This document shows, one piece after another, positions 1 to 44,630 of a DNA stretch of 44,630 bases. The first letter of the stretch is position 1. Every line of letters starts with the position of its first letter. The position numbers and the translations under genes were made by a program. This DNA comes from Pirellulales bacterium (lineage in GTDB: Bacteria > Planctomycetota > Planctomycetia > Pirellulales > JADZDJ01): NCBI GenBank assembly GCA_035499655.1, contig DATJYL010000138.1, positions 1 through 44,630 on the forward strand, written 5' to 3'. The notes under the pieces are model-generated. The model searched no databases. It was not told the origin of the DNA and saw only the letters and a list, made by a program, of their open reading frames with translations.

Positions 1-73
1 AGAACACCGCCAGTTCTGCTTCAGTCGCATAACCAACAGGAAACTTGCCAAATCCAAACAAATCCATCATCAT
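1..73 (-). CDS. Partial ORF of unknown function, cut by window edge
   Basis: Only the first 24 codons are visible, beginning with three ATG codons in a row (71-73, 68-70, 65-67) and reading MMMDLFGFGKFPVG followed by YATEAELAVF with no stop before the edge. I do not recognise the product. It starts just inside a pair of short direct repeats that resemble an insertion-sequence end, so it could belong to a mobile element, but it does not look like the usual IstA N-terminus. Whether it is a real gene cannot be decided from so little sequence. Confidence 0.25.
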   Translation of the reverse strand, partial: MMMDLFGFGKFPVGYATEAELAVF

Positions 74-90
74 CAACACATCTCTTCGCT

Positions 91-141
91 GGCCGGTTTT
101 GAAGCGCCGATCCCCGGCTGGTTTTAATGCGCCGATTGACA
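91..141. repeat. Paired direct repeats resembling an IS21-family end
   Basis: Two 21-nt units lie 25 nt apart (91-111 and 116-136). They share GGTTTT and GCGCCGAT and match at 18 of 21 positions. Read on the minus strand the outer edge is TGTCAATCGGCGCATTAAAA, ending at 141. IS21-family elements carry several copies of a transposase-binding repeat near termini that begin TGT. No matching second end is seen here, so the rest would lie left of the window or be lost. Positions 142-351 hold no gene that I can support. Confidence 0.4.
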
Positions 142-351
142 ACAGAGCGTGGCTATCGATTGGTCGGCACACGAATTACAACTCGCGACAATCCATCGCA
201 CGGAGGGTGATCAAAGCGATATGAAATCGCCGAACAATCCTGGGCCTAAGATACCGGGCCTTGCCGGTCTGAATGCACGCTATCGATTGCCCGAGCCGCT
301 TAGTGTTTCTGGCAAGCAAGGTGGCTTTGAAAGAGACATGGCCGGCCTGCT

Positions 352-1665
352 TCAATCCACGCCCGCTTTAGCGCCGGCAATCAGGCTAATGAACTCGCGG
401 TTGGTTTTGAACTTGGCCAACTTTGTCGTGAGCTGCTCCATGGCATCGACATGATGCATGTTGGCCAACGTGCGCCGCAACATGGTCACCGCATGCAAAG
501 TTTCCGCATCGAGCAGCTTTTCCTCTCGGCGCGTGCCCGATTGAGAAATATCTAGGGCCGGCCACACGCGGCGGTCGGCCAGCTTGCGGTCGAGCACCAA
601 TTCCATGTTGCCGGTGCCTTTGAATTCCTGAAAGATGGCTTCGTCCATGCGACTGCCGGTATCGATCAGTGCGGTAGCTGCAATGGTGAGCGAGCCGCCC
701 TCTTCAAACAGCCGTGCGGTCGCAAACAGCTTTTTGGGAATGTCAAGAGCTCGAATATCCAATCCGCCCGTGGCAGTTCGGTCGCCGCGGGTAACTTTGT
801 TGAACGCCCGAGCCATGCGGGTGATGGAATCCATGAGCAGAAACACGTCTTTGCCCATTTCGGCCAGCCGCTTGCACCGCTCCACCGCGATTTGTGCCAA
901 GCGAACGTGACTTTCCACATCGCGATCGAGACTGCTGGCAATCACATCGCCCCGGACGCTGCGGCGCATGTCGGTCACTTCTTCGGGCCGCTCGTCAATC
1001 AGCAGCATCACCAAATGCATATCGGGATAGTTTTGCGAAATGGCCTGGCTGATTTGCTGCAGCAGAATGGTTTTACCGGTCCGCGGCGGAGCGACAATCA
1101 GGGCCCGCTGGCCCTTGCCAATGGGCGTCAGCAAATCCATGACCCGCGTGGTGATGGGTTGTTGGCCGGTTTCCAATTGCAACCAACTTTCCGGATTGAT
1201 GGGCGTCAATTGGTCAAAGTCTTTAACATTGGGATAGTCTTCCGGCTTCAGTCCGTCGACATCCAAAACTTCTTTCAGCCGCGGACCCTGCTGGCGGCGG
1301 CTGTGTTGCACCATGCCATTCACCAGCACTCCTTCGCGGAGGCGAAATTTTTCGATCATTGTGCCTGGCACAAACGGATCGGTCCGTTCCCGCGACAGGT
1401 TATTGGCGATGCTGCGCAAAAAGCCGTAACCATTGGGATGCAGTTCCAACACGCCGGAGCCAGGTTCCGGAGGAGTGGTATCGGAGCCTTCGGGGAATTC
1501 GACTTCAGGCATTGGAGCGCGAGGACCTGGATCGTTGCCGTAGCGGCGGAAACCGCCCGCATAGCCCCCCGAGCGCCCATTCATATGGCCACCACGACCA
1601 CCACCGCCACTGCCGTAGAAACCTCGGCCACGGCCACGACCACCCTTGTTACGCTTCTTTCCCAT
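352..1665 (-). CDS. rho: Transcription termination factor Rho
   Basis: Hexameric RNA-dependent ATPase that ends transcription by translocating along nascent RNA. The protein is 437 aa. Residues 1-45 are an RG/GGR-rich, basic, low-complexity segment. The RNA-binding cold-shock-like domain follows (about 68-135, GVLELHPNGYGFLR). The RecA-like ATPase has Walker A APPRTGKT at 192-199, then LLIDERPEEV, LLMDSITRMARA and the Q/R-loop region with KGTGNMEL. The usual Walker A in proteobacterial Rho is APPKAGKT, so RT replaces KA. The ATG has a plausible AGGTGA Shine-Dalgarno a few bases upstream. Rho is often autoregulated through its leader, and a long gene-free stretch lies upstream. Identification is secure; the role of the RG tail in RNA binding or phase behaviour is inference. 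Confidence 0.97.
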   Translation of the reverse strand: MGKKRNKGGRGRGRGFYGSGGGGRGGHMNGRSGGYAGGFRRYGNDPGPRAPMPEVEFPEGSDTTPPEPGSGVLELHPNGYGFLRSIANNLSRERTDPFVPGTMIEKFRLREGVLVNGMVQHSRRQQGPRLKEVLDVDGLKPEDYPNVKDFDQLTPINPESWLQLETGQQPITTRVMDLLTPIGKGQRALIVAPPRTGKTILLQQISQAISQNYPDMHLVMLLIDERPEEVTDMRRSVRGDVIASSLDRDVESHVRLAQIAVERCKRLAEMGKDVFLLMDSITRMARAFNKVTRGDRTATGGLDIRALDIPKKLFATARLFEEGGSLTIAATALIDTGSRMDEAIFQEFKGTGNMELVLDRKLADRRVWPALDISQSGTRREEKLLDAETLHAVTMLRRTLANMHHVDAMEQLTTKLAKFKTNREFISLIAGAKAGVD

Positions 1666-2488
1666 AGCTCACCTGAAAGGAGACCTCACGAATCGCCGCT
1701 CCCGGCGCAGGAGTTGGAGTTTCCAACACACAAAGACTGTGGATACTCGGCTTCATCAGCCAAAATCCGCCACGACAGACGATTCATCCTCAATCTGTCG
1801 TGGGACTAAAGACAACAAAATTGCAGATAACGTAAAACGGTTTACGGCCTGGACAGTGCGCTTCGCAGAATCGCCCTGCGCTTCGCAGAATCGCGCTGCC
1901 TAGCCGTGCATCAAGAGCATTTTGCTCAGGGCCTAGTGCATGCCCAACACAATGTGCCCAACTCAGTACGAACCCTCGGATAACCGCTCTGCAGGCCTCC
2001 GGCCAAAAACTGGCCAAAAACAGTTCGCTGTGGGTGAGCGCCCTTCCCACGAAGGTTTATGCTAGCACTCAACGTGACAGCGGCAAAGCAGCGGACAGAT
2101 CGAAGAAGCTTGTATTTCCCGCGCCGAATGCCTGGTCACGGGAAGCGGCCGCGAGAATCATCTTTACGGCCGGCTGCGCCTATGCAAATAGGCAGATACT
2201 CTAACTGCGCTCAATCATATTCATTGTTCGGCCTATGTCAAGCGGTGGATCAAGCCAGTGTGGAGAATTTAGATAATTTTGCCTCAGCCTTGTCGGACTA
2301 GCTTGTTTTACCATTTTTTGCCCATTTTCAGCGGAAAATCGGCAATCTCCTCCCCGCCGGCAATTTTCATATAACCGTGGCTGATCTCGCATCCGATAAC
2401 CAGACAGGGGCACGCTATCGCTACGTTCGAGTGCCTAAGAGTCTGGTCGTTAATATAAGCGAGTTTTGTTTCAGGGGGGAATTCAATC
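1666..2488. other. Gene-free stretch between divergent rho and thioredoxin-like genes
   Basis: About 820 bases hold the leaders and promoters of two divergently read genes. I see no convincing ORF: the reading frames here lack Shine-Dalgarno sites and recognisable products. A 20-bp tandem duplication lies at 1857-1896. An AT-rich run TTAATATAAG at 2450-2459 is a weak -10 candidate for the downstream gene, and GGGGGGAA just before 2489 is its likely ribosome-binding site. Confidence 0.5.
1857..1896. repeat. 20-bp tandem direct repeat
   Basis: The unit TGCGCTTCGCAGAATCGCSC occurs twice head to tail (1857-1876 and 1877-1896), differing at one base, and is followed by the start of a third unit (TGCC). 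It lies in the rho upstream region. It could be a protein-binding site or a replication-slippage duplication; the sequence does not decide. Confidence 0.7.
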
Positions 2489-3841
2489 ATGCTCCGTGAG
2501 CGTGGAAGGCATTTCGCCGCGCTGGCAACTGTGATTCTGGGCTGGCTGACTTGGTCCGGTATGGCGCATGGCGCTGCATCGAGTAGTTTGCTCTGGCAAA
2601 CGAATTTGGAACAAGCCAAGCAAATTGCCGCTCAGACCAATCGCTTAGTGTTGGTGCATTTTTGGTCACCGTCATGCATTGCGTGCAAGCAACTGGAAAA
2701 GAACGTTTTTGCGCTGCCGCAAGTGCAAAAGGATATTCAGGCCCGCTTTGTACCGGTGAAGGTGAACGCTGACGATTGGCCCACCACTACCAAGCAATAC
2801 GGGATAACTTGCTTGCCAACCGACCTGATCATCATGCCCAGTGGGCAAATCGTCGGCCGCATGGTCAGCCCGCCAACTCCCGAAGCATATTTGCAACAAT
2901 TGGCCGTCGCAGCCAGCGGTGCAGGCTCGGTCGCCGCCACGCCAGCCGCGGCATACGCTGCCACGGCTCCCAGCGCCGCGACCACTGCTACCTCAATGGG
3001 TACTTCTGCGCCAGCGGCAACCGGTTGGACGGCGACCGCTTCCAGTGTCCCATCCCCTTATGCAGCAGCTTCACCTACGCCAACTGGGGCCATGACAGCG
3101 AACAATCCCGCGAATGTGGCGCCGAACGTCGCTTGGGGCGCTCCGCCTGCGAATGCATCGAGTACAGCCGCACCAGCCGTGCCCGCTTATTCCGACAGCC
3201 GATACGCCGAGTATTACCAGCGGTTTTCGGCGGCTTCTTCGGGAACTAACGCCGCCATTTCCTCGCCCAATAGTCCTCCGGCAGCGGCGACAACGCCGGT
3301 ATCCACACCAGCGGCTGTCGCGCAACCGGCATATGCATCTCCAGCGTACGCTCAACCGGCCTATGCACCACCGGCCTATGCACCACCGGCGTATGCGCCG
3401 CCGACATACTCGCCGCCGGCATCGCAACCCGGCTTCGCCGCCGGTGCTGCGGCAGCGCCCAACCCTGCGGCGCCTCCCCTGGCTTTGGACGGCTACTGTC
3501 CCATCACGCTGGTGGAACAACAGCGCTGGCAAGTTGGCGATCGCCGTTGGGGCGTAATCCACCGCGGCCGCACGTACTTGTTTGCCGGGCCGGAAGAACA
3601 ACGAAAGTTTCTCGCCGACCCGGATCGTTACAGTCCCGCGATCTCCGGTCAAGACGTCGTAATGGCTATGGACTATGGCCAAGAGGTCAGCGGCAAACGC
3701 GCCTTGGGTGTGGAATATCAACATCGGATTTATCTCTTCTCCAGCGACGCCTCGCGCCAAATGTTTAGCCAGAATCCAAACCGCTACGCTGCAGAAGTGC
3801 TCCAGGCTGAAAACCCAAATCTAACGACTACGCTCCGTTGA
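2489..3841 (+). CDS. Secreted thioredoxin-like protein with C-terminal YHS-like repeats
   Basis: A 450-aa exported protein. An N-terminal signal segment (about residues 8-28, ATVILGWLTWSGMAHGAASS) precedes a thioredoxin fold at about 30-135. That fold has the redox pair C63-IA-C66 in WSPSCIACKQ and a cis-Pro region in GITCLPTDLI. A long Ala/Pro/Ser/Thr-rich spacer follows (about 140-325) and includes repeats of YAPPA. The C-terminus (about 330-445) has two YHS-like units, DGYCPITL...GRTYLFAGPEEQRKFLADPDRYSP and then LGVEYQHRIYLFSSDASRQMFSQNPNRY. YHS-type modules are associated with metal proteins, so disulphide or metal-linked redox work in the periplasm is likely; the substrate is unknown. 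The start is supported by a G-rich Shine-Dalgarno. It stands alone, with gaps on both sides. Confidence 0.8.
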   Translation: MLRERGRHFAALATVILGWLTWSGMAHGAASSSLLWQTNLEQAKQIAAQTNRLVLVHFWSPSCIACKQLEKNVFALPQVQKDIQARFVPVKVNADDWPTTTKQYGITCLPTDLIIMPSGQIVGRMVSPPTPEAYLQQLAVAASGAGSVAATPAAAYAATAPSAATTATSMGTSAPAATGWTATASSVPSPYAAASPTPTGAMTANNPANVAPNVAWGAPPANASSTAAPAVPAYSDSRYAEYYQRFSAASSGTNAAISSPNSPPAAATTPVSTPAAVAQPAYASPAYAQPAYAPPAYAPPAYAPPTYSPPASQPGFAAGAAAAPNPAAPPLALDGYCPITLVEQQRWQVGDRRWGVIHRGRTYLFAGPEEQRKFLADPDRYSPAISGQDVVMAMDYGQEVSGKRALGVEYQHRIYLFSSDASRQMFSQNPNRYAAEVLQAENPNLTTTLR

Positions 3842-4193
3842 TTCCTACAAGGGCTGCTGATTTCTGGGCTGACTGAGCTAAACTCTGATCTGAATGACCA
3901 AGCAGCCCGTTTCATTCCGATGGCAAAATCGCGCGCCTGCTGAGTACTCGTAGGCTTGGCTTTCGTCCTTCCGAAACCCAGCTGTTTCATAGAGGCCCAC
4001 AGCGTTCCGGTTATAGCGTTTGTAACACCGGAAAACTTTCTCTGCGCGTTCAGGTCGTTCGCCACAAATGGCGGCGCTGATTATACTGGAGTCATGTCCG
4101 CAGTGTCTCGTGGCTACCTGCCACATTGGTTTGGGCGTAGGAAATGCCCACTTTTCTTTTTTCAATCGCTGCAGCGAAGGAGAGCTCGGCGGC
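3842..4193. other. Intergenic stretch with no recognised gene
   Basis: About 350 bases between two secreted-protein genes. Overlapping ORFs on both strands have no supporting start signal or recognisable product. AAGGAG at 4177-4182 is the ribosome-binding site of the next gene. No terminator hairpin with a T-tract was found after 3841. Confidence 0.4.
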
Positions 4194-5705
4194 ATGTCTT
4201 GTTCGATACGGCGACGGGGATTATTAATGAAACGCAATTGGCGGCATCGGTCTTTTGTCATTGCGACTACGCTGTGCGGAGCTTTTTTGACAGGCGTGAT
4301 CGGGCTTTCATCCGTTGCCACAGCAGCGCCCGCCGATCAGCCTTCCAGTTTGGCGCCGGCCAATGAGCAGCCGTCGGTTCCCAAATCTGCACCGGCGGAT
4401 ACGGGCACAAAATCACTTCCCGGGCCGCCCAATCCATTTGATGAAACACCAACTCCGTCGCCCGCAACTCCGTCGAGCCAAGGTACGCCAGATACGGGCC
4501 GTTCTTCGCTAGCGCAACCCGCTCCGTTACAAGGCCCCTTGGGCGCTCCCGCACAAACCGAACCAGCCAAGCCCGAATCACAGACTCCTTCGCAGGGTCC
4601 ACCCAATCCGTTTGGAGGAAATACTGCTCCATCGGCGTCAACTCCATCGGCCAAAGGCGAGGAAGGCGCTGGCCGATCTTCGCTCACACAACCAGCGCCA
4701 TTGCAAGGCCCCTTAGGCACTCCGTCGACGCCATCGACTACCCCACCCACCAAGCCCGAAGCGCAGGGTCGCATGCCCGGCCCCAATCCGTTTGAAACCC
4801 CGACTCCAAGCGAACCACAGCCAGAACAGCCCAGCTCCGCGACACCATCGACACCGTCAACGCCTTCCACACCCTCAACGCCGGAGCAACATCCCGCAAC
4901 TCCTTCCACCCCGTCGGCCGAACAGCCGAGCGAGGAGACCTACACTCCGGCGCAACAAGCCGTGAAGGCAGGCATCGCCTTGCTGCAAAAGGAAAAGTAC
5001 GACGAAGCGTTGCAACACTTTGACGAAGCGTTAAAGCTCGATCCGGCCGAAGGTGCCGCCTATTTCTACAAAGGCGTGGCCTACCGCATGTTGAATCGTT
5101 TCGACGACGCCATCGACGCTTTTACCTCGGCCATAGACTTGACCGTCGACGACCTGGATGCCCAGACCGAAAACTATTTGCGCCGCGGCATCGTCTGGTT
5201 CTATAAAGGCGAATATGGAATCGCCTGGCAAGATTTCGATCAAGCCGCCGTGTTCGCCAAAGATGAGGATCCCCGACCCGATTTCTGGAAGGGCCTGGCT
5301 GATGCCCGCCAGGGAAAATGGCTCGCGGCCGCAAATTCCTACGCGGTTTCTCTCGAGCACGACGACCATTACCTCCCGGCATTCGTCAATCTAGGTCTGA
5401 CTTATCTCATGTTGGATGAACCCAAAAAAGCGACCTATTGCTTCGATCAGGCCATTCGTTTGGATCCGCACGATGCCGCAAATTACTTCAAGCGCGGCAT
5501 TGCCCAAGTCCGGTCCGAAAATTTGCGAGAAGCGGTTGATTCCTATACCCAAGCCATTCGCCTGAATCCGAATTACGCCGAAGCGTATTTGAACCGCAGT
5601 GTTGCCCATCGACGATTGGGCGACCAGCAGCAGGCCGAAAAAGACGAAGCAGCCGCCATCAAGATTAATCCCGACATCCAAAAACAATTAACCGGCACTG
5701 GTTAA
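4194..5705 (+). CDS. Secreted TPR-repeat protein with Pro-rich repeated spacer
   Basis: A probable exported scaffold protein of 503 aa. I chose the ATG at 4194 because AAGGAG lies 11 nt upstream; an in-frame ATG at 4227 (MKRNWRHRSF) would also leave a signal peptide. The hydrophobic segment VIATTLCGAFLTGVIGL ends near ATAAPA, a likely cleavage site. The next ~200 residues are Pro/Ser/Thr-rich. They include two copies of a roughly 60-residue unit recognisable by PPNPF and then QPAPLQGPLG, plus a third PNPF, and end in PSTPSTPSTP runs. The C-terminal ~240 residues are TPR repeats (ALQHFDEALKLDPAEGAAYF, KKATYCFDQAIRLDPHDAAN, AVDSYTQAIRLNPNYAEAYL). TPR domains bind other proteins; the partner is unknown. 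Confidence 0.8.
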   Translation: MSCSIRRRGLLMKRNWRHRSFVIATTLCGAFLTGVIGLSSVATAAPADQPSSLAPANEQPSVPKSAPADTGTKSLPGPPNPFDETPTPSPATPSSQGTPDTGRSSLAQPAPLQGPLGAPAQTEPAKPESQTPSQGPPNPFGGNTAPSASTPSAKGEEGAGRSSLTQPAPLQGPLGTPSTPSTTPPTKPEAQGRMPGPNPFETPTPSEPQPEQPSSATPSTPSTPSTPSTPEQHPATPSTPSAEQPSEETYTPAQQAVKAGIALLQKEKYDEALQHFDEALKLDPAEGAAYFYKGVAYRMLNRFDDAIDAFTSAIDLTVDDLDAQTENYLRRGIVWFYKGEYGIAWQDFDQAAVFAKDEDPRPDFWKGLADARQGKWLAAANSYAVSLEHDDHYLPAFVNLGLTYLMLDEPKKATYCFDQAIRLDPHDAANYFKRGIAQVRSENLREAVDSYTQAIRLNPNYAEAYLNRSVAHRRLGDQQQAEKDEAAAIKINPDIQKQLTGTG

Positions 5706-5734
5706 TCATCCCAGGCTGATAGAACCGCCGAGAA

Positions 5735-5838
5735 GCAGAGGCGCAGAGAAACAGAGAAGCAGGCAAGCGCGCTGGAATCACTGCGGAACAGATGAGGCGC
5801 CAGCACGTCGACTGCTTAAACCTTTTCTGCGCCTCTGC
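5735..5838. repeat. Widely spaced 13-bp inverted repeat between convergent genes
   Basis: GCAGAGGCGCAGA at 5735-5747 has its exact reverse complement at 5826-5838, 78 bases apart. The left arm sits in an AGAGAAACAGAGAAGC-type purine run. The location between the ends of two convergent genes suggests an end-of-transcript structure or a dispersed intergenic repeat. Confidence 0.6.
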
Positions 5839-5907
5839 CACTCGGCAGTTCCAAGTTAAACTGAGCACCAACAGGTGCAGATCCGCTTTTCCCACCGGGC
5901 CACTGGC

Positions 5908-7053
5908 TCACTTCGGCTTGATCTCGAACGTGTTATCGTGCTGCACGTATTTCAGGCCGGCCGGATCGAGCACCGCCTGCAACAGTTCCTCGGCCGAAAC
6001 TTCTTTCACGTTCACTTGGACTTTCGTCTCCAACGATATTCCCTCCGCCGAAATGGCCGCGCGATCGAGTTGAATTTCTACTCCCATTTGTTTCTCCAGA
6101 GCGTCCAGCAACTTGCCGACGGGTAATTCCACCCGCAACGTGTAAACTTTGCGGCCTTCGGTCACGCTGGTGCGATGCGCCGTATGCCCGGCCAAAACAT
6201 CGTTGACCACGTCCTGGTCTTCCTGCCGACCGCGCACAATCAGCTTGCCGCCGGCGACGTCGATTTGGGCCGCGGCCAACAATTTGATTTGCCGCAATTG
6301 GGCTGCTACATCCTGCGGCGCTCCCGAAACCGCATAACTGCGATCAATGACAGGTTTTTCCGGCATGGGCACTAATCGTAGCGAGTTTCCGTCGGCAACT
6401 AGCTCGTAAGTCAGATCAAATTGAGCCAAGACCAACGTCAGTCGCTCCGGTAAAGTCAGCGGTGGCAAATCGGCAGCGGCCCAAAGATCGGCCGGAATTT
6501 GATCGAGCCCCTCTATTTTCACGCCACTTTCACGGCCTAAATCGGCGAGCAAATCGCGCGGAGCCGAAAGCTTGTCCCACTTCCAAGGCTTGGCCTGTGT
6601 CCAACGCAAACGAGTGGCCGTCGGCAAGCGTCCCGCTTCGTCACTGCGCAACGCAGCCACCGTGCGCAGACGATCTGTGATCGATTTCGGCCCGAAATAG
6701 GCCACGGGCCCTAATCCAGTCACGCCAATTTGCAGCCGCGATGCAATTCGTTCCAGCGCCTCCTGCAACGGCACATTATCGAACGCCAGCTCGATTTTCT
6801 GATCCGGATCGACCCGCCGGTCGAGCATCACCGCCAGCTTTTGAGTTTTCGATAGGCTGGCCAACGCCTGGCGAACCGTGATATTCGACCAGGTAATGCC
6901 CACATTTTGTGCCAGCGCCTGCTGGAGCGCCCCATCGGTCAGCCATACGACCTCCGCAGCAGCGGCCCGGTCGGCCGATAGCATTCCTCGCTCACCGATT
7001 AGCAAGCAACCCAGCGCCAAAATCGCACACCGCCCTGGCAGTCGCCGAATCAT
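5908..7053 (-). CDS. Exported secretin/STN-like domain protein
   Basis: The ATG at 7053 starts MIRRLPGRCAILALGCLLIG, a normal signal peptide ending near ADRAAAAE. A GTG at 7101 would add 16 residues before it. Neither start has a clear Shine-Dalgarno. The 381-aa product has an N-terminal STN/secretin-like unit (ITVRQALASLSKTQKLAVML, then IELAFDNVPLQEALERIASR) and a second similar unit at the C-terminus (LPVGKLLDALEKQMGVEIQL, then VQVNVKEVSAEELLQAVLDP). These short alpha/beta modules occur at the periplasmic end of secretins and TonB receptors, but no beta-barrel follows, so this is probably a soluble or anchored periplasmic protein. Its function is not known. It is convergent with the TPR gene. 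Confidence 0.65.
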   Translation of the reverse strand: MIRRLPGRCAILALGCLLIGERGMLSADRAAAAEVVWLTDGALQQALAQNVGITWSNITVRQALASLSKTQKLAVMLDRRVDPDQKIELAFDNVPLQEALERIASRLQIGVTGLGPVAYFGPKSITDRLRTVAALRSDEAGRLPTATRLRWTQAKPWKWDKLSAPRDLLADLGRESGVKIEGLDQIPADLWAAADLPPLTLPERLTLVLAQFDLTYELVADGNSLRLVPMPEKPVIDRSYAVSGAPQDVAAQLRQIKLLAAAQIDVAGGKLIVRGRQEDQDVVNDVLAGHTAHRTSVTEGRKVYTLRVELPVGKLLDALEKQMGVEIQLDRAAISAEGISLETKVQVNVKEVSAEELLQAVLDPAGLKYVQHDNTFEIKPK

Positions 7054-7262
7054 GACAACATTCTGATTATTCACAGGAACCGAACACCCTCGTTCTCCCA
7101 CAATGTAGAAGTACTGATTATTGCACCTGGAAAACCACTGGCAAATTCAAAACGTTTTTGGGTTTTCTCTGTTTGCCAGTTTAATTGCCAACGGTCTGTA
7201 ATTACACTGGAATCTAGGGCGATGGATTTTCGGTTTCCGCGGTCTTTTCCGGAAGGTGCAGT

Positions 7263-7928
7263 ATGGGCGATCCAACCATCCGCCGACCGATTCTGTCCGA
7301 ACTGTACGAACAATTTCTGGCCGACCGCGATCAAGCGGCCTTTATCCATCGTGTGGCGGAACGCTATCACACCGCTACCCTGGAACGGCTGGTATTGCAT
7401 CCGTCGCGCTGGGTCCGGCGGGGGTCGGTTCTGGCCTTGGGAGCGATCTCCGATTTTTCCTCCAACACCGTGCTAGGGCACGCGCTGGTCGACCATGACC
7501 GAGGCGTCAGAATGCTGGCCGAATCCGCCATTCGGGCCATTTGGTGCCGCGATGGCTCTTGGAATCAGCAGCAGGAATTGGCGCGAATCATCGGGCTGAA
7601 TGCCGCGGAAAAACACGATGCCGCGCGCAACGCCGCCACGCGCCTGATCGAAGATAATCCCCGACTGGCCGAATCGTGGAATCAACGGGCCATTGCCAAT
7701 TTTGCTGTCCAGCGCGTGCTGGAGTCGATTGCCGATTGCCGGCAAACGTTGGATTTGAACCCGTTCCATTTCGGCGCCGCCGCCGGCTTGGGGCAGTGCC
7801 ACATGCAATTGGGCGACCACCAGTCAGCACTCGATACTTTCCGACACGCTTTGAAAATCAACCCGTCCATGGAAGGCGTCCGGTCAAACGTCGTCTACTT
7901 ACAAAAGCTGCTGGGAAAACGAAAATAG
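7263..7928 (+). CDS. HEAT-like and TPR repeat protein
   Basis: A 221-aa protein with no signal peptide, hence probably cytoplasmic. GGAAGG at 7251-7256 is a good Shine-Dalgarno for this ATG. The first half has HEAT-like helices (ATLERLVLHPSRWVRRGSVL, LVDHDRGVRMLAESAIRAIW). The second half has TPR units (PRLAESWNQRAIANFAVQRV, SALDTFRHALKINPSMEGVR). Such all-helical proteins usually act as protein-binding adaptors. There is no neighbour from which to infer a partner. It is divergent from the STN-like gene and followed by a palindromic hairpin. Confidence 0.7.
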   Translation: MGDPTIRRPILSELYEQFLADRDQAAFIHRVAERYHTATLERLVLHPSRWVRRGSVLALGAISDFSSNTVLGHALVDHDRGVRMLAESAIRAIWCRDGSWNQQQELARIIGLNAAEKHDAARNAATRLIEDNPRLAESWNQRAIANFAVQRVLESIADCRQTLDLNPFHFGAAAGLGQCHMQLGDHQSALDTFRHALKINPSMEGVRSNVVYLQKLLGKRK

Positions 7929-7942
7929 CCCATTTGGATTAT

Positions 7943-7979
7943 AGCCCGGCAACGATCCGCTTGCGGCTTAGTCCGGGCT
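7943..7979 (+). repeat. Nested hairpin with a TCCGCTTGCGGCTTAG core
   Basis: AGCCCGG (7943-7949) pairs with CCGGGCT (7973-7979). Between the arms lies TCCGCTTGCGGCTTAG (7956-7971), itself partly self-complementary. It starts 15 bases after the HEAT/TPR stop codon and could act as a transcript-end hairpin, although no T-tract follows. The core resembles sequences at 8408-8424, 35177-35192 and, on the other strand, two sites in the ABC-F gene. Confidence 0.6.
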
Positions 7980-8032
7980 TCTTATCAATTTGTTCGGATC
8001 TCTGAATCCTGAATCCTGCTTCCACGCAACGG

Positions 8033-8788
8033 ATGGACCCTCTCGAAATCATCGCCCACCGCGGCTCTTCCTTCTTAGCGCCGGAAAATACGCGCGCCGC
8101 GGTTGACCTTGCCTGGCAAGAAGGGGCCGATGCCGTCGAAGGCGATTTTCGGCTGACCCGCGATGGCCACATCGTTTGCCTGCACGATACCACGCTCAAC
8201 CGCACCGCCGGCGTCAATGTGCGCGTGGCGGATTGTTCGCTGGAAGAACTGCAAGCGTACGACTTCGGCACTTGGAAAGGCCCGCAATTCGCCGGCCAGC
8301 GAATTCCCACACTGTCCGATTTGCTGGCGACCGTCCCAGCGGGCAAACGGTATTACGTGGAGATCAAATGTGGCCCGGAAATCATTCCCGAGCTGGCCCG
8401 CGTCATCTCCGCTTGCGGCTTAGCGCCCGACCAAATGGTGCCCATCTGCCTGCAACTGCCGGTCATCGCTGAAATCAAAACAGCCATCCCGCAGTGTTCC
8501 GCGTACTGGGTTGTGGAGTTCAAGCGCGCCGAAACAGGCCAGTGGCAACCCTCGATTCACGACATCATCGGCGTTGCCCAGCGCGCGGGTCTGAACGGCC
8601 TCGATTTAATGGCCTCCGGCCCCATCGACGCACCACTCGTGAAGCGCATCAAAGCCGCCGGCTTGGGCCTGTGCGTCTGGACCGTCGACGACCCGCCGCT
8701 AGCCCGCCGCCTGATCGACCTGGGCATCACCCGCCTCACCACCAACCGCCCCGCCTGGCTGCGCGAACAAATCACGGCTTCCAAATAA
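8033..8788 (+). CDS. ugpQ: Glycerophosphodiester phosphodiesterase
   Basis: Hydrolyses glycerophosphodiesters to sn-glycerol-3-phosphate and an alcohol. The 251-aa protein has the GDPD TIM-barrel signatures: IIAHRGSSFLAPENT (H9, R10), then AVEGDFRLTRDG (E36, D38) and CLHDTTLNRT (H51). Near the C-terminus it has LGLCVWTVDDPP, a typical eighth-strand motif. There is no signal peptide, so it resembles the cytoplasmic UgpQ group rather than secreted GlpQ. Its product is the substrate of the GlpD encoded about 1.6 kb downstream, which suggests a shared pathway but not one operon, because an opposing gene lies between. A TCCGCTTGCGGCTTAGC stretch at 8408-8424 is read here as SACGLA. Confidence 0.9.
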   Translation: MDPLEIIAHRGSSFLAPENTRAAVDLAWQEGADAVEGDFRLTRDGHIVCLHDTTLNRTAGVNVRVADCSLEELQAYDFGTWKGPQFAGQRIPTLSDLLATVPAGKRYYVEIKCGPEIIPELARVISACGLAPDQMVPICLQLPVIAEIKTAIPQCSAYWVVEFKRAETGQWQPSIHDIIGVAQRAGLNGLDLMASGPIDAPLVKRIKAAGLGLCVWTVDDPPLARRLIDLGITRLTTNRPAWLREQITASK

Positions 8789-8811
8789 TCTGCGCTCGTA
8801 GGCAGAGATCC

Positions 8812-9792
8812 CTATGCAAACCGCCGCCGCGCCCACAGCAAGCCGATCGCGCCAGTGGTTAGGAGTAGCAGCGTGGAGGGTTCGGGAATGACGCTGATGC
8901 CAGCTTCATTAAGAAAACGTCCACCTGAAGATAGTATACTTTGATGCCCATTCGTGGGATCGATTGCCAAGATGGCACCGGTCGGATTGACCGCGGAACT
9001 GCTTTCGGCCACGAGGATAGTCCCGTTGGCCTCAATCGCTAATCCCAAGGCATCGGCCAAAAAACCACCCGATGACAACAGAGTCTGCGAGCCATTGATC
9101 GGATTCAACTGAACGAGTCGATTATCCTGATCGACAACGTCGACATTGCCCATGCTGTCGACAGCCAACCCACGAGGCGTAGCCAGTAGGTTGCCAGACG
9201 AAAGCGTTGACACTGATCCATTTGTGGCATCGATCTTAAAGACGGCGTTCGCAGATAAGTCGGACACTAAAATATTGCCTGCATGATCCAGCGCAATCCC
9301 CCACGGCTCCGAAAGCCCCTGACCACTAGCGACCAAGCTACTCGACCCATTATTCGGGTCAACCTGATAGACCGCATGAAGGCCCTCATCTGCCACCAGT
9401 AACATTCCCTGTGCATTAATTACCAAATCGCCAAATAAACTTTGGGATGGGAAGGTTGTCACGATCGAGACGATTCCGGTCGAAGGATTCACTGAGAGAA
9501 TGTGCTTGGTCGTGCCATCGGTCACATCGATCATTCCGTTCGACCCTAGTACCGCATCATACGGTGTGCTCATTTTTGCATAGGTGGTATCCGTTGCGAT
9601 CAATGTTTGTTGACCGTTTGTTGGATTCACCTTGACAATTTCGCCATAGCCAGAAGCCGCACTTTGAATCGCAACGATGAGGTCTCCAGGTGACAAGGTC
9701 ACGGCATGGGCGGTGGCAGCCGGCGACAGGATTCCACTCATCATGAGTGCGGCCAGTGCTCCGAACAGAGATGGGGATGTGGTTTTACTCAT
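8812..9792 (-). CDS. PEP-CTERM-anchored beta-propeller protein
   Basis: A 326-aa exported protein. The N-terminus MSKTTSPSLFGALAALMMSG leads to ATAHA, a signal peptide. The body is built of NHL/SMP-30-like propeller blades with the recurring pattern I-x-x-V/D-P-x-N/T-G and G-L/I-A-V/L-D (for example EPWGIALDHAGNILVSD and TPRGLAVDSMGNVDVVD). The C-terminus is a PEP-CTERM sorting signal: IPEPSTLLLL, a hydrophobic helix, then WARRRFA. Such proteins are processed by an exosortase and released to the surface or matrix. No exosortase is encoded in this window. The ligand or function of the propeller is unknown. It is convergent with the phosphodiesterase gene, 23 bases away. Confidence 0.85.
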   Translation of the reverse strand: MSKTTSPSLFGALAALMMSGILSPAATAHAVTLSPGDLIVAIQSAASGYGEIVKVNPTNGQQTLIATDTTYAKMSTPYDAVLGSNGMIDVTDGTTKHILSVNPSTGIVSIVTTFPSQSLFGDLVINAQGMLLVADEGLHAVYQVDPNNGSSSLVASGQGLSEPWGIALDHAGNILVSDLSANAVFKIDATNGSVSTLSSGNLLATPRGLAVDSMGNVDVVDQDNRLVQLNPINGSQTLLSSGGFLADALGLAIEANGTILVAESSSAVNPTGAILAIDPTNGHQSILSSGGRFLNEAGISVIPEPSTLLLLTTGAIGLLWARRRFA

Positions 9793-10381
9793 TGTGCAGA
9801 GGCTCCGAGACGAGAAAGTTGAGCCTCTGCCGAATTGTTCCGCCCGAGATCATACCCCCTGAAAGCGGCTAACACAAGGAATTGGCGATCCCTGAATCGC
9901 CGCAAATTGACATCACAGCGCCACCGTCAAATATCTGGCGAGAGCCAAATCGGCGGAAATCGGAGCCCACGCCGCCAACAGTTTGTAGCGAGGTTCGATA
10001 GCCATCATAACACACGTCTGTAGAAATTGAGCCACGGTTTTTGCTATGGTGGTTCTCACGTGCCGATAGGTAGTGGCACTTGCGTTTCGCTAGGGCCCGC
10101 TGCCTTTTGCGCGAGAAAATTCCACACCTGTGAGAGTAAACTCACCCCCATTTTGCACACGACGATGTTCACGTTGCCCGATTTTTGCCGAACGCCCACA
10201 AGAATGGGCCGCACAAAACGAGGGAGTTTTGCACGAAAAATCGAGTTTTTCGCGCCGCACGCGCAAAATTCGGTGGCCCAACCACGGCGAAGCCCGGGAA
10301 ATTGGATTTTTCTGGCCGGAGTTTTGCACGAGAGGCAAAGTACTAAATTATTTTCCATGCTCGGCGGTCGAATTTGATTTT
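9793..10381. other. Gene-free glpD upstream region with hairpins
   Basis: About 590 bases between divergent genes. The glpD frame is open back to 10130, but that extension does not look like protein and the dehydrogenase fold begins at 10382. Two small hairpins sit side by side: CAAAAC (10214-10219) with GTTTTG (10226-10231), and CGAAAAA (10234-10240) with TTTTTCG (10246-10252). GTTTTGCACGA occurs at about 10226 and again near 10321. GTGCC...GGCAC at 10060-10079 is another inverted repeat. These could be regulatory sites for glycerol genes; no known operator was recognised. Confidence 0.4.
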
Positions 10382-12001
10382 ATGCCACACACGGTTCTCA
10401 TTCTCGGTGCAGGCATCAACGGCGCGGCCTTGGCGCGCGAGTTGACGCTGAACGGCCTGGGCGTGGTGCTGGTCGACATTCAAGATGTTGCCGCCGGGGC
10501 CACGTCGTACAGCTCGCGGCTGATTCACGGCGGCCTGCGCTATTTGGAATACGGCGATTTCGCCCTGGTGCGCGAATCGCTGGGCGAACGGACCCGGCTG
10601 TTGCGCTTGGCCCCGCAATTCGTGCGGCCGCTGCGGCTGTTCATTCCGGTGCAAAATCGATTTGGCGGATTGATGTCGGCGGCGCGGCGGTTCCTGCGTT
10701 TGAAAGATCGTCCCCATGCCGGCCGGGTGCTGCATCGCGGGCTGTGGACCGTGCGGTTCGGCCTGTGGTTGTACGACAATTACGCCCGCGATCCTTCGCT
10801 GCCCAAGCACGAATCGCACCGGGCCAGCGACGCCGCCGTGGTGCCGGTCGATCAGCACACCTACCGCTGGGTTTGCTCGTTCTCCGATGCGCAAGTTGTC
10901 TTTCCGGAGCGGTTCACGCTGGCGCTGCTGAACGATGCCCGAGAAATTGCGGCGGCAGAGGGGACCGAGTTCCGGGTGCTGACTTATCACGAGGCGGAAC
11001 TGGCCGGCCGCAGCGTCACCATCCGCCGTGTGGGCACACAGCAAGTCGTGGCGGAGTTGCAACCTTCGGTCATCGTGAATGCCACGGGCGCCTGGGTCGA
11101 TCAAACGTTGCAATCTTTGCATGTGCCGTCGAAGCGACTGATGGGCGGCACGAAGGGAAGCCACTTCGTCACCAGCAATTCGCGCTTGCAAAAACTGCTT
11201 GGCGGTCGGGCCGTGTATACCGAGGCGGGCGATGGCCGGCCGATTTTCATTCTTCCGTTCGATTTGCCGTTTATGAATGGCACGTTGGTTGGCACGACCG
11301 ATGAACCATTCGCTGGCGACCCGTCGACCGCCGTGGCGACGCAGCCCGAGCTGGAGTATCTGGTGGCGGCGGTCAACGAAGTGTTTCCCGACCTGCAATT
11401 GACGCCTGCCGACATCGATTTGCACTACGCCGGCGTGCGGCCGTTGCCGTATTCGGATGCCGCCACGCCAGGAGCGATTTCTCGCCGGCACTGGATGGAA
11501 CCTAACCAAAATTGCGAAGTGCCCTCGTATTCAATCATCGGCGGCAAGCTCACCACGTGCCGGTCGCTGGCCGAGGAAGCCGCCGGCGAGATTCTCAAGC
11601 GCCTGGGGCTGCCACGAAAGGCCGATTCCAGCCAGCGGCCACTTACCGAGCGCGAACCGTTCTTTGCCGTGCGTGCCGCCGGTTCAGCAGTCCCCGCTGC
11701 TGGCAATGACAACGCATCTGCCATGGGTGCGGCGGCTTCGAGCGATCGCTTGGCAAACATGGTGATACCGCTGGCCGTGGTGCGCCAAGTGATTCAAGAG
11801 GAATGGGTCACCAAGCTGGACGATTTAATTGAACGGCGGTTGATGCTGCTTTATCATCCACAGTTAACACGGGGGTGCTTGAATCAATTAGCCGATTTGC
11901 TGATCGAGGCCTGTCGGTTGAGCAGTACTGATAAAACCGCCGCGGTGGATGCGGTTGTCGAGCGGCTGGCCACACATTTTGGCAAACGGGTGCTGCCATG
12001 A
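10382..12001 (+). CDS. glpD: FAD-dependent glycerol-3-phosphate dehydrogenase
   Basis: Oxidises sn-glycerol-3-phosphate to dihydroxyacetone phosphate and passes electrons to the quinone pool at the inner membrane. The 539-aa protein begins [20 protein letters not shown], giving the Rossmann motif G9-x-G11-x-x-G14 at once, which is why I start here and not at the upstream open frame. Family signatures follow: [26 protein letters not shown], a long central [14 protein letters not shown] segment and [16 protein letters not shown] (the second FAD-binding region). A C-terminal helical domain follows. The stop overlaps the glpK start as ATGA, so the two are translationally coupled. The electrons could enter the menaquinone made by genes at 36-40 kb; that link is inferred. 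Confidence 0.95.
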
Positions 12002-13503
12002 GCAAAGCGGCGACAAACAAATACATCTTGGCTCTCGATCAAGGCACGACTTCAAGCCGTGCCATTTTGTTCGGCCACAATGGCCGTCCGGTGGCGGTGT
12101 CGCAGCAAGAATTTCCGCAGATCTTGCCGGCGCCGGGCGTGGTTGAACACGATCCAGAAGCGATCTGGAATTCGCAACTTGCCGTGGCGCGGAATGTGTT
12201 GCAGCAGGCCCAATGCACGGCCGCCGAAGTGGCCGCACTGGGCGTTACCAATCAGCGTGAAACGACAATTTTGTGGGAGCGCGATACCGGTCGCCCGGTG
12301 GCCAATGCCATCGTTTGGCAAAGCCGCATCAGCGTGCCGATTTGCGATCGCTTGAAAGCCGACGGAGCGGAACCGTTGGTGCAGCAAAAAACTGGCCTGG
12401 TCATCGATGCCTATTTTTCCGGAACGAAAATCAAATATCTGCTTGATACGGTTCCGGGCTTGCGCGGACGGGCTGAGCGTGGCGAAGTGCTGTTTGGCAC
12501 GGTCGATTCGTTTTTAATCTGGCGATTAACCGGTGGTCGCCGACATATCACCGATGTGACCAATGCCAGCCGTACTATGCTGTTCGATCTTCACACGCTT
12601 TCTTGGGATGACGAACTGCTGAAGTTGCTCGGCGTGCCACGCGCCATCTTGCCGGAAGTGCGATCCAGCAGTGAAGTTTATGGCGAAACGTTGCCCGAGC
12701 TGTTTGGCGCACCCATTCCCATCAGCGGTTGCGCCGGCGATCAGCAAGCGGCCACCTTCGGCCAGGCTTGCTTCGAGAAAGGCAGCGCCAAAAACACGTA
12801 TGGAACCGGTTGCTTCATGCTGCTGAACGTAGGCCCACGACCGGTGAGTTCCAGGAACAAACTGCTCACGACGGTGGGATGGCAAATCGCCGGCCAAACC
12901 ACATATTGCTTGGAAGGTTCGGTGTTTGTCGCCGGCGCGGTGGTCCAATGGCTGCGCGACGGGCTGAAAATCATCCAATCGAGTTCTGAAATAGAAACGC
13001 TGTCCGCCAGCGTGCCGGATGCCGGCGGCGTGGTGTTTGTGCCGGCCTTTGTCGGTCTGGGCGCGCCGCATTGGAATCCGCATGCGCGCGGGGCGATTTT
13101 TGGACTCACGCGGGGAACCACGACCGGCCACATTGCTCGGGCGGCATTGGAGTCGATGGCTTTCCAAACCGCCGAAGTGCTGCACGCCATGGAGCAAGAT
13201 TCCGGCACCAAGCTCGCACAACTTAAAGTTGATGGCGGGGCGAGCGTGAACAACGGTTTGATGCAATTTCAGGCCGACTTGCTCGAAGTACCTGTGGTGC
13301 GGCCGGTGGTGGCCGAAACCACTGCGTTGGGTGCAGCGTACTTGGCCGGGTTGGCGGTCGGATTCTGGGAAAACCTGGACGATGTTGTAGGCAATTGGGC
13401 GCTCGATCGTAAGTTTCATTCGAACATGTCGCCCGACGAACGGGCCAGTCGACAGGCAACTTGGCGGCAAGCGGTGGAGCGAACGCTGGATTGGGAAGAG
13501 TGA
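11998..13503 (+). CDS. glpK: Glycerol kinase
   Basis: Phosphorylates glycerol to sn-glycerol-3-phosphate with ATP. The length, 501 aa, is normal for the FGGY family. Motifs seen: [10 protein letters not shown] at 13-22 (ATP/phosphate site), [19 protein letters not shown] (glycerol contact region), [10 protein letters not shown] and [20 protein letters not shown], and [20 protein letters not shown] near the C-terminus. Its start overlaps glpD by 4 bases. No glycerol facilitator glpF lies in the window, so uptake must be encoded elsewhere or be passive. Confidence 0.96.
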
Positions 13504-14049
13504 GCCAATGGCCGGGCCAGCGAGCTGCTCTATCCTCGAAGCCGAAGTATTCGCAAAACCTCCTAAATTTCGGATTTTTACTCCGCCCAATGAATGGCAA
13601 AAAAATTCTTTTCTTATTTCGACGGTATTGAATTGGCTTTTCGCATTCATTGTGAGTTACCTATTCAAATACGTTGCGCGTTGCCTAGGTTGACAGTCCT
13701 TCTTATGTTCTCGTAATTGTGAAATAAAAGGCTGCTTAGGTAATGTGATGCGTTAGGTGATTCTGATGTGACAGCGTAAGACAGTGATTTCATTTTTTAT
13801 GTGGGGGGATTGAGGACCGTTTTTCTGCTTGCTAGCCTCTCTGCAACCAAACGGGTAGTTTGCGAAGAGTTTTCCGGCTGCCCGTTCCCGCCTGTTTGCA
13901 TCCCACCTTTTACCGCCGCTTCTAGCGAGTCCCGAGTGACAGCACGCAGCGGCTGATCCATCGAGCGTTTGTCGCTGACCGCGCTGCGGAGCGGCCACGT
14001 TAGGCTGCCGCGGTCGGCAGATCGTTGTTTGTTGTAAGGAGACGTAACG
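13504..14049. other. AT-richer intergenic stretch upstream of haem-motif protein
   Basis: About 545 bases without a gene I can support. The part from 13540 to 13800 is clearly richer in A/T than its surroundings. TTGACA at 13690-13695, 17 bases before GTAATT (13713-13718), is a possible promoter with a poor -10. AAGGAG at 14036-14041, 8 bases before the ATG, is the ribosome-binding site of the following gene. No terminator with a T-tract was seen after glpK. Confidence 0.45.
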
Positions 14050-15345
14050 ATGCAGAGTTTGTTGATTGCGCTTGTGGCCTTGGGCACTTCGGGACAAGGG
14101 GCCGAGAAAGCAGCCCCGAAGGCTGAAATCGCGGCGAGTGTCGCACACCCTGCCGAGGCTGCTGCAGCCAATCCTTCGGCAATGTCAGCCACGGCCACGC
14201 CAGCCGGCACGGTTCGGCTGATGTCGGCCGAAAAGGAACAGCGGCTTCGTAAGCTGCTGCCGCGGGTTGATGACCCCAGTTTGCAGAAGATTCTCAAAGA
14301 CCCACGTTTGATTTTGTATACCGAGCAAGAAATGCCCCGCGCCTATCAGGAATGGAGCGGCAGCTTGCAGGGCATTCATTCGGCGTACTACAACATTTCG
14401 GCCAATGGCTCGGAGCCGTACGGGAATGGCAATCGTGAATTCCCCTGGGGTAGCCCGGCGGGAACCCAACGGACCAGCGGCGTGGAAGCTTTCCGCTTTG
14501 TATGGTTGCCGCGCGATTCCAACGATCGGCCGCGGCCCGTGGTTTGGTTTCGCAAGCGCTTGCGAGGCGACACCACCGACGGCTACGCCTGGACGTTTCC
14601 GGTCGGGGCCGTGGTGGGCGAAGCGCTGACGATGACCGGTCCGGACGGATATGCCTACACCTTTGAACTGCGCACGCGCACTCGGCAGTACGGATCGTGG
14701 GATGTCGACGTGTTCCGGCCGTTCCCCACGGCGGCCGATTTGGCGCAGCGAATCAAAGCGCTGCGGCCCGATTGGCAAAACCAGCCGAAGCTGGCGGCAG
14801 CCATCGATCATCTGGAGCAACCGCTGGAAATGAAAGTGCTCTTGCTGGCGGATAAGCAACCGGCGATGCACGTGTTCCGGCAAACCGCTGGCGTCGATTC
14901 GTTGCCACCGTTGAGCGACGACAAGCTGGTCGGCCAATTGCTCTCCGGCACGGTCTTTCGTTCGGTGTCGGGCGAAGTGTGGCAGCAATCGCCTAGCGGT
15001 GTGAAAACCTATGCTCCAACCACGGCGGCCGGTTTCAATATTGTGCCGACCAATTACGAGGCCGGGTTTGTGCAGGTCGATTCCGCCAGTTGCATGCGCT
15101 GTCACGAGTCGGCGGCGCGGCCGGTTTCCGATTTCAATCCCGGGCGCGATTGGTACGGACACATTCGCGGGAGCGACGCCATTTTGTCGTTTCATCCGTT
15201 CGCGCCGGAATCGGTCAGCGACAACGGCTATGGGCGGCCGGTGAAAATGCGGGCGGAATTCGAGCAGGCGGGCGTAATTGCCAAGTATGATCCGCAGCAA
15301 CATCCGGCTAAGTTTTATCAAACCCTGGACGTGCAGCAGCAATGA
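14050..15345 (+). CDS. Exported protein with one CxxCH haem-binding motif
   Basis: A 431-aa protein. A short hydrophobic N-terminus (MQSLLIALVALGTSGQGAE) looks like a signal peptide, followed by an Ala-rich stretch. The only recognisable motif is C348-M-R-C351-H352, the c-type haem attachment signature, in a context VDSASCMRCHESAARPVSDF typical of short cytochrome segments. The rest has no domain I recognise (FRFVWLPRDSNDRPRPVVWF, GYAWTFPVGAVVGEALTMTG). If haem is attached, the protein would work in the periplasm. An axial Met or His cannot be assigned. AAGGAG 8 bases upstream fixes the start, and a strong terminator follows, so it is likely a single-gene transcript. Confidence 0.7.
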   Translation: MQSLLIALVALGTSGQGAEKAAPKAEIAASVAHPAEAAAANPSAMSATATPAGTVRLMSAEKEQRLRKLLPRVDDPSLQKILKDPRLILYTEQEMPRAYQEWSGSLQGIHSAYYNISANGSEPYGNGNREFPWGSPAGTQRTSGVEAFRFVWLPRDSNDRPRPVVWFRKRLRGDTTDGYAWTFPVGAVVGEALTMTGPDGYAYTFELRTRTRQYGSWDVDVFRPFPTAADLAQRIKALRPDWQNQPKLAAAIDHLEQPLEMKVLLLADKQPAMHVFRQTAGVDSLPPLSDDKLVGQLLSGTVFRSVSGEVWQQSPSGVKTYAPTTAAGFNIVPTNYEAGFVQVDSASCMRCHESAARPVSDFNPGRDWYGHIRGSDAILSFHPFAPESVSDNGYGRPVKMRAEFEQAGVIAKYDPQQHPAKFYQTLDVQQQ

Positions 15346-15399
15346 TTGGCTTCGAATGATTTGCAGCGTTGATGTGCAGCATTGAGAGGGCACGCCCAA

Positions 15400-15428
15400 C
15401 CCCCGGTCGATGGCGACCGGGGGTTTTT
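15400..15428 (+). terminator. Intrinsic terminator after the haem-motif gene
   Basis: A perfect 10-bp stem, CCCCCGGTCG (15400-15409) with CGACCGGGGG (15414-15423), closes a 4-base loop ATGG and is followed at once by TTTTT (15424-15428). It lies 55 bases after the stop codon. The stem-T-tract order makes it a plus-strand terminator. Confidence 0.93.
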
Positions 15429-15661
15429 CGTGCGCGACAGGGCAATTGCTGGGGGTAGTGGTGATTGTAAGCTCGTCTGCATCCGGGTTGGGATTTCCAG
15501 CGGATTTTGCAAAAATCGGCGGTGCGGTGCATCACTGTCGCAAAATTCAAGCAACGATCAGAATTCACGCGCGCCCATGTCGCTGTGAATTCAGCGGGGC
15601 GCTTTCGAGATTCGCAGCATAGCAAAAGCGCGGCCCAATTTTCGACAAAAACTAAGGCCAG

Positions 15662-16903
15662 CTACGGCAGTTCAGCGCTTTCGCCGCCAGAAATGGTGGC
15701 CAGGCAGGAGAGAATGCGGATGTCCATGGTGGCCAAAAACACGCGCACGGAGCCGTCGCACAGGACGAAGTTAATGGCTCCGTTGCCCCCGTGCACGCCG
15801 GCAAAAGTGCGGTAACAGGGTTGGGGAAAAGTGGCATAGGTGCCATTGGCGCACTTGTCGTAATCCGGATCCAGCGTGATGGAAGTGGCATTGGCATTGC
15901 AGCCTAAAGGGTTGCCTCGGCAGCCCGTGGCCGAAGTGTCGGTTGCCGCTGCGGGTAGCGTGACGCTGCCCAAACTGTTTCCAAACACACTGCTGGCCCA
16001 AAATGCGGACCGGCTTACGATGGCGCCGCCGGTTGTCACCGGCTCCGGCTGTGTAATAGTGGTGTACTCACCAATCAGAAGCGTTTTGGAAGTGCCATCG
16101 GTAATTTGAGTAATTTTGACCGGGCTATGACTAAGGATCGACATTTCGCAATTGGGCGTTGCACCCGTGGGTGGCGCAACAATAATGGCGGGGAGCGGTC
16201 CTTTATCGAGGGCGCGCATCGTTTCCCCCCCTGATCCAGCCTTGTAACTGTCGAAATAAGCTTCTGCAGGATCGGTTGCGGCAAAAAATCCACGGCCAGC
16301 AACTCCGCGGTAAGAACTGGTGGCAATCGGTATATTTAAGCTGTACTCTTGCTGAGTTTGCGGTAGCTGCAGCGATGGGGGATTAGGGTCACTAGGACAA
16401 GACTGGACGGGCAAAATCGCTTTGCGCACCGGCTCGTTCGTCGGGTCGAGGTTTGAAAGATCGAACCGGTATTGCCTGTATAAGGTTGTTTCTTCAATGA
16501 ATGGCAATATATTCAACGCCCAATTCGCGTAAGGGTTGGTTTGGCCGCACGCGGTAGTGGCGCCGCCGGTCGTGGTGCTGGCGATGACTTTGCCCGGCGG
16601 CAAGGTTTTTTTGGCGGATGCGTAGTTCAAGCAGCCCAGGCCCAGGTTCTTCAAATTGTCGCTGCACTGCGTGCGGCGGGCGGCTTCGCGGGCGGCTTGG
16701 ACGGCGGGGAGCAGCAGGGCGATTAAAATGCCGATGATGGCGATCACAACCAGCAACTCCACCAGCGTGAAGGCCCAGCGCTGCCGGCGGCGAGCGGCGG
16801 GCACGTTCCGAAGGGCGAGGGACGTGGGGCGAGGGAGGAAGGGGGAGAAATGCCAGCGGAGATCGGGCAGCGACGTGCAATTTTGGCGCGGCAAGTTTTC
16901 CAT
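15662..16903 (-). CDS. DUF1559 pseudopilin-like protein (third gene of operon)
   Basis: A 413-aa member of the large planctomycete DUF1559 family. After a 40-residue basic leader comes a type IV pilin-like N-terminus, [20 protein letters not shown], then [18 protein letters not shown]. The C-terminus has the family's H-x9-DG motif ([20 protein letters not shown]). The prepilin-type helix implies cleavage by prepilin peptidase and insertion in the inner membrane or a pseudopilus. The residue before F is Ala, not the usual Gly. It starts 24 bases after the preceding gene's stop and has no Shine-Dalgarno there, so translation may be coupled. It is the most diverged of the three copies. The biochemical role of DUF1559 proteins is not established. 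Confidence 0.88.
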
Positions 16904-16950
16904 GTGTTTTAAGCGGCCGGATGATCGTCAGGGAAGTTCCCAACTTTCGG
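16866..16950. repeat. Duplicated gene junction, copy 1
   Basis: The segment around the 16903/16928 junction recurs around 18091/18116. The stretch from the ATG through the 24-base spacer to the stop (CATGTGTTTTAAGCGGCCGG, then ATGATCGTCAGGG) is identical in both. Similarity extends into both flanking genes, including CGACGTGCAATTTTGGCGCG in the leader. This marks tandem duplication of whole gene units. Confidence 0.85.
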
Positions 16951-18091
16951 CTCCAGCAATGGTGGCAAAGGAGGCCAGGATTTTCATATCCGTAGTGATG
17001 GTCAAGGCCCGCGTCGCACCATCGCACAGGACAAAATTAATAGCGCCGCCGCCACCGTGGACGCCAGCGAAGGAATATTTGCATGGCGATCCCGATGTCC
17101 CGTGGACGGCGAAGCACTGATTATAGTCGGGGTCCAGAGAGTCTTGCATGGCCGAGGCATTGCAAGTGTTCATATTGGTTTTGCAGGCGACGGGCAAGGA
17201 AATATTGCCTAAGTCATTGCCGTACAGACTATCTGCCCAAAAAGCGGCGCGGCTGACCGGCGGATTGCCGCTTGGCTGGGTGACTGTCGTGTACTCACCG
17301 ATCAGCAGCGACTTGGATGTTCCGTCGGTAATATCATGGATTTTAACGGGAGCGTGTGACAGAAGTGCAATTGGACAGTTAGAGACGGGCATGATTTGCG
17401 GTAGAGCACCTTTGTCTTGAGTTCGCAGGTCTCCTGCCAGAGATTGGTAGGTACTCCAATAGGCAACGTCGGAAGGCGCATCTCCCCAGGCGCGACCAGC
17501 GACACCTTTATACGAACTGGTCGCATAGGTACGTTGAGGTGCGTCGATATAAACTTCAGGGTAGGAAAGTTGCGGCGGATTGGGATCGCTGGGACAGCTC
17601 ATGGATGGGAGCAATGTTTGCTCGGCCATAGCGTTCGAAGCGTCGTCATTCGTCTTGTCGAAATGATACAAGCTCCACGTCTGCTTTTCCTCGATATAGG
17701 GAAGAATGTCCAAGGCCCAATTATCAAATAGGCCGCCAGCTCTGTTACAGGCATTACTTGCGCTGGAGTTATTAACATGTCCTGGGGGCAGCGTTTTTTT
17801 GGTGCTTTCGTACGTCAAACAACCCAGGCCAAGTTGCTTCAGATTGTTCATGCACTGCGTGCGGCGGGCCGCTTCACGGGCGGCTTGCACGGCGGGCAAG
17901 AGCAGGGCGATTAGAATGCCGATAATGGCGATCACCACTAGCAACTCCACCAGCGTGAAGGCGAGGCGCGGCCGGCGGTGAGCGGCGGGCGGCAAGCAGC
18001 GGGTAAAGGTTGAGGGGTAAGCAGCGAAAGGCGAGGAGCCCCAGCGGAAATCACCGGTCGACGTGCAATTTTGGCGCGACAAGTCTGCCAT
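16928..18091 (-). CDS. DUF1559 pseudopilin-like protein (second gene of operon)
   Basis: A 387-aa paralogue of its neighbours. The leader MADLSRQNCTSTGDFRW resembles that of the next gene ([17 protein letters not shown]), so the leader was duplicated with the gene. The pilin-like helix is [20 protein letters not shown], and the C-terminal signature is [20 protein letters not shown]. The central part is close to the first gene of the operon (DILPYIEEKQTWSLYHFDKT is identical), showing a recent duplication. The gene ends in SWELP and a stop. The next start comes after 24 bases in both junctions. Confidence 0.9.
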   Translation of the reverse strand: MADLSRQNCTSTGDFRWGSSPFAAYPSTFTRCLPPAAHRRPRLAFTLVELLVVIAIIGILIALLLPAVQAAREAARRTQCMNNLKQLGLGCLTYESTKKTLPPGHVNNSSASNACNRAGGLFDNWALDILPYIEEKQTWSLYHFDKTNDDASNAMAEQTLLPSMSCPSDPNPPQLSYPEVYIDAPQRTYATSSYKGVAGRAWGDAPSDVAYWSTYQSLAGDLRTQDKGALPQIMPVSNCPIALLSHAPVKIHDITDGTSKSLLIGEYTTVTQPSGNPPVSRAAFWADSLYGNDLGNISLPVACKTNMNTCNASAMQDSLDPDYNQCFAVHGTSGSPCKYSFAGVHGGGGAINFVLCDGATRALTITTDMKILASFATIAGAESWELP

Positions 18092-18138
18092 GTGTTTTAA
18101 GCGGCCGGATGATCGTCAGGGGAGTTCCCAACTTTCGG
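18054..18138. repeat. Duplicated gene junction, copy 2
   Basis: Second copy of the DUF1559 junction described at 16866-16950. The spacer is base-for-base the same; differences begin inside the coding ends. Such long near-identical stretches 1.2 kb apart are substrates for further copy-number change. Confidence 0.85.
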
Positions 18139-19273
18139 CTCCACTGATGGTGGCAAAGGAAGCGAGAATTCGCAGATCCATCGTGATGGTAAAAGCGCGG
18201 GTGGAACCATCGCACAAGACGAAATTAATGGCCCCCCCGCCGCTATGGACGCCGGCAAAGGATCGCTTGCAAGCTGATCCGCCAGTACTAAGCACGGCAA
18301 TGCATTTGTCGTAGTCCGGGTCGAGCGCGATCAACATGCTAGTGCTGGCAATAGCACTGGTACAGGTGGCAGAGTTCATATTGCCCTTGCAGGCATACGG
18401 TAATGCAATGTTGCCCACGTCATTGCCATAAATGCTACTCGCCCAGAATGCCGAGCGACTTGTCGGCGGCGGCCCGCCAGTGGGTTGGGTGACGGTAGTG
18501 TATTCGCCAACCAACAATGATTTGGAGGCGCCGTCTGTGATGTTTTTCAGCTTTACCGGCGCGCTTGAGAAGGCCGCCATCGGACAATTAGAAATTGGCA
18601 TGATCTGGGGAAGCGGACCCTTATCTGCCAGACTTAACTCACCAGCGCCTGCCTGATAGGTATCCCAATAGGCGCCATCGGAAGGAGCATTGCCCCAAGC
18701 ACGGCCGCCTACGCCTTTGTACGAGCTGCTGGCATACACGCGTTGAGGAGTGTCAATGTAGATATCGGGGTAGGCGAGTTGCGGCGGGTTCGGGTCGCTG
18801 GGGCAAGCCATTGACGGGAGCAATGTTTGCTCGGCCAAAGCATTCGAAGCGTCGTCATTCGTCTTGTCGAAATGATACAAGCTCCACGTCTGCTTTTCCT
18901 CGATATAGGGAAGAATGTCCAAGGCCCAGTTTTCATAGAGCCCACCGCCTCTGTTGCATTGGTTATTCGCGCCTGAATTCTGAATGTGCCCTGGCGGAAG
19001 CGTTTTTTTGGCGCTTTCATAACTCAAACACCCCAGGCCGAGTTGCTTGAGATTGTTCATGCACTGCGTGCGGCGGGCAGCTTCACGGGCGGCCTGCACG
19101 GCGGGCAAGAGCAGGGCGATTAGAATGCCGATAATGGCGATCACCACCAGCAACTCCACCAGCGTGAAGGCCCAGCGCGGCCGGTGGCTGGCGGCAGGCA
19201 GCAGGCGGTGGGCAGGAGCCCAGGGGCGCAGGGCTTCTTGTTGATCGTTCCTAGCGCGCAGTGAACCGAACAT
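18116..19273 (-). CDS. DUF1559 pseudopilin-like protein (first gene of operon)
   Basis: A 385-aa protein and the first gene of the three-gene minus-strand run. It alone has a clear Shine-Dalgarno, GGAGGT (19284-19279 on the minus strand), 5 bases before the ATG. Its leader (MFGSLRARNDQQEALRPW) differs from that of the other two. The helix [20 protein letters not shown] and the C-terminal [20 protein letters not shown] define the family. A promoter candidate lies about 200 bases upstream. The presence of a real ribosome-binding site only here supports one transcript for all three genes. Confidence 0.9.
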   Translation of the reverse strand: MFGSLRARNDQQEALRPWAPAHRLLPAASHRPRWAFTLVELLVVIAIIGILIALLLPAVQAAREAARRTQCMNNLKQLGLGCLSYESAKKTLPPGHIQNSGANNQCNRGGGLYENWALDILPYIEEKQTWSLYHFDKTNDDASNALAEQTLLPSMACPSDPNPPQLAYPDIYIDTPQRVYASSSYKGVGGRAWGNAPSDGAYWDTYQAGAGELSLADKGPLPQIMPISNCPMAAFSSAPVKLKNITDGASKSLLVGEYTTVTQPTGGPPPTSRSAFWASSIYGNDVGNIALPYACKGNMNSATCTSAIASTSMLIALDPDYDKCIAVLSTGGSACKRSFAGVHSGGGAINFVLCDGSTRAFTITMDLRILASFATISGAESWELP

Positions 19274-19594
19274 GATCTACCTCCGGTAAGCTCTTCCCCT
19301 GAAACAACCCCCGCTTGCATGGACTAGAAAAGGTCCGCCGGCTCAAGCAGCGCAGACCAGGCGCTTCGGCAGAAAGCGATTTCGCATCTACCGGCTTGAA
19401 CACAATCCCCCCTGCGCATACCCCACAACAAGGCGGCAGAAGAGTTTTCGACAAAACCCCCAAACTGATGAGGCAATTGTAAACCAAACTGCCGTAAAAT
19501 TGCAAGCAAAAAGCTTACCTTTTCTTCGGCAAAATGGTCCGCGAGTTGCACTTTTTTACGGCAGGGCTTGACGGGGACACAGGAGTCCAAAGCG
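19274..19594. other. Divergent upstream region of DUF1559 operon and small basic protein
   Basis: About 320 bases with no further gene. It holds the minus-strand promoter candidate at 19476-19505, the roughly 200-base untranslated leader of the DUF1559 operon, and AGGAG at 19581-19585, the ribosome-binding site of the 49-aa ORF. Confidence 0.5.
19476..19505 (-). promoter_or_regulatory. Candidate promoter of the DUF1559 operon
   Basis: On the minus strand, TTGCAA (19505-19500) and TACAAT (19481-19476) are separated by 18 bases. They match the sigma-70 consensus at 4 of 6 and 5 of 6 positions. The first gene starts at 19273, giving a leader near 200 bases. This is based on sequence match only. 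Confidence 0.4.
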
Positions 19595-19744
19595 ATGATT
19601 CGCAAACTTAGCACTGGGAAATATCGGCTATATTCGCGTAAGCAGAATCCGAAAACCGGCCGGCGTCGCAACCTGGGGACGTTTACCAGCCTGGCTGCGG
19701 CCCATAAACACGAACGGGCGGTGCAGTATTTTAAAAGCCGTTAG
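19595..19744 (+). CDS. Small basic conserved-type protein, 49 aa
   Basis: A complete short gene, MIRKLSTGKYRLYSRKQNPK continuing TGRRRNLGTFTSLAAAHKHE and RAVQYFKSR. AGGAG at 19581-19585 lies 9 bases before the ATG. The strong positive charge and the KYRLYSRK...RRRNLGTF layout resemble small basic proteins widespread in bacteria and the first beta-strands of integrase arm-binding domains. A nucleic-acid-binding role is a guess. The stop codon lies in the left arm of an 11-bp inverted repeat. It is convergent with hppA. Confidence 0.7.
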   Translation: MIRKLSTGKYRLYSRKQNPKTGRRRNLGTFTSLAAAHKHERAVQYFKSR

Positions 19745-19809
19745 CAATTAGTCCGGGCAAGCGCAATGGGCGACTAGCTGCTTCCTGCTGGCCAATTGCT
19801 AATTGCTAA
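19741..19809. repeat. Inverted repeat of TTAGCAATTAG type between convergent genes
   Basis: TTAGCAATTAG (19741-19751) is the exact reverse complement of CTAATTGCTAA (19799-19809), and further GCTAAC/GCTAATCGC units follow to 19820. The left arm includes the stop of the small gene and the right part ends just before the hppA stop. It could serve as a bidirectional transcript-end hairpin. A related repeat lies between ubiX and ubiA (37579-37658). Confidence 0.7.
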
Positions 19810-19825
19810 CTGCTAATCGCTCTGA

Positions 19826-22426
19826 TTAACTGCTGGCCATTTCAGGCGTATCTCGCTTCGATTGCCAGACGGCCCAGACCAGCGCTACCGCGCTGACCAC
19901 GATGGCGACCCAAAAGAACGTGTCGAGCGGCTTTTCCTGAACCGTGACGCTGAACTTGGACAGTAAGTCGATGGCCTTTTTGTCGTAGGGCAAAATCAGG
20001 CCGATGATGAGCAGGCTGACCATGTTCATGACTTTAATGAGCGGGTTGATGGCCGGCCCAGCGGTGTCTTTCAGCGGATCGCCCACGGTATCACCGGTGA
20101 TGGCGGCCTTATGCTTTTCGCTGCCTTTGCCGGTGTTCTTCTCCAGATCGCGGGGTTCGTCTTCGATGGTTTTCTTAGCGTTATCCCAGGCGCCGCCGGC
20201 GTTGGCCATGAATACGGCCAGCAATTGACCGGAGACAATAATGCCCGCCAGGAAGCCCGCTAAACCGATAGTGCCCAACGTGAAGCCGACAATAATCGGC
20301 ACGAAGAGCGCGAGCATTCCCGGACCGATGAGTTCTTTTTGCGCCTCGCCGGTGCAGATGTCTACGACGCGGCCGTAGTTGGGTTTCTTCTTTCCTTCCC
20401 AGATTTCTTTATCACGGAACTGGATGCGGCACTCTTTGACAATTAAAAAGGCCGCACGGCCGACGGCGCGAATGGTCATCGAGCTGAATAAGAACGGCAC
20501 GGCCCCACCAATTAAAAGACCGATGAACAGCGTGGGGTTGGAAACCGTGAGCATGGCGGCCACACCGTTATAAGCTTCCTGGGAAATGGCTTCGTTCTCG
20601 CCTTTGCCGCCCGATCCAATCGTGACGATAAAGCTGCTAAACAACGACACTGCGGCAATCACGGCCGAACCGATAGCGATGCCCTTGGTAATGGCCTTGG
20701 TGGTGTTGCCCACGGCGTCCAGATCGGCCAGCGTTTGCCGGGCTTCCTTATAGCGCGCTTCGCCCATGGCGGCTTTGTCATAGCCCATTTCGCCGATGCC
20801 GTTGGCGTTGTCGGCCACCGGGCCGAAGACGTCCATGGAAATGGTGTTGCCAGTGAGCGTGAGCATGCCGATGCCGCACATCGCCACGCCGAAGGCGACG
20901 AACGTGGGCGTGGTGCCCGCGTAAACGAACACGCTGGCCATGATCGCGGCGGCAATAATCAGCACCGCGGCCACCGTGCTTTCGTATCCGACGGCGAAGC
21001 CTTGGATGATGTTCGTGGCGTGGCCGGTTTGGCAGGCTTTGGCCAGGCTTTTCACCGGTGAATATTCCGTGCCGGTGTAATACTCGGTGCACTTATTCAA
21101 CAAGACGGCGAGGATGATGCCGATCAGGCAGGTCCAGGCGGGCCGCATGTCGAGCCCATTGATACCGAATGTGGCCCACACCGGTAAGCCAGCCGTCACG
21201 TTGTCGGCCGTCGCGCCGGGGAATCCTGGAACCGCCTGCGTGTACGTTTGCAAATACTCAGGAGAGAAATGCAAATAGCCAAGTCCCAAAACCATGAAGC
21301 CGAGGATGCTGAGCGCCGAGCCGATGATGAAGCCTTTATTGACGCTTTTCATGGCTTCGCCGGCGGTGCCCTTGTCGCCGGCCTTCACGCTGTAGGTGCT
21401 GATGATGCTGGCGATGACGCCGATGGCCCGGACCAACAACGGGAAAATTACGCCTTTATGTCCGAAGCTGGCGATCCCCAAAATCATGGCGGCCACGATG
21501 GTGACTTCGTAACTTTCGAAAATATCGGCGGCCATACCGGCGCAATCGCCGACGTTGTCGCCCACGTTGTCGGCGATGGTGGCGGCGTTTCGCGGATCGT
21601 CTTCCGGAATGCCGGCTTCGAGCTTACCGACCAGGTCGGCCCCCACGTCAGCGGCTTTCGTATAAATGCCGCCGCCGACTCGCATGAATAATGCCAACAG
21701 CGTGCCGCCGAATCCGAAGCCCAGCAGCGCCTCGTAAGCGTGCTCGCCGTAGGCCAGAAAGATAATCGAACCGCCCAGCAGGCCGAGGCCATCGGTCAAC
21801 ATGCCGGTGATGGTGCCGGTGCGGTAACCCAGTTGCAAAGCGCTGCCAAAGCTATTTTGCGCGGCAGCCGCAACGCGCAAGTTGCCTACCGTAGCTAACC
21901 GCATTCCGACGAAACCGACAGTGGCGGAGAATGTTGACCCGACCAAAAACGCAATGGCCCGACCCCACGATATTTCCGCTGGTGCGCCGGTCGATTTGGC
22001 GCCGAAATACAGCGCCACGGTAATGACGACGATCAATAAACCGACCACGCGAAACTGGCGGAACAAATAGGCGTCGGCCCCTTCGCGCACCGCATGGGCA
22101 ATTTCCTGCATGCGCGGTGTGCCTTGATCGGCATTTTTCACCTGGCCGACCAACATGAAGGCGTAACCCAAACCGGCCAAAGCCACGGCGACGTTTAGCA
22201 ACAGCAGAAACTTTTCAATGCCGCTGTATTTGCTGCTGGTTAGGGGTTCCCACAACTGAATGCCCCCGGCGGTTTCGGCCGGCGCGCCGCCCACGGTATC
22301 CGGCGCTGGAGGTCCCCCTCCAGGCTGGGCGTGTGCGGAACCACCGCTCGCCAACCACATGGCGGCAGATAGCAAACCTACGGCGAACAATACCAACACC
22401 GGTAGCGGGAGCGGCTTTCGATTCAT
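19826..22426 (-). CDS. hppA: Membrane proton-translocating pyrophosphatase, K+-independent type
   Basis: Couples pyrophosphate hydrolysis to H+ pumping across a membrane. The 866-aa protein (ATG at 22426; a TTG three codons upstream is less likely) has an N-terminal signal-like helix ending in SAHAQ and a short Pro/Gly-rich segment before the usual multi-helix core. The catalytic signature is intact: DVGADLVGKLEAGIPEDDPR, then NAATIADNVGDNVGDCAGMA. The motif GNTTKAITKG has Lys where K+-dependent enzymes have Ala, the known marker of the K+-independent class. It also has the C-terminal DTVGDPLKDTAGPAINPLIK motif. The length exceeds the common ~700 residues because of the N-terminal extension and loops such as 375-425. 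It is transcribed away from the large MscS-type channel gene. Confidence 0.95.
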   Translation of the reverse strand: MNRKPLPLPVLVLFAVGLLSAAMWLASGGSAHAQPGGGPPAPDTVGGAPAETAGGIQLWEPLTSSKYSGIEKFLLLLNVAVALAGLGYAFMLVGQVKNADQGTPRMQEIAHAVREGADAYLFRQFRVVGLLIVVITVALYFGAKSTGAPAEISWGRAIAFLVGSTFSATVGFVGMRLATVGNLRVAAAAQNSFGSALQLGYRTGTITGMLTDGLGLLGGSIIFLAYGEHAYEALLGFGFGGTLLALFMRVGGGIYTKAADVGADLVGKLEAGIPEDDPRNAATIADNVGDNVGDCAGMAADIFESYEVTIVAAMILGIASFGHKGVIFPLLVRAIGVIASIISTYSVKAGDKGTAGEAMKSVNKGFIIGSALSILGFMVLGLGYLHFSPEYLQTYTQAVPGFPGATADNVTAGLPVWATFGINGLDMRPAWTCLIGIILAVLLNKCTEYYTGTEYSPVKSLAKACQTGHATNIIQGFAVGYESTVAAVLIIAAAIMASVFVYAGTTPTFVAFGVAMCGIGMLTLTGNTISMDVFGPVADNANGIGEMGYDKAAMGEARYKEARQTLADLDAVGNTTKAITKGIAIGSAVIAAVSLFSSFIVTIGSGGKGENEAISQEAYNGVAAMLTVSNPTLFIGLLIGGAVPFLFSSMTIRAVGRAAFLIVKECRIQFRDKEIWEGKKKPNYGRVVDICTGEAQKELIGPGMLALFVPIIVGFTLGTIGLAGFLAGIIVSGQLLAVFMANAGGAWDNAKKTIEDEPRDLEKNTGKGSEKHKAAITGDTVGDPLKDTAGPAINPLIKVMNMVSLLIIGLILPYDKKAIDLLSKFSVTVQEKPLDTFFWVAIVVSAVALVWAVWQSKRDTPEMASS

Positions 22427-22799
22427 CGTGAACAACCCCGAAATTTAAAGAGTTTAGTCAATTTGTCGCTTTGTGAATCCGCACACGTTAAAACACGCCA
22501 ACGGGTTACGTCAAGACGGTCTGACCACGATCCGAGCCACCGTGTGCGGTGTGCGGCGTCGTGCAACGAAATATAGAACATTTGGCGTTGTTTTGAGCGT
22601 CAAAATGGCATTTTCCTGGGCTGATTTTTTCACGTTAGGAGCCCTCGCGGGGGATATTGGGCGGAGCGAACCGACATCGACGCCTTCCGGCAAAACCGCT
22701 ACCTTTCGCCCCCTGGGATTTAGCCGACTGACAAGACGTGGCCCGACTCGGCAGCGCGTCGCAATAATCTGAGGACAGGATCAGCGGAGAACCGATGTC
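22427..22799. other. Divergent promoter region of hppA and MscS-type channel
   Basis: About 370 bases between two divergently read membrane-protein genes. No ORF here has a start signal or a recognisable product, and I see no tRNA or riboswitch fold. Promoters for both genes must lie here, but no good -35/-10 pair stands out. Confidence 0.4.
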
Positions 22800-25700
22800 A
22801 TGTATGCGATTTCGCTCACTGCATCCAATAACGGATTCAGAAATCATCCGAAGCGATTTGGGCACGGGCTGATTTACGCGGTGGTTTTATTAGCCGTGTG
22901 CCACAGAGCGGCAATGGCTGCGCATCGGAGCGGGACGGCATCTTCTGATTCCGGCAATGCTCAACGCCCGGCTGCAGGTAATGCAGTTGCTAACGCCACA
23001 AGACCAAACCCGCCTGCGGGCGACAATGCGGGAACCGGCGCGAATTCAGCCGATGCAAAACCTGCGAGCGGGAAATCTGGCGATGCCAACTTAGCCGATG
23101 CTAAGTCCGGCGATCCCAAATCAACCGGCGGCAGCATTTCCGTTGATACAATTGCCGCGCGAATCAAAGACCTGGAAGCCGCGACCGACGCGGACCAACC
23201 CGATCGTGCTACATTACTGGAACTGTACCGGCAGGCATTGGATGATTTGACGCAGGTCGACAAGCAAAGCTCTCGCACGACGGAATTGGAAAAACAGCGG
23301 CTTGCCGCGCCCTATCAATTGGAAATTTGCAAGCGCGAAATCGCCGCCAAGCCGACTGAACAAGCCAGCGCTGCGACACCCTTGCCGGCCGGAGCCGCCA
23401 CGGATCGGTGGGAGGAGATGCTTGGCACGGCCGAGCAAACGTTGGAAGCTGCTCATAAGACCAGCGATAAGCTAGAGCAGGAGGAGCAGCAGCGGGCCGC
23501 ACGGCGATTGGAAATTCCGCAAGCCATCGCGGCTGCGCGCGTTAAACTTGACGAGTTGGGACAATCCAACTCTGCCACCGCAAGCGACGATTCCGCGGCA
23601 ACCGGCGATTCAAAGGCTGTCATGCAAGCGCGGCATATCGCCCGGCACGCTCGGCGACTGTCGCTGGAATCGGAAATCGCACTTTCGGAAAAAGAACTTC
23701 AAACCTACGATGCCACGGCGACTGAACTGCTTAGCCTACAGCGCGAAGCAGCTTCTCGTTCGGTCGAGGAACTGGAAAAACGTGTGGCGTCCTGGCGTGA
23801 TGCGGTGAATTCTCGCCGCGAAGCGGAGGCCAATCAGCAGGCGTCCGAAGCGCATTGGGCAGCGGCCACGGCCGTGCCTGCGATTCGTAAATTGGCGGAT
23901 GAAAACAGTGGATTGACCGACAGGCGGCAGCAACTGACTAAAGCGATTGAACAAGTGGCCAGCCAGCGAGAAGCGGTTGTCGCGCAGCTGGAGAAGGTCA
24001 ACGATCAATTCAAGCAAGCCAACGACAAAGTTGGGGTCACGGGTTTGACCGAAGCGATTGGTCAAATGCTGTTGAAGCAGCGCAGCGAGTTGGCGCTGGT
24101 CGAAGCCGATCGCCGCGCCGTGCGCCAGCGGCAAGAGGAAATTACTCGCGTGCAACTAGAGTTGTTTGAATTTCAGGAGGAGTTGGACGATTTAAGCAAT
24201 CTCGATTCCCGCGTGCGAGAGTTGTGCAACAGCCTGTCGAAAGACAGCGCGGCCAAGCCGGAAGATTTGCGTCGATTGATGGAAACCAAGCGAAAGTACC
24301 TGCAGGCGTTGATCGACGACGACAACTCGTACTTCAGCGCCCTGGTCGACGTGGATACCAAGCAGCGCGAGCTGTTGACCAAAGCCGACGGTTTTCGCGA
24401 TTACATTGACCAGCGAGTGCTGTGGATTCGGAGCACGCATCCCCTGTCGCCGGCCGACGGCGGCAAAATCCTTGGTGCGGCCGGCTGGTTGGCGGGACCG
24501 GGGAATTGGTGGTCCGCGGCCGAGGAATTGATCGATGGGGCACGGAGCAATATTGCCTGGAGCTTGTTGGCGATTGCGCTGTTAGTGCCGTGGGTGATGG
24601 CTCAGCGCCGGCTGCGAACGGCCATTTGCAATTGGTCACACGCCGCGGCGACGGACAATCATTCGACAGGGCATCCGGCGCTGCGCCGCGCCTGCCAAAC
24701 GGCGGCGGCGACACTGCTGATTGCCGCGGTCTGGCCGGCAATGGCTTGGTTTGTGGGCTGGCTACTTGTCGGAGGAACTGCGGCGCACGGCGAATTTCCA
24801 GAAGCCTTGGGAACGGCGCTGCAAATCAGCGCTGTCGTTGTGTTGCCGATCTTGCTGGTCAGGCAAATTTGCCGGCATGACGGATTGGCGCAAGCACACT
24901 TCGGTTGGCCCGGCCACTTGTTGCTTGCTCTGCGTCGACAGTTAACGTGGTTCGCCATGGCCGGTACACCGGCGATTTTAATCGTGGCGATGTTCCAAGC
25001 GCAATCCAACGACGGCTGGAAAGATTCGCTGGGACGGCTGGTGTTTATCGCCGGACAGTTGGTGGTGGCCGGATTTGTGTATATATCGTTAAAGCCACCG
25101 CTGGGATCGCTCCACCGGTTGATGGCATTGAGATCGGACACTTGGACCCACCGACTGTCGTTGCCGACTTTTTTGGTTTTGCTGACGCTCCCGCTAACTT
25201 TGGCGGTTTTGGCAACCGTGGGTTATTACTACACGGCGTTGCGTTTAGCGTGTCGTCTGCAATCGACGGTTTGGTTGGTCCTGGGATTAGTCGTTGTGCA
25301 TGCTTTAGCTTCCATTTGGCTGACTGGCCTATATCGTCGGTTGGCGATGAAAGCAGCGGCCCGCACGATCCATTCGGCAAATTCGACCAGACGAGTCATT
25401 GGTCCCGCCGTGGGCGGCGCCGGAGTTGTTTCGACGTCTGCGCACGGATTTGCTGCCTTGGCCTCTCCCGCGTCGATCATCGATCAGGAAAAAGTCGACG
25501 CCCAAACACTCCGGCTGCTTCACAATTTGGCGACTCTGGCATTGGCCGTGGGCTTGTGTTTGGTGTGGTTCGATATGTTCCCGGCGCTGCAATTTTTCAA
25601 TCAGGTGACGCTGTGGCCTGATGTGGGCGTCGATGCCAATCATCCCGTCCCCATCACATTGGCTAATTTGCTCGAAGCGGCTGTTGTGGCGGCGCTGACC

Positions 25701-26468
25701 GTTGTGGCGGCCAGCAATTTGCCGAGCCTTTTGGAGATTACCGTGCTGGATCGCTTAGGGCTCGACCATGGCGTGCGTTACGCCCTGGTGGCGGTGACGC
25801 GGTATTTGACCGTTGTGATCGGGATTGCTTTTGCCGGCGCCGCCATCGGCATCGGCTGGGGCAAGCTGCAATGGCTGATTGCGGCGATGTCGTTCGGGCT
25901 GGGCTTCGGGCTGCAGGAGATTTTCGCGAATTTCGTTTCCGGCTTGATTGTGCTGGTGGAGCGGCCGGTCCGCATCGGCGATACCGTGACGGTGGGCGAT
26001 GTCACCGGCGTTGTGTCGCGCATTCGGATGCGGGCCACGACCATTGTCGATGCCGATCGCAAGGAATTGATCCTGCCCAATAAAGACTTGGTCAGCGGCC
26101 GACTGGTGAATTGGACGTTAACGGACTCCGTCATTCGGCTGGTGGTGCGCGTGGGCATTGCCTATGGTTCCGATACCGAGCAAGCGCAGCGGCTGCTGTT
26201 GGAAGTAGCCGCCAAAACCCCGGAAGTGCTGAAAACCCCGCCGCCGAAAGCCGTATTCATGGGGTTCGGCGAGAAGTCGCTGGACTTTGAGCTACGAGTG
26301 TTCGTCGGCAACGTGGATGCACTGTTGCCCGTGCGGCATCAAATGAACATGGCGATCGACCATTCGTTTCACGCCGCGGGATTGGAAATTGCCTTTGCCC
26401 AGGCCGACACGTTTGTGCGCCATGCGGAGGAATCGCAAGCGGGGATTGAACAACCGAAAGCAGCATAA
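22800..26468 (+). CDS. Large mechanosensitive channel of the MscS/MscK family
   Basis: A 1222-aa membrane channel expected to open under hypo-osmotic stress. After a signal-like helix (IYAVVLLAVCHRAAMAAH) comes an Ala/Gly/Asp-rich stretch with repeats such as ADAKSGDPK. A long periplasmic coiled-coil region of about 450 residues follows (Glu/Gln/Arg-rich, for example ELEKRVASWRDAVNSRREAE). About eleven hydrophobic helices come next. The last is the MscS pore and its cytoplasmic neck near residues 1020-1060 (AAMSFGLGFGLQEIFANFVS, then GLIVLVERPVRIGDTVTVGD). A beta-domain follows with TTIVDADRKELILPNKDLVS, and then the alpha/beta C-terminus. Length and layout match MscK/KefA-type rather than simple MscS. 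No gene beside it suggests a partner. Confidence 0.93.
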   Translation: MYAISLTASNNGFRNHPKRFGHGLIYAVVLLAVCHRAAMAAHRSGTASSDSGNAQRPAAGNAVANATRPNPPAGDNAGTGANSADAKPASGKSGDANLADAKSGDPKSTGGSISVDTIAARIKDLEAATDADQPDRATLLELYRQALDDLTQVDKQSSRTTELEKQRLAAPYQLEICKREIAAKPTEQASAATPLPAGAATDRWEEMLGTAEQTLEAAHKTSDKLEQEEQQRAARRLEIPQAIAAARVKLDELGQSNSATASDDSAATGDSKAVMQARHIARHARRLSLESEIALSEKELQTYDATATELLSLQREAASRSVEELEKRVASWRDAVNSRREAEANQQASEAHWAAATAVPAIRKLADENSGLTDRRQQLTKAIEQVASQREAVVAQLEKVNDQFKQANDKVGVTGLTEAIGQMLLKQRSELALVEADRRAVRQRQEEITRVQLELFEFQEELDDLSNLDSRVRELCNSLSKDSAAKPEDLRRLMETKRKYLQALIDDDNSYFSALVDVDTKQRELLTKADGFRDYIDQRVLWIRSTHPLSPADGGKILGAAGWLAGPGNWWSAAEELIDGARSNIAWSLLAIALLVPWVMAQRRLRTAICNWSHAAATDNHSTGHPALRRACQTAAATLLIAAVWPAMAWFVGWLLVGGTAAHGEFPEALGTALQISAVVVLPILLVRQICRHDGLAQAHFGWPGHLLLALRRQLTWFAMAGTPAILIVAMFQAQSNDGWKDSLGRLVFIAGQLVVAGFVYISLKPPLGSLHRLMALRSDTWTHRLSLPTFLVLLTLPLTLAVLATVGYYYTALRLACRLQSTVWLVLGLVVVHALASIWLTGLYRRLAMKAAARTIHSANSTRRVIGPAVGGAGVVSTSAHGFAALASPASIIDQEKVDAQTLRLLHNLATLALAVGLCLVWFDMFPALQFFNQVTLWPDVGVDANHPVPITLANLLEAAVVAALTVVAASNLPSLLEITVLDRLGLDHGVRYALVAVTRYLTVVIGIAFAGAAIGIGWGKLQWLIAAMSFGLGFGLQEIFANFVSGLIVLVERPVRIGDTVTVGDVTGVVSRIRMRATTIVDADRKELILPNKDLVSGRLVNWTLTDSVIRLVVRVGIAYGSDTEQAQRLLLEVAAKTPEVLKTPPPKAVFMGFGEKSLDFELRVFVGNVDALLPVRHQMNMAIDHSFHAAGLEIAFAQADTFVRHAEESQAGIEQPKAA

Positions 26469-26510
26469 GCGTGCTGTGGATTGGGGTTCACCCTGGCAGT
26501 GCGTTTTCGT

Positions 26511-26539
26511 TTCCAAACTGTGCGCCGACGGGCTATAAT
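26511..26539 (+). promoter_or_regulatory. Candidate promoter of the toxin-antitoxin operon
   Basis: TATAAT at 26534-26539 is a perfect -10 hexamer. TTCCAA at 26511-26516, 17 bases upstream, is a weak -35. The antitoxin ATG lies 17 bases after the -10, so the leader would be very short, with GGGAGG in front of the start codon. Confidence 0.5.
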
Positions 26540-26556
26540 GGCTGGGAGGTTTAGCG

Positions 26557-26775
26557 ATGACAACATTACTTCAAGAAGCAATCGACGCCATGGCAAAGCT
26601 GCCTCCTGACGATCAGGATGCGCTTGCCGCATTGATTCTCCAAGAGATTGCCGACGAACAACGCTGGCAAGAAAGTTTCTCTCGCTCCCCGGATGCACTG
26701 GCAAAATTGGCGGAAGAGGCCAGGAAAGAAATTCGCTCTGGCCGTGTGCGAGATGTGGGCTTCGATGAGCTATGA
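26557..26775 (+). CDS. Type II antitoxin
   Basis: A 72-aa acidic protein, MTTLLQEAIDAMAKLPPDDQ and on to QDALAALILQEIADEQRWQE. It ends with a charged tail (RKEIRSGRVRDVGFDEL). The layout, with an N-terminal LPxxxQDALAxxIL helix and a later RWxExFxxSxDALxxLAxEA segment, is that of antitoxins paired with small RelE/ParE-fold toxins. A strong Shine-Dalgarno (GGGAGG) precedes it. Its stop overlaps the next start as ATGA. It would bind the toxin and probably repress its own promoter. Since the toxin gene is interrupted, the antitoxin may persist as an orphan. Confidence 0.8.
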   Translation: MTTLLQEAIDAMAKLPPDDQDALAALILQEIADEQRWQESFSRSPDALAKLAEEARKEIRSGRVRDVGFDEL

Positions 26776-27041
26776 AGTCCCGAGTTACGGAAGGATTCGT
26801 CGCTCTCTTCTCAAAGCTGCCGGATGCAGTAAAAGAACAAGCGCGAAAAAGCTAGCAAATTTGGCGGCAGAACCCGGCCCATCCTGGTTTGCACTTCAAA
26901 CGAATCCACGGTCAGCAGCAACTATATTCCGTGCGAGTTGGGTTGGGAGGGCGTGCAATCGGGCTGCTGGAAGGCGATGCGATCACGTGGCATTGGATCG
27001 GCTCGCACGCTGAATACGATAAGCTTCTCAAGCGACTCTGA
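26772..27041 (+). pseudogene. RelE/ParE-fold toxin interrupted by an in-frame TAG
   Basis: The reading frame starts MKSRVTEGFVALFSKLPDAV, reaches a TAG at 26853-26855 (codon 28), and then continues in the same frame to a TGA at 27039-27041. The downstream part is QIWRQNPAHPGLHFKRIHGQ, then QQLYSVRVGLGGRAIGLLEG and DAITWHWIGSHAEYDKLLKR-L. Together they form an 89-codon protein that fits the family of small toxins ending in WIGSHxxYDKLL. The TAG falls where an aromatic residue (Tyr) is expected, so a single base change from TAT or TAC would explain it. No frameshift is needed. Unless the codon is read through, the toxin is truncated to 27 residues and inactive. Confidence 0.8.
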
Positions 27042-27058
27042 TGCCAAGCGCGAATGAT

Positions 27059-28846
27059 TTAGCGTTCCAGCTCGCGCGATTTGCGAGCAGATTTTGGCGA
27101 GCGGCCGTTGGTTTGCTTTGTGCCATTCGAAGCGCCATTAGCGCCGTTGCTGTGAGCCGCACCGTTGGAAGTTTTTCCGGTTTGGGAAGGCAAGTCCAGG
27201 GGTTGCAACCCCTGGACTTGAAAGTGGTCGGATTTCAAATCGGCCAATGAAGAATCATTCGATTTTTGCTCGCCAGCCCACTCCACGCCGAGCTTCGTTC
27301 CGAATACCCGCTTAAATAATTTGGTGCGCCGGCGGGCGCCCCACAAATCGACTTCCGGATTGAATTCGGAGTGCACCAGGAGTTCCAATTTTTTCTCGGC
27401 GTGCTTGTCAGTCCGCCCTAGCGTTACGTCTTTCACTTGTTGGCTATGGCTGCGATCTAATCCGCCGGCTAGACGCAGGATCGCGGCCAATTGTTCCACG
27501 CGGCGCTGATCTTCGGAGGGAAGCTGACGGAAATTGGCGTGCTTTTGCTTGGGACGCGCGCCGCGGTGATACCGGGCAATGTTGGCGATTAGCTCCAACT
27601 CTCGCGGGCGGAAACCGGCCAGCCGGCTGTTCAAAATCAAATGATAACTGTGCTTGTGATGTTGATCGTAATTGATCAAGTAGCCCACGTCCTGCAAGCG
27701 GGCAGCCGCTTCCAACAGCGGGCGATCGTCCGGGTTTAGGCGGAATTGCTCGGCGATTTGTTCAAAAATCCGGCCGGCCAAGCGCGCCACCTGGCGGCCA
27801 TGCGCCAATTCGTACTCACCGGTGCAAGCGGCAGCGAAGCGATTAATGGCAGCTTCTCGATCCGCCGGATTTGCGCTGGGAGCGCCCAGAGTGTTGTCGA
27901 TCATCGTCAGCAACAAACCGTCGCGCACCCCGCGGCTGTGAACTTGCAGCAAGTTGACTTTGAAGTGCCGCATCAACCGATCGACCACCGCAATGCCCGC
28001 CACGATGATGTCGGCCCGATCGGGCGCCAACCCCGGGACTTGCCGCCGGGTTTTTAACGGCATTTTGCGGAGGCGATCGAGCATGTGGCTGACTTCAGCC
28101 CGCGAGAGCAAATAGCCACGCGTCGGCAAACCGACCTGCTTGCGCGAGGCCATCATCATTTCGGCCATGCTGGTGAAGGTGCCGCCGGAGCCAATCAGGA
28201 GGTGAGGGGGAAAGAATTCGCGCTGGGCCTGCTTCTTCAGGGTACGGTCGATGGCATCGATCATCCGCTGGTAATCTTCGCCGGCCATGCCCGGCCCGTT
28301 GCCGTAAATTTCGGTGAGCCGCACCGCCCCCAACGAGGTGCTGACGATCGATTCAATGACATTGCCGCTGGCCAGCACAATCTCGGTGCTGCCGCCGCCA
28401 ATGTCGGCCACGACCACATTTTTGCCGCTGAGGTCAAAAGCCCGCTGAACGCTGTAAAACGCCAGGTGAGCTTCCAGATCGGAGCTGATGACTTCCACGT
28501 CGATGCCCACTTCGTCTTTCACGCGGCGGCAATACTCAGGCCCGTTCACAGCCTCGCGCACGGCACACGTGGCAATGGTCCTCAGCTCCGCCACTTGATA
28601 ACCGGCGGCAATTTGTTTGAACCGCCGCAAGGCTGCCAGGGTAAGCTCCACGGCCTGTGCATCGAGTGTGCCCGTGGAACTGAGGGTGCGGCCCAACCGG
28701 GTGGGCTCGCGCTCTTCGTCCAAAATTCGGTAATTGCCGCCGCGCAGCGGTTCCGCCACCATGAGCCGCACGCTGTTGGAGCCGATGTCGATCGCCGCCA
28801 GCCGGTGAGCTAATTCGGTCGACAGGAAAATTTGCTTATCGTCCAT
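27059..28846 (-). CDS. ppx: Ppx/GppA-family phosphatase (exopolyphosphatase)
   Basis: Degrades polyphosphate or hydrolyses pppGpp; sequence alone does not separate the two. The 595-aa protein has the actin-like ATPase fold: AAIDIGSNSVRLMVAE near the N-terminus, ATCAVREAVNG, then VVVADIGGGSTEIVLASG and LLIGSGGTFTSMAE. An HD-type helical domain follows (ARLQDVGYLINYDQHHKHSY, IANIARYHRGARPKQKH). After residue ~500 comes a tail that is not conserved, rich in Ser/Asn/Gly. This tail contains a 30-bp palindrome read as QVQGLQPLDL at residues 543-552. The neighbouring hppA also handles pyrophosphate, but the genes are apart and no shared operon is seen. Confidence 0.9.
   Translation of the reverse strand: MDDKQIFLSTELAHRLAAIDIGSNSVRLMVAEPLRGGNYRILDEEREPTRLGRTLSSTGTLDAQAVELTLAALRRFKQIAAGYQVAELRTIATCAVREAVNGPEYCRRVKDEVGIDVEVISSDLEAHLAFYSVQRAFDLSGKNVVVADIGGGSTEIVLASGNVIESIVSTSLGAVRLTEIYGNGPGMAGEDYQRMIDAIDRTLKKQAQREFFPPHLLIGSGGTFTSMAEMMMASRKQVGLPTRGYLLSRAEVSHMLDRLRKMPLKTRRQVPGLAPDRADIIVAGIAVVDRLMRHFKVNLLQVHSRGVRDGLLLTMIDNTLGAPSANPADREAAINRFAAACTGEYELAHGRQVARLAGRIFEQIAEQFRLNPDDRPLLEAAARLQDVGYLINYDQHHKHSYHLILNSRLAGFRPRELELIANIARYHRGARPKQKHANFRQLPSEDQRRVEQLAAILRLAGGLDRSHSQQVKDVTLGRTDKHAEKKLELLVHSEFNPEVDLWGARRRTKLFKRVFGTKLGVEWAGEQKSNDSSLADLKSDHFQVQGLQPLDLPSQTGKTSNGAAHSNGANGASNGTKQTNGRSPKSARKSRELER
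27191..27220. repeat. Perfect 30-bp palindrome inside ppx (QGLQPL element, copy 1)
   Basis: CAAGTCCAGGGGTTG (27191-27205) is followed directly by its exact reverse complement (27206-27220). It occupies ten whole codons of ppx, read QVQGLQPLDL, in the non-conserved tail. The same element with one compensated pair change occurs in recG (43497-43526). Confidence 0.95.
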
Positions 28847-29004
28847 GTGTGGCTGATTTGCAGTGAGAGAAGGTAGTTACCACCCCACTATATTCTAGGA
28901 TAACAAAAAGGCCGTGGTTCGACGACGCGAGTTGAACCCAGAGGCAAAACCGCCGATAATTTTTGATTCGTGATCCGTATTTCCAAATTAATTATATTCC
29001 TCGC

Positions 29005-29946
29005 ATGAAGCTGTTGCGTGATCTTGCCGATTTGCCCGCTGCAGTCCGAGGCGGGGCCGTGGCCATTGGCAATTTTGACGGTGTGCACCGGGGGCATGCG
29101 CGAATCGTGGAGCGGCTTTTAATTCAGGCCCGGCAGTGTGGTGGCCCCGCGGTGGTGTTCACGTTCGATCCGCATCCTGTGCGCTTGTTGCGCCCGCAGC
29201 ACGCACCGCCACCGCTCACTTGGACCGACCGCAAAGCGGAGCTGCTGGCCGAGCTGGGGGTCGACACTACCATCGCCTATCCCACCGACGACGCACTTTT
29301 ACAACTTTCGCCCGAACAGTTTTTTAAAAAAATCGTAGGCAATACGCTCCAGGCCCGCGCCATGGTCGAGGGGACGAACTTTTTTTTCGGCCACCATCGG
29401 GCAGGCAATATCGAAGTGCTGCGGCAATTATGCGCGGCACAGGGCACTGCGCTGGAAGTGGTGGAACCCTTGATGCTTGCTGGGGCGCCGGTTTCGAGTT
29501 CTCGCGTGCGGCAGTGCATTGCCGCTGGACAGATTGACCAAGCCAATCAAATGTTGACGCACCCGTATCGGATTCGTGGAATGGTTCGACATGGTGCGGC
29601 GCGCGGGGCAAAAATCGGTTTCCCCACGGCGAATGTGGATGCCGTCGATACGCTGCTGCCGGGCGTAGGCGTGTATGCCGGCCGGTGCACAGCCGAAGGC
29701 GCGACATGGCCGGCGGCCATCAACGTGGGTTCCAATCCGACGTTCGGCGAGCAAACCTTGAAGGTGGAAGTGCATTTGATCGGCTTTCACGATTCGCTTT
29801 ATAGCCAGCCGCTGGAGGTTGACTTCCTGGCACGTCTCCGCGACATTGTGCAATTTGCCGATGTCGATGCCTTGAAGACCCAACTGGCCCGGGACGTGGC
29901 TGCGGCCGAAAAAGCATTCCAACAATTCGCCCATGAGCAGCCCTGA
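29005..29946 (+). CDS. ribF: Bifunctional riboflavin kinase / FAD synthetase
   Basis: Converts riboflavin to FMN and FMN to FAD in the cytoplasm. I start at the ATG at 29005 (MKLLRDLADL), 14 codons inside the open frame, because homologues begin with such a segment just before the nucleotidyltransferase core. The 313-aa protein has the adenylyltransferase motif AIGNFDGVHRGHARIV and the SSSRVRQCIAAGQIDQANQM segment. The riboflavin kinase domain follows from about residue 190 (IGFPTANVD, PAAINVGSNPTFGEQ, and VEVHLIGFHDSLYSQPLEVD). The nrnA gene follows, 34 bases after its stop. FAD from this enzyme is the cofactor of GlpD, and FMN the substrate of UbiX. Confidence 0.95.
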   Translation: MKLLRDLADLPAAVRGGAVAIGNFDGVHRGHARIVERLLIQARQCGGPAVVFTFDPHPVRLLRPQHAPPPLTWTDRKAELLAELGVDTTIAYPTDDALLQLSPEQFFKKIVGNTLQARAMVEGTNFFFGHHRAGNIEVLRQLCAAQGTALEVVEPLMLAGAPVSSSRVRQCIAAGQIDQANQMLTHPYRIRGMVRHGAARGAKIGFPTANVDAVDTLLPGVGVYAGRCTAEGATWPAAINVGSNPTFGEQTLKVEVHLIGFHDSLYSQPLEVDFLARLRDIVQFADVDALKTQLARDVAAAEKAFQQFAHEQP

Positions 29947-29980
29947 TAGGAATCAGCCGCACCCATACCGAGTGAACCGC

Positions 29981-30964
29981 ATGAGCATTAACTGGCCAAG
30001 ATTTGTGGAAGTCATCAAGGCCCATCAGCGATTTTTACTGGTCAGCCACATTCGGCCCGATTGCGACGCACTGGGGAGCGAACTGGGCATGGCTGGCATT
30101 CTCGATGCGCTGGGCAAACAGGTTCGGATTGTCAACGGCCAAGCCACTCCGCCAAACTATCGCTTCATCGATCCGCATCGCCGCATTCAAACCATTAACG
30201 TGGAAGTGCGGCAGGCAGATTTGGAAGATGTTCAGCTTTTGATGATATTGGACACCAGCGCTTGGGCGCAACTGGGCCCCATGGCCGATGTGGTGCGGGC
30301 GACCAAGGCGAAAAAAATCGTGCTCGATCATCACGTTAGCGCGGATGACCTGGGCGCCGAGGAGTTTAAAAACGTGGAGGCGGAAGCAACGGGGCGGCTG
30401 GTGTTGGAGGCGGCCCAGCATTTAGGGGTGCGGCTCACGCCGGAAATTGCCACGCCGCTGTTTGCGGCCATCGCCACCGATACCGGCTGGTTCCGCTTTG
30501 GTTCCACACGCGGCGATACATTCCGCGCGGGCGGCGCGCTGATTGATGCCGGGGCCAAGCCCAGCGGCATTTACAACTCGCTGTACGAACAGGAAAGTTT
30601 GGCGCGGCTGAATTTGACCGGCCGTATTTTGGCGTGTGCCAAAACGGAAATCGAAGGGCGGTTCATTCACACCGCCGTGCGGCAGGACGATTTTAAAGCC
30701 ACGGGGGCGATTCCATCGGATACGGAAGACATCATTAACATGACTTTGAACGTGGGCGGCACGCAGATGGCAGTGATTCTGGTGGAACAACCCAACGGCG
30801 ACGCCAAAGTCAGTTTCCGCAGTCGTTGCGCAGTCGATTGCAGCAAGCTGGCCGAGCAATTCGGCGGCGGCGGACACAAAGCGGCCGCCGGAGCATTTGT
30901 GAAAGGGCCGTTTGAACAAGCGCAGACGAAAGTGCTCGACGCCGTACGGGCTGCCTTGAAATAG
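29981..30964 (+). CDS. nrnA: DHH/DHHA1 phosphoesterase, NrnA-like
   Basis: Likely cleaves very short oligoribonucleotides and 3'-phosphoadenosine-5'-phosphate. The 327-aa form starting MSINWPRFVEVIKAHQ at 29981 fits the family start. A frame beginning at 29933 would add 16 residues and overlap ribF by 14 bases. Metal-binding motifs are SHIRPDCDALGS, MILDTSAWAQ and VLDHHVSADD (the DHH motif). The DHHA1 domain has SFRSRCAVDCSKLAEQFGGG and then GHKAAAGAF. NrnA genes often stand next to ribF in bacterial genomes, so this pairing is expected. The exact substrate preference (NrnA, NrnB or pAp-phosphatase) is not settled by motif. Confidence 0.9.
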   Translation: MSINWPRFVEVIKAHQRFLLVSHIRPDCDALGSELGMAGILDALGKQVRIVNGQATPPNYRFIDPHRRIQTINVEVRQADLEDVQLLMILDTSAWAQLGPMADVVRATKAKKIVLDHHVSADDLGAEEFKNVEAEATGRLVLEAAQHLGVRLTPEIATPLFAAIATDTGWFRFGSTRGDTFRAGGALIDAGAKPSGIYNSLYEQESLARLNLTGRILACAKTEIEGRFIHTAVRQDDFKATGAIPSDTEDIINMTLNVGGTQMAVILVEQPNGDAKVSFRSRCAVDCSKLAEQFGGGGHKAAAGAFVKGPFEQAQTKVLDAVRAALK

Positions 30965-31201
30965 CAGCATGGAATCAAGGCTGGCATCTTTAGCTAGCAT
31001 GCTTGCCCAAATGGCGGCAGTCCGCCATTTCTTTCTTGGTATTGCTTCCATCACGGGAAAGTCGCCGGAACCCTTACAGTCTGCTATAGCCCCTGTCGAT
31101 GGCTACAGATGTGTGGCTATTTTCCCTACGCGCGGAAATGTATTGCTGCCCGGAGGGGGGCCGGGTCTGTGTTTCGTCAATCCTCAGGATCCTCGCCGGT
31201 T

Positions 31202-32017
31202 ATGTGGTGCCAGAATTGCCAACAAGATGTGCCTGCCATTGCCGCCGGTGATACGGCCCGTTGTGCCCAATGCGGCCGTTTCCTGAAGCGCAACGTGTAT
31301 CCCTCTTCTCCCGAATCCGCCGCTGTAGAAATGCCCAACTGGGAAATTCGGCGGAACGCATCTTCAAACGTTGCTGCAGCAATCCCCGCCGCAATGACCG
31401 TTCAACTACACCGTGCCCTGCCGGCTTTCGAACAAGACGATTGGCTGTTGGACGAACAATTGCGAAGCTTGAAAAAACGCTTAGGTTTGTCTCTGAAGCC
31501 GGAAGCGGCACATTCTCATTCTGTGCATTCAGCAGCTCCCATTGTGCTTCGGCCGGCAACGCTTTCGAGTACCCACGTGCCAAGTTCTGCCGGCAACCAC
31601 GCCGGCAAATCTCGTCGTCGAGGTTCGCTTTTGGCATGGTGCCTGATGTCGCTGGGACTAATGGCCTTGGCCGGCGGCGGCGCCATGTTGGCGTGGTCGT
31701 TCGTGGGTCGCCGCGGCGACCTGTGGGGCATTGGGATGTCGCTGACGCTGGCGGGCCAATTCGGGCTGGTGTTGGGATTGGTGTTGCGGCTAAATCTTTT
31801 GTGGCACGCCAACCGCCGCACGGCGGAAACGCTGGAAAACGTCGATCGGCAACTGCACGAAATCAATCACGCCGCCGCACTGCTGCGCACTCCACAAGCG
31901 ACGCCCGGGCAATCGTTTTATGCCCACTCGGCAGAAGACGCCGCCCCGTATCCGCTGCTCTCCAATTTGAAGGGGCGGCTCGATCTATTTGCCGACAAAC
32001 TGTCACAGTTGCGATGA
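31202..32017 (+). CDS. Zinc-ribbon membrane protein of unknown function
   Basis: A 271-aa protein from the ATG at 31202 (MWCQNCQQDVPAIAAGDTAR, then CAQCGRFL). Two CxxC pairs form a zinc ribbon at residues 3-30. A start at 31109 would add 31 residues with no family character. A variable polar region follows. Then come two hydrophobic helices (LLAWCLMSLGLMALAGGGAM and MSLTLAGQFGLVLGLVLRLN) and a cytoplasmic-type coiled-coil tail (ETLENVDRQLHEINHAAALL). The arrangement suggests an inner-membrane protein with a soluble metal-binding head. I do not recognise a named family. It is separated from nrnA by about 240 bases. Confidence 0.65.
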   Translation: MWCQNCQQDVPAIAAGDTARCAQCGRFLKRNVYPSSPESAAVEMPNWEIRRNASSNVAAAIPAAMTVQLHRALPAFEQDDWLLDEQLRSLKKRLGLSLKPEAAHSHSVHSAAPIVLRPATLSSTHVPSSAGNHAGKSRRRGSLLAWCLMSLGLMALAGGGAMLAWSFVGRRGDLWGIGMSLTLAGQFGLVLGLVLRLNLLWHANRRTAETLENVDRQLHEINHAAALLRTPQATPGQSFYAHSAEDAAPYPLLSNLKGRLDLFADKLSQLR

Positions 32018-32065
32018 TGTAAATCTTGCCGCGTTGATAGCCGGCGATAGCGGGATGTCATCCGA

Positions 32066-32091
32066 TGTAAAGCCGCCGATGTTATCGGCGG
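32066..32091. repeat. REP hairpin, left copy
   Basis: TGTAAAG followed by CCGCCGAT-GTT-ATCGGCGG, an 8-bp stem with a 3-base loop (stem 32073-32080 with 32084-32091). It matches the right copy at 24 of 26 positions in inverted orientation. The transposase gene lies between the two copies. Confidence 0.85.
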
Positions 32092-32113
32092 TGCGCTACC
32101 ATCGATTCCCCAT

Positions 32114-32647
32114 TCAATCGCCGCCGTAAAGAAACGGATACGGCCGGCTCACTTCTCCCCGCCGTTCATTGTGTCGTTCGATGTAGCGAATGGTGTTCCG
32201 CCAATGTGATTCATCGAACATGTAGCTGCACCAATAGTTCTTACAGAACACTGGCCCTTCGTGCTTGGTTTGGGCATGCACTTCTTTGGTCATCTGCTGG
32301 GCGAGCCACTTTGCCGTTCTCTCGATATCCATCCCCGAATATGTCAGCAGCAGATGAAGATGGGTTGACTCGATCGAGGCAGCGACAATTTTCCAAGGCG
32401 ATGACGCTGCGCAGGCGGAAATTGCTTTTTCGACCGCCGCGATCATTGCTGTGTCCAATCGCACGGGCGGCTGCTTCATTCGTTCCCGCGCCATGCGCTC
32501 GCGCACTGGATCACCGCCGTGAAGCATATGCGGTTCGATGAATCCGATCTGTTCATCCCATGCTTCCGACCAATGGCCTCTGGAATCACCCGGCAGCCAC
32601 AGACCGTAGCCGGATTTCACGTAATGGTAACCTAGGGTTCTGCCCAT
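32114..32647 (-). CDS. REP-associated tyrosine transposase (Y1, IS200-like)
   Basis: A 177-aa single-strand transposase-like protein. It has the HUH metal site STHLHLLL (H-x-H) and a following helix GMDIERTAKWLAQQMTKEVH. A C-terminal segment NYWCSYMFDESHWRNTIRYI is followed by ERHNERRG; its Tyr residues include the likely nucleophile. TnpA-REP proteins act on REP hairpins with a conserved tetranucleotide at the base of the stem. Here the gene stands between two inverted REP copies and has no second transposon gene. Length and motifs suggest an intact protein. It may be domesticated rather than mobile. Confidence 0.8.
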   Translation of the reverse strand: MGRTLGYHYVKSGYGLWLPGDSRGHWSEAWDEQIGFIEPHMLHGGDPVRERMARERMKQPPVRLDTAMIAAVEKAISACAASSPWKIVAASIESTHLHLLLTYSGMDIERTAKWLAQQMTKEVHAQTKHEGPVFCKNYWCSYMFDESHWRNTIRYIERHNERRGEVSRPYPFLYGGD

Positions 32648-32694
32648 GAAGGCAGATTAAATTGATTGGTCGAGGCGGTGTCAATTGGCGGTTC

Positions 32695-32720
32695 CCGCCG
32701 ATGCCATCGGCGGCTTTACA
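32695..32720. repeat. REP hairpin, right copy (inverted)
   Basis: CCGCCGAT-GCC-ATCGGCGG followed by CTTTACA, the inverted counterpart of the left copy. The stem is identical; the difference is confined to the 3-base loop. Conservation of the stem and of the TGTAAAG flank, with variation only in the loop, fits REP elements processed by the adjacent transposase. Confidence 0.85.
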
Positions 32721-32726
32721 ACGCGC

Positions 32727-33548
32727 TTAACTCATGCTGGCCAATCCCAGCACTTTGCGAATGGCGGTCACGGCCACCTCGCCGAATTGCCGCGCGGGGA
32801 TTTGCCAGATGGCCGGGTTCATCAGCTCGACCGAAACACAGCCACGGTAGTCGATTTCATGTAGCCGCTCCACAATGGTGAAGAGCGGAAAATCGCCATC
32901 GCCGGGAAGAATGCGGTCGCCGTCGGCGGCAAATTCGCGCGCCTGCCACACCAAATCGCACAATTGCACGTGGAATAGTTTGTCGGCGGTGAGATACGCC
33001 AAATCGGACTCTTTGCTCGGGCCTGTGAAAAAATGAAACGCATCAAGGCAGAGGCCCAGGTGCGGGCTGGCAATGGTTTCGACGAGCGCGGCGGCAGATT
33101 GCAAATTGTTGGGATACGTGGCTTTCGCCTGAAATTCCAGCGCGAGCCGCAGGCCGTGCTCGCCGGCTTTGGCGGCCGCCTGAGTTAGCGACGCTTGCAG
33201 GCGGCCGAAAGCTTGTTCGTCGAGCGGGCCGAGCACGTCGCCGGCGATAATTACTGTGCCAATTCCCAGAGTGCGGCACAGTTCCAGGCGGCGCTCGAAG
33301 TGATTCCAGTGTTCTCGCCGGGCATCGCCTTGCGAAATGAGCAGTCCGCCTTGGAAACTGGCCACCGGTGCGGACACGTTATTATTTTCCAGCAACCGCC
33401 GTGCATCGTCGACACGGTGCGATTGCAGATAAGTTTCCAGCTTCGTGAGCCAGATTTCGATCGCTCCGCAATGGCCGGCGGCGTAATCTTCGACGTCTTT
33501 TTCAAACGGCGAAGGTAGCGAACAGACTTGGCTGAGCGCAGGAAGCAT
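32727..33548 (-). CDS. Sugar phosphate isomerase/epimerase-like TIM barrel
   Basis: A 273-aa protein of the xylose-isomerase-like / AP-endonuclease-2 superfamily. Motifs include LRLALEFQAKATYPNNLQSA (Glu ligand), HLGLCLDAFHFFTGPSKESD (Asp-His ligands), LFHVQLCDLV, and a final GCVSVELMNPAIW with the last Glu. These give the usual E-D-H-E metal site. The reaction could be isomerisation or epimerisation of a sugar, inosose or related keto-acid. The specific substrate cannot be told. No sugar-transport or dehydrogenase gene stands nearby. The end lies 7 bases from the right REP copy. Confidence 0.85.
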   Translation of the reverse strand: MLPALSQVCSLPSPFEKDVEDYAAGHCGAIEIWLTKLETYLQSHRVDDARRLLENNNVSAPVASFQGGLLISQGDARREHWNHFERRLELCRTLGIGTVIIAGDVLGPLDEQAFGRLQASLTQAAAKAGEHGLRLALEFQAKATYPNNLQSAAALVETIASPHLGLCLDAFHFFTGPSKESDLAYLTADKLFHVQLCDLVWQAREFAADGDRILPGDGDFPLFTIVERLHEIDYRGCVSVELMNPAIWQIPARQFGEVAVTAIRKVLGLASMS

Positions 33549-33560
33549 GCCGATTAATCA

Positions 33561-33688
33561 CCACGGAGCCACGGAGGGTACGGAGCAGCAGAATGACCAA
33601 TTCCCAAGCACCAATGACCAATGAAGACAATCAGGGATCAACATGCATTGGTCATTGGTCCCGGCGCGCCGGGATGGTCATTGGTCAT
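33561..33688. repeat. Intergenic repeat block with hairpin after glyQS
   Basis: CACGGAGCCACGGAGGGTACGG (33562 onwards) is a short tandem purine repeat. ACCAATGACCAATG (33610-33623) pairs perfectly with CATTGGTCATTGGT (33646-33659), and a third GGTCATTGGTCATT (33675-33688) runs into the stop codon of glyQS. A CCCGGCGCGCCGGG palindrome lies between the second and third copies. The block could form the 3' end structure of the glyQS transcript. Confidence 0.65.
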
Positions 33689-35142
33689 TTTTCGATGCGT
33701 TTGCGGATTTCGTCAACGATGTCGTCGGCCTTAATGCGCGATTGCTGGAGCGAATCGCGGTCGCGGAGGGTGACGGTTTTATCTTGCAGCGATTGGCCGT
33801 CGACGGTGATGCAAAACGGCGTGCCGGCTTCGTCCTGGCGGCGGTAGCGGCGGCCGATGGCCCCTTTCTCGTCGTAATAAACGTTCATTTGCTGCTTGAG
33901 CGCCCGATAGATTTCCTGGGCCATTTCCGGCATGCCGTCTTTTTTCACCAGCGGGAAGACGGCGGCTTTCAGCGGGGCGATGCGGGGATGAAATTTGAGC
34001 ACCACGCGGGTTTGCATTTCGCCCTTTTCGTCGGGCGCTTGATCTTCGTGATACGCTTCGCACAAGAAGGCCAACGTGGCGCGATCGGCGCCAGCGGCGG
34101 GTTCGATGACGTGGGGAGTGTAGCGCTCCTTCTTCATGTCGTCGAAGTAGGTTAAATCTTTGCCGCTGCCACGGTGGCGTGGCTTGCCGTCGGGGCCTTT
34201 TTCCAGTTCCAGCGGGCGCGTTTTGGGATCGAGCTTGCCTTCCATGTGGCTGCGCAAATCGAAATCGCCGCGGTGGGCAATGCCTTCCAGTTCGCCGTAT
34301 TCGCCGGGGCCGAGAAACGGAAACGCATATTCGATGTCCGACGTGCCGCAGGAATAGTGACTGAGTTCGTCCTGGCCATGCTCGCGGAGTTGCAGGCGAT
34401 TGCTGGACAAGCCGAGGTTGGTGTACCACTTCATGCGGCGGTCGCGCCAGTAGGTGTACCACTGCTGCGATTGGCTGGGATGGCAGAAAAACTCCATCTC
34501 CATTTGCTCGAATTCGCGGCTGCGGAAGGTGAAGTTGCGGGGCGTGATTTCGTTGCGAAAGCTTTTGCCCATTTGGGCAATGCCAAACGGCACTTTCACG
34601 CGGCTGCTGTCGACCACATTTTTGAAGTTGACGAACATGCCTTGAGCGGTCTCGGGCCGCAAATAAGCGGCGTCTTCCTCACCGCCGAGCGCGCCGATGA
34701 TGGTTTTGAACATCAGATTGAAATCGCGCGGCGGGGTGAGTTGGCACTTTTCAAACTCGCCGGGATGTTTGCTTGGTTTCAGCGGACACTGGCTGGTCGG
34801 AATATGATCGACTCGGAACCGGCCTTTGCAGCCTTCCGTGCGGCAATCGACCATTTTGTCGACGAACAAATCGAAATGGCCGGAGCATTTCCACACCTGC
34901 GGATGCATGATGATGGAGCAATCGAGGCCAACCATTTCGAACGCTTCTGGAGCGCCGGGGGGAGCGGCGATATCGTCGTGGCCGGTGACCATGTCGCGCC
35001 ACCAGGCTTCCTTGACGTTGCGTTTGAGCTCGACGCCGAGCGGGCCGTAATCCCAAAAGCCGTTGAGGCCGCCGTAGATTTCGCTACTTTGAAAAATAAA
35101 GCCCCGCCGTTTACACAGCGAGACCAGTTTGTCCATATCCAT
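33685..35142 (-). CDS. glyQS: Glycyl-tRNA synthetase, single-chain class II type
   Basis: Charges tRNA-Gly with glycine. The 485-aa protein is of the alpha2 (eukaryote/archaeal-like) type rather than the alpha2-beta2 bacterial type. Class II motif 2 is FRNEITPRNFTFRSREFEQM, and motif 3 lies near the C-terminus with HPRIAPLKAAVFPLVKKDG. The N-terminus KLVSLCKRRGFIFQSSEIYG and GGLNGFWDYGPLGVELKRNV are diagnostic. A CRTEGCKGRF segment may bind zinc. The alpha2 form is common in several bacterial phyla, including Planctomycetota. The upstream gap is only 69 bases to comB, on the same strand; no T-box or glycine riboswitch is seen there. Confidence 0.96.
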   Translation of the reverse strand: MDMDKLVSLCKRRGFIFQSSEIYGGLNGFWDYGPLGVELKRNVKEAWWRDMVTGHDDIAAPPGAPEAFEMVGLDCSIIMHPQVWKCSGHFDLFVDKMVDCRTEGCKGRFRVDHIPTSQCPLKPSKHPGEFEKCQLTPPRDFNLMFKTIIGALGGEEDAAYLRPETAQGMFVNFKNVVDSSRVKVPFGIAQMGKSFRNEITPRNFTFRSREFEQMEMEFFCHPSQSQQWYTYWRDRRMKWYTNLGLSSNRLQLREHGQDELSHYSCGTSDIEYAFPFLGPGEYGELEGIAHRGDFDLRSHMEGKLDPKTRPLELEKGPDGKPRHRGSGKDLTYFDDMKKERYTPHVIEPAAGADRATLAFLCEAYHEDQAPDEKGEMQTRVVLKFHPRIAPLKAAVFPLVKKDGMPEMAQEIYRALKQQMNVYYDEKGAIGRRYRRQDEAGTPFCITVDGQSLQDKTVTLRDRDSLQQSRIKADDIVDEIRKRIEK

Positions 35143-35176
35143 TGGAGAGGCCGGGGTTCAGAGTTCAGAAACCACG

Positions 35177-35192
35177 CCGTTTGCGGCTTAGC
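35177..35192 (+). repeat. CCGTTTGCGGCTTAGC element in glyQS-comB gap
   Basis: This 16-base stretch matches the TCCGCTTGCGGCTTAG core at 7956-7971 at most positions. It lies in the 69-base gap between two minus-strand genes. It may be another copy of the dispersed element; the short length means chance cannot be excluded. Confidence 0.4.
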
Positions 35193-35211
35193 ACGTCATG
35201 GCAGCATATCG

Positions 35212-36075
35212 TCATGACGACGGCCTGACAATGCGCCAATGGGCTGCGTCGAACACGGGGACAAAATCGTAAAGATCGATCTCGGAGGCATCAACAATAT
35301 CCCGAGATAAGCCGACTCCGATTAAATTACTACCCCCTTGCGTATCCTTGAGCACTTCGGCCAGTCGCTGGTTCGCGCGACGGCCCGGCAGACGAATGTT
35401 CCCCATGGCATGGCGCCACACGTCGCGGGCCATGCGGGCCTCGTCGTTCATGGCCCCTTCTTCGACAATTCTGCCGGCCAACCTCTCGACCAGCGCCCCT
35501 GCAAATAACACATCTTCCCGTGTGACGCGACCGCGGGTGCCGGCGCACAACAAATGAATCGGCCACTCGCCGGTCAACTTGCGCGACACCGCCGAAAAAT
35601 TCAAAAATGAGCCAATCAGCACTTGCTGCGAAGCGCTGCAAGCCATGAGCGCCTTGGTGCCATTGGTCGTCGTAAAGACGATCGACCGGCCGGCGACCAC
35701 TTGCGGGGTATATTCGCACGGGGAATTGCCCAGGTCAAAGCCGTCGATCGGCAGACCGCCCCGTTCCCCGCCCAATAACGGTTCAGGCTTTGCCGCACGC
35801 ATTGCAGGCATCGCGCTGGTTGTAGATCCTATCGTTTCCGCAGCGGCGGCAACCAGAATTTTCTCCGTCGCTGGGCGGCGTCGGCCCAACTCCGCGGCCC
35901 GATCTCGTGCCTGTTCGACTTCCGCACAAGCGATCACTTCCCGCGCCCCCGCGGCCAAAGCGGCGGTAATGGTTGTGCTCGCCCGCAGCACGTCGATCAC
36001 CACGACCACACCGGCGGCCAATTCCTCGGGAGTTGTGAGCGACGGCAGAAAATGAACCGACAACGTGCTATACAT
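35212..36075 (-). CDS. comB: 2-phosphosulfolactate phosphatase family protein
   Basis: ComB removes phosphate from 2-phosphosulfolactate, a step first known from coenzyme M synthesis. Bacterial members are widespread and many have untested substrates. The 287-aa protein has the family marks VVVIDVLRASTTITAALAAG, then GGERGGLPIDGFDLGNSPCE and YTPQVVAGRSIVFTTTNGTK. It also has LLCAGTRGRVTREDVLFAGA near the middle. No sulfolactate or coenzyme M genes surround it, so the physiological reaction here is uncertain. It is upstream of glyQS on the same strand, 69 bases away, and divergent from menG. Confidence 0.88.
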   Translation of the reverse strand: MYSTLSVHFLPSLTTPEELAAGVVVVIDVLRASTTITAALAAGAREVIACAEVEQARDRAAELGRRRPATEKILVAAAAETIGSTTSAMPAMRAAKPEPLLGGERGGLPIDGFDLGNSPCEYTPQVVAGRSIVFTTTNGTKALMACSASQQVLIGSFLNFSAVSRKLTGEWPIHLLCAGTRGRVTREDVLFAGALVERLAGRIVEEGAMNDEARMARDVWRHAMGNIRLPGRRANQRLAEVLKDTQGGSNLIGVGLSRDIVDASEIDLYDFVPVFDAAHWRIVRPSS

Positions 36076-36246
36076 GGGTCGTTAAAGAGCGGGCAGACGA
36101 TGATCAGGCAGGAGAAAAACGAATGATACGATTTTCGCTGTGGGTGAAAAACGGCCCCTGACTGTCGATCTGCAATCGGCTTACACTCTATAAATCATAC
36201 TGCGTAAACTGACGGTGGGCACGTCTCAGGCAGACAAACTGCGAAT

Positions 36247-36957
36247 ATGGCGGTAGATAAATCAGAAACTCGCGTGCGGCGGATGTTTGCGGAAATCGCT
36301 CTGCGTTACGATTTCCTCAATCATTTGCTGTCGTTTGGAGTCGATCGGCACTGGCGGCGGCAAACCGTCCGCCGTGTGCCGCTGCAAGGAACCGCGCCAG
36401 TGCTTGATTTATGCACCGGCACCGGCGATTTAGCCCTGGCCTATGCTCACCGGATGCCGCTGACGGGCAGCATTATTGGGACCGATTTCTGCCACGAAAT
36501 GCTAACGATCGGGCGCGATAAAGCCAGCCGCGCAGGTTATGACGGCAGACTGGCTTTCATCGAAGCCGATGCCCAACGGTTGCCATTTCCGGACGATCAA
36601 TTTCAAATTGTCTGCGTGGCGTTCGGGCTGCGAAACATCACGAACACCGATTTGGGCTTGCGCGAAATGGTGCGCGTGTGCCAGCCGGGGGGGCGCGTGG
36701 CTGTGCTGGAATTTTCGATGCCGCGGCTGCAGCCGGTGCGGGGACTCTATCGCTGGTTTTTTCGGCGCGTGCTGCCGAGGGTGGGACAGGCTGTATCCCG
36801 TAGTCCCTCGCGGGCCTACAATTACTTGCCGGAAAGCGTCGGCGAGTTTCCCGATGGCGAAGCTTTGTCCGCGCGCATGCAAACGGCGGGCTTGCACCGT
36901 GTAGAATTTTGGTCTTTGACCGGCGGCATTGCGACGCTGTATGTGGGGACGAAATAA
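36247..36957 (+). CDS. menG: Demethylmenaquinone methyltransferase (UbiE/MenG)
   Basis: Transfers a methyl group from S-adenosylmethionine to demethylmenaquinone, the last step of menaquinone synthesis. The 236-aa protein has the SAM-binding motif VLDLCTGTGDLALAY, then GTDFCHEMLTIGRDKA. UbiE-specific signatures are VAFGLRNITNTDLGLREMVR and a C-terminal SRAYNYLPESVGEFPDGEAL. With ubiX, ubiA and mqnE downstream it forms a menaquinone cluster, so a demethylmenaquinone substrate is favoured over a ubiquinone intermediate. The next gene starts 2 bases after its stop. Confidence 0.94.
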   Translation: MAVDKSETRVRRMFAEIALRYDFLNHLLSFGVDRHWRRQTVRRVPLQGTAPVLDLCTGTGDLALAYAHRMPLTGSIIGTDFCHEMLTIGRDKASRAGYDGRLAFIEADAQRLPFPDDQFQIVCVAFGLRNITNTDLGLREMVRVCQPGGRVAVLEFSMPRLQPVRGLYRWFFRRVLPRVGQAVSRSPSRAYNYLPESVGEFPDGEALSARMQTAGLHRVEFWSLTGGIATLYVGTK

Positions 36958-36959
36958 AT

Positions 36960-37577
36960 ATGCAACCTCTGGTTTTGGCCATCACGGGCGCTAGCGGAGT
37001 TGTTTATGGCGTGCGGCTGTTGGAAGTGCTCGTGGCGGCGGGGCGAGATGTGTTTTTGACGATCAGCCCGGCGGCGCAATTGGTGCTGGAAACCGAGTTG
37101 GGAATTAAGGTCGATTTGGCGCGGTTTTCGGCGGAGGAGTTGCTAAACCGCAAGCGATTGGAGGCGGCGACGATTGATCGGTATCAAAGGCAAATTCATT
37201 ATTGCCACTTTCAAGATCTCATGGCGCCGATTGCCAGCGGCTCGTTTCTCACCGACGGCATGGTAATTTGCCCTTGCTCAGGCAGCACGCTAGCGGCGGT
37301 TGCCCATGCCATGGGGAGCAATTTAATTCATCGCGCGGCCGAAGTGCATTTGAAAGAACGGCGGAAATTGATTTTAATGCCTCGCGAGATGCCACTGTCG
37401 CTGCCGCAGATCGACAACCTGCGCAAGGCTGCCGAAGCCGGCGCGGTGGTGTTGCCCGCCAGTCCTGGATTTTATCAGGGGCCAAAATCCGTGGACGACC
37501 TGGTCGATTTTGTGGTCGCGCGCATTTGCGACCAGTTGGGAGTCGAGCACCGGTTGACTAGGCGCTGGGGCGTTTAG
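36960..37577 (+). CDS. ubiX: Flavin prenyltransferase (UbiX family)
   Basis: Makes prenylated FMN, the cofactor of UbiD-type decarboxylases. The 205-aa protein starts MQPLVLAITGASGVVYGVRL, with the flavin-binding GASG. Other family motifs are SGSFLTDGMVICPCSGSTLA and RRKLILMPREMPLSLPQIDN. In the futalosine pathway the UbiX/UbiD-like pair (MqnM/MqnL) removes a carboxylate from the naphthoate ring after prenylation; this protein is the candidate MqnM. No UbiD is present in the window. The start codon overlaps nothing but follows menG by only 2 bases, which indicates co-transcription. Confidence 0.93.
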   Translation: MQPLVLAITGASGVVYGVRLLEVLVAAGRDVFLTISPAAQLVLETELGIKVDLARFSAEELLNRKRLEAATIDRYQRQIHYCHFQDLMAPIASGSFLTDGMVICPCSGSTLAAVAHAMGSNLIHRAAEVHLKERRKLILMPREMPLSLPQIDNLRKAAEAGAVVLPASPGFYQGPKSVDDLVDFVVARICDQLGVEHRLTRRWGV

Positions 37578-37578
37578 A

Positions 37579-37658
37579 AGCGATTAGCAACTAGCAGCTA
37601 GCCGGCAGAAGGCTGGCTACTTCGCTTAGCTAATCGCTAGTTGCTAGTCGCTAATTGC
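37579..37658. repeat. Hairpin-forming TAGCAACTAGC repeat between ubiX and ubiA
   Basis: TAGCAACTAGC (37585-37595) is exactly complementary to GCTAGTTGCTA (37636-37646). AGCGATTAGC (37579-37588) can also pair with GCTAATCGCT (37629-37638). Short units of the form TAGC-A/G-A-x-TAGC recur across the block, so several foldings compete. It is related to the block between the 49-aa gene and hppA. It lies within a probable operon, so it might weaken or modulate read-through. Confidence 0.7.
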
Positions 37659-37665
37659 TTTCCCG

Positions 37666-38688
37666 ATGTTGACTCGCATTCGTCATATTTTGGAGATGAT
37701 CCGCTTCAGCCACACGCTGTTTGCGCTGCCGTTTGCGCTGCTGGCAACATTGTTGGCTTGCCGGCTGTTGGGGGCGGAAGCGGCAATTAAACGAGAGGCA
37801 ATTGCCACTTATGCAACTCCGGTTCACATCATTCTACCCGACGAATTAAAGCTCGCCGATTTGCGACCGCTCCTTCACGAATTTCCGGCAGCTTGCCGGC
37901 CAGAGTTTATCTGGCCGTGGATGCGAATTCTCGGCGTGATTTTGTGCATGGTGGCGGGGCGCAGCGCGGCGATGGCGTTCAACCGGCTGGCCGATCGGAA
38001 AATTGACGCCCTCAACCCGCGCACGGCGCAGCGGCATTTACCGAGCGGCGTGTTAAGTGTCGGCAGCGTGGCGGCATTTGCGGCGGTGAGCTCGGCGGCA
38101 TTCATCGCTAGCACGCTGTTGTTTCTGCCGAATCGGTTGCCGCTGTATCTGGCCGTGCCGATGTTGCTGTTTTTGCTCGGCTACAGTTACACCAAGCGGT
38201 TCACCATGCTGGCGCACTTTTGGCTGGGCGGCGCGCTGGGGCTGGCGCCGATCATGGCTTGGATTGCCATTCGTGGTGAAAATGTAATGGCAAACTTTTG
38301 GGATTTGTTGCCGGTGATTGTGCTGGGAGGGGCGGTGAAAATGTGGGTGGCGGGGTTCGATATCATTTACGCTTGCCAAGATGTCGAGTTCGACCGTGCT
38401 CAAAATCTGCACAGCATTCCCGCGCGGTGGGGCGTTAAACGGGCCTTGGACATGGCGGCTACCTGTCACTTGCTGATGGTGGTCCTTCTCTTGGCGCTGC
38501 CGCTGGTTTATCCTTTGATAGGCTGGCTATGGTGGGTCGGCGTGGCGGCCATCGCCGTGCTGCTGGTTTACGAACATCGACTGGTGACGCCCGACGATTT
38601 AGCCCGCGTGAATATGGCGTTTTTCAACGTGAACGCCGTGGTCAGCGTGGGATTGCTGATTGTCGGTGCGGCCGCAATGTGGGTGTAA
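37666..38688 (+). CDS. ubiA: UbiA-family prenyltransferase, probable MqnP
   Basis: Attaches a polyprenyl chain to an aromatic acid in the inner membrane. The 340-aa protein has about nine hydrophobic helices. The first Asp-rich motif is NRLADRKIDALNPRT and the second is IIYACQDVEFDRAQNLHSIP, both Mg-pyrophosphate sites. FSHTLFALPFALLATLLA near the start is typical of the bacterial MqnP/UbiA group. Residues ~36-80 form an insertion (AIKREAIATYATPVHIILPD and onward) between the first two helices that is longer than in E. coli UbiA. Neighbouring menG, ubiX and mqnE argue for the futalosine pathway. Confidence 0.92.
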   Translation: MLTRIRHILEMIRFSHTLFALPFALLATLLACRLLGAEAAIKREAIATYATPVHIILPDELKLADLRPLLHEFPAACRPEFIWPWMRILGVILCMVAGRSAAMAFNRLADRKIDALNPRTAQRHLPSGVLSVGSVAAFAAVSSAAFIASTLLFLPNRLPLYLAVPMLLFLLGYSYTKRFTMLAHFWLGGALGLAPIMAWIAIRGENVMANFWDLLPVIVLGGAVKMWVAGFDIIYACQDVEFDRAQNLHSIPARWGVKRALDMAATCHLLMVVLLLALPLVYPLIGWLWWVGVAAIAVLLVYEHRLVTPDDLARVNMAFFNVNAVVSVGLLIVGAAAMWV

Positions 38689-38704
38689 GTACCTTAATTC
38701 ATTT

Positions 38705-39106
38705 ATGAAATTATTCATCAAAATTGTTGCTGGCATATTGGCGCTTGGGGGTTGTGGCTGGGGAATACTGTGTTCCGCTTTTGTATTTGCAAACGGAATA
38801 GCGTTCTTGGTATTTGCACCAGGCTATCTGGTAACCCTGGGTTATATCGTTCGGCTTTTCACGTTTCCAAAAATTGGAATACGAATAGCGATTTGGGGTC
38901 TATCAGCGACGGTGCAACTTTGTTGGCTAGCCACGATGGGAATGGCTACTGTAGTGGATCTCACCAATAACCGGTCTACTGGAGTAATACCTCTAATTTG
39001 GTGGCTTTTCTCTTTCTTTGCTTCGATAATCTGCCTTTTCCTAGACGTCTTCTACGTTGAGTCTAATAGGGCAGAGATTTCTCGCGATCAAATTTTATCG
39101 CATTAA
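38705..39106 (+). CDS. Small four-helix membrane protein, unknown
   Basis: A 133-aa hydrophobic protein, MKLFIKIVAGILALGGCGWG followed by further helices (VFAPGYLVTLGYIVRLFTFP, IAIWGLSATVQLCWLATMGM, LIWWLFSFFASIICLFLDVF) and a short charged tail. No family is recognised. It lies 16 bases after ubiA and two bases before mqnE on the same strand. By eye it is much richer in A/T and less like its neighbours in codon use, which suggests later arrival. No Shine-Dalgarno is visible. Confidence 0.6.
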   Translation: MKLFIKIVAGILALGGCGWGILCSAFVFANGIAFLVFAPGYLVTLGYIVRLFTFPKIGIRIAIWGLSATVQLCWLATMGMATVVDLTNNRSTGVIPLIWWLFSFFASIICLFLDVFYVESNRAEISRDQILSH

Positions 39107-39108
39107 TC

Positions 39109-40236
39109 ATGGAACAACCAAGCTTTAAAAAAATCTGCGCCAAAGTGGAGGCGGGCCAACGCCTGTCGCTGGAAGACGGCCTGATTCTGTATTCGCCCGA
39201 GACGCCATTGAACGAAGTCGGCGAGCTGGCCAACCTGGTGCGCGAACGGAAGAACGGCAACTATGCGTATTACAACATCAATGTGCATTTGAATCCGACG
39301 AATGTATGCGTGTACCGCTGCATTTTTTGCGCGTTTCGGTCCGATTTGCGCGAAGCCAAAGGCTATCGGATGAGCGACGAGCAGATTTTGTCCCGCGGCC
39401 AAGAAGCGATCGACGCCGGCTGCACCGAAATGCACATCGTGGGCGGGCTGCACCATCAGATGGACTTCGAGTGGTATTTGAATTTGGTCCGAATGCTGCA
39501 CGACCATTATCCGGCGCTGCATTTGAAGGCGTGGACGGCGGTAGAAATCAATTGGTTTACGCATCTCACCAACCGCAGTGTCCACCAGGTGCTGCAAGAA
39601 CTGAAAGATGCGGGCTTGGGCAGCCTGCCCGGCGGCGGGGCGGAAATTTTTCATCCCGAAGTGCGCGACCGCATTTGCGAACACAAGGCCGACGCCCACA
39701 ATTGGCTGGAAATTCATCGCACGTCCCACGAGTTAGGCCTGCGCAGCAATGCCACAATGCTATACGGGCATTTGGAGAACGCGTATCACCGGGTCGATCA
39801 TTTGCTGCGGCTGCGAGAACTGCAGGACGAAACCGGCGGATTTCAAACGTTCATTCCGCTGGCGTTTCATCCGGAAAACACGAAGCTGTCGCACATCAAA
39901 AAACCATCGGCCTTGATGGATTTGCGGACGATGGCCGTGAGCCGGTTGATGCTCGACAATTTCGATCACATCAAGGCCTACTGGATTATGCTCGGCCTGG
40001 GCACAGCACAAACGGCGCTGGCATACGGGGCCGACGATTTGGATGGCACCGTGCGGCACGAATTGATTTATCACGATGCCGGCGCCGTCACGCCGGAAGT
40101 GCTGTCGGTCGAGCAAATTCGCCGGATGATTGTGGAAGCCGGCCGCGAACCGGTGGAGCGCGACACGCTGTACCACCGTGTGGAGCGCAACGGAAACGCC
40201 TGGACCGCCGGCGAGCAAATTCTGGCGGCGCGGTAG
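39109..40236 (+). CDS. mqnE: Aminodeoxyfutalosine synthase (radical SAM)
   Basis: Joins 3-[(1-carboxyvinyl)oxy]benzoate with SAM to give aminodeoxyfutalosine, an early step of the futalosine route to menaquinone. The 375-aa protein has the 4Fe-4S radical-SAM motif C67-VYR-C71-IF-C74 in LNPTNVCVYRCIFCAF. Further MqnE marks are GLGSLPGGGAEIFHPEVRDR and TFIPLAFHPENTKLSHIKKP. Its place after menG-ubiX-ubiA is decisive for this paralogue over the related MqnC, which lies in the same family. MqnA, MqnC and MqnD are not in the window. Confidence 0.93.
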   Translation: MEQPSFKKICAKVEAGQRLSLEDGLILYSPETPLNEVGELANLVRERKNGNYAYYNINVHLNPTNVCVYRCIFCAFRSDLREAKGYRMSDEQILSRGQEAIDAGCTEMHIVGGLHHQMDFEWYLNLVRMLHDHYPALHLKAWTAVEINWFTHLTNRSVHQVLQELKDAGLGSLPGGGAEIFHPEVRDRICEHKADAHNWLEIHRTSHELGLRSNATMLYGHLENAYHRVDHLLRLRELQDETGGFQTFIPLAFHPENTKLSHIKKPSALMDLRTMAVSRLMLDNFDHIKAYWIMLGLGTAQTALAYGADDLDGTVRHELIYHDAGAVTPEVLSVEQIRRMIVEAGREPVERDTLYHRVERNGNAWTAGEQILAAR

Positions 40237-40363
40237 GGCTGCAAGGAGGGAGCGGCGCGCATTTTCTTTGTTACACAGCCGTGACACTGCGCCCTGCAGC
40301 GATTTGATAGAATCGGTTGGATAAAAACACCAACGCCAGGACACATTTGGAAAGGGCTTTGCC

Positions 40364-41797
40364 ATGAGCCGTTATCCACAGTATGCGAAGATATTTGTGG
40401 TAGGCTCGGCGTTCTTTTGGTTTGCCTGTGCGCGGCACTACGCACAGGCAGCCGATACTGGGTCGCAAAATTTTAGCGACAAGCTTGTGGTTCACGAATG
40501 GGGCACTTTCACGTCGCTGGAAGACGAAACGGGCCGGTCGCTGGGTGGCATCAATGTCGATGACGAGCCGGCGCCGCCGTTTGTGCATCAGGTGATGCAG
40601 TCGTATGCGCTGGTTCCGCAGTATCAAGACTTTTCACGGCAATTGATGCAAGGCGCTCCGGCGCAATATCCGTACGTGACTATACGGCTGGAAACGCCAG
40701 TGATGTATTTCTATCCCCCAAAATCGCAGACAGGGCCGCTGGATGTCGACGTGAAGGTGGAATTTCAAGGCGGCTGGCTGACGCAGTTCTATCCGGCGGC
40801 TCAGACCGACACGCCGCAGCCGAAAATGTTGGTCGATTTGGAAAAGACCGTCCTCACCCATGACACTCGTAGTTGTTTGGAGTGGAACCATTTGCAAGTG
40901 GGCACAACCGGCATCGGCCCGGAAACTGATGAAGCGGTGTGGCTAACGCCCCGGAATGTGCCGGCCGCCAATGTGACCACCAGCGACGGCGAAAGCGAGC
41001 GGTATTTGTTTTATCGCGGCGTGGGGCACATCGAATCGCAGCTCGCAGTCAGTTCCGATGCTCAGCGCGGCACTTTGAAGTTGCAACCACGGTTTGGGGA
41101 GTTGTTGGAGGCGAACACGCCGCCGGTGATCCGCTATCTGTGGCTGGTGAAAATCAACGATAGCGGAGCAGCAGCATTTCGAAAGCTGGATCCGATTAAA
41201 GTTACGGGCATTGGCAATAAACCGGAGGTGACCGTTCCCGGTGATTTTTCGCCGGCCGACTTCGCACCGGAAAATTTGGCCCGTTTGCAACAGGAAATGC
41301 ACATGGCGCTGGTGGCCGAAGGGCTGTTCGACGAAGAAGCCACGGCAATGCTGAAAACGTGGGAATACTCGTACTTTCGTAGCGGCGGCTGGCGACTGTT
41401 CTTCATCGTGCCGAAAGGTTGGACCCAGCATTATTTGCCTCTGACACTTTCACAGCCAGCGGAAATTACGCGCGTGATGATGGGCCGCATTGAACTGATT
41501 AGCCCGGAACAACGCAAATTGCTCGGCCAATTGGGAACTTCTCAAATTAGCGATGCGAGTTGGGTCCGATCGATTCCGCCCTCGCCTGCGGCAACAAAAT
41601 TCTTCTCCGGTCATAGTAACTTCGGCGATTTGGGCGTGCCCATTCCGGCCGATTATCAACTCTATTTGGCGCTGGGCCGATTTCGCAATGCACTGCTTGT
41701 TGATGAGGAAGCGCGGCGGCCTTGTCCAGCGCTGGAGAAGTTCATCGCCAATTACGATTTAGCGCCGTTTAAAGTTTCGGCGGCCAAAGATAACTAA
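40364..41797 (+). CDS. Exported protein of unknown function
   Basis: A 477-aa protein. The N-terminus MSRYPQYAKIFVVGSAFFWF leads to CARHYAQAAD, a probable signal peptide. The start of the mature part, VVHEWGTFTSLEDETGRSLG, is a segment seen in uncharacterised secreted proteins of planctomycetes and related phyla, as far as I recall. The body has alternating beta-like stretches (YPYVTIRLETPVMYFYPPKS, LDVDVKVEFQGGWLTQFYPA) and a later helical part. No catalytic motif was recognised. The gene stands alone between mqnE and recG, which is convergent with it. Confidence 0.7.
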   Translation: MSRYPQYAKIFVVGSAFFWFACARHYAQAADTGSQNFSDKLVVHEWGTFTSLEDETGRSLGGINVDDEPAPPFVHQVMQSYALVPQYQDFSRQLMQGAPAQYPYVTIRLETPVMYFYPPKSQTGPLDVDVKVEFQGGWLTQFYPAAQTDTPQPKMLVDLEKTVLTHDTRSCLEWNHLQVGTTGIGPETDEAVWLTPRNVPAANVTTSDGESERYLFYRGVGHIESQLAVSSDAQRGTLKLQPRFGELLEANTPPVIRYLWLVKINDSGAAAFRKLDPIKVTGIGNKPEVTVPGDFSPADFAPENLARLQQEMHMALVAEGLFDEEATAMLKTWEYSYFRSGGWRLFFIVPKGWTQHYLPLTLSQPAEITRVMMGRIELISPEQRKLLGQLGTSQISDASWVRSIPPSPAATKFFSGHSNFGDLGVPIPADYQLYLALGRFRNALLVDEEARRPCPALEKFIANYDLAPFKVSAAKDN

Positions 41798-41822
41798 AAA
41801 GCTAACTAAGCGGCGCTCGGCC

Positions 41823-44033
41823 TTAACCCACGTCGCCCAAATCGAGTGCCGCGCCGTAGCGGAACAGAACCAACTGACGCAGCCGAGTATGCTCTGGTTG
41901 CGCGAGGCCGGGATCGGCGGCGATCAACCGCCGGGCATCTTCGCGGGCTTCGGTTACCACGGCCGAATCGCGCACCAGGTCGGCCAGATAAAACGGCGAG
42001 AGGCCATGTTGGCGGGTGCCGATTAAATCGCCGGCGCCGCGCAACTGGAAATCGATTTCGGCCAGTTTGAATCCGTCGGTCGTGTCGACGAAGGCTTGCA
42101 GGCGCTGTTGGGCTTCGTCAGTCGGCTGGACTGGATCGTCGCTGCGCTCGCCGGCGAACACGCAGCAATTGCCGGGGAATTTGCCGCGGCAAACACGGCC
42201 GCGCATTTGATGGAGCTGAGCGAGCCCGAAGCGGTCGGCGCCCAAAATGGTCATCAGCGTGGCGTTGGGGACGTCGATGCCGACTTCGACGACCGAAGTG
42301 GCCACCAGCACCTGAGTGCGACCGGCGGCGAAGTCGTTCAAGGCGGCGTCTTTTTCTTCGGCGGTCATGCGGCCGTGCACCAAACCCAGGCGAAACGCTT
42401 CCAACTCGCCGTGGGCCAACTCCTCGAAGGTGGCCTGCAAATTGGCGGTGTCGACATGCGCCGATTCCTCGACCAGCGGCACAATCACGTAACCCTGCCG
42501 GCCGTCGTGCAAATGACGCCGGAAAAAATCCCACCACTTTTCGCGGTTTTCCCCTTCGGCCAAATACGTGTGCACCGGTTGCCGGCCGGGCGGACTTTCG
42601 GAAATGATCGACACGTCTAAATCGCCAAACAGCGTCATGGCCACGGTGCGGGGAATGGGGGTGGCGGTCATCACCAAATAGTGCGGATCGGCGCCGGCCT
42701 GCTTCAATGTGGCCCGTTGTCGTACGCCGAAGCGATGTTGCTCGTCGATCACGACCAAGCCCAACTGCTTGAACTGCGCGTCGCCATACACGATGGCCTG
42801 CGTGCCGATGACCAAATCGATTTCGCCCGCCGCCAGCTTTCGCAAAGTTTCTTCGCGCTCCTTCGCCGAGAGGCTGCCGCTGAGCAGGGCCATGCGCACC
42901 TGGCTGCCGGCCAGCAGTTTTTGCAGCGTCCGCAAATGTTGGCGGGCCAGCACTTCAGTCGGGGCCATCAAAGCGGCCTGACAACGATGCGCCACGGCCA
43001 ACAGCATGGCATACACGGCCACCACGGTTTTGCCGCAGCCGACGTCGCCTTGCAGCAGGCGGTTCATCGGCGTGCGGCGGCCCATGTCGGCGGCAATTTC
43101 GTCAATCGCTTTCCGCTGCTGGGCGGTCAACTCAAAGGGAAACAGCCGTGTGATGCGAGCGTCGATTTTGGCGCTGGTTTCCAGTGGTGGCGCTTGACGA
43201 CGAGTTTCTTGCACATTTCGCTTTAGCGCCATCGCCAATTGCAGCACGAACATTTCCTGGTAGATGAATCGGCGGCGCGCCTGCTGAAGCACGTCCTTAT
43301 TGGTGGGAAAATGAATTTCACGTAGCGCCGTGTGGATGGGCAGCAATTGCTGGGCCGTGAGAAACGGTTGCGGGAACGCTTCCTCCAGCAGTTCGACATA
43401 GGCATCCAGGGCCTGCTGCGTGATGTACCGTAGCCCGCTTTGCTTGAGCCCTTCGGTCAGCGAATAAACCGGCAAAATTTCGCCGCGCATTGGGCCCAAG
43501 CCCAGGGGTTGCAACCCCTGGGCTTGCGATGTTGCATCGGCTTCCCCCGTGTCGATCCACTGCACGCGGGGATGGCTCATTTCCCAGCGGCCCCCTTTCA
43601 GCCGCGGCTTGCCGGAAAGCAACACTTCTTGCCCTTGGCGAAATTTGTCGGCCATGAACGGCATGTTGAACCACAAGGCCCGCAGGTAGCGCGATTCCTG
43701 CCGCACCAGCACGCCTAAAATAGAACGGCCCGTGCCCTTGTTTCGCAAATCGATTTCCTCGACCGTGCCGCGGACGCTTTGCAGTTTGTCTTCTTCCAGG
43801 GCGTCGATGGTTCGTACATCGCTCAGGTCTTGATAATCGCGCGGAAAGTTGAACAACACGTCGGCCGCCGTGCGCAGGCCAATTCGCTCCATCAGTTTCG
43901 CCCGATCGGGTCCAACGCCTTTCAGAAACTGCACGGGGGTGGCAAGGGCTTCGATAGTCGATTTATTCGCCGCGTTCTGGGACGGGGCTGAATGATTGGT
44001 GGCGGCCGGCGAAGTGGTTGAAGTGGGGCCCAT
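41823..44033 (-). CDS. recG: ATP-dependent DNA helicase RecG
   Basis: Remodels stalled replication forks and branched DNA. I begin at the ATG at 44033 (MGPTSTTSPA); earlier in-frame ATGs at 44105 and 44093 have no better support, and no start has a clear Shine-Dalgarno. The 736-aa protein has the wedge OB-fold (RSILGVLVRQESRYLRALWF), then LPVYSLTEGLKQSGLRYITQ. Helicase motifs are LLQGDVGCGKTVVAVYAMLL (Walker A, Cys in place of the common Ser), VVIDEQHRFGVRQRATLKQ (DEQH) and MRGRVCRGKF (motif VI). A palindromic element read QAQGLQPLGL lies at residues 170-179, at the edge of the wedge domain. Confidence 0.95.
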   Translation of the reverse strand: MGPTSTTSPAATNHSAPSQNAANKSTIEALATPVQFLKGVGPDRAKLMERIGLRTAADVLFNFPRDYQDLSDVRTIDALEEDKLQSVRGTVEEIDLRNKGTGRSILGVLVRQESRYLRALWFNMPFMADKFRQGQEVLLSGKPRLKGGRWEMSHPRVQWIDTGEADATSQAQGLQPLGLGPMRGEILPVYSLTEGLKQSGLRYITQQALDAYVELLEEAFPQPFLTAQQLLPIHTALREIHFPTNKDVLQQARRRFIYQEMFVLQLAMALKRNVQETRRQAPPLETSAKIDARITRLFPFELTAQQRKAIDEIAADMGRRTPMNRLLQGDVGCGKTVVAVYAMLLAVAHRCQAALMAPTEVLARQHLRTLQKLLAGSQVRMALLSGSLSAKEREETLRKLAAGEIDLVIGTQAIVYGDAQFKQLGLVVIDEQHRFGVRQRATLKQAGADPHYLVMTATPIPRTVAMTLFGDLDVSIISESPPGRQPVHTYLAEGENREKWWDFFRRHLHDGRQGYVIVPLVEESAHVDTANLQATFEELAHGELEAFRLGLVHGRMTAEEKDAALNDFAAGRTQVLVATSVVEVGIDVPNATLMTILGADRFGLAQLHQMRGRVCRGKFPGNCCVFAGERSDDPVQPTDEAQQRLQAFVDTTDGFKLAEIDFQLRGAGDLIGTRQHGLSPFYLADLVRDSAVVTEAREDARRLIAADPGLAQPEHTRLRQLVLFRYGAALDLGDVG
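43497..43526. repeat. Perfect 30-bp palindrome inside recG (QGLQPL element, copy 2)
   Basis: CAAGCCCAGGGGTTG (43497-43511) is followed directly by its exact reverse complement (43512-43526). It spans ten whole codons, read QAQGLQPLGL on the minus strand. It differs from the ppx copy only at arm position 5 and its partner, T-A there and C-G here, so pairing is kept. Confidence 0.95.
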
Positions 44034-44175
44034 ATTGGCATTGTAGAAAAACCCAGTGGGTCGGGCAGTGGGGAGCCGGCGGCGACCGCTCATAAAGCCG
44101 GGCATGGCATGCCCGCTGCGCAAGCTCTATGCCGGCGAAACCATCGTCGGCTTCGTGCGCCATGTGCCAGCAGTT

Positions 44176-44630
44176 TTATTTTTCTTGCAGTTGGAGCCAG
44201 CGTTGTTCGGCTGTTTCTAGCTCGCCGCTCACGGTGGTGAATTCGTGATGCAGGCGTAGGGCCTCGGCGGGGTCGGTGGCGGTCATGAGCTGATCGTGGA
44301 CGGATTTCTTTTGCGCTTCCAAGCGGGAAATGGTTTTTTCCAGGACGGCTATTTCTTTGCGCTGTTGGCGGTCGTTGCGATGGGGAGGACGGTCCGGATG
44401 TTCGGGCGGTTTGTTCGCTTTGTGTGCTAAACCGCTAGCGGATGGTTTGCCGCGTGCAGGTTTGGCCGTTAAGCCGCTAGCGGAGGGCTGGCCGCCCTTT
44501 TGCTGCGATTCCGCCGCGTCGATTTCTTGATTGATGGAGTAAAGATAAGCCTCGTAATCGCCGCGGTAGTTCACCACCCGGCCGTCGCGCACTTCGACAA
44601 TCGACGTGGCCACGCGCTTCAAGAAGTGCC
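44176..44630 (-). CDS. ABC-F ATPase, C-terminal end (partial)
   Basis: Only the C-terminal part is in the window; the frame continues to the edge as HFLKRVATSIVEVRDGRVVN, the region after the H-loop of the second ATP-binding domain in ABC-F proteins (translation-factor type such as Uup or EttA). YRGDYEAYLYSINQEIDAAE follows. A basic linker then carries two copies of PSASGL, and a coiled-coil tail ends the protein (EIAVLEKTISRLEAQKKSVH, then a Glu-rich stretch). The coiled coil at the C-terminus resembles Uup, which binds DNA or ribosome with it. The catalytic motifs are outside the window. Confidence 0.85.
   Translation of the reverse strand, partial: HFLKRVATSIVEVRDGRVVNYRGDYEAYLYSINQEIDAAESQQKGGQPSASGLTAKPARGKPSASGLAHKANKPPEHPDRPPHRNDRQQRKEIAVLEKTISRLEAQKKSVHDQLMTATDPAEALRLHHEFTTVSGELETAEQRWLQLQEK
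44428..44449 (-). repeat. PSASGL element, copy 1, in ABC-F linker
   Basis: Core CCGCTAGCGG at 44432-44441 is a perfect 10-bp palindrome. Flanks AAACC (44429-44433) and GGTTT (44444-44448) can pair with each other. Read on the minus strand in the gene's frame it gives KPSASGLA. Confidence 0.75.
44470..44491 (-). repeat. PSASGL element, copy 2, in ABC-F linker
   Basis: Core CCGCTAGCGG at 44474-44483, 42 bases from copy 1 and in the same orientation and frame (QPSASGLT). Flanking bases read AAGCC (44471-44475) and GGCT (44486-44489). Compared with copy 1, A-T in the flank is replaced by G-C, so the pairing is kept. Confidence 0.75.

Follow-up and report, generated by a model that had tools for sequence, protein, structure and literature searches.

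A single-copy RAYT-like unit in a Pirellulales bacterium, probably a recent arrival together with its own REP hairpins

A stretch of 44,630 nucleotides from a Pirellulales contig, analysed here at its full length (the window), carries a small transposase gene between two short inverted palindromes, and the question is whether this is a REP-transposase unit, how it came to its site and whether it supplies moving palindromes to the rest of the genome. An earlier note on this DNA had placed 26-base REPs in inverted orientation around the gene at 32114-32647, and this description proved accurate: the left and right REPs are identical at 24 of 26 positions, and both differences fall within the 3-base loop. 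The features are as follows.

32066..32091, + strand: left REP, TGTAAAG-CCGCCGAT-GTT-ATCGGCGG, with a 7-nt head, a perfect 8-bp stem and the 3-nt loop GTT
32114..32647, - strand: RAYT-like HUH/Y1 transposase gene encoding 177 aa, with HLH at H96-H98 and Y155 in the motif YIERHN
32695..32720, - strand: right REP, inverted, TGTAAAG-CCGCCGAT-GGC-ATCGGCGG, with head and stem as in the left REP and the loop GGC
32066..32720, no strand assigned: whole REP-gene-REP unit, 655 bp

Both REP heads are directed away from the transposase gene, the right REP lying 47 nt upstream of its start codon. Folded alone as single-stranded DNA, each REP forms the perfect 8-bp stem and leaves its 7-nt head unpaired on the 5' side, at -9.7 kcal/mol, an energy equalled by none of 200 shuffles. 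The REP pair is the sole pair of inverted 26-mers in the window with at least 24 matches and a separation of at most 800 bp, and no such pair occurred in 40 second-order Markov windows. The REP is also distinct from the QGLQPL palindrome, as previously noted and as comparison with CAGGGGTTGCAACCCCTG at 27197 and 43503 bears out. That near-perfect 30-31-bp palindrome (CAGGGGTTGCAACCCCTG; CAAGTCCAGGGGTTGCAACCCCTGGACTTG) has two copies in the window (27190-27220 and 43497-43527), which have no AG-type head and are unrelated to the transposase unit.

The 177-aa product scores 27.1 bits against Pfam Y1_Tnp, above the gathering score of 23, and its top NCBIfam match is REP_Tyr_transpos (E 1.4e-9), at 38 bits against a curated cut-off of 80 that is likewise not reached by relatives from planctomycetes in which the NP motif is canonical. 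With an alignment profile, solved structures of IS200-type transposases were matched at E about 1e-6, and 4er8, the structure of E. coli TnpA-REP, at E 1e-3. A structure prediction built from four sequences was of low confidence (mean pLDDT 57), and Foldseek returned 4er8 for it at a TM score of 0.40 amid unrelated matches; the prediction is given no weight here. H96-L-H98 and Y155 are unvarying in 12 homologues, and a codon test of the transposase against seven relatives gave pN/pS values of 0.25-0.38, indicating that the protein is under constraint. The gene at this locus is intact, encodes an HUH-Y1 protein under selective constraint and lies between two cognate inverted hairpins.

A Y1 domain with hairpins at both ends, together with the empty site in a congener described below, is also what an autonomous IS200/IS605-type insertion sequence would present, the two hairpins then being its left and right ends, and IS608 and ISDra2 do share with the window unit the catalytic domain family and the principle of hairpin-plus-guide recognition. 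The known ends of these elements, however, read on one strand as distinct left and right hairpins and are not inverted copies of each other, whereas here the same sequence is inverted, and same-strand end hairpins are absent. Such elements are autonomous and often multi-copy; the transposase here is present at one copy per genome and has no near-identical genomic copies, its paralogues in this genome being 31% and 21% identical, and it scores 17 bits against NCBIfam transpos_IS200, for which the cut-off is 55. We consider an insertion sequence of this type very improbable.

Homologues 60-62% identical to the transposase occur in the congener G001 (L009 and L015), others at 67-70% identity in distant Planctomycetota (L018-L021), two further close relatives (L057 and L058) came from a phylum-wide search, and more distant homologues (30-31%) lie in this genome (L007) and in G001 (L016). 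Hairpins of like layout adjoin all of these genes, with a 7-nt head ending in AG, an 8-nt arm starting with CC, a 3-nt loop and a second 8-nt arm (7+8+3+8). Across the 13 distinct REPs compared, T3, A4, A6, G7, C8 and C9 are invariant, the foot being AAAG, ATAG or TTAG among the relatives, and the stems covary: the paired fraction of stem cells is 97%, compared to 64% in shuffles, and 32 changes are two-sided, compared to 9.5. The window stem CCGCCGAT/ATCGGCGG, too, differs from the L018-L021 stem CCGGCGAT/ATCGCCGG by compensated changes. The occurrence of the same head-plus-hairpin beside the genes of distant relatives, together with these compensatory stem changes, leads us to predict that the unit works like a RAYT/REPtron. 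The orientation of the hairpins varies: the REPs nearest to L018, L020 and L021 have heads directed at the gene, and L057 lies between two doublets, of which the outermost REPs are oriented as in the window pair, so that reduction of such an arrangement to its outer REPs may have produced the window unit. The units of L018, L019 and L021 lie downstream of a tRNA-Ser/tRNA-Pro(GGG) pair (tRNA-Pro at 1232-1306, 2821-2895 and 2755-2829, respectively), which suggests a conserved location in that lineage, and the L020 transposase copy contains an in-frame stop.

The broad definition of a RAYT is an HUH-Y1 gene with inverted cognate hairpins, and inverted REP flanks have been described, as have recently arrived genes with REPs confined to their vicinity (PMC2817692). 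The layout of a REP-transposase unit that the earlier note recognised is upheld by the cognate inverted hairpins beside the closest homologues and by the empty site in G001. Shared with the RAYT/TnpA-REP systems or REPtrons (E. coli yafM, Stenotrophomonas Smal) are the Y1 domain with HUH and tyrosine, the bracketing of the gene by two inverted REPs, an AG at the end of the unpaired 5' head (of the GTAG type there) and the co-inheritance of REP and transposase. Three features set the unit apart from textbook RAYTs: its foot is AAAG (head TGTAAAG) and not GT(A/G)G, its tyrosine motif is YIERHN and not the Y---NP that is the signature of class 2 (PMC6006769), and its REP, with two exact copies, is not abundant; in addition, its score lies below the NCBIfam cut-off. 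Class 3 TnpA-Y1 proteins of Planctomycetes and Acidobacteria (PMC6006769) resemble it as planctomycete REP-type units with a non-canonical foot and a polar residue at the fifth position after the tyrosine, but carry Y----Q and a CnGA foot, compared to Y----N and AAAG in the window, which places the unit outside that class. It can also be likened to a REPIN (Bertels and Rainey, PMC3116915), two inverted REPs with a spacer, having the gene as the spacer, although this spacer is coding and 603 bp long and there is no population of copies. In the phylum-wide sample, three types of tyrosine motif occur, Y[IV]xxHN, Y---NP and Y----Q, the first having feet mostly ending in AG (AAAG, ATAG, TTAG). No earlier description of the Y[IV]xxHN type was found in the incompletely covered literature. 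A single clade of all Y----N proteins was not recovered, the unrooted tree having two label changes, and we therefore claim no single origin for them.

How the unit reached its site can be addressed by comparison with close relatives. Its neighbours are the gene at 31109-32017 and an isomerase gene at 32727-33548, and the space between them is 709 bp here (54 bp once the 655-bp unit is subtracted) and 42 bp, free of transposase, in the congener G001, which supplies the empty site in a close relative that had been proposed as a check. The isomerase of G002, from another genus of the family, likewise has no adjacent transposase. Comparison with the G001 site revealed neither an exact insertion junction nor a target duplication at the unit; as the intergenic flanks are not homologous, they give no nucleotide-level alignment across the junction. 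In the transposase tree, the window protein groups with L018-L021 (support 93/90) and the congener's L015 with L058 from another family (93/89), within a nine-member subfamily (99/99). The host gene glyS ranks the genomes in the opposite order, with identities to this genome of 94% for G001, 84% for G002 and about 54-64% for G057-G060, whereas the transposases of distant hosts (67-70%) are closer to the window protein than the congener copies are (60-62%). This conflict points to horizontal arrival of the unit with its own REPs, and the occurrence of close relatives of the transposase in 3 of 391 other genomes (of a 392-genome draw from the phylum) fits patchy horizontal spread.

Alternatively, the gene could be vertically inherited and immobile, lost by the congener, and the hairpins no more than terminators or regulators. 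RAYT genes are generally described as low-copy, with orthologues that keep their genomic position (PMC2817692, PMC6006769), and stable hairpins can terminate transcription; yet termination needs no heads, and these are conserved from unit to unit along with the stems, the isomerase of G002 also stands without the transposase, and vertical descent runs against the opposed transposase and glyS rankings. We regard this history as improbable. Differential loss of old paralogues is possible, although many losses would be needed. Horizontal arrival of the unit together with its REPs would best account for the tree, the glyS ranking and the patchiness, judged from these sequence comparisons, and the unit looks like a recent arrival. 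The congener offers a reciprocal site, at which contig C39 of G001 holds the whole L016 unit, of another REP family, between two genes, and this genome (G000) holds a lone CATAAAG REP (G000:C168:13069-13094, L051). This genome also has a second REP transposase unit, that of L007 (G000:C145), whose right flank occurs in contig C110 of G001 at 81%, starting just outside the REP; its left flank was not found in G001.

The unit had further been proposed as a candidate origin of the palindromes that move in the host genome, which at present is unsupported, the exact REP being confined to the unit. The host genome is a 97% complete draft in 244 contigs, in which repeats may be missing, and within it the exact head plus half-stem has two copies, both at the unit. 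A broader pattern with up to three mismatches gave 14 strand-hits, including the two of the unit, and the reversed-pattern control for this search gave none. About ten related hairpins lie elsewhere in the genome, one of them in a doublet within the window:

44091..44157: REP doublet of the CATAAAG family, 44091-44116 on the + strand with a degenerate partner at 44132-44157 on the - strand, an inexact relative of the unit REP

The REP of this doublet, of the form that stands next to L015 in the congener, reads CATAAAG-CCGGGCAT-GGC-ATGCCCGC, and its degenerate partner is inverted. These hairpins and the empty control for the closer pattern are what would be expected if the unit were actively supplying the dispersed CATAAAG/TGTAAAG palindromes of its host genome; however, most of the other copies have the head CATAAAG or CACAAAG and stems CCGGCGAT or CCGGGCAT, the form that adjoins the congener's L015 transposase, and most are solitary. 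Moreover, at least one related REP (L065/L046) occupies the same place in both congeners, so that it predates their split and not all REPs are recent. By their head and stem sequences, the dispersed copies appear to fit the congener's transposase family better than the window unit, and we judge an active source unlikely. In genomes G057-G060, by comparison, TGTAAAG-CCGGCGAT is the cognate form and has 8-21 strand-hits per genome, which indicates true but limited dispersal in that lineage. To the earlier question of whether copies are solitary or paired, the answer is thus divided: exact copies are paired, at the unit only, and the related ones are mostly solitary. A lack of REP copies both in this genome and around orthologous genes had been named as counter-evidence; the first half nearly holds, with almost no copies here, but the second does not, since clear REPs stand beside homologous genes elsewhere.

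A second set of repeats was set aside as a REP burst. About 38 copies beginning AACATAGCCCGACTG are internal to a MITE that is flanked by 8-bp target duplications, an element of ~80 bp with terminal inverted repeats GTAGTGGGCCAATTTG...CAAATTGTCCCACCACC and about 38 near-identical cores in G000, none of them in the window (examples are L097-L104, on contigs C21, C38, C48, C53, C64, C141, C95 and C216). Target duplications of 8-9 bp were seen in 8 of the 10 copies read. The palindrome in its interior matches the TACATAGCCC REP, of the family of the second REP transposase L007, at 25 of 26 bases, and it seems that a REP was captured and then amplified by a different kind of transposon.

We consider it likely that the locus is a single-copy RAYT/REPtron-type unit that was recently acquired horizontally along with its REPs, has hardly or not at all produced a dispersed REP population here, and would act by cutting and joining at single-stranded DNA hairpins. 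The transposase would bind the single-stranded TGTAAAG-hairpin, as E. coli TnpA-REP binds single-stranded REP and not its complement (PMC8266576), with the AAAG foot as the guide, and Y155 would cut and rejoin at a nearby dinucleotide. CT is predicted, because AAAG shares its final two guide bases, AG, with GTAG; AG in this place fits the selection of CT cut sites in the E. coli, Stenotrophomonas and Marinomonas systems (PMC8266576). The reaction would take place at a CT next to the hairpin, on the strand that displays the REP, and probably while this REP is single-stranded at a replication fork. As the REPs are inverted and one is recognisable per strand, the one-strand, two-end route of IS608 is unlikely, and a REPIN-like or per-REP cut-and-join would be the more likely course.

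The usual view of RAYTs is that of domesticated genes with a stable position and no proven mobility of their own. A wider, tentative reading, which we hold to be possible though short of probable, is that Planctomycetota own a distinct kind of REP transposase (Y[IV]xxHN with a WWAG foot) that moves between distant lineages as whole REP-gene-REP cassettes and is not fixed or domesticated. The AAAG, ATAG and TTAG feet provide a ready test of the guide model, by which the last two bases alone pick the cut site. Two congeners whose empty and filled sites are reciprocal, together with units that keep their REPs on passing between distant hosts, would offer a natural comparison for the arrival of REP transposases and for whether REPs spread afterwards.
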